Origin: Gemmatimonas sp. | GTDB lineage: Bacteria > Krumholzibacteriota > Krumholzibacteriia > LZORAL124-64-63 | Assembly (NCBI GenBank): GCA_013824755.1 | Contig: PNOJ01000017.1 | Coordinates: 1 to 33,453, forward strand | DNA length: 33,453 bases | Reading direction: 5' to 3' | Part shown: positions 1 to 33,453 of the stretch, piece by piece | Numbering within the stretch: position 1 is the stretch's first letter | How the letters are laid out: every line of letters starts with the position of its first letter | Translations under genes and position numbers: made by a program | The notes under the pieces: generated by a model | The model's input: the letters and a program-made list of their open reading frames with translations, nothing else | What the model was told of the DNA's origin: nothing | Database searches by the model: none

Positions 1-1833
1 GGGCGACAGGGCCTGGCAGGTGCGGCCGGCGTGGTCGCGCAGCAGCATCAGCATGTCGCCCTCGATCTGGTCGCGCATCTTGGCGGCGTCGGCGCCCTCG
101 ATGTCCTGGACGCCCATGGGGCTCTTGACCCAGCCCTTGTCGCCGTCGAGGACCTGCGTGGATTCGCCGAAGGGCAGCTTCTGGATCAGCTTCAGACGGT
201 CCGGCAGGACGATCGTGGTCTCCATGGTGATGTTCAGGGACATCCCCTGGATCTCGGCCGCGAGCGTCTGCTTGGTGGCGAAGCCCTTCATGTCCGCGAG
301 CTTCTTGCCGCCGACGGCCGCCGCCGCGCGGTCCAGGAGCTTCTGGCCGGCGGCCAGGGACTCCGGCGTGGCGGCGGGGATCTCCAGGGCCAGCTTGGGC
401 TCGGGGATCGTGATGTCGATCATGTTCACGGCCCCGAAGCGGCTCAGGTCGCCGTCGAAGTCGGCCGGGTTGCCGACCGCCAGCACCGACAGGAGCTCGG
501 GCTTCCAGACCGCCCGGCAGGCCTCGAGGACCTGCTCGGCGGTCATGGCCTGGACCGCGGCCCGGTAGCCGGTCAGGAAGTCCGCGGGGTAGCCGTTCAT
601 CTCGAACAGCACCATGCGGTCCAGGACCTCGCGCTTGGTGTCGTAGTTGAAGACGTCGCTGTTGAGGATGCCGTCCACCGCGGTGCGCAGCTCCGCGGCG
701 GTGACCGGCTCGCGCGTCATCTTCTCGATCTGCTCGATCATGACGCTGGCGGCCTGCTCGGTGGACTCGCTCTTGGTGCCGGCGTAGGCCACGAAGACGC
801 CCGGCTGCCGCCAGCCGGTGCCCGAGGCGCTGCCCGTGGAGTAGGCCAGGCCGCGGGCGCTGCGCACCTCGTTGAACAGGCGCGAGGCGAAGCCGCCGCC
901 GAGGATCCGGTTCGCGACCTCGATGCCGGCGTAGTGCGGGTCGTCGTTGCGGATGCCCTTGTGGCCCAGGATCACCGTCGACTGCGTGAGGTCGGCCTTG
1001 GGGGCGACGTTCACGGTGCGGGGCAGGTCGGGCACGACGGGGTCCGCGGGCAGGGGCCGGCGCGCGGCCGGCCAACCGGCGAAGGCGGCCTCGATCTTCC
1101 CGGTCATCGCGGCGGCGTCGAAATCGCCGATCACGACCAGATAAGTACGGTCGGGGCCGAACCAGTCGGCGTGGAAGTCGACCAGGTCCTGGCGCGCGAT
1201 CGCGCCGAGGGTGTCGTATTCCTCGTTCCGGGCCAGCGGGTGGTCCGGGCCCAGGATCACGCGGGAGAACTCGCGGCGCGCGATGCTCATCGGCTCGTCG
1301 TTGCGGCGCGCGATGCCCGCCTTGTGCTGGGTCTTGGCCAGGTCGAGCTTGTCCTCGGCGAAGCGGGGGCTGCGCAGGACCTCGGCCAGGATGGCCAGCG
1401 CCTGGTCGGCGTCCTCGGTCAGGGCCGACAGGTAGGCGCCGGCGGTGTAGCCCTCGACGTAGGTCTCGACCATGGCGCCGAGCGATTCCATCCGCTCGTC
1501 GATCTCGTCGCCGGACCAGCTGGCGGTGCCGCCGGTGCGGAGCACCTCGCCCGTCAGCGCGGCCAGGCCCGTCTTGCCCTCGGGCTCGTAGATCTGGCCG
1601 GCCCGGATGGTCGCCGACAGCTCGATCATCGGCAGCTCGTGGTCCTCGGCCAGGTAGAGCACCATGCCGTTGTCCAGCTGCACGCGCTGGTAGTCCGGCA
1701 GCCGGATCTCGCCCAGGGCCGGCGTCTTGATCTTCTCCCACGGCTTGCTGCGGGCCGCGAGCGCGGGCGAGGCCAGGGTCGCCGCCGCGAGCAGCAGCAG
1801 GACCGGGGCCGCCGTCTTCAGGATTCGCTTCAT
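1..1833 (-). CDS. M16 (insulinase-like) peptidase, catalytically inactive partner, with extra C-terminal LolA-like domain; 3' end truncated by window edge
   Basis: Minus-strand open frame from ATG at 1833 reads MKRILKTAAPVLLLLAAATLASPALA...(signal peptide)...LPDYQRVQLDNGMVLYLAEDHELPMIELSATIRAG...; M16-like, but the HxxEH position reads LTGEV. Not in the ORF track because it runs off the window edge. Confidence 0.85.
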   Translation of the reverse strand, partial: MKRILKTAAPVLLLLAAATLASPALAARSKPWEKIKTPALGEIRLPDYQRVQLDNGMVLYLAEDHELPMIELSATIRAGQIYEPEGKTGLAALTGEVLRTGGTASWSGDEIDERMESLGAMVETYVEGYTAGAYLSALTEDADQALAILAEVLRSPRFAEDKLDLAKTQHKAGIARRNDEPMSIARREFSRVILGPDHPLARNEEYDTLGAIARQDLVDFHADWFGPDRTYLVVIGDFDAAAMTGKIEAAFAGWPAARRPLPADPVVPDLPRTVNVAPKADLTQSTVILGHKGIRNDDPHYAGIEVANRILGGGFASRLFNEVRSARGLAYSTGSASGTGWRQPGVFVAYAGTKSESTEQAASVMIEQIEKMTREPVTAAELRTAVDGILNSDVFNYDTKREVLDRMVLFEMNGYPADFLTGYRAAVQAMTAEQVLEACRAVWKPELLSVLAVGNPADFDGDLSRFGAVNMIDITIPEPKLALEIPAATPESLAAGQKLLDRAAAAVGGKKLADMKGFATKQTLAAEIQGMSLNITMETTIVLPDRLKLIQKLPFGESTQVLDGDKGWVKSPMGVQDIEGADAAKMRDQIEGDMLMLLRDHAGRTCQALSP

Positions 1834-1871
1834 GACCAGTCTCCTTTCCATAGCGCGACGCGGTTGTCGCG

Positions 1872-3383
1872 TCAGTTGGCGGCCTCGACCGTCTTGATGA
1901 AGGCAACCGTGCGGTTGTTGGGGACGAAGATCTCGCCGGCGACGCGCTTCACGTCGTCGACCGTCACCGCGTCGATGGCCTCGAGCTGGGTGAACATGCG
2001 GCGCCAGTCGCCCTGCTTGCCCTGGTACTCGGACAGCTGGGCCGCCAGGCCCATGTTGCCCTCCAGCGAGCGCACGAAGTTGGCGCGGGCGCGGCGCTTC
2101 ACGCCCGCCAGCTCCTCTTCCGTCACGCCGCCGTCCACGAGCTTCGTGATCTCCTCGAGCACCGAGGCCTCGAGCTGCTCGGCGCTGACGTCCTTGGCGG
2201 GCATGCCCAGCACGGCCAGCAGGGTCGGGTACTTGTCGCCGGGGTAGCCGGCGAAGCTGAAGGCCTGGACCGCCGACTTGTCCTGCTTGACCAGGCGCTC
2301 GTACAGGCGGCTGGTGCGCCCCTGGCCGAGGATGTCGGCGATGGCGTCGTAGACCGCGGCGTCGGCGTGGGCCCAGTTGCCGATGTGGAAGCCGCAGATG
2401 TAGAAGGGCTGCGCCTCGTCCTCGATCACCATGCGGCGCTCGCCCTTCTGCGGGGCGTCGAAGGTCTCGATCACCGGCGGCTCGGCGGCCGACACGCCGG
2501 TGAAGTACTTCCCGGCCAGCCGCTTGACCTCGTCGAAATCGACGTCGCCGACCACGGCCACCGTCATGTTGCGGCCCACGTAGTGGGTCCGGTAGAAGTC
2601 CGCGCAGTCCTGGCGGGTGATCGTGTTGAGGTCGGTCATCCAGCCGATCGTCGAGTGGTGGTAGGGGTGGGCCATGAAGGCGAGGTTCTGGAACTGCTCC
2701 ACGAGCATGCCGATCGGGCTGTTCTCGGTGCGCATGCGGCGCTCCTCGGTCACCGGGCCGTCCTTCTCGGTGTAGAACTCGCGCAGCACGGGGCGTGACA
2801 TGCGCGTGCCCTCGAGGTAGGCCCACAGCTCCAGGCGGTTGCTCGGCAGGCTGTACATGTAGCTCGTGTCGTCGGTGCCGGTGCCGGCGTTCATGCCGCG
2901 GCCGCCGTTGTTCTCGACGATCTGCCCGAACTCGTTGCTGACGACGAAGGCGCGGGCCGCGTCCTTGGCGTCGGTGAAGGCCTGCTCCAGCTCGGCCAGC
3001 TTCGCCGGGTCGGCGCGGTCGCCCTTGAGGCGCTCGGTCTTCAGCGCGGCGAAGGCCGCGTCCTCGGCCTTCATCGCCAGGGCTTCCTTCTTGGCGTCGG
3101 TGGTGCCGATCTCGGCCGTGCCCTTGAACGCCATGTGCTCCAGGATGTGGGCGATGCCCGTGATGCCCGTGACCTCCTGGGCGCTGCCGACGTTCACGTA
3201 GGTGTTGAACGAGAACACCGGCACGTCGTGCCGTTCGAGCACGAGGAAATGGATGCCGTTGGGCAGGGTGAACTCCCGGACCTGGTTCTTGAGGTCCTGG
3301 TAGCCCTCGGCCGACGCCGCCACGGCGCCCAACGCCACGGCCAGGACGACGGCCAGGACCAGGGTCTTGCGGATCACGGACAT
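1872..3383 (-). CDS. M16 family zinc metallopeptidase (active subunit)
   Basis: MSVIRKTLVLAVVLAVALGAVAASAEG signal peptide; HILEHMAFKGT gives the HxxEH motif; VVGDVDFDEVKRLAGKYF typical of M16. Start chosen at ATG 3383 inside the longer ORF. Confidence 0.92.
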   Translation of the reverse strand: MSVIRKTLVLAVVLAVALGAVAASAEGYQDLKNQVREFTLPNGIHFLVLERHDVPVFSFNTYVNVGSAQEVTGITGIAHILEHMAFKGTAEIGTTDAKKEALAMKAEDAAFAALKTERLKGDRADPAKLAELEQAFTDAKDAARAFVVSNEFGQIVENNGGRGMNAGTGTDDTSYMYSLPSNRLELWAYLEGTRMSRPVLREFYTEKDGPVTEERRMRTENSPIGMLVEQFQNLAFMAHPYHHSTIGWMTDLNTITRQDCADFYRTHYVGRNMTVAVVGDVDFDEVKRLAGKYFTGVSAAEPPVIETFDAPQKGERRMVIEDEAQPFYICGFHIGNWAHADAAVYDAIADILGQGRTSRLYERLVKQDKSAVQAFSFAGYPGDKYPTLLAVLGMPAKDVSAEQLEASVLEEITKLVDGGVTEEELAGVKRRARANFVRSLEGNMGLAAQLSEYQGKQGDWRRMFTQLEAIDAVTVDDVKRVAGEIFVPNNRTVAFIKTVEAAN

Positions 3384-3508
3384 GACGCCTCCAACTGTTG
3401 ACCCCGGCGGTGCGATGCGGGCGCGCCGGCGGGGCAGCCTCGGATTCGCCCGGCGGACCGGGCCTGCATACTGTCGCTTGAGGTCGAACACGGCGGGGGG
3501 ACCCCCGC

Positions 3509-3537
3509 ACGCTAGCACCGCTCGCGACGACTGTCAA
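3509..3537 (-). promoter_or_regulatory. Putative sigma-70-type promoter of the M16 operon (TTGACA-17 bp-TAGCGT)
   Basis: On the minus strand TTGACA (3537-3532), 17-bp spacer, TAGCGT (3514-3509), upstream of the M16 start at 3383. Confidence 0.5.
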
Positions 3538-3546
3538 ACGGATCGC

Positions 3547-4422
3547 TCAGCGGAAGATCTCCTTGCGGCGCAGCAGCCAGCACCCCAGGGCGAAGGCGAC
3601 CACCGCCACGGCCAGCAGCACCAGGAAGGAGTGCCACGGGGACGGCGGCACCTCGTGCAGGAGCATGACCTTCAACTCCTGCAGCAGGTTGGGCATGCTG
3701 CCGGTCGAGGCCGCGCTGTTGTGCAGCAGGTTGCGCAGGTGGAAGACCACCGTCAGCTCCTGCAGCCGCAGCGGCGCGTTGCCGCCGATGGACTCCCAGC
3801 CGAACGCGAACAGGATGGCCGGCAGCATGGGCTTCTTGAGCCAGGTGCCCACGGCGGCGAAGATGGCCGTGTAGACGACCGCGCCGAAGAGGATGACCAG
3901 GCAGGTGCTGACGTAGAGCTTCAGGAAGTCCAACGAGATGATCCCGAAATTGCCCACCGTCATCACCAGGAAGGCGGCGACCAGCGACCCCGCCACCAGC
4001 AGCCCGGCCACCGCCTGCGCCGCCACCAGGCGCCCCAGGTAGATGGCCTCGCGGCGCAGGGGCCGGGTCCAGTAGTAGATGATGGTGCCCTCGTCGGCGC
4101 TCTCGCCGATGGCCGACAGGCCGAAGGCCAGCGAGACGATCGCGACCATGAAGTGGATGTAGACCATGCCGCTGAGGTTGGCCAGCAGCAGTTCCGGCGG
4201 GATCGCGCCCTCGCGGTCCAGGAGCCGCCACGCCACCGCCAGCACCACCGGCAGCAGCATCAGCAGCCCCACCGAGAGGATGCGCCGGCGGCGCACCATC
4301 TCGCGGTAGGAAAAGAACGCGATCCAGTAGGCCGAGACCGCCAGGCCCAGCGGGCGGTCGTTCCCGGCTCGGTCGTTCCCGGCGGCGGCGCCCGCGGCGG
4401 CGGGCGGTGCGGCGACGCTCAT
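3547..4422 (-). CDS. ABC-2 type transporter permease
   Basis: Multi-pass hydrophobic protein (LAVSAYWIAFFSYREMVRRRRILSVGLLMLLPVVLAV...), immediately downstream of an ABC ATPase. Confidence 0.82.
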   Translation of the reverse strand: MSVAAPPAAAGAAAGNDRAGNDRPLGLAVSAYWIAFFSYREMVRRRRILSVGLLMLLPVVLAVAWRLLDREGAIPPELLLANLSGMVYIHFMVAIVSLAFGLSAIGESADEGTIIYYWTRPLRREAIYLGRLVAAQAVAGLLVAGSLVAAFLVMTVGNFGIISLDFLKLYVSTCLVILFGAVVYTAIFAAVGTWLKKPMLPAILFAFGWESIGGNAPLRLQELTVVFHLRNLLHNSAASTGSMPNLLQELKVMLLHEVPPSPWHSFLVLLAVAVVAFALGCWLLRRKEIFR

Positions 4423-4423
4423 C

Positions 4424-5368
4424 TCACCCTCCCACCAGATAGTCGAAGACCGCCTGCAGGTTGTCGTCGAGGGTCTCGATCTCGTCGACGGGCAGGGACT
4501 CCGCCAGCAGCCAGCCCGGCAGCTCGCGGTAGAAGTTGACGGCGTGGTCGGTGCGCGCCACGACGCGGCCGAACTCGTCGATCTCGACCCCGCGCACCAG
4601 GTCGCGCCCGGCCAGCGACGACGCCAGCCGCCGCGCCTCGGTCGAGGTGAGCGCCACGATGGTGGGGCGGTCGTGGATCGCGTCGCGGATCTCGGTGATG
4701 TCGCCCTCGGCCATCAGCTTGCCGCGGTGGATCAGCACGATGGAGCGGGTCATGGTCTCGATCTCGGGCAGGATGTGGCTCGACACCACCACGCAGCGCC
4801 CCTCGTCGCCCAGGCGCTGCACCAGCGCGACGATCTCCCGCCGCGACACGGGGTCCATGCCGTTGAGCGGCTCGTCCAGGAACACGATCTCGGGATCGTG
4901 GGCCAGGGCCTGGGCCATCTTGACCTTCTGCCGCATGCCCTTGGAGTAGGCGCCGATGCGCCGGTCGGCGGCGTCGCCGAGGTGCACGAGGTCCAGCGCG
5001 CGCTCGGCGCGCGCGTCCACTTCCATCCCGTCGTAGCCCATCAGCCGGACCATGAGCCGCAGGAACTCGCGCCCGGTCAGCCAGTCGAACAGCGCGTCGC
5101 TCTCGGGGCAGAAACCCACGCGGCGGAACAGGCCCACGTCGCGGCGCAGGCGGTGCCCGCGGATGAGCACCTCCCCCTGGCTGGGCGTGATCAGGCCCGA
5201 CAGCATCTTGAACAGGGTCGTCTTGCCGGCGCCGTTGAGGCCCAGCAGGCCGGTCACGCCGGGGCCCAGCGCGAGGGTGCAGTCGTTGACGGCGATGACC
5301 TCGCCGAACCACTTGCTGACCCGCTGCGCCTGCAGCACGGCCGCGGCGGGCGCGGGTGCGACGTTCAC
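4424..5368 (-). CDS. ABC transporter ATP-binding protein
   Basis: Walker A GLNGAGKTT, signature YSKGMRQKVKMAQAL, Walker B EIVFLDEPLNGMDP. GTG start at 5368 overlaps the stop of the upstream permease. Confidence 0.92.
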   Translation of the reverse strand: MNVAPAPAAAVLQAQRVSKWFGEVIAVNDCTLALGPGVTGLLGLNGAGKTTLFKMLSGLITPSQGEVLIRGHRLRRDVGLFRRVGFCPESDALFDWLTGREFLRLMVRLMGYDGMEVDARAERALDLVHLGDAADRRIGAYSKGMRQKVKMAQALAHDPEIVFLDEPLNGMDPVSRREIVALVQRLGDEGRCVVVSSHILPEIETMTRSIVLIHRGKLMAEGDITEIRDAIHDRPTIVALTSTEARRLASSLAGRDLVRGVEIDEFGRVVARTDHAVNFYRELPGWLLAESLPVDEIETLDDNLQAVFDYLVGG

Positions 5369-6216
5369 GCCACCACCTCCACGGGCTTGATCCGCCGCCG
5401 CAGCACCCAGGCGCCCAGGGCCGTGTAGGCCAGCACGACCAGCAGGCTCGCCGCCGGCGGCACCTCGCTCAGCGGTTCGCCGCCGAAGAAGACGATGCCC
5501 GCGTTGAGGAACTGGCCGGGGAAGTTGAGGATCTGCAGGCCGGGGCTGAACAGCGACATGATCTCCGCCAGCCCGTCGGTGCCGGCGTAGAGCAGCACCC
5601 ACCACAGGGCGACGAACACCGTGCGCTGGCCGATCGAGGACAGGGCCAGCAGCACCAGCGTGAAGCCGGCGCCGGTCACCACGCAGTAGGCCAGCGCCTG
5701 CAGCGGGATCAGCAGGAGCATCTGCATCCCGGTGGCGCCGCTGGTCACCAGGTAGCCGAACAGGCACAGCGCCCAGACGGGCAGCAGCGTCACGGCGAAA
5801 TAGTAGAACATGATCACGGCGCCCTTGCCCAGGACGTAGTCGCGCACGCCCAGCGGCCGTGACAGGTACAGGGCGAGGCCGTTCTCGCGGCGGTCGCGGC
5901 TGATCAGGCCCGAGCCGATGATCGCCAGCAGGATCAGCACGAACGGCGACTGCCAGCCCAGGTAGGCCAGGAAGCCGCGCGGACCGATGTCGGTCCACTT
6001 GCCGCCGATCAGGCGCGACAGCTCGCCCATCTGGAAGGTGAAGTAGAGGATGCCGCCCTTGACGATGGCCGGCACCCAGGCGACCGCCAGCAGGAACAGC
6101 AGGCGACGGCTCTTCAGCGGCTCGGTGATGCCGCGCCGGGCGATCGTCCACCAGGGCGCGCGCGCGCGGTGGCCGCTGTGCTCCCAGGGACGGTATCCGC
6201 GTTCGTAGACGGGCAT
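5365..6216 (-). CDS. ABC-2 type transporter permease
   Basis: MPVYERGYRPWEHSGHRARAPWWTIARRGI N-terminus followed by multiple TM segments; sits between two ABC ATPases. Confidence 0.83.
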   Translation of the reverse strand: MPVYERGYRPWEHSGHRARAPWWTIARRGITEPLKSRRLLFLLAVAWVPAIVKGGILYFTFQMGELSRLIGGKWTDIGPRGFLAYLGWQSPFVLILLAIIGSGLISRDRRENGLALYLSRPLGVRDYVLGKGAVIMFYYFAVTLLPVWALCLFGYLVTSGATGMQMLLLIPLQALAYCVVTGAGFTLVLLALSSIGQRTVFVALWWVLLYAGTDGLAEIMSLFSPGLQILNFPGQFLNAGIVFFGGEPLSEVPPAASLLVVLAYTALGAWVLRRRIKPVEVVA

Positions 6217-6217
6217 G

Positions 6218-7183
6218 TCAGTCCTTGCTGCGCGCGTCGTCGGCGTCGTCGACGAGCTGGTAGAACAGGTCCTCGAGGGTCTCGCGGCGCGGCTGCAGCC
6301 GGCGCAGCGCGAAGCCGCTGGCCGAGGCGGCCGCGAGCACGAGGCGGGCGCCGGCGTCGGCCGGGGCGGTGATCTCCAGGAGCCGCTCGCGGCGCGCGGC
6401 CGCGAGCCCGGCGGCCTGCAGCGCGGCCAGGAACGCCGGCTCGTCGCCGAAGCCCTCGACCAGGAACTGCGCCGTCGCCCCGGGCGGCGCCACCTCGACG
6501 CGGCCGTGGCTCAGCAGCCGGCCCTGGCGCAGGACCAGGATCTCCTGGCAGACCTCGCGCACGTCCGCCAGCAGGTGCGTCGACAGGATCACCCCGAAAC
6601 CCTTGTTCGCGGCCAGGTCGCGCATGAGTTCGAGCATGCTGACGCGACCGCGCGGGTCCAGGCCGCTGGTCGGCTCGTCCAGCAGCAGCCAGTCGGGGTC
6701 GTGGACCAGGGCCTGGGCCAGCTTCAGGCGCTGCCGCATGCCCTGGCTGTAGGTGTCGGCCTCGCGGTAGCGCTCGTCGGCGAGGCCGACGTAGTTCAGG
6801 ACCTCGTGGGCGCGCTGCAGGGCGTCGGTGGGCGGCATGCCGCCGAGCTCGCCGAGGTAGGCCACCATGGCGACGCCGCTCATGCCGGGCAGGATGCCGC
6901 CGCGCTCGGGCATCCAGCCGATCCGGCGGCGCGCGCCGCGGGGGTCGCGCGCCATGTCGCAGCCCATGACCGTGACGGTCCCCCGCTTCAAGGGCAGGTG
7001 GCCGAGCAGGGCCCGCAGCAGCGTGGTCTTGCCGGATCCGTTGGGGCCGAGCAGGCCCACGGCCCGTTTCTCCAGGCCGAAACTGACGTCCTGCAGGACC
7101 GGCGCCGCCGCGTAGGCGAACGTCAGGTCCCGCACGGCGATGGCCGCGGCGGCGGGTTTGACAGCGGTCTTGGTGGCTTCCAT
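6218..7183 (-). CDS. ABC transporter ATP-binding protein
   Basis: GPNGSGKTTLL Walker A, YSQGMRQRLKLAQAL signature, DWLLLDEPTSGLDP Walker B. Start at ATG 7183 (MEATKTAVKP...). Confidence 0.92.
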   Translation of the reverse strand: MEATKTAVKPAAAAIAVRDLTFAYAAAPVLQDVSFGLEKRAVGLLGPNGSGKTTLLRALLGHLPLKRGTVTVMGCDMARDPRGARRRIGWMPERGGILPGMSGVAMVAYLGELGGMPPTDALQRAHEVLNYVGLADERYREADTYSQGMRQRLKLAQALVHDPDWLLLDEPTSGLDPRGRVSMLELMRDLAANKGFGVILSTHLLADVREVCQEILVLRQGRLLSHGRVEVAPPGATAQFLVEGFGDEPAFLAALQAAGLAAARRERLLEITAPADAGARLVLAAASASGFALRRLQPRRETLEDLFYQLVDDADDARSKD

Positions 7184-7317
7184 CTTGAATCCTGGTATTC
7201 TGCGGGACGTTGCCGTTGCCAACGGCGGGGTCCTACGTCGCGGCCGGCCCATTGTTCCAGGGCGGCTGGAGATTGCAAGCGCAAACCCGTCCGGCCGCCC
7301 GGATTCCGGGGAGAACC

Positions 7318-8517
7318 ATGTCCGACAAGAAGAGCTTCGGCTTCCAGACGCGCTGCATCCACGGCCACGGCCACATCTCGGACGGCCGCTGGCGCACGGC
7401 CCGCCCGGTCTCGTGCCCCATCGTCCAGACCTCGACCTTCGCCTTCGAGAGCGCCGAACACGGCGCCGCCATCTTCGCCGGGGAGAACGACGGCTTCCTC
7501 TACACGCGCCTGGGCAACCCCACCCAGGAGGCGCTGGAGTGCCGCCTGGCGGCGCTGGAGGGCGGCGAGGCCGCCCTGGCCCTGGCCAGCGGCATGGCCG
7601 CCTGCACCACCGCCGTGCTGACCCTGTGCGGCAGCGGGGACCACATCGTCTCGGGCGACACCCTCTACGGCGGCACCCACCAGCTGTTCACCCACACGCT
7701 GCCGCGCCTGGGCATCGCGGTCACGGAAGTCGACGCCACCGACCCCGCCAACTTCGAGCGCGCGATCACCCCGGCCACGAAGCTGCTCTACGTCGAGACG
7801 CCCGCCAACCCCACGCTGGTGCTGACCGACCTGCCCGCGGTGGTCGCGATCGCGCGCCGGCACGGCATCCCGCTGCTGGTGGACAACACGTTCTGCACGC
7901 CGGTGCTGCAGCGGCCGCTGGAGCTGGGCGCCGACATCGTGCTGCACAGCGCGACGAAGTACATCGGCGGCCACGGCGACGCGATCGCCGGCATCCTGGT
8001 GGGCTCGTCCGAGTTCATCACCCGCGCGCGCTTCGAGACCCTGCGCGACATCGGCGGCTGCATCAGCCCCTTCAACGCCTGGCTGCTGATCCGCGGGCTG
8101 AAGACCCTGGCGGTGCGCGTCCGCCAGCACGGCGAGAACGCGATGACGGTGGCGAAGTGGCTGGAGCAGCACCCCAAGGTGACGCGCGTGATCTACCCCG
8201 GCCTGCCCACGCACCCCCAGCACGAGCTGGCGAAGCGGCAGCAGTCCGGCTTCGGCGGCCTGATCAGCTTCCTGGTCGCGGGCGGCCGCGACGCCGGCCG
8301 CACGGTGATGAACAGCGTGGAACTGTGCACCCTCGCGGTGAGCCTCGGGGACGTGGACACCCTCATCGAGCATCCCGCCACGATGACCCACAGCACCTAC
8401 TCCGAGGAGGAGCTGCTGAAGGTGGGCATCGACCCGGCGATGGTCCGGCTCTCGGTGGGGCTCGAGGACCCCGAGGACGTCATCGCGGACCTCGCGCAGG
8501 CGTTCGCGCGGATCTGA
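7318..8517 (+). CDS. Trans-sulfuration family PLP-dependent enzyme (methionine gamma-lyase / cystathionine gamma-lyase-like)
   Basis: MSDKKSFGFQTRCIHGHGH...YTRLGNPTQEALE...ALASGMAA...LLVDNTFCTPVLQRPLELGADIVLHSATKYIGGHGD (PLP-lysine region). Confidence 0.93.
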   Translation: MSDKKSFGFQTRCIHGHGHISDGRWRTARPVSCPIVQTSTFAFESAEHGAAIFAGENDGFLYTRLGNPTQEALECRLAALEGGEAALALASGMAACTTAVLTLCGSGDHIVSGDTLYGGTHQLFTHTLPRLGIAVTEVDATDPANFERAITPATKLLYVETPANPTLVLTDLPAVVAIARRHGIPLLVDNTFCTPVLQRPLELGADIVLHSATKYIGGHGDAIAGILVGSSEFITRARFETLRDIGGCISPFNAWLLIRGLKTLAVRVRQHGENAMTVAKWLEQHPKVTRVIYPGLPTHPQHELAKRQQSGFGGLISFLVAGGRDAGRTVMNSVELCTLAVSLGDVDTLIEHPATMTHSTYSEEELLKVGIDPAMVRLSVGLEDPEDVIADLAQAFARI

Positions 8518-8521
8518 CCCG

Positions 8522-10240
8522 TCAGCGGACCACGGGAGCGCCGGCGTCCGGCTTGGCCGCTTCCGCGACCTGGGCGTTCTCCCATTCGCGGGCGATGCGC
8601 AGCAGGTCGTCGAGGCTGCGGGCGCGCTTGAAGAGCTCCAGGACTTCCTTCAGCTGGACGTCGTCCTCGATGGCGACCTGGTAGGCGGCGAGCTGCCCGA
8701 ACTTGTGGCGCATCAGCTCGCGCCGGATCCCCTGCTCGATGTAGGGACGGTTGGCGGCCAGCAGCTCGTCGTCGAGCTTCAGGTCGTAGACACCGAGATA
8801 CTCCTCGATCTTCTCGCGCTTGCGCAGGTGCTCCTTGAAGGCCGCGAACATGGGGGCGTCGACCGTCAGGTCGCGCGGCACGTCGTGGTAGGCGGACCAC
8901 CAGGTGGCGAAGCTGAACAGCGCGCCGTCGCGCTCCAGCGCCACCTCGAAGTCGGCCAGGAAGGGCTGCTCGACCTCGATGTCCGGCGTGATGCCGCCGC
9001 CGCCGTAGACGACACGCCCGCTGTCGGTGGCGAACTTCTCCTTCTCGGCGCGCGGCAGGTCGAGCTCGACGTCGGGGGGGCCGTCGCGGGCGGGCTCCAG
9101 CGTCAGGTCGAGGTCGCTGTCGTCCTCGTGACGGTCCTTGTGGATGGAGCGGCCGCTGGGCGTGTAGTACTTGGCCGTGGTCAGCTTCAGGGCGCTGTCC
9201 TCGCTCAGGGGGAAGACGGTCTGGACCGACCCCTTGCCGAAGCTCGTCTTGCCGACGACCAGCGCGGCGTCGTGGTCCTGCACGGCGGCGGCGACGATCT
9301 CGCTGGCCGACGCCGAGGCGCCGTTGATCATGACGATCGTCGGCAGCCCCGCCGCGGCGTGGCGGTCCCGCTCGGCGTAGTAGCTGCGGTTCTGGTTGCG
9401 CAGGCGGCCCTTGGTGTAGACGATCAGCTCGTTGTGGTCCAGGAACAGCTCGCTGACGCCGTTGGCGGACTCCAGCAGGCCGCCCGGGTTCCAGCGCAGG
9501 TCCAGCACGAGGCCGCGCGCGTTCTGGGCGCGCAGCTCGGCGATCTTGTCGCGGATCTCGTCGGGCGTGGTGCGGGCGAAGCTCTGCACGCGGATGTAGC
9601 CGATGTCCCCCATCATGAAGGCGTAGGGCACGCTCTCGACCTCGATCACGGCGCGCGTGATGGTCAGCGGGAACGGGTCCTTGGTGCCTTCGCGCTGGAT
9701 GGTGATCGTGACCTGGGTGCCCGGCTCGCCGCGCAGCAGCTTCACGGCGTCGTCGCTGTCGAAGTCGAAGGTCGACTCGCCCTCGATCTCCACGATGCGG
9801 TCGCCGCCCTGGATGCCCATCAGGAAGGCGGGCGTGCCCTCGATCGGCGAGACGACGGTCGGGTAGTGGTCGCGGATGTTGATGGTGATGCCCAGCCCGC
9901 CGAACTCCCCCTCGGTGGACATCATGAGGTCCTCGTAGTTCTTCGGCGGCAGGTACTGCGAGTGCTCGTCGAGGTAGCCCATCATGCCGTTGATGCCGGC
10001 CTCGAGCAGCGCGTCGGCGTCGACGTCGTCGACGTAGTTGTAGAACACGCGCTCGTAGACGTTGCCCAGCGTCTGCAGGGCCTCGATGTAGCGCTGGCGG
10101 TCGGTGCCGCGCGGGCGCTCCAGGGTGCGCGTGGAATCCTGGGCGGCGGCGGGCGCCGCGAATGCGGCCAGGGAGACCAGGGCGACCAGGACCAGCAGGG
10201 GGCGCCGCAGGGCGGCGGAGTTGCGCGCAAGGGCCATCAT
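8522..10240 (-). CDS. S41 family C-terminal processing peptidase (CtpA/Prc-like) with PDZ domain
   Basis: Signal peptide; PDZ region GLGITINIRDHYPTVVSPIEGTPAFLMGIQGGDRIVEIEG; LDLRWNPGGLL; INGASASASEIVAAAVQDHDAALVVGKTSFGKGSVQTVFPL (Ser/Lys dyad region). Confidence 0.94.
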   Translation of the reverse strand: MMALARNSAALRRPLLVLVALVSLAAFAAPAAAQDSTRTLERPRGTDRQRYIEALQTLGNVYERVFYNYVDDVDADALLEAGINGMMGYLDEHSQYLPPKNYEDLMMSTEGEFGGLGITINIRDHYPTVVSPIEGTPAFLMGIQGGDRIVEIEGESTFDFDSDDAVKLLRGEPGTQVTITIQREGTKDPFPLTITRAVIEVESVPYAFMMGDIGYIRVQSFARTTPDEIRDKIAELRAQNARGLVLDLRWNPGGLLESANGVSELFLDHNELIVYTKGRLRNQNRSYYAERDRHAAAGLPTIVMINGASASASEIVAAAVQDHDAALVVGKTSFGKGSVQTVFPLSEDSALKLTTAKYYTPSGRSIHKDRHEDDSDLDLTLEPARDGPPDVELDLPRAEKEKFATDSGRVVYGGGGITPDIEVEQPFLADFEVALERDGALFSFATWWSAYHDVPRDLTVDAPMFAAFKEHLRKREKIEEYLGVYDLKLDDELLAANRPYIEQGIRRELMRHKFGQLAAYQVAIEDDVQLKEVLELFKRARSLDDLLRIAREWENAQVAEAAKPDAGAPVVR

Positions 10241-10308
10241 GCTCGACCGGCTTTCTCACGGGTGGCGGGCGACGGGACACCCCGGATTTCGGGCACATCC
10301 ATAAGCGA

Positions 10309-10959
10309 TTATAGTCCCATCAGCAAATCGTGTTCCAGACCGCGCAGGTGGGTGACGGCCTGCTCGAGCTGCCCGTCCGGCGGGGCGGTCGCGTCGAGCA
10401 CGCGGAAGCGGGGGTCGCCGGACCCGGCCATGGCGCGGTAGGCGTCGTAGACCCGTTCATGGAAGGCCGCCGATTCCCGTTCGAGGCGGTCGGGATCGCG
10501 GCCCCCGAACCGGCGGCGCCCGGCGGCCGGCGGCAGCAGGCAGAGCAGGGTCAGGTCCGGCGCCGCCCCGGCCAGCGCGAAGTCGTTCAGGGCGTCGACC
10601 CGCGCGCGGCCCAGTTCCCGGCCGGCGCCCTGGTAGGCGACCGACGCGTCGGCGTAGCGGTCGCAGAGCACGATCCGGCCGTCGGCGAGGGCGGGCAGCA
10701 CGACCTCGCGGACCAGCTGGGCCCGGCTGGCCACCATCAGCAGCAGTTCGGTCTCGGGACACAGCTCCGGCAGCGACGGGTCCAGCAGCACGGAACGGAT
10801 GCGCTCCCCGACGGGCGTGCCGCCCGGCTCGCGCGTCGTCAGGACCGGCCTGCCGAGCGCCTCGAGGCGCCCGGCCAGCCCGCGGATGAGCGTCGACTTG
10901 CCGCTGCCCTCGGGCCCCTCGAAGGTGACCAGCAGGCCCCGGCGGGCCGGGTCAGCCAC
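10309..10959 (-). CDS. tmk: Thymidylate kinase (dTMP kinase)
   Basis: LLVTFEGPEGSGKSTLIRGLAGRLEALGRPVLTTREPGGTPVGERIR...DRYADASVAYQGAGRELG. GTG start at 10959 overlaps the stop of the upstream gene. Confidence 0.93.
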   Translation of the reverse strand: MADPARRGLLVTFEGPEGSGKSTLIRGLAGRLEALGRPVLTTREPGGTPVGERIRSVLLDPSLPELCPETELLLMVASRAQLVREVVLPALADGRIVLCDRYADASVAYQGAGRELGRARVDALNDFALAGAAPDLTLLCLLPPAAGRRRFGGRDPDRLERESAAFHERVYDAYRAMAGSGDPRFRVLDATAPPDGQLEQAVTHLRGLEHDLLMGL

Positions 10960-11749
10960 GGTGGTGGAGGTCCGCGTAGGGGTCGTCGTCGTCGTCGGGC
11001 TCCCCGAGCCGGATTTCGCCGTCGGGATCGGGGCCCGACGCGGCCGGTTCCGCCTCGTCCCGGACACCCGTATCATCCGGCCCGTCGGTCCCGGCGGCGG
11101 ACGGCGAGGGTGCGGGCGCGGCCGCCCGCGACGGCCGCCGCGGCGCCGGGTGCGGCTCGTCGCCCAGGTCGCGGCTGACCGCGGCGATCCGCTGCAGCGT
11201 GGTGAAGAGGGTCGCGGCCGCCAGCAGGGCCAGCACCAGCTTCAGCACGTGGCGGCCGAGGATCATGCCGAGGATCAGCAGGACCATGCGCTCGGGGCGC
11301 TGCAGCCAGCCGCCCGTGCAGGTGACGCCGAGGCCCTCGGCGCGCGCTCGCGCGTAGCTGGTGGTCAGCGAACCGGTCAGGGCGAGGATCACCAGCAGCA
11401 CCGCGCCGGAGTCGGGCCAGGACAGGGCCTCCATGTAGAACCAGGCCAGCCCCGCGTAGACCGCCGCCTCGGACAGCCGGTCGAAGTTGGAGTCGAGGAA
11501 GGCGCCGCGCCGGCTGGCCCGCCCCTGCAGACGCGCCAGGTCGCCGTCCAGCATGTCGAACACCGAGCCGACGATCAGGACCAGGGCACCGAGGAAGAGC
11601 TGCCCGGCGGCCGTGATCCAGGCGGCGAAGACGGTGATCCCCAGACCCGCGAGCGACACCCCGTCGGGCGACACCCCGGCCCGATCCAGGGCGAGCACCA
11701 GGGGCCTGACCTTGTCGCGGGCCGCCGCCTTCAGTCCGATCCTGTCCAT
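10952..11749 (-). CDS. CDP-alcohol phosphatidyltransferase family protein
   Basis: Complete motif DMLDGDLARLQGRASRRGAFLDSNFD (D-x2-DG-x2-AR-x8-G-x3-D-x3-D) in a TM protein; acidic, proline-rich C-terminal tail. Confidence 0.9.
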   Translation of the reverse strand: MDRIGLKAAARDKVRPLVLALDRAGVSPDGVSLAGLGITVFAAWITAAGQLFLGALVLIVGSVFDMLDGDLARLQGRASRRGAFLDSNFDRLSEAAVYAGLAWFYMEALSWPDSGAVLLVILALTGSLTTSYARARAEGLGVTCTGGWLQRPERMVLLILGMILGRHVLKLVLALLAAATLFTTLQRIAAVSRDLGDEPHPAPRRPSRAAAPAPSPSAAGTDGPDDTGVRDEAEPAASGPDPDGEIRLGEPDDDDDPYADLHHRG

Positions 11750-11750
11750 C

Positions 11751-12515
11751 TCAGGCTCCTTCTTCCCCGGCGGGCCGGCCTCGGGCCAGCAGCACCAGTT
11801 CGCCCTTCAAGCGGGGGCCGTCCATCAGTGCCAGCAGTTCGGCGGCCGTGCCGCGCAGGGTCTCCTCGTGCACCTTCGTGATCTCGCGCGCGATCGCCAG
11901 CTCGCGGTCGGGCGCCACCTCGACCAGCGCGTCGAGCGTCTTGCGGATGCGGTGGCACGACTCGAGCATGACCACCGTGCCGCGCTCCGCCAGCGCTTCC
12001 TTCAGGAACGACCGCAGCTTCCCCGGCTTGCGCGGCGTGTAGCCCGTGAACAGGAAGCGGTCGGTCGGGAACCCCGACAGCACCAGCGCCGCCAGCACGC
12101 TCGAGGCGCCGGGCGCCACCGACCAGGGCAGGCCGGCCGCGCGCAGGCCCTGGACGATCAGGTAGCCCGGATCGGCCACCGCGGGCATGCCGGCGTCGCT
12201 GACCACGACCACGCGCTCGCCCTGGCGCACCCGTTCGACCACCCGCGGCGCCTGCCGCTCCTTGTTGTGGTCGTGGTACGGCTCCATGCGGGCGTGCAGG
12301 CCGTAGCGCGACAGCAGGCCCCGCGTGCGCCGCGTGTCCTCGGCGTAGACGATGTCGGCGTCGCGCAGCGCTCCGAGCGCGCGCAGGGTCACGTCGTCCA
12401 GGTTGCCGATCGGCGTCGCCACGAACAGGCACGAGCCCTCGGGCTCCGCGAGATCCGGGATCGCCACGGTGACGGGGCGCTCGGGCGTCTCCACCTCAGA
12501 AGCCGCCCGCGACAT
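11751..12515 (-). CDS. rsmI: 16S rRNA (cytidine(1402)-2'-O)-methyltransferase
   Basis: SCLFVATPIGNLDDVTLRALGALRDADIVYAEDTRRTRGLL...VVVSDAGMPAVADPGYLIVQ...PGASSVLAALVLSGFPTDRFLFTGY. Confidence 0.95.
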   Translation of the reverse strand: MSRAASEVETPERPVTVAIPDLAEPEGSCLFVATPIGNLDDVTLRALGALRDADIVYAEDTRRTRGLLSRYGLHARMEPYHDHNKERQAPRVVERVRQGERVVVVSDAGMPAVADPGYLIVQGLRAAGLPWSVAPGASSVLAALVLSGFPTDRFLFTGYTPRKPGKLRSFLKEALAERGTVVMLESCHRIRKTLDALVEVAPDRELAIAREITKVHEETLRGTAAELLALMDGPRLKGELVLLARGRPAGEEGA

Positions 12516-13317
12516 CGGGCAGGGGGCGGCCCGGGAAGGACGCGCTCGGCACCGGCAGCCATTTGAAGGCCTGCGCGCGGACGCGGGCGCGGACCGTGGC
12601 GACCAGTTCCGGCGCGAACCCCAGGGCCGAGAGCCGCCCATCGTCCAGGCCCAGATCCACCATGTGGTGCAGCAGGAGGTCGGCTTCCTCGTAGGTGAAA
12701 CCGAGTTCGCCCTCGTCGGTCTGGCCGGCCCACAGGTCGGCGCTCGGCGCCTTCTCGATGACCGGGGCCGGCAGGCCCAGGTGCCGCGCCAGCGCGCGGA
12801 CTTCGGCCTTGTAGAGATCGCCCAGCGGGTTCAGCCCGAAGGCCGCGTCCCCGTGCAGGGTGGCGTACCCCAGCAGGGTCTCGGTGCGGTTGCCGGTGCC
12901 CAGCACCAGCGTGCGGTCGCGCGCCGAGAGGTCGTACAGGACGATCATGCGGCAGCGCGCCATCACGTTCCCGCGGCGCAGGCTGGCCTCGGGCGGGACG
13001 TCGCGCAGGTAGGCGTCGGCGAGGTCGGTGATCTCGCGCCGCTCGGCGCGGATGCCCAGCCCCGCGGCCACCGCGACGGCGTCGGTCAGCGAATCGGGGC
13101 TGCTGGTGCGGTAGGGCAGGTAGACGCCGAGCACGGCCTCGGGCCCCAGGGCGCGCACCGCCAGGGCCGCGCTGACGGCCGAGTCGATCCCTCCCGAGAG
13201 GCCGATCACGACGCCGGCGGCGCCGGCAGCCGCGACGGTCGTGCGCAGGAACGCGACAGTCTCGCGCTCGGCGTGCGCCGCGGGGATCAGCCAGTCCCAG
13301 TCCGAAGCAGACGTCAT
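12496..13317 (-). CDS. nadE: NAD(+) synthetase (NH3-dependent type length)
   Basis: VIGLSGGIDSAVSAALAVRALG (PP-loop), GTGNRTETLLGYATLHGDAAFGLNPLGDLYKAEVRALARHLGLP, PSADLWAGQTDEGELGFTYEEAD. Confidence 0.94.
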   Translation of the reverse strand: MTSASDWDWLIPAAHAERETVAFLRTTVAAAGAAGVVIGLSGGIDSAVSAALAVRALGPEAVLGVYLPYRTSSPDSLTDAVAVAAGLGIRAERREITDLADAYLRDVPPEASLRRGNVMARCRMIVLYDLSARDRTLVLGTGNRTETLLGYATLHGDAAFGLNPLGDLYKAEVRALARHLGLPAPVIEKAPSADLWAGQTDEGELGFTYEEADLLLHHMVDLGLDDGRLSALGFAPELVATVRARVRAQAFKWLPVPSASFPGRPLPDVAGGF

Positions 13318-13329
13318 GCCCTTGCCTTG

Positions 13330-14358
13330 TTATGAAGATGGCGCGGGCTCGGGCGCGCGGTAGGCGTCCAGCGCGTCCTGCACCGCGAGGATCCCCGCGC
13401 GGTCGATCATGAGGTTCGGCACCAGGCGCACACGCCCGGCTCCGAACGCCACGGCCAGGACGCCGCACCCCAGCAGATGTTCGAGCAGGTGCCGTTCGTC
13501 GGCGACCTTCAGGATGACGATGTTCGTCTCGACCGGATGATCGAGCCTGAGGGCCGGGTTGTCCAGACCTTCGACCAGCAACCGGGCATGTTCGTGGTCC
13601 TGGGCGAGCCGCGGCAGGTTGTGGTCCAGGGCGTGCAGGCAGGCCGCGGCCAGGATCCCCACCTGGCGCATGCCGCCGCCGTAGAGCTTGCGGGCGCGCC
13701 GGGCCTCGCGGATCGCCGCGGCGCTGCCGGCCAGGACCGAGCCCACCGGCGCGCCGAGCCCCTTGGAGAAGCAGACGCTGACGGTGTCGGCCGGCGCGGC
13801 CAGTTCCGACAGGGCGGCGCCCGTCGCGGCGTGGACGTTCCAGAGCCGGGCCCCGTCCAGATGCAGCCGCAGGCCGCGGGCGTGCGCCTCGCGCCCGACC
13901 TCCACGACCTGCTCCTGCGGCAGGATGCGGCCGCCGGCCCGGTTGTGCGTGTTCTCGAGGCAGATCAGCGCCGGCCGGGCGGCGTGGTCGTCGTCGGGAT
14001 TCAGGACCGGCTGGATCGCAGACCACGGGAGCGCGCCGCGGTCGCCGGCCACGCAGGCCAGCAGCAGCCCGGAGAGCGCCGCCGGACCGCCCTGCTCGTA
14101 GCGGTAGATGTGGCACTCCGCCTCGCAGACCACCTGGTCGCCGGGGCGGGTCTGGATGCGCAGCGCGATCTGGTTGGCCATGGTGCCGCTGGGCACGAAG
14201 AGGGCCGCCTCCTTGCCCAGCAGCGCGGCGGTGCGCTCCTGCAGGCGGTTGACGGTCGGATCGTCGCCGAAGACGTCGTCCCCGACCTCGGCCTCGGCGA
14301 TCGCCCGGCGCATGCCGGCGTCGGGCCGGGTCACGGTATCGCTGCGCAGATCCAGCAT
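13330..14358 (-). CDS. ltaE: Low-specificity L-threonine aldolase
   Basis: [94 protein letters not shown]. Confidence 0.94.
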
Positions 14359-14385
14359 GGGGCACCTCCGGGGCGGGACAGGCGA

Positions 14386-14416
14386 CCGGCCTCCCCGCGA
14401 CGGGCGGGAAGGCCGG
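14386..14416 (-). terminator. Hairpin downstream of HU gene (putative terminator, no clear U-tract)
   Basis: Minus strand CCGGCCTTCCCGC-CCGTC-GCGGGGAGGCCGG: 13-bp stem (one G-T), 5-nt loop, about 35 bp after the HU stop. Confidence 0.6.
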
Positions 14417-14451
14417 ATCGAACTTGCGGCTGCCGCATCGGGCGCGCGGGT

Positions 14452-14733
14452 TCAGGAGTGGTGGGCCACCTTGTCCTTGAGCATCTTCGAGACCTTGAAG
14501 ATCGGCACGCGGCGCGACGGCACGGGCACGGCGTCCCCCGTGCGGGGGTTGCGGGCCATGCGCTCCTTGCGCTCCTTCACCTTGAAGGTGCCGAAGCCCC
14601 GGATCTCGAGGTGACGGCCCTGGGAAAGCAGGTCACTCACCTGCTCCAGGAAGAGGTCCACCGTCTCCCCCACTTCCTTCTTGGTCAGACCCGTCTTCTG
14701 AGCGATATCCTCGACAATATCCGCCTTGGTCAT
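14452..14733 (-). CDS. HU/IHF family DNA-binding protein
   Basis: MTKADIVEDIAQKTGLTKKEVGETVDLFLEQVSDLLSQGRHLEIRGFGTFKVKERKERMARNPRTGDAVPVPSRRVPIFKVSKMLKDKV; strong RBS (AAAGGGGGG) before ATG 14733. Confidence 0.95.
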   Translation of the reverse strand: MTKADIVEDIAQKTGLTKKEVGETVDLFLEQVSDLLSQGRHLEIRGFGTFKVKERKERMARNPRTGDAVPVPSRRVPIFKVSKMLKDKVAHHS

Positions 14734-14809
14734 CAGGTCCCCCCTTTCCCGCTGAGCTGTCGGCGCGGCATCGTCCCCCAGCGATGGCTGACGCTGCGGC
14801 ACCGGGCTC

Positions 14810-14838
14810 ATCGTCCCGCTTAACTTCCTTGGTGTCAA
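14810..14838 (-). promoter_or_regulatory. Putative sigma-70-type promoter of HU gene (TTGACA-17 bp-GACGAT)
   Basis: Consensus TTGACA at 14838-14833 on the minus strand, 17-bp spacer, weak -10 at 14815-14810. Confidence 0.4.
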
Positions 14839-15033
14839 GGACATTTCAGAAATCCGCAGGATGCAAACTGCACGGCGGGCCGCCGCGGACCATGCAAGAC
14901 CCGGCCCGGCGGACCCCCGCCGGACATCACGGGAAAGTCCGGGATAGCCCGGGCACCGATGGGACCCTTCGCAACCTCACTAACCCCAAGGAATTACCAC
15001 CCCGCCGCTCCCGAACCGCACCGCGGGCAGCGC

Positions 15034-15049
15034 TGGCACCCCCCTTGCA
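15034..15049 (+). promoter_or_regulatory. Sigma-54 (RpoN) -24/-12 promoter upstream of lipoprotein gene
   Basis: TGGCACCCCCCTTGCA: GG and GC dinucleotides with exact 10-nt spacing, close match to TGGCAC-N5-TTGCW; in the intergenic region, correctly oriented. Confidence 0.7.
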
Positions 15050-15149
15050 GCGGCCGCCCCTGCGAATACGACCGTAACCGGAGCAGATCCTGTCGCGCTT
15101 TGGCGCGCCGCCTCCGGTCTCGAACGTGGCTGGGCAAGGAGGAACCAAG

Positions 15150-15572
15150 GTGGCAGGCAAGACGAAGTTGATGCTCACGGGGCTGTGGTGCTTGGCGGTG
15201 CTGGCCGGTTGCGGCGGCGGCGACGTGACGAGCCCGCCCAACGCCGTCGACACGGCGCCCCCTGCGGTTCCCGTGGACATCCAGGGCGAGATCATCGAGG
15301 CCCAGGTGATCGTGCACTGGGCGCCGAACACCACCGACGCGGACCTGGTCGGCTACATGGTCTACCGCGCCAACGGCACGCGGGTCGCGACCATGTGCCC
15401 GGCCCCGATCGACCAGACCTGGTACGTCGACGAGAACCCGATGGTCGGCGAGAACGTCTACCGCGTCTCGGCCGTCGACGCGAACGACAACCAGAGCGCG
15501 ATGGCGACGGTGACCGTCACGGTCGACGACAGCCCCACCCAGGGCTACGACCTCGCCAGCCTCGACTACTGA
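15150..15572 (+). CDS. Small lipoprotein with fibronectin type III-like domain
   Basis: GTG start with RBS AAGGAGG; lipobox LAVLAGC followed by GGGDVTSPPNA; FnIII-like APPAVPVDIQGEIIEAQVIVHWAPNTTDADLVGYMVYRA...YRVSAVDANDNQS. Confidence 0.8.
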   Translation: MAGKTKLMLTGLWCLAVLAGCGGGDVTSPPNAVDTAPPAVPVDIQGEIIEAQVIVHWAPNTTDADLVGYMVYRANGTRVATMCPAPIDQTWYVDENPMVGENVYRVSAVDANDNQSAMATVTVTVDDSPTQGYDLASLDY

Positions 15573-15596
15573 TCCTCGGCGACGACGCCCTGCGAT

Positions 15597-15646
15597 CCGG
15601 ACGCGACGCCGGAGTCCCCCCGGGATTCCGGCGTCGGCGCGTCCGG
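15597..15646. terminator. Strong bidirectional hairpin between convergent genes
   Basis: CCGGACGCGACGCCGGAGTCCC / GGGATTCCGGCGTC-GGC-GCGTCCGG: 22-bp stem with one wobble and a 3-nt bulge, between convergent stops at 15572 and 15672. Confidence 0.75.
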
Positions 15647-15671
15647 CGGTCCCCGTCGACCGGCGAGGCGG

Positions 15672-16343
15672 TCAGGACAGCAGGCCGCCCACGGCCAGCG
15701 CCACCTCCAGGTACCAGCCCCCGACCACGGACACGCCTCGGCCCAGGAACCCGCCCAGGCCCGCGTACATCAGCACCAGCACCAGCAGGAAGCCGTAGGG
15801 CCGCAGTCGCTCGTACGAGGCGCGCGCGTCGCCGCGCAGGGCCAGGCGCATGATCCAGCTGCCGTCCAGGGGCGGCAGGGGGATCAGGTTGAACAGGGCC
15901 AGCAACACGTTGAGGCTGACTCCCCACTGGCAGAGCAGCCGCAGGAAGGCGCCGACGTCGCCCCCGGCCAGGGTGGCCAGCGGTCCGCCGTGGCCGCCGG
16001 CCAGCGTCAACCCGAGGCCGATGGCGAAGATGGCCGCCAGCACGAGGTTGCTGACCGGCCCGGCGGCCGCGATCAGGGCCTGGTCGCGCAGGGGGCTGGC
16101 GAGGCGGCGCTCGTCCACGGGCACGGGCTTGGCCCAGCCGAAGATCATGCCGCCCGGCAGCAGGGCCATCACCAGCGGCACGATGATCGTGCCGACGGGG
16201 TCGATGTGGGCGATCGGGTTCAGCGAGACCCGTCCCAGGCGCTGCGCCGTGTCGTCCCCCAGCTTCAGGGCCGCCCGCGCGTGGGCGAACTCGTGGAAGG
16301 TGAGGGAGAACAACAGCACCAGGATCGCGATCGGTGTGTGCAT
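15672..16343 (-). CDS. Site-2 protease (M50) family membrane metalloprotease
   Basis: MHTPIAILVLLFSLTFHEFAHARAALKLGDDTAQRLGRVSLNPIAHIDPVGTIIVPLVMAL (HExxH) and NLIPLPPLDGS (second metal site). Confidence 0.93.
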   Translation of the reverse strand: MHTPIAILVLLFSLTFHEFAHARAALKLGDDTAQRLGRVSLNPIAHIDPVGTIIVPLVMALLPGGMIFGWAKPVPVDERRLASPLRDQALIAAAGPVSNLVLAAIFAIGLGLTLAGGHGGPLATLAGGDVGAFLRLLCQWGVSLNVLLALFNLIPLPPLDGSWIMRLALRGDARASYERLRPYGFLLVLVLMYAGLGGFLGRGVSVVGGWYLEVALAVGGLLS

Positions 16344-16345
16344 GC

Positions 16346-17479
16346 CTAACCCCTGGTTGGGCCGGTCCGCGGGGGCAGGTGCCGCCAGCGATCCCAGACG
16401 GTGTCGGTATCCAGCGCCTCGAGGCGCCCTTGCGTGCCGCGCAGACAGACCACTTCCGGAGCCTGGGGACCCCAGAGGTCCGGATCGGTGGGGCCGAACA
16501 GGGCCAGGGTCGGCGTCCCCACCGCGCCGGCCACGTGCATCAGGCCGGTGTCGTTGCAGAGGAAGCGCTCGGCCCGCGCCAGCAGCGCCGCGCAGACCCC
16601 GACCGTGACCGGCGGGTTGAGCGGCGGCGGCGCCAGCCCCAGCGGCGCCAGCAGTCCGGCCGTCGCCGACGTGAAATCCGCCAGCGCCGGGCCGTCGGCA
16701 GGCCCCTGCAGGACCAGGACCCGGCGGCCCTCGCGCACCGCCCGGGCGGCCACCTCGGCGAACCGGGAGGCCGGCCACCGGTTCTGCGTCTTGCCGGCGC
16801 CGGGATGCAGGATCCAGAGCCCGCCCGCGCCGGGGACAAGATCGTCGATCCCGTGCGCGGCCGCCTCCTCCGCCGCCGACGGCACCACCACGGTGCGGCG
16901 GTCCTCGGCGACGATCCCGATGGCTTCCAGCGGCGCGAGGTTGTGGTCGACGGCGTGGCGGTCGAGCTCGGGACGCGACGGCATGACCAGCGAGTAGGCA
17001 TGACGGCTGATGTCGTAGCCGTACGGGAGGCTGTCGCCCCCGATCAGCAGCGGTGCGCCGCTGGCGGCGGCGAGCGCGGCGCTGGTCACCGAGTAGGAGA
17101 CCGAGTTCAGGACGAAGGCCGCGTCGGGCCGGAACCGGCGCAGCTCGCCGACGAAGCGCAGCAGGGGCGCCGGCCTCGTGCAGGCCCGCTTGTCGAAGAC
17201 CAGCACCCGGTCGAGGTCGGGGTTGTGCAGCACGACGTCCCGGTTGACCGGCGCGCAGACCAGGACGATCTCGGCCCGCGGGAAGGCCCGCCTCAGGGCG
17301 CGCAGGGCCGGCGTCGCGCAGACCATGTCGCCCATCTGGTTGTGCTGGCGCACCACCAGGATCCGGCGCGGCGGGTCGGCGAACAGCTCCTGCGGCGTCA
17401 CCGGGCGGCGGCGGCACAACCGCGCCAACGCGCCTGAAACAACCCTTTTGAAGCCTTTTCGGATGGAATGCTCCTTCAA
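16346..17479 (-). CDS. Glycosyltransferase family 9 (heptosyltransferase-like)
   Basis: RRILVVRQHNQMGDMVCATPALRALRRAFPRAEIVLVCAP...WILHPGAGKTQNRWPASRFAEVAARA...FLCNDTGLMHVAGAVGTPTLALFGPTDPDLWGP. Start uncertain: TTG at 17479 preceded by AGGAGG is favoured over the longer ORF (to 17593). Confidence 0.9.
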   Translation of the reverse strand: MKEHSIRKGFKRVVSGALARLCRRRPVTPQELFADPPRRILVVRQHNQMGDMVCATPALRALRRAFPRAEIVLVCAPVNRDVVLHNPDLDRVLVFDKRACTRPAPLLRFVGELRRFRPDAAFVLNSVSYSVTSAALAAASGAPLLIGGDSLPYGYDISRHAYSLVMPSRPELDRHAVDHNLAPLEAIGIVAEDRRTVVVPSAAEEAAAHGIDDLVPGAGGLWILHPGAGKTQNRWPASRFAEVAARAVREGRRVLVLQGPADGPALADFTSATAGLLAPLGLAPPPLNPPVTVGVCAALLARAERFLCNDTGLMHVAGAVGTPTLALFGPTDPDLWGPQAPEVVCLRGTQGRLEALDTDTVWDRWRHLPPRTGPTRG

Positions 17480-17531
17480 CGGCCCTCCTGGCACCCCGGT
17501 TGCATCCCCACCGCTCCGGAGGTTCCCGAAC

Positions 17532-17771
17532 GTGCGTGCCCTGCAGTTCTGCGGTCTGACGACCGCCATCACCCTGGTGGCCGGGTTGCTCAATTACGAG
17601 GTCACGGCCCGGTCCAACCTGTTGCTCGGCGTCGCGCTGCCCGGCTGGTGGGAGGCGCAGCGCGCCGACCACGCGATCGCCTACCGCGACCATACCGGGA
17701 TCCGGCCGCTCGACCGATTGCTCCACGAGGGCGCCGAAGCGCTCGTCTTCTACGACGATCTCTTGCGCTGA
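17532..17771 (+). CDS. Small hypothetical single-TM protein (about 79 aa)
   Basis: GTG start 9 nt after GGAGG (17518-17522); VRALQFCGLTTAITLVAGLLNYEVTARSNLLLGVALPGWWEAQRADHAIAYRDHTGIRPLDRLLHEGAEALVFYDDLLR; GC-biased third codon positions; overlaps the rsgA 3' end by 22 bp. Confidence 0.6.
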   Translation: MRALQFCGLTTAITLVAGLLNYEVTARSNLLLGVALPGWWEAQRADHAIAYRDHTGIRPLDRLLHEGAEALVFYDDLLR

Positions 17772-18730
17772 GGCCCCCGCACGTCCTCCCGCTCCTGCAG
17801 ATCCTTCAGGATGGCCAGGTACGCGGCGTGCCGCCAGGCGGGCAGCACGCCGCCGGCCACCGCCCGCTTGACCCCGCAGTCGGGCTCGTCGCGGTGCAGG
17901 CAGGTATCGTAGCGGCAGGTCTGGGCCGGCTCCGTGAAATCGGGGAACCAGTCCCGCAGCTCGATGGGCGCCACGTCCCAGGGGTCGAAGCCGCGGATGC
18001 CGGGCGTGTCGGCGATGAAACCGCCGTTGCCCAGGGGGTAGAGCTCGGTCTGGGTCGTGGTGTGCCGGCCCAGGCCGGTCTTGGCCGTCACCTCGCCGAT
18101 CCGCAGCCGCAGGCCGGTGGCCCGGGCCAGCAACGAGCTCTTGCCGGTGCCCGACGCGCCCAGCAGCAACGAGATGCGGCCCTGCAGGCGGTCGCGGAAC
18201 GCGTCGATCCCCTCGCCGGTGACCACGGAGGTCCGCAGCACCCGGTAGCCCACGGTGCGGTAGTGGTCCCAGGCCGGAGCCGCGGCGGCGGCCGGGTCCA
18301 GGTCCACCTTGTTCAGGCAGAGCACGCCCTCGACCTCGTAGCGCTCGGCGGCGACCAGCAGGCGGTCGATGAGGCCGCCGGAGGGCTCGGGCTGGCGAAC
18401 CGATTGCACGACCACCACCTGGTCGAGGTTGGCCATCATGACCTGCTCGCGGCGCCCCCGCTCGCGCTTGGAGGAGGTCCGGGAGATCCGGTTGCGCCGG
18501 GGCAGGACTTCCTCCACCACGGCGATGGCCGGGTCGCCGGGCACCGGGGCGATGCGCACGCGGTCGCCGGCCACGACCAGCGTCCGCTCCGTCTGCAACC
18601 CCTGTTTCAGCCTCCCGCGCAGCCGGCACGGGATCTCCCGCCCGTCGCAGACCACCGTGCAGTGGCCGCTGCCGGCGTTGATGACCACGCCCTCCCCGCA
18701 GGCCCCGTGCTCCTCGTCGTGTCGCGCCAC
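17750..18730 (-). CDS. rsgA: Ribosome small subunit-dependent GTPase A
   Basis: Circularly permuted GTPase: NKVD, then GASGTGKSSLLARATG, then DTPGIRGF; zinc motif CRYDTCLHRDEPDC. GTG start at 18730 with AAAGGCGGG RBS favoured over 18826. Confidence 0.93.
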   Translation of the reverse strand: MARHDEEHGACGEGVVINAGSGHCTVVCDGREIPCRLRGRLKQGLQTERTLVVAGDRVRIAPVPGDPAIAVVEEVLPRRNRISRTSSKRERGRREQVMMANLDQVVVVQSVRQPEPSGGLIDRLLVAAERYEVEGVLCLNKVDLDPAAAAAPAWDHYRTVGYRVLRTSVVTGEGIDAFRDRLQGRISLLLGASGTGKSSLLARATGLRLRIGEVTAKTGLGRHTTTQTELYPLGNGGFIADTPGIRGFDPWDVAPIELRDWFPDFTEPAQTCRYDTCLHRDEPDCGVKRAVAGGVLPAWRHAAYLAILKDLQEREDVRGPQRKRSS

Positions 18731-18864
18731 GCCCCGCCTTTCCCGGTCCGGCCGCCACCCGGCGGCGCGCGGACCCATTTGCGCCTTGAGGAACAACAGT
18801 CTATTGGTTAGCTTGGCTGGGATCAATGATGCAGGGAAACATCGCGCAGAACAAGGCGGTCGCC

Positions 18865-19332
18865 ATGGACATCAAGGACGTCTTGCAGCTCACCTCCGAA
18901 ACCCGCTTCATCGGGGAGCTGCAGGCCAAGGACAAGGAAGGCGTGCTCGCCGAGATGGCCGACGCCCTGCTCGCCGGATCCCCGATCACCAACAAGGAAA
19001 CGATCCTGGAGATGCTCAAGAGCCGCGAGGCCCTGGGCAGCACCGCCGTCGGCCCGGGCGTGGCCTTCCCGCACGGCCGCACGCTGGCGGCGCAGAACCT
19101 GATCATCGTGGTGGCGCGCTCGCAGGCGGGCGTGGACTTCGACTCGATGGACGGCGGCCCGACCCACCTGTACTTCATGCTGATCGCCCCGCCCCAGGAC
19201 ACGGGCAACCAGTACATCCGCTCGCTCGCGGTCCTGACGGAGAAGATGCAGGATCCCGCACTGCGCACCGCCACGCTGCAGGCTCCCGACTACGCCGCGT
19301 TCTGCCAGGTCTTGACGGAGGGACAGGGATGA
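18865..19332 (+). CDS. PTS EIIA (fructose/Ntr-type, PtsN-like) domain protein
   Basis: STAVGPGVAFPHGRT active-site histidine motif; KEGVLAEMADALLAGSPITNKETILEMLKSREALG. ATG 18865 has RBS AAGGCGG; 18826 is an alternative start. Confidence 0.88.
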   Translation: MDIKDVLQLTSETRFIGELQAKDKEGVLAEMADALLAGSPITNKETILEMLKSREALGSTAVGPGVAFPHGRTLAAQNLIIVVARSQAGVDFDSMDGGPTHLYFMLIAPPQDTGNQYIRSLAVLTEKMQDPALRTATLQAPDYAAFCQVLTEGQG

Positions 19333-19670
19333 ACCGACAACTGGCCCTGCTGGTCTCGATCCAGAACCTGGAACTGCAGCTGCGGGACGCCCAGGACGAA
19401 ACCAAGGCGAAGGCGCTCGAGGCCATGGGCTTCCCCATGAGCGTCGAGAAGATCCAGCGCGACATCGCCGGCCTGCTCGAGCAGATCGAGCCGCGCCACC
19501 GCAGCTACTACCTGCGCCTGAAGACACGCTTCGAGAACCCCGTGGTCCCGGTCTGGGACGGGCACTGCACGGGCTGCTTCGCCAACGTGCCGACGGCGTT
19601 CACCTCGGTCACCAACGTGAATCGGGTGATGTCCTGCGAGAGCTGCGGCCGGATCCTGTTCCAGCCCTGA
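19329..19670 (+). CDS. Short coiled-coil / C4 zinc-ribbon protein (DUF164/zf-RING_7-like)
   Basis: MNRQLALLVSIQNLELQLRDAQDETKAKALEAMG...HCTGCFANVPTAFTSVTNVNRVMSCESCGRILFQP with two CxxC pairs; ATGA overlap with the preceding gene. Confidence 0.82.
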   Translation: MNRQLALLVSIQNLELQLRDAQDETKAKALEAMGFPMSVEKIQRDIAGLLEQIEPRHRSYYLRLKTRFENPVVPVWDGHCTGCFANVPTAFTSVTNVNRVMSCESCGRILFQP

Positions 19671-19696
19671 GGCTGGCGCCGCGATAGCCCGGAAAT

Positions 19697-19733
19697 GCGA
19701 ACGGCCGCGCCGTCGATCGGCGCGGCCGTTCGC
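19697..19733. terminator. Perfect 16-bp stem hairpin between convergent genes
   Basis: GCGAACGGCCGCGCCG-TCGAT-CGGCGCGGCCGTTCGC; lies between convergent stops at 19670 and 19751. Confidence 0.8.
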
Positions 19734-19750
19734 TTGCCGGGCGGCGCGGT

Positions 19751-20992
19751 CTAGTCGATGACGGCGCCGGTCAGGGCCTCGGCGGGCGCCGCGACGTGGC
19801 CGGCCTCCTCGACCATCTTCTTCTTCTCTCCCCCGTCGTCCCGCACGCCCAGGTCCGTGCGCGCCCACTTGCCGGCGGCGGTGACCCGCTCGGCCTGCTC
19901 GTCGCGCTCCCAGTCGATGCCGGGCTCCTTCAGGAACACGAAGCCGTCGCCGTCGTGGTCGATCATCACGAGGTCGCCGCGGCGGATCTGGTCGCTGCAG
20001 ATGTAGTGCGAGACCGGCGTCACGATCCGCTTCTCCACCACGCGCTTCAGGGGGCGGGCGCCGTACTCGGGATCGGTGCCCTCCTCGACCAGCCGCTCCT
20101 TGGCGCGGCGGGTGACCTCCAGCAGGAAGGGCTCGGCGCTGCCCAGCGCGCGGTGGTGCACCTGGGAGATCTGGTTGTCCAGGATCTCGAAGAGGTGCTC
20201 GCGCTTGAGGGTGTGGTAGGTGATCTGCTCGTCGAAGCGGTTCAGGAACTCCATCGGGAAGATCTTCTTGGCCTCGCGCGAGACGGCGGTTTCGAGGTCG
20301 CGGTCCAGGCTCTCGTCGCCGTCGGCGGCGCGGAAGCCGATGCCGCTGCGGCTCAGGCGCTCGTTCATCGCCTGGCTGCCCACGTTGGAGGTCAGCACGA
20401 TGATCGAGCCGGTGAAGTCCACTTCCTCGTTGTTCGCCAGGACCAAGTGCCCGTCCTCGAGGATCCCCAGCAGGGTGTTCCACATCTTGGGGTGGGCCTT
20501 CTCGATCTCGTCGAACAGCACGATCGACAGGCGGCGCGCGGCGTCGGGCGGGTACATGTCGGCCAGCTTGCCGCCGTCCTCGCAGATCATGCCCGTGCGC
20601 TTCTCGAGCGCCTTGAGGTGGTGCTTGTCCAGGTTCTCCTGGGCCAGCAGCGGGCGGATCTCGCCGCCCACGTAGCCGGGCGGCGAGCCCAGCAGCTTCG
20701 AGATGTTGTAGTGGGCCGAGAACTCCTGGCAGTTGATGCGCGTGAAGGCCCGGCGGTCGCCGAACAGCGACTCGGCCAGGCAGCGCACCGTCTCGGTCTT
20801 GCCGACGCCGGTCGGCCCCAGGAACATCATCGTCAGCAGCGGCCGCTCGGGATCGTGGATCCCGGCGATCAGGCGGCTGAAGCAGTCCGCGATTTTGTCC
20901 GTGGCGGCGGGCTGGCCCACCACCATGCGGTTCATGCGCAGGCGAAAGCGACGCAGCTGCTCGTTGGCCACACCCGTCTTCAGCTCGATCAC
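19751..20992 (-). CDS. AAA+ ATPase, single Clp/Hsp100 D2-like module
   Basis: GTG at 20992 with GAGGAGA RBS; FLGPTGVGKTETVRCLAESLFGD, GSPPGYVGG pore loop, IVLFDEIEKAHPKMWNTLLGILEDG, VLTSNVGSQAM, SGIGF, FPMEFLNRFDEQI, GARPLKRVVEK. Confidence 0.9.
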   Translation of the reverse strand: MIELKTGVANEQLRRFRLRMNRMVVGQPAATDKIADCFSRLIAGIHDPERPLLTMMFLGPTGVGKTETVRCLAESLFGDRRAFTRINCQEFSAHYNISKLLGSPPGYVGGEIRPLLAQENLDKHHLKALEKRTGMICEDGGKLADMYPPDAARRLSIVLFDEIEKAHPKMWNTLLGILEDGHLVLANNEEVDFTGSIIVLTSNVGSQAMNERLSRSGIGFRAADGDESLDRDLETAVSREAKKIFPMEFLNRFDEQITYHTLKREHLFEILDNQISQVHHRALGSAEPFLLEVTRRAKERLVEEGTDPEYGARPLKRVVEKRIVTPVSHYICSDQIRRGDLVMIDHDGDGFVFLKEPGIDWERDEQAERVTAAGKWARTDLGVRDDGGEKKKMVEEAGHVAAPAEALTGAVID

Positions 20993-21063
20993 GCAGCGTC
21001 TCCTCGGTTGGTCCGGACGGGCCGGATCCCGGTCGTGCCTCGGGTCGGGGACGGGGTAGCGGA

Positions 21064-21105
21064 AGCCCGTCCTCCGCACCTTCATCGGTAAGCGGCGGAC
21101 GGGCT
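21064..21105 (-). terminator. Hairpin downstream of the nucleotidase-like gene
   Basis: AGCCCGTCCTCCGC / GCGGCGGACGGGCT arms (14 bp, one mismatch) with an inner ACC/GGT pairing, 25 bp after the stop at 21130. Confidence 0.65.
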
Positions 21106-21129
21106 TGAGGCGGAATCGACGGGCGGGAT

Positions 21130-22872
21130 TCAGTCCGCCGCGGGGGTCCTGGCCAGGTAGGGGGCCTGGGCGGCGGCGTTGTCCTCGACCCAGCGGTCGT
21201 CCACGCGGGGGCGCACCGGGCTGTGCCGCCGCAGGTACTGCTCGAAGGAGGCGTCGATCGTGATCTGGGTCAGCTCGATGTCCCCGGCGGGCACGGTGGT
21301 CAGGAAGTCCAGGCCGCTGTTGCCCTCCATCAGGAAGGTGGTGGTGACCACGCGGTACGTGCGCTCGGGGTCCAGGGGGGCGCCGGCGATCTCCAGCTCG
21401 CAGACCCGGTCGCCGTCGGGGCGCTGCTTGTTGTAGCGCATGCGGAGGCCCGAGACGCAGATGCCGCCGGAGTCGCCGGCGACCTTGCGCTCGACCAGGG
21501 TCCGGATCAGGGAGCCCGGCATCTTCACCACGACCAGCTCGTTGCCGAAGGGCAGCACGCTGAAGACGTCGCGCGCCGTGATGTTGCCGGCGGGGACGTC
21601 GGCGCGCAGGCCGCCGAGGTTCTGGAACGAGAAGTCGGCGTCGAAGTACTCCCGCATCGCGTCGGTGACGAGGTTGCCCATCAGGGAGGCGCCGGGGTCG
21701 CCGCGCGTGAGGTTGACGGCCGCGCTGCCGACGATCTTGCCCATCTCCGCGTCGGTCTTCGCGAGGTAGGGCTGCAGGACGCGGCGCATCGCCGGGTCGG
21801 GCCACAGCTCGTCCTCGAAGAGCGTGATCAGGACGCCGCGGTCGTGCGGCGTGTCGTAGCCCAGCAGGGTGCCGGTGGCGGGGTCGATCTCCAGGATGGC
21901 GTGGCCGACGCTGGAGCCGTTGCCGAAGCTCTCGAAGCAGAGCGTGTGGGTCATGGGGTCGATCCAGGGCTGCTCGTAGCCGCGGTGCGTGTGGCCGCCC
22001 ACCGCGACGTCGATGCCCTCGACCGCGTTGACGATCTCCATGAGGTTGGTGGCGCCCCCGGTCACGGTGCCGTAGGTCCCGCCCTGGGACTCCGCCTGGC
22101 CGGTCTCGGCCTCGCCGCCGGCGCCGACGATGCGCCGCCAGCCCTCCTGCGGGTCGAAGGGCAGGCCCTCGTGGATCAGCAGGAAGACGAGGTCGGCGCC
22201 GTCGGCGCGCAGCCGGTCGCGCCAGGTCTCGATGGCGGGCACCATGGGGTCGAAGATCAGGCCCTCGATGTTCGCCGGGAAGGACATGTGCTCGGTGCCC
22301 GTGGTGATGATGCCGATGACGCCGATCTTCAGGCCGGCCCGCTCGAGCATGAGCGTGGGCACGCACCAGTCGACGATCTCGCCGTCCTCCGCGTCGCGCA
22401 GGTTGGCGCAGACGAAGGGGATGCGGGTGCCGTTGGCCAGGCGCTCGGTGTTGTCGCGGCCCAGGTCGAAGTCGTGGTTGCCCGGCACGATCACGTCGTA
22501 GCGGAGCTGCTCGAAGTACGCCATGACGGCGTCGCCCCGGGTCTTGGAGCCCACGGGCGTGCCCTGGAAGAAGTCGCCGACGTCGACCACCAGGACGGCC
22601 TCCCCCGCGGCGGCGGCCTCCTCGCGGATCCCGGCGAGGTAGGTCGCCAGCGACGCGCCGCCGCCCAGGGGCGGCGGGAAGGACGGGTTCATGAAGCGCG
22701 CCGGCTCCGGTGCGATGTGGCCGTGGACGTCGTTGGTCCAGATCAGGTGCAGCCGGACGGGATCCTGCCGCGCGTCGGCGGTCCCGGCCCCGCCGGTCGA
22801 GCCGGCGGCGGCGAGCAGGATGAAGGCCAGGGCCGCGGCCGCGGGCCGCAGGCGACGGGCGCTGATGCTCAT
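21130..22872 (-). CDS. Secreted 5'-nucleotidase / UDP-sugar hydrolase-like metallophosphoesterase
   Basis: Signal peptide; IWTNDVHGHIAPEP, VDVGDFFQGTPVGSKTRGDAVMAYFEQLRYDVIVPGNHDFDLG, GGHTHRGYEQ; C-terminal domain NLTRGDPGASLMGNLVTDAMREYFDADFSFQNLGGLRADVPAGNITARDVFSVLPFGNELV. ATG 22872 follows GAGGAG. Confidence 0.92.
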   Translation of the reverse strand: MSISARRLRPAAAALAFILLAAAGSTGGAGTADARQDPVRLHLIWTNDVHGHIAPEPARFMNPSFPPPLGGGASLATYLAGIREEAAAAGEAVLVVDVGDFFQGTPVGSKTRGDAVMAYFEQLRYDVIVPGNHDFDLGRDNTERLANGTRIPFVCANLRDAEDGEIVDWCVPTLMLERAGLKIGVIGIITTGTEHMSFPANIEGLIFDPMVPAIETWRDRLRADGADLVFLLIHEGLPFDPQEGWRRIVGAGGEAETGQAESQGGTYGTVTGGATNLMEIVNAVEGIDVAVGGHTHRGYEQPWIDPMTHTLCFESFGNGSSVGHAILEIDPATGTLLGYDTPHDRGVLITLFEDELWPDPAMRRVLQPYLAKTDAEMGKIVGSAAVNLTRGDPGASLMGNLVTDAMREYFDADFSFQNLGGLRADVPAGNITARDVFSVLPFGNELVVVKMPGSLIRTLVERKVAGDSGGICVSGLRMRYNKQRPDGDRVCELEIAGAPLDPERTYRVVTTTFLMEGNSGLDFLTTVPAGDIELTQITIDASFEQYLRRHSPVRPRVDDRWVEDNAAAQAPYLARTPAAD

Positions 22873-22903
22873 GGTCACTCCTCGCGGGGGATCGCCCCCC
22901 CGG

Positions 22904-24193
22904 CTAGAAGGCGTAGGTCAGGCCCGCGCCCACGCGGAACCGGTTGTCCTCCACGCGCGACGTCGGCGCCACGTCGTAGCCGTCCGGATAGTCGTACCAG
23001 TGCGCCTGGCGGCTGCTCTGCTTGCCCAGCTCCGCGGAGACGGAGAACATCCCGGCCGCGTAGGGGAAGCCCACGCCCGCGCTGAAGCTGGCCGTGCCGG
23101 CCTCGCCGTCGGCGTAGCTGTCCAGGTGGCGGAAGCCGAAGCGCAGGGGCATGCCGTTGTAGAACGTGTGCTGCACGCCGAGCTGGACGTCCATCGTGTT
23201 CTCCAGGGCGGCGCCGGCCGCCGCGTCGCGGCTGTCCTCCAGGTCCTTCCACTCGGTGTAGACGACGTCGGCCGCGAAGACGGTGCGGGGCTCGGAGCGC
23301 GGGTAGTAGGCGAAGCCGGCGCGCAGACGGCCGGGGTAGCGCACCGAGACGCCCTCGACCGCGACCGCGGGGGCGGCGGCGCCCAGCGTGGTGGTCGTGG
23401 TCCAGTCGCCCTCGATCTTCAGGGGCGTGTCCCAGGCCGCGCCCAGCACGAAGCGGTCGCCCGCGCAGGCGCGCACGCCCAGGGTGGCGTTGAGGCCGTC
23501 GGCGTCGTGCGACTCGGAGACCAGGTAGCTGTCGGCGGGGACCTGCACGTCGCGCCGGTCGAAGTCCAGGGTGCGGGTCCCGAAGACGTAGTGGACCGTG
23601 GCGCCCAGCGAGACGCCCGGGCCGGGCTCCCAGGCCGCCGCCGCGCTCAGGTCGCGCAGGCTGCCGCCGCCGACGACCGACCGCTCCTCGAGGATCTGGT
23701 CGTAGGGGTTGGCGGTGGTGCTCGGGTCGCGGATCTCCTCGCGGAACTCGTACCCGAAGTCGTAGCGGGTGGTCAGGGCGGCGCCGACGCCGAGCCGCGG
23801 CAGGGCGCGGCCGGACAGGGCGAAGCCCGTGTCGAAGTCGTGGCTGCGGTTGCTGGCGATCGCCGTGTCGGTGATGTAGCTGCCGAAGCTGTCCCAGAGG
23901 GGCTGGAAGCGGTCCTCGTGGTCCTGGGCCAGCGAGCCGGCCGCGTCCAGGCGCCAGCCGGCGGCCTCGCCCAGCATGGCGGGGTTCAGCACGGCGGAGA
24001 AGCCGCCGCGGAACAGCGCCGCGCCGGTGCCCGACATGGCTTCGAGCTCCGGGTGCCGGAAGTTCGCGACGTCGCCGTAGGCGGCGTTCAGCGCCTGGCC
24101 GGCGTCGGCCGGCCGCGGCGCGGCGAGCGACAGGAGCGCGAGCAGCACGGCCGCCGCCGCGATGGCGCTGTGATTCCTGGTCGTGAGCATCAT
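22904..24193 (-). CDS. FadL/OmpP1-like outer-membrane beta-barrel protein
   Basis: Signal peptide APRPADAG; MSGTGAALFRGGFSAVLNPAMLGEA-type N-terminus; alternating amphipathic strands; terminal GAGLTYAF ends in Phe. Confidence 0.75.
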   Translation of the reverse strand: MMLTTRNHSAIAAAAVLLALLSLAAPRPADAGQALNAAYGDVANFRHPELEAMSGTGAALFRGGFSAVLNPAMLGEAAGWRLDAAGSLAQDHEDRFQPLWDSFGSYITDTAIASNRSHDFDTGFALSGRALPRLGVGAALTTRYDFGYEFREEIRDPSTTANPYDQILEERSVVGGGSLRDLSAAAAWEPGPGVSLGATVHYVFGTRTLDFDRRDVQVPADSYLVSESHDADGLNATLGVRACAGDRFVLGAAWDTPLKIEGDWTTTTTLGAAAPAVAVEGVSVRYPGRLRAGFAYYPRSEPRTVFAADVVYTEWKDLEDSRDAAAGAALENTMDVQLGVQHTFYNGMPLRFGFRHLDSYADGEAGTASFSAGVGFPYAAGMFSVSAELGKQSSRQAHWYDYPDGYDVAPTSRVEDNRFRVGAGLTYAF

Positions 24194-24209
24194 CGTCTCG
24201 ATCTCCCGG

Positions 24210-26780
24210 TCAGAAGGTGTAGTCGAGCTGCATGCGGAACGTCGTCCAGTCCCGCGGCGCGTAGCTGCTCTCGATGTCGGCGCCGTACGCGTCCTGGTAG
24301 GCGCGCACGTCGAGGTAGGTCCGCGGGAGGTTGTGGTCCCGCGTCGCCTTGATCTGGAAGAACAGCCGGTCCGACACGCGGCTCTCGATGCTGGCCCAGT
24401 TGCGGAAGCCGCGGCCGTCGACGACCACGAACTCGTTGCCCTCGAAGTTCCAGACGAAGCCGTTGTAGATCTCGCTGCTGAGGCTGAGCGAGACGCCGGG
24501 CGACAGGCGGTGCTCGTACATCGCCTGGAACGCGTGGGCGGGCATGCCGGCGGTGCCGACGCCCGGGATGCCGTCGTCCTCGTAGGGCGTCGTGCCCCCG
24601 TCGGGGGTGCCGCTGAGGCGGGCCCGCGGCGGGAACATCACGTTGCTGGTCATGTACATGAAGCGCAGGCGGTTCATGTTGCTCAGCAGCGCGATCATCT
24701 CGAACCGCGACTCCCAGGAGCGGAACCAGCGCACGTCGTCGGGGTTGGTCTCGCTGCGGCTGCTGAAGCGGTGGCGCAGGCGGAAGCGCAGGTTGAAGGT
24801 GGGCTGGTACTCCAGGCGCACCGTGTAGCGCTGCAGGTCCGCGTTGTCGGACTTGCGCTGCCACTGGTCGTACTCCAGGCCGTTGAGGATCAGCGTGCGG
24901 CTGATGCGGTAGCGCGAGGACAGGAAGATCCCCTGCTCCGGCTTCGGCTGCGGCGTGTTGACCGCCAGCCAGGAGTAGAGGTCGTCGTTCAGGCGGAACG
25001 GCGAGTCCAGCAGGGTCTGCTCGTAGCGGTTGTCGTTGGAGAAGGCCCGGTTGTAGGGGTTGTCGAAGCCCAGGTCGTAGTCGCGGTAGAGGGCCAGCAG
25101 GTTCAGGTCGTCCCACTGGGCGAAGGCGTTCAGGACCAGGGCGTCGGGGCTGTTCCCGTGGAACCAGCCGGCCTTCGGGTCCTGCAGGACGCCGTACTCG
25201 CCCTGCAGCGAGACGTTGTCGACCACCGTCTGGAACTCGGCGCCGTAGACGCGGCGGAACTTGTGCTCGGTGCGGGTGCCCGCCGCCGCATCCTCCTCGA
25301 CGCTCGTGTAGCCCGACCACAGCTCGCTGTCGCGGGCCTCCAGCAGGTCGCGGTCCACCAGGCTGTAGTAGCTGACCAGGGTGGACGGGTCGGCGTCGAA
25401 GGCCCGATCGTACTTGGCCTCGTAGGCCGTCACGCCCACGTAGGAGGCGTCGTCGAGCATGAACTTCAGGTTGCCGCCGACGATGTCCTCGCGGAAGGCG
25501 TCGCGCTTCAGGAGCGTCGGGGTGTCCTTGGCCGCGCCGACGGCGTAGGAGCGCCCGGCCTCGAAGCCCAGGTGGTCCTGCAGCCAGTCGTCGGTCGGCC
25601 GCGGCTTCATCACGATGTACTGGTTGACCGTCCCGTCCGGGTTCAGGATGCCGTCCTTGCGGTCCCAGGACATGAACATCGTGCCGTGCAGGCGGCCGTA
25701 GCTGGCCTCGGCGGCCAGGCCGGTCAGGGCGAATTCGTGGCTGCGGCTGAGGTCGCCGCGCACGCCGATGGGCCGCTTGTTCCAGCCGAAGCCGGTCTTG
25801 CGGCTCATCATGAAGTCCGTGTTGTCCATGATCAGGCCCTGGCCGAAGGCGACGCGGTAGTTGCCGAAGTAGAGGCGCTTGAGGCGCAGGTCGCCGAAGC
25901 GGCGGTCGTCGACGCCGTAGTAGCCCTTCATCGTCTCGCGCCAGGAGTCCTCGCCCAGGCCGCGGTGGGTCAGCACGCCGGCCCGGAAGCCGTCGCCCAG
26001 GTTCAGGGTCAGCTTCTGGGTCAGGTGGGCGTCGCCCTCGGTCAGCAGCGTGCCGGCCGTGATCTCGTCGGCGTTGGTCAGGCCGCCCGCGCCGGCGATG
26101 TCGCTGTCGTCGAGCACGTAGGGCGTGTCGTACCAGCGCAGCTGGTAGCTGCCGTGGACCTTGCTGCCCGCCGTCGCCGGATCCACGCCGCCGCCGTAGA
26201 CGACGAAGTCGCGGATGTTGCGGAAGGCGAAGTAGCTCAGGCCGTCGCTGCGCCGCAGCTGGCGGTCGTCGGCGAAGGCGCCGAGGCGCTGCCGCGCGCG
26301 CAGGATCGCCTTCGCGTCCACCGGCGACACGTTCTGGAACGACATCAGGTCGAACAGGTCCAGGCCGTTGATGTCGACCGGGTCGCGGATCAGGTCGAGG
26401 TACTCGTCGACCAGGCCCTCGCTCGCGCCCTCCTGGCTCAGGAAGCCGCTGACCTGCTCGTAGGAGGCGGCCAGGCGGGCCATGCCGGCGTCCGCGGGCG
26501 GGGGCGGCAGGGTCATCACCAGGGGCTTGAGCGCGGCCAGGTCGGCCGCCGTCATCCCCTCGACCTCCATGAGGTCGTAGACGTTCCCGAAGAACCGGAC
26601 GAAGGTCCGGTAGTCGACGATCGCCCGCGCCAGCTCCTCGCTCACCGGCAGGCCGCGGATCTGCTCCAGCGTGGCCTGGTTGAGGTCGAGCTTGCCGGCG
26701 GACGCCGACGCAGCCTGCACGGCGGGGACGGCGGCCAGCATCAGCGCCGCCATCCACACCGCTGCGATCGTGTTCCTCAC
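24210..26780 (-). CDS. Helix-hairpin-helix (ComEA-like) domain protein fused to putative outer-membrane beta-barrel
   Basis: Signal peptide; KLDLNQATLEQIRGLPVSEELARAIVDYRTFVRFFGNVYDLMEVEGMTAADLAALKPLV and VDINGLDLFDLMSFQNVSPVDAKAILRARQRLGAF (HhH-like); long beta-strand-rich C-terminal part ending MQLDYTF. Confidence 0.82.
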   Translation of the reverse strand: MRNTIAAVWMAALMLAAVPAVQAASASAGKLDLNQATLEQIRGLPVSEELARAIVDYRTFVRFFGNVYDLMEVEGMTAADLAALKPLVMTLPPPPADAGMARLAASYEQVSGFLSQEGASEGLVDEYLDLIRDPVDINGLDLFDLMSFQNVSPVDAKAILRARQRLGAFADDRQLRRSDGLSYFAFRNIRDFVVYGGGVDPATAGSKVHGSYQLRWYDTPYVLDDSDIAGAGGLTNADEITAGTLLTEGDAHLTQKLTLNLGDGFRAGVLTHRGLGEDSWRETMKGYYGVDDRRFGDLRLKRLYFGNYRVAFGQGLIMDNTDFMMSRKTGFGWNKRPIGVRGDLSRSHEFALTGLAAEASYGRLHGTMFMSWDRKDGILNPDGTVNQYIVMKPRPTDDWLQDHLGFEAGRSYAVGAAKDTPTLLKRDAFREDIVGGNLKFMLDDASYVGVTAYEAKYDRAFDADPSTLVSYYSLVDRDLLEARDSELWSGYTSVEEDAAAGTRTEHKFRRVYGAEFQTVVDNVSLQGEYGVLQDPKAGWFHGNSPDALVLNAFAQWDDLNLLALYRDYDLGFDNPYNRAFSNDNRYEQTLLDSPFRLNDDLYSWLAVNTPQPKPEQGIFLSSRYRISRTLILNGLEYDQWQRKSDNADLQRYTVRLEYQPTFNLRFRLRHRFSSRSETNPDDVRWFRSWESRFEMIALLSNMNRLRFMYMTSNVMFPPRARLSGTPDGGTTPYEDDGIPGVGTAGMPAHAFQAMYEHRLSPGVSLSLSSEIYNGFVWNFEGNEFVVVDGRGFRNWASIESRVSDRLFFQIKATRDHNLPRTYLDVRAYQDAYGADIESSYAPRDWTTFRMQLDYTF

Positions 26781-27664
26781 GGCGCCTCACCGCCCCAGGC
26801 GAAGGTCATCCCGAACTGGTGGCTGGGGGACAGCACCCCGCCGCCCGTCGAGAAGCCGTAGTCGACCGTGATCCCGCCGTAGCCGTAGCCGAAGCCGCCG
26901 GTCACCAGCGAGGGGTTGGTGGCCACGCCGCCGCGCAGGCGCAGGGCGCCGAGCACCGCGAACTCGACGCCGCCGCGGTAGCGGGTCTGGCCGTCGAGGG
27001 AGTTGCCCACCTCGAAGGCGGTCACGACGCCGTCGTAGGGCAGGTAGGAGATGCCGCCGGCCAGCTGCTGGACGAGCGCCTCGTTGTCCAGGCCGATCTG
27101 GGGGTTGTTCAGGTTGCGGACCATCACGCCCAGGCGGGTGCGCTCGTGCAGGACGACCTGCAGGCCGACGTCCGCGCCCACGACGCTGGCGTGACCGGGG
27201 TCGACGCCGCCGACGGACTCGGCGTACTCCAGGTCGTAGAGGTTCAGCGCCGTGCCGAAGCTGATCGTCGAGTGGAGGTCCTCGTACAGGGTCAGGCCGT
27301 GGGCCAGCGTGAACGTGCTCTCGGTCGTGAGGTCGACGTCCTGGTACGTCACGGCGAAGCGGCGGTAGCCGAAGCCGAGCGCGCCCAGGCGGGCCGACAG
27401 CGGCACCACGCCGCCGAAGTACGTCTGCTCGTTGAAGCTCAGGCCGTAGGGCTTCACGTAGGAGTTGCCCAGCGAGGCGCGGGACTGCCCCGCCATCCCG
27501 GCCGGGTTGAAGAAGGGCGCGAAGGCGTCGTCGGCGACCGCCACGGCGGCGCCGCCCATGGCCCGCGCCCGCGGGCTGGTGTCGACGTTCTCGAAGGCCG
27601 CCTGCGCCGTGGACGCGGCCAGCCCGAGCACGAGGGCGACGGTGATCGATGCGCTGCGGATCAT
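26777..27664 (-). CDS. PorV/PorQ-like outer-membrane beta-barrel protein
   Basis: Signal peptide; NVDTSPRARAMGGAAVAVADDAFAPFFNPAGMAGQSRASLGNSYVKPYGLSFNEQTYFGGVVPL, typical of the PorV/PorQ/UPF0164 N-terminus. Confidence 0.8.
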   Translation of the reverse strand: MIRSASITVALVLGLAASTAQAAFENVDTSPRARAMGGAAVAVADDAFAPFFNPAGMAGQSRASLGNSYVKPYGLSFNEQTYFGGVVPLSARLGALGFGYRRFAVTYQDVDLTTESTFTLAHGLTLYEDLHSTISFGTALNLYDLEYAESVGGVDPGHASVVGADVGLQVVLHERTRLGVMVRNLNNPQIGLDNEALVQQLAGGISYLPYDGVVTAFEVGNSLDGQTRYRGGVEFAVLGALRLRGGVATNPSLVTGGFGYGYGGITVDYGFSTGGGVLSPSHQFGMTFAWGGEAP

Positions 27665-27679
27665 GCCTCTCAGCCTCCC

Positions 27680-30600
27680 CTAGTTGCTCAGGCGCGTGGA
27701 CACCACGGCCGGTGCGGTCTTTTCGATCCTCTTGCCTGTCCTGGGGTCGGTCACCTGGAGGTGGACGACGTACATCCCGGCCCGGGCCAGCTCGTAGGTC
27801 TCGTTGCGTCCGTCCCACACCCTGATCGACGGCGTGTCGGGCACGATGGAGGCGTCGCCGTCGAAGCGCGAGTCGTAGAGGTGGCGCACCAGCCTGCCGT
27901 TCAGGTCGAGGATGCGCAGGACCGTCTCCGCCCCGGGCGAGGCCGTGAACGTGATGCGGAAGGTCTCGCCGCGCGAGGCCAGGAAGGTCTTCGCCGGCAC
28001 GCCGAGGGTGATCTCGCCGGAGCCCACGGGCATCGGCGGCGCCACCGGGGTCACGACCTGGACGGCCCAGGTCGTCGCCAGGTTCTCGCTGGTCTCGTCG
28101 GCGCCCTCGAAACCGTTGCTGCCGGACTGCGCCTGGGTGCCTTCCGCCGCGTCGACGCGGGCGTAGGCCTCGCCGTTGGCGTGCTCGGTCATGAACGGTT
28201 CGGGGTAGCCGGCCTCGGCGGCGTAGGTGCTGGCGCCGATGGTGATGCCGGTCTTGACCACCGAGTACGAGTTGCCCTCGCCCCAGATGAAGACGTCGAT
28301 GTCGGTCACCAGGTCGCTGACGCCGTCCCAGAAGAACAGGGCCACGATCTCGCCGTTGATGTAGGTGCCGGTGTCCGAGAGGTTGGACAGCGTGGGCACG
28401 GTGGCGCCGTTGATGCTGCCTTCGAACACCTCGCGCATGTCGGCGACGGAATCCTCGTAGTCGTCATCCTCGAACAGCTCGTAATACGGCATCACGCCCC
28501 AGGCGGAGAGGAAGCTCTGGCTGCCGCCGATCGAGACGGTGATCGTGTCGCCGGCCGCCAGCACCGCGCCGTCGGGGAACTTCGCCAGGAAGTCGGTGAA
28601 GTCGCCGCCGCCGAGCGTGGCGCGCGACGGCGTGCCGTTCGGCAGGTTCCAGTAGGCCTGGCTCTCGTAGTACACCGCGTCGGTCAGGTAGAAGTTGCGC
28701 AACGGCACGTCGAACGTGTTGGGGTTGCAGATCTCCACGAACTCCGCGGCGGTGCCCAGGGTGCAGACCTTCGTCATCAGCAGTTTGGCCAGTCCGTACC
28801 CGGGGACGATCGTCTCGACGACGTAGGTCGGGGCCGCGGCGGCGCCGCCCTCCGGCCAGACCGCCGAGGCGCCGCCCGCGCCGGCGGCCGTCACGTACCA
28901 GGCCACCTCGACGCCCTCGACCTGGGCGGGGATCGTGCCGCTCCAGGTGCCGTTGCCGTTGTCGGTGCAGGCGACGTCGGTGAAGGCGCCACCGTCCAGG
29001 GAGTAGCGCAGGGTCACGCCGGTCACCGCGGCGGTGCCGGTCACCGCGGCGGTCACCTCGGCCGACTCGCCCGGCTGCGGGTGCTGCGGGTCCAGGGTCG
29101 CGACCGTGACGGCCAGCTCGACCACCTCGTAGGCGCCGGGCGTGCCGGCGGCGGCGGCCCAGGTGCCGCTGATGTTTTCGCTGGTCTCGTTGTTGCCCAG
29201 GGGACCGTTGCCGCCGAACTCGGTCTCGGTGCCCTCGCCCGGATCGAGGCGCTGGAAGCTGCCCAGGATCTCGTGGGCCAGCATGAACTGGTCCTGCGAG
29301 GCCACGGGCGTGTCCGCCGCGTAGGTCGAGCCGTTGACCGCGACGCCCGTCTTGTCCACGCGGGCGCTGGTGCTCGAACCCCACATGAACATGTCGATGT
29401 CGGTGACCAGGTTGCTGGCGCCGTCCCAGTAGTAGAGCACGACGATCTCGGCCGTGTTGGTCAGCGTCGCCCAGGCGCCGGTCTCGTCGCCCTGCAGGCT
29501 GCCCGGGAAGACCTCGCGCATGTTCGGGACCGCGTCCGCCGAGGCGCCGTCCTCGCGGATCTCGAAGTCGGGCGCCGCGCCCCAGACCGTCTGGAACTTC
29601 TCGCTGCCGGCCAGCGACAGCGACAGCGCCTCGCCCGGCTCGATGGTCGCGCCGGCCGGGAAGCGGGCCTGGAAGTCCGTGAAGGCGCCGCCGCCGATGG
29701 TTCCGGAGGAGGGGTTGCCCGCCGGCAGCAGCCAGTAGCCCTGGGTGTTGTAGACCGCGTCGGTGACGTAGTAGTTGTCCAGCTCGACGGTCTCGTCGGT
29801 CGGGTTGTAGATCTCGATGAACTCGTGGTCGCTGCCCTGCACGCAGACTTCGGTCAGCAGCAGGTGCGGCGGGCTGTCGCCCGGATCGGGCGCCAGCTGC
29901 ACGGTGTAGGTGCGCACGTAGAACGGGGCGCCGTGGGGCAGCGCGCTCGCGCCGCCGGCCGCCCCGACGGCGGTCACGTACCACTGCACGACCGTGCCGG
30001 CCGTCAGCGCGGGGATCTGCGCGCTCCAGACGTTGCCCGCAGCCGTGGCGGGCGTCTCGGTCCAACCGGCGTTGGTGCGCCAGTGCAGGGCCGCCGCGTT
30101 CGCCGCGTTGCCGGCCGGGGACAGGACCGTCGCCGAGACGGTCACCGGCAGGGTGTTGTAGGGCGTCGCGGGCGAGGTCTCGGCCGCGGTGACCAGGGGC
30201 ATCGCCACCGGCGCGGCCCCGGTCGAGGTCGGGTCCTGGTCGGCGGTCACGCTCCAGGTCGCCGTCAGGTTCTCGCTGGTCTCGTCGTGCCCGGTCAGGC
30301 CGTTGCCGCCGGTGGCGGTCTCGGTCCCCTCGTCGGTGCCGAGCCGCTGGAAGCAGAACCCGTAGCTGTGGATCGTCGTGAGCGACTGCTGCGAGCCCAC
30401 GGCGGTGTCGGCCAGGTAGGCGCTCGCGACGGCGTCGGCGTCCGGACCGTCGACCGACACGCCCGTCTTGTTGATGCGCAGCGAGGTGCTCGTCCCCCAG
30501 GTCAGGTAGTCGAGATCCTCCACCAGGTCGGTCGCGCCGTCCCACTGGTACATCACCAGGGTCTCGGAGACGTCGTCCAGCCAGCCGCCGGTCGGCACCG

Positions 30601-31117
30601 TGTTGGTGGCGCCGTTGCCGAGGCCGAAGCCGATGCTGCCGGGGAACGCCTCGACCAGCTCGGGCACGGCGTCGAGCGTGACGCCGTCCTCGAACAGCTC
30701 GTAGTCGGGCAGCCGCTCGTGCGAGGTCTGGAAGGCCGCGCTGCCCCGCAGCGCCACCACCACCGACGCTCCCGGAGCCAGCGTCGCGCCCGCGGGGAAG
30801 CGGGCGTGGAAATCGCCCGAGGTGCCGCCGCCGCCGGCGCCGCCGCCCGTCACGATGTTGTAGTAGTAGGACGACGCGCTGAGGCTGTTGCTCGCGTCGG
30901 ACAGGTAGACGAGCGAGAGATCGGCCGACGCGGCGCCCGCGTTGGTGATCTCGACGTACTCGCTGCCGTACGACGTGACGCCAGGCCGTTCCTTGACGAG
31001 GACCTCGCTGATCAGCAGATGATCGGCGGCGGCGTGGACGGTCGCCGCGCAGGCGATCGTCGCGGCCACGGAGGCGATCCATGCGCCGCGGCGGGGGATC
31101 CTGGATTGGCTGGTCAT
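27680..31117 (-). CDS. Secreted protein with three lamin-tail-like repeats and C-terminal FlgD-Ig/sorting-type domain
   Basis: Signal peptide IASVAATIACAATVHAAA; HLLISEVLVKERPG..EYVEITNAG, HLLLTEVCVQGSDHEFIEIYNPT, KLLMTKVCTLGTAAEFVEICNPN; C-terminus VLRILDLNGRLVRHLYDSRFDG...IRVWDGRNETYELARAGMYVVHLQVTDPRTGKRIEK. Confidence 0.85.
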   Translation of the reverse strand: MTSQSRIPRRGAWIASVAATIACAATVHAAADHLLISEVLVKERPGVTSYGSEYVEITNAGAASADLSLVYLSDASNSLSASSYYYNIVTGGGAGGGGTSGDFHARFPAGATLAPGASVVVALRGSAAFQTSHERLPDYELFEDGVTLDAVPELVEAFPGSIGFGLGNGATNTVPTGGWLDDVSETLVMYQWDGATDLVEDLDYLTWGTSTSLRINKTGVSVDGPDADAVASAYLADTAVGSQQSLTTIHSYGFCFQRLGTDEGTETATGGNGLTGHDETSENLTATWSVTADQDPTSTGAAPVAMPLVTAAETSPATPYNTLPVTVSATVLSPAGNAANAAALHWRTNAGWTETPATAAGNVWSAQIPALTAGTVVQWYVTAVGAAGGASALPHGAPFYVRTYTVQLAPDPGDSPPHLLLTEVCVQGSDHEFIEIYNPTDETVELDNYYVTDAVYNTQGYWLLPAGNPSSGTIGGGAFTDFQARFPAGATIEPGEALSLSLAGSEKFQTVWGAAPDFEIREDGASADAVPNMREVFPGSLQGDETGAWATLTNTAEIVVLYYWDGASNLVTDIDMFMWGSSTSARVDKTGVAVNGSTYAADTPVASQDQFMLAHEILGSFQRLDPGEGTETEFGGNGPLGNNETSENISGTWAAAAGTPGAYEVVELAVTVATLDPQHPQPGESAEVTAAVTGTAAVTGVTLRYSLDGGAFTDVACTDNGNGTWSGTIPAQVEGVEVAWYVTAAGAGGASAVWPEGGAAAAPTYVVETIVPGYGLAKLLMTKVCTLGTAAEFVEICNPNTFDVPLRNFYLTDAVYYESQAYWNLPNGTPSRATLGGGDFTDFLAKFPDGAVLAAGDTITVSIGGSQSFLSAWGVMPYYELFEDDDYEDSVADMREVFEGSINGATVPTLSNLSDTGTYINGEIVALFFWDGVSDLVTDIDVFIWGEGNSYSVVKTGITIGASTYAAEAGYPEPFMTEHANGEAYARVDAAEGTQAQSGSNGFEGADETSENLATTWAVQVVTPVAPPMPVGSGEITLGVPAKTFLASRGETFRITFTASPGAETVLRILDLNGRLVRHLYDSRFDGDASIVPDTPSIRVWDGRNETYELARAGMYVVHLQVTDPRTGKRIEKTAPAVVSTRLSN

Positions 31118-31190
31118 CGGACCTCGCTCCCTTGCGTAGGGAAAACGTTGACGGGGATGATCTCGGTTGTAGGCCGTTGCCGGGCCGTTT

Positions 31191-31220
31191 AACATAGTCC
31201 ACGGCCGGGTGCGGGGCCAA
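31191..31220 (-). promoter_or_regulatory. Possible promoter for the lamin-tail/outer-membrane operon (TTGGCC-18 bp-TATGTT)
   Basis: Minus strand TTGGCC (31220-31215), 18 bp, TATGTT (31196-31191), about 75 bp before the ATG at 31117. Confidence 0.3.
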
Positions 31221-31237
31221 GCGGAATTCACGGCGGA

Positions 31238-31696
31238 TCAGGCCGGCGGAGCTTCGTCGGGGAAGGCGCGACCCAGCTCCTCGACCGTCGTCGATCCGCG
31301 CAGGGCCGGCAGGAAGCCGGGAGCCTTGACCTGCCGCACCAGCCGGGCCAGGAGCCTGAGCATGGCGCGCGGGTCCTGTTGAGGCCCCACGATCAGCAGC
31401 AGCACGTCCACGGGCGGCTCGTGCCCCTCCCGGGTCAGGGGCGGGGACAGCGTGGCGACCGCCAGCAGGGGCCGCTCGACCAGGCTGGTCCGGATGTGCG
31501 GGATGGCGACGCCCAGGCCGACGTTGGTGTCGCCGACGGCTTCGCGCGCGAGGATCTCCTGCCGCAGCGCCCGGTCGTCCGGCAGTCCGACGGCGCGGGC
31601 CACGGCCGTGGCGAGGGCGGCGACGGCCTCCTCCTTGCCCGCGCAGGCCAGGCGCGGCAGCAGGCAACCGTCGGGGATGTGCGTGCGCAGGTCCAT
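31238..31696 (-). CDS. PTS EIIA (fructose/Ntr-type) domain protein, second copy
   Basis: GDTNVGLGVAIPHIRTSLVERPLLAVATL (active-site His region), DVLLLIVGPQQDPRAMLRLLARLVRQV. Confidence 0.85.
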   Translation of the reverse strand: MDLRTHIPDGCLLPRLACAGKEEAVAALATAVARAVGLPDDRALRQEILAREAVGDTNVGLGVAIPHIRTSLVERPLLAVATLSPPLTREGHEPPVDVLLLIVGPQQDPRAMLRLLARLVRQVKAPGFLPALRGSTTVEELGRAFPDEAPPA

Positions 31697-31749
31697 GGAC
31701 CTAGACTAGTCGCCGGGATCTCGACTGTCCAGGAAGCGAACACGGAGCG

Positions 31750-33270
31750 ATGTCACAGAACGACCCCTTCCTGCCCATGACGCGTCGGCGTCGCCTCGCG
31801 ACGCGGCGCGACCGGCTGGTGACCGCGCTGCGCCGGACGCTGTCGCCGCCCGCCGCGACGCCACGCCGCGAAGGACCGCCCAACCTGCTGCTGCTCGCGG
31901 TGGACACCCTGCGCGCCGACCACGTCGGCCCCCGCCAGCAGGGCGGGACCCTGACCCCCGTCCTGGACGCCTTCGCCCGCGACGGCCTGGGCTTCGCCGA
32001 CGCGAACGCGCCCGCGCCCTGGACCCTCCCCTCGTTCGCCGCCGCGCTGACCGGCACGATGCCCTGCCTGCACGGCGCCGGGATGAGCGGCGACCGGCGC
32101 AACATGGCGCAGCAGGCGCCCTCGCGCCTGCGCGACGGCGCGACCACGCTGGCCGGCCACCTCGCCGCACGCGGCTACCGCACCGGCGCGTTCTTCTCGA
32201 ACCCCTTCGTGGGTTTCGGGCTGGCGGAGAGCTTCCAGGAGCGCCGCTACCGCAACCACGCCGCGCCCGACCTCGCCGCGCTGGCGCTGGACTGGATCCG
32301 CCGCCGGGCCGACCGGCCGTTCTGCGCCTTCGTCCTGTTCAACGACGTGCACGAACCGACGATGCCGCCGCGCCGCCTGTGCGCTCCCCTGCTCGAAGCC
32401 GCGGGGGCCGGAGGCTACGACGACGCGCAGCTGCGGGCGCTGGCGCGCTGGGGCGACGAGGCGGTCGGCGTGCCCCACCTCGGCCGGGCCGCCTTGCCGC
32501 TGGACGGGCCGGCCGCCCTGGCCCTGGCCGCCAAGCGGGCGCTGTACGCGGCGTCGGTCCGCCACGTCGACGAATCGCTGGGGTCGATCCTGGAACGCCT
32601 CGAGGACTGGGGCCTCGCCGCCAACACCCTGGTGATGGTCTGGTCGGACCACGGCGAGGAATTCCTGGAGCACGCCGACCTCGCGCGCTGCTGGGATCAC
32701 GACCCGCGCGACCTGCGCGCCATCGGCCACGGGCACACCCAGTTCCAGGAGCTGCTGCACGTGCCCTGGCTCGCGCGCGGCCCCGGCCTGCCGTCGGGCA
32801 TGGTCGTGCGCCGGCCGGTCTCGCTCTGCGACCTGGCGCCGACGGCCGCCGCCTGGCTGGGGCTGCCGCCGCTCCCGGCGCCCGCGCACGCGCACGCCTC
32901 CCTGCTCGGCAGGGCCCAGGCCGCCGAGGCCGCGGCGTCGACGGGAGCCGAGCGGGTCCTGCTGTCGGAGGACATCGCCTACGGCCCGGATCTGGTCGGC
33001 GTGCGCAGCGGGCCGTGGAAGCTCATCGCCCGGCGCCGGCCCCTCGCGGCGCTGGCGCTCTTCCACCTCGGGGACGATCCGCTGGAGACGCGCGACCTGC
33101 GCGCCGAGCAGCCGCAGCGCCTGCAGGAGCTGCTGGACGCGGCGTCGGTGTGGGACCGCGTCGACGATCACGGCGACGGCGGCGATCGCGGGGAGCCGGA
33201 CGCGTCCGGCGACTGGGAGAAGCTCGACGACAGGGTGCGACGCCAGCTCCGCGAGCTGGGATACGCCTGA
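31750..33270 (+). CDS. Sulfatase-fold (alkaline phosphatase superfamily) hydrolase
   Basis: PNLLLLAVDTLRADHVG, APWTLPSFAAALTG, TLVMVWSDHGEEFLEHADL, GHGHTQFQELLHVPWLARGPG. Confidence 0.88.
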   Translation: MSQNDPFLPMTRRRRLATRRDRLVTALRRTLSPPAATPRREGPPNLLLLAVDTLRADHVGPRQQGGTLTPVLDAFARDGLGFADANAPAPWTLPSFAAALTGTMPCLHGAGMSGDRRNMAQQAPSRLRDGATTLAGHLAARGYRTGAFFSNPFVGFGLAESFQERRYRNHAAPDLAALALDWIRRRADRPFCAFVLFNDVHEPTMPPRRLCAPLLEAAGAGGYDDAQLRALARWGDEAVGVPHLGRAALPLDGPAALALAAKRALYAASVRHVDESLGSILERLEDWGLAANTLVMVWSDHGEEFLEHADLARCWDHDPRDLRAIGHGHTQFQELLHVPWLARGPGLPSGMVVRRPVSLCDLAPTAAAWLGLPPLPAPAHAHASLLGRAQAAEAAASTGAERVLLSEDIAYGPDLVGVRSGPWKLIARRRPLAALALFHLGDDPLETRDLRAEQPQRLQELLDAASVWDRVDDHGDGGDRGEPDASGDWEKLDDRVRRQLRELGYA

Positions 33271-33275
33271 ACGGC

Positions 33276-33453
33276 CTACGAGCCGGCGGCGTCCCGCACC
33301 GGCGGATCACGCTCCGTCAGCGGCGCCAGAGCGACGCCGACCGTCAACAGGTAGACCAGCCCCAGTTCGGGATCCCCGAACGACCAGTCGAAGAACCCCG
33401 TCACGACCACGCCCGCCCAGACGCCCAGGCCGCCCAGCGCCCAGACGAGGCGC
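33276..33453 (-). CDS. C-terminus of a polytopic membrane protein, possibly O-antigen ligase-like (5' part outside window)
   Basis: Minus-strand frame open to the window edge: RLVWALGGLGVWAGVVVTGFFDWSFGDPELGLVYLLTVGVALAPLTERDPPVRDAAGS*; FFDWS-DPE followed by a terminal TM resembles O-antigen ligase C-termini. Confidence 0.5.
   Translation of the reverse strand, partial: RLVWALGGLGVWAGVVVTGFFDWSFGDPELGLVYLLTVGVALAPLTERDPPVRDAAGS

Follow-up and report, generated by a model that had tools for sequence, protein, structure and literature searches.

Conserved gene order and a type IX secretion link of a five-gene outer-membrane module in Krumholzibacteriota

Five consecutive minus-strand genes of an uncultured Krumholzibacteriota bacterium (84%-complete genome) form a real, strongly conserved and largely uncharacterised outer-membrane module that is linked to the type IX secretion system (T9SS). 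They lie in a window, which here means the whole analysed stretch of 33,453 nucleotides, and encode a lamin-tail protein, a PorV-like barrel, a barrel with N-terminal HhH domains (the HhH-barrel), a FadL-like barrel and a 5'-nucleotidase-family phosphoesterase. The strong evidence for the module is its conserved gene order and not the co-orientation of its genes. A single envelope complex on the type IX route, for which the acquisition of nucleic acids or nucleotides is the best single substrate hypothesis, is given a little less than an even chance. Neither the T9SS of Krumholzibacteriota nor the combination of PorV with HhH-barrels was the subject of any paper found in our literature search.

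Gene content and boundaries of the locus

A previous sequence-only reading described five co-directional minus-strand genes separated by 15, -4, 16 and 31 bp, and both the genes and the gaps are as it described them. Its domain calls (three lamin-tail domains or LTDs, PorV-like, HhH with a barrel, FadL superfamily and 5'-nucleotidase) also hold, and the gene set needs one correction, at the start of the first gene, which had been placed at ~31220 and has its likeliest ATG at 31117, the position also indicated by orthologue starts.

The five genes do not mark the limits of the cluster. An EIIA/PtsN-like gene (31238-31696, minus strand; PF00359, E 2e-17) lies 120 bp upstream and a gene for a cytoplasmic ClpB-like AAA ATPase (19751-20992, minus strand; AAA_2, E 2e-35; ClpB_D2-small, E 7e-18) lies 137 bp downstream, both usually retained beside the five genes in relatives, and a sulfatase/phosphodiesterase-family gene is found just upstream on the opposite strand. 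The strong hairpin that had been noted past the last stop, between the nucleotidase and AAA genes, is real (21064-21102, minus strand; -33.1 kcal/mol, z -2.64, 3 of 200 shuffles equally good); it has no T-run, and the same-strand AAA gene comes next at 20992. A scan for promoter and terminator signals found no more of them than in shuffled sequence. Elsewhere on the contig the majority of the Pfam-identified genes, which are ordinary, also lie on the minus strand, so co-orientation is weak evidence.

Conservation within the phylum

The linkage of the five genes, for which the sequence-only reading had pointed to a neighbourhood search, is conserved: the order cargo-PorV-HhH-FadL-nucleotidase is kept in all 21 home-family contigs that are long enough (tblastn neighbourhoods), with ~40-70% identity between genera by tblastn. 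The HhH-barrel, searched with an alignment as query, is present in 38 of 38 home-family genomes, in three of the four genomes of one sister family and in none of the other sampled families of the phylum, where the remaining matches are short ComEA-like proteins. The sister family keeps the five-gene block in three genomes while its other neighbours are mostly changed. The EIIA/PtsN-like gene usually lies upstream of the block in the home family and is mostly absent from that place in the sister family, the flanking sulfatase gene is also conserved in the home family, and the position of the AAA gene beside the nucleotidase is conserved across relatives.

The sister-family block differs in its cargo, in which the lamin-tail domains are gone and homology is limited to the last ~115 residues. 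These proteins have OB-folds that match the ExeM/NucH profile NF033681 (E 2e-10 to 2e-6). Two of the three genomes also have an additional lipoprotein gene in front of the nucleotidase gene, and the inserted lipoproteins match the ComEC MBL domain (E 8e-15 and 2e-13).

The lamin-tail cargo and its PorV-like neighbour

The first gene (27680-31117, minus strand) encodes a T9SS-type cargo with a Sec signal recognised by eye, three LTDs (~30737-31033, ~29501-29872 and ~28517-28753), Ig-like linkers and a C-terminal sorting-type domain (27683-28021). The AF2 model of this last domain has a pLDDT of 93; in the PDB its fold comes closest to that of PorU, with lower-ranked matches that include PorZ, FlgD and RemA-CTD, the last in a structure bound to T9SS. 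The domain is conserved in the home and sister families and its type has 37 other matches within the same genome. The window cargo itself matches no curated HMM; its orthologues match the PorU profile and, weakly, TIGR04183. SprA and PorU are each found in 58 of 58 genomes of relatives (E<=0.001), the PorU copy of the source genome scoring 416.9 bits against a cut-off of 420. Together with the PorU-like domain, they make the involvement of T9SS, to which the sequence-only reading had alluded, firmer. The predicted Sec signal and the type of the C-terminal domain place the lamin-tail protein among putative type IX secretion cargo.

The next gene (26777-27664, minus strand) encodes a probable PorV/PorQ-family outer-membrane barrel, which reaches 51 of the 90 bits required by the NCBIfam model PorV_fam (E 1.6e-13) and whose profile matches the solved PorV (PDB 6h3i, E 3.4e-9). 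Three further pairs of this kind, a C-terminal-domain protein followed by a PorV-like barrel, are encoded in the same genome, and the PorU gene is also followed by a PorV-like barrel. As in the attachment of PorU to PorV in type IX systems, a PorV-like barrel stands beside a PorU-like C-terminal domain in a genome with SprA and PorU, and by this analogy the cargo may stay anchored on its own PorV-like barrel, presumably a dedicated carrier or anchor.

In Flavobacterium johnsoniae, one PorV serves all type A cargo, while type B cargo use dedicated SprF/PorP shuttles (PMC12618676). Here, there are several PorV-like paralogues, each beside one type-A-like cargo, and such dedicated partners appear to be an arrangement unlike that of F. 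johnsoniae. The window pair also differs from known T9SS cargo and shuttle pairs in being followed by the HhH-barrel gene. Even with no role in nucleic-acid acquisition, dedicated PorV-like carriers with type-A-like cargo would widen the type IX secretion scheme.

The HhH-barrel

The third protein (24210-26780, minus strand; HHH_3, E 5e-18, 65.5 bits against a cut-off of 27) has a signal peptide, two ComEA-type HHH_3 domains (26520-26699 and 26202-26381) and a beta-barrel of ~24 strands (~24213-26168; AF2 model, pTM 0.70), and its orthologues end in a C-terminal Phe. A fold search returned generic barrels only (TM at most 0.31) and is uninformative. The Pfam scan finds no TonB plug domain and the N-terminus is HhH, which sets the protein apart from SusC/TonB-dependent transporters.

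G-h-G hairpins are the mark of DNA-binding HhH domains and contact DNA. In the HhH-barrel, these hairpins are kept in neither HhH domain in any of 29 sequences: HhH1 has LP[I/V/L]xEExA where LPGIGPxxA is expected, and the second domain has NVS[P/A]xDA. HhH1 is also acidic, with a mean net charge of -3.9, and the HhH region matches the structural T2SS protein GspK as well. The AF2 modelling that the sequence-only reading had advised bears out the putative outer-membrane barrel. The proposal of a ComEA-type DNA binder is not supported, given the loss of the hairpins in 29 of 29 sequences, a result close to the missing DNA-binding surface which that reading had itself listed as counter-evidence. 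The HhH-barrel shares the HHH_3 domain family with the periplasmic DNA receptor ComEA, from which it differs by lacking the hairpins, by its fusion to a barrel and by being unlinked to competence genes.

Inward strand positions of the barrel are richer in Arg/Lys (22%) than in Asp/Glu (12%). An Arg-lined lumen was considered as evidence for a polyanion channel and dropped, the FadL-like barrel, used as a control, being equally enriched in conserved Arg.

The FadL-like barrel and the nucleotidase

The fourth gene (22904-24193, minus strand) encodes a FadL/BamG-like outer-membrane barrel. BamG is its best match among characterised families, with 55.8 of the 250 bits of the NCBIfam equivalog cut-off (E 4e-15), and sequence profiles match both BamG and the FadL/TodX barrels in the PDB (E 9e-12 to 6e-9). 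The window barrel differs from BamG in staying below the cut-off and in lying outside any BAM context.

The last gene (21130-22872 from an ATG, or to 22878 from a GTG; minus strand) encodes a 5'-nucleotidase-family phosphoesterase that is predicted to be exported. It is built of a metallophosphatase domain (PF00149, E 2e-9) and a 5'-nucleotidase C-terminal domain (PF02872, E 3e-37), and the motifs DxH, GDxxxG, GNH[DE] and GHTH are all present and intact in nearly all orthologues checked. It matches UshA (E 2e-42), in a family that spans UDP-sugar hydrolases and cyclic phosphodiesterases.

Relatives outside Krumholzibacteriota

HhH-barrel relatives were found by tblastn in Parabacteroides and Bacteroides, where a profile confirms the match over HhH and barrel segments, and more copies occur in Phocaeicola and Prevotella; in these searches Bacteroidota and other phyla were represented by plasmid records. 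The Bacteroidota proteins (e.g. WP_121956131 of Parabacteroides distasonis) resemble the window protein in an N-terminal degenerate HhH and in matching barrel segments, with ~24% identity. They are shorter (~690 aa against 856 aa), have one recognised HhH domain instead of two and lack the operon with LTD and nucleotidase genes. P. distasonis also shares the PorV-like neighbour, 13 bp upstream of the HhH-barrel; such a neighbour is absent beside the copies in Bacteroides, Phocaeicola and Prevotella.

A contig labelled Sumerlaeota, a single case whose organism is known from the contig label alone, encodes a fusion of a PorV-like barrel with two HhH domains of ComEA type, then an HhH-barrel and then a FadL/BamG-like barrel. 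The PorV-HhH fusion keeps a canonical GLGP hairpin, and the locus has S8 proteases and no nucleotidase. Because of the Parabacteroides and Sumerlaeota-labelled arrangements, the three barrel proteins (PorV-like, HhH-barrel and FadL-like) seem to make up the core of the module and the lamin-tail protein and the nucleotidase to be its variable part, a departure from the first reading of the locus. The HhH-barrel family is found in common gut Bacteroidota and in uncultured phyla, no function is assigned to it in the literature found, and the analysis links it to a PorV-like carrier, a FadL-like barrel and a T9SS cargo, with a substrate hypothesis that can be tested.

Nucleic-acid associations

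LTDs in bacteria have been summarised as occurring with MBL, synaptojanin and calcineurin-type hydrolases and with OB-folds (PMC6085458). The OB-fold is required in ExeM (PMC6085458) and in the Xds nuclease, whose LTD is dispensable for activity (PMC6746945); as Xds works without it, the LTD was rejected as proof of nucleic-acid binding. In Candidatus Izemoplasma, proven DNA-eaters, LTD proteins and nucleotidases co-occur in DNA-degradation loci (PMC8289736). Those loci, ExeM and Xds share with the window the link of a lamin-tail or OB-fold surface protein to nucleotidases, and the window operon differs from them by having no nuclease domain and by having outer-membrane barrels, not Gram-positive-type transporters. 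No nuclease gene is encoded in the operon, the EEP catalytic domain of ExeM/NucH is absent from the window cargo and from the sister-family cargo, only the OB part matching in the latter, and the source genome has no full ExeM-type match. The capture and salvage of nucleic acids proposed in the sequence-only reading is therefore supported in part: it is favoured by nucleic-acid-associated domains at both ends of the operon and by their independent substitutes in the sister family, and disfavoured by the lost HhH hairpins and the absent nuclease.

In Riemerella, transformation depends on HhH and surface proteins, and no classical outer-membrane machinery emerged from the same screen; the HhH protein, with its HhH at residues 236-301, is predicted to be periplasmic (PMC8459023). 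It was not adopted as a homologue of the HhH-barrel, as its architecture differs.

Proposed mechanism and alternatives

Gene order, conservation, protein families, T9SS components, the C-terminal domain fold and the nucleotidase motifs are directly supported; from them we infer one joint complex, inward transport and a nucleic-acid or nucleotide substrate. The lamin-tail protein would be exported by Sec and then pass through the SprA translocon, and its PorU-like C-terminal domain would dock on the PorV-like barrel of the adjacent gene for display at the cell surface. The HhH-barrel may be the core outer-membrane channel, with its two HhH domains on the periplasmic side, and the FadL-like barrel a second channel or a partner. 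The nucleotidase would act in the periplasm on the entering material, and extracellular nucleic acid or nucleotides would serve as a source of phosphate or nucleosides, rather than for transformation. A confirmed nucleic-acid substrate would help to explain how extracellular nucleic acid is moved or harvested at the outer membrane in this Gram-negative group. In a bolder form, a nucleic-acid-binding protein displayed through T9SS on a dedicated PorV-like barrel feeds a large HhH-gated barrel, and processing falls to a periplasmic nucleotidase and, in some families, also to a ComEC-type MBL protein. This form, which is considered unlikely, would give the FCB group a new class of outer-membrane machine for acquiring nucleic acids; if true, the machine would resemble SusCD in its working, with nucleic acids as its substrate and with neither a TonB plug nor a type IV pilus.

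The three barrels could instead form an accessory outer-membrane complex that assembles or anchors large proteins with a C-terminal domain, serving T9SS surface display or attachment, with the HhH domains as structural or protein-protein modules and the nucleotidase as a passenger. This is possible, if doubtful. It agrees with the PorV-family match, the PorU-like domain, the BamG match of the FadL-like barrel, the degenerate hairpins, the acidic HhH1 and the GspK match, and with a constant PorV-HhH-FadL set beside a variable cargo (LTD, OB plus Ig, or S8 protease). Against it, T9SS is present in all Krumholzibacteriota genomes searched and the HhH-barrel in two families only, so the HhH-barrel is not needed for T9SS, and the operon retains a nucleotidase and gains a ComEC-type MBL protein. 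FadL family members import hydrophobic compounds, and the barrels might import another anionic or phosphorylated nutrient, e.g. nucleotide-sugars, phospholipid head groups, polyphosphate or teichoic-like polymers, once the nucleotidase has stripped its phosphate. The breadth of the 5'-nucleotidase family (UshA, cyclic phosphodiesterases), FadL-type import, the Arg/Lys-rich inward positions and the nearby sulfatase/phosphodiesterase-family gene speak for such uptake, which is nevertheless improbable given the OB-folds and ComEC-type MBL of the sister family, which favour nucleic acid, and the unspecific Arg argument.

Natural transformation, with the HhH-barrel as an outer-membrane DNA channel in place of the PilQ/ComEA step, is very improbable. 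The ComEA-type HhH domains, the presence of ComEC, the HhH requirement in Riemerella (PMC8459023) and the GLGP hairpin of the Sumerlaeota-labelled fusion point to it, but ComEC is also found in families that lack the operon, and both ComEC and a separate canonical ComEA-like protein of 153 aa are encoded elsewhere in the genome, so the operon is no general competence locus and this was rejected as the main reading; the lost hairpins and the different architecture of the Riemerella protein also count against it. That the five genes have unrelated functions and are held together by general synteny is hardly credible: the EIIA, AAA and sulfatase genes are likewise conserved around them in the home family and most identified genes of the contig share their strand, but the five-gene order survives among mostly changed neighbours in the sister family, and the core of PorV, HhH-barrel and FadL turns up again beyond Krumholzibacteriota.

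Cargo and PorV-like pairs in the genome

Beyond the window, the Krumholzibacteriota genome from which it comes (G000) encodes three more giant proteins with a C-terminal domain of the cargo type, each with an adjoining PorV-like barrel directly downstream, on contigs C86 (L103), C55 (L104) and C21 (L106). The PorU-PorV pair is located on contig C56 (L110). Across the whole genome, PorV-like partners dedicated to a single cargo seem to be a general habit. Contig C21 also has, at 13069-14805, a frame of 718 aa that matches the ExeM-type OB-fold twice and carries the T9SS-type C-terminal domain; this frame has no linkage to the five-gene operon and resembles frames found in many relatives. On a contig labelled Sumerlaeota (L059:8-901), a PorV-like barrel continues at its C-terminus into a fused pair of ComEA-type HhH domains, and one of the pair has the canonical hairpin GLGP.

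Operon copies and neighboring genes

Operon copies that are 54-98% identical and fully syntenic are found on public contigs L029, L030, and L045, labelled Fibrobacter, Latescibacterota, and Gemmatimonadales, which are probably Krumholzibacteriota under wrong labels. The home family keeps a sulfatase/phosphodiesterase-family gene (window 31750-33270, strand opposite to the operon) as the divergent neighbor of the operon. In the sister family, two operon copies contain a stand-alone metallo-beta-lactamase domain of ComEC type in a putative lipoprotein (L064:10234-11658 and L065:10778-12232).
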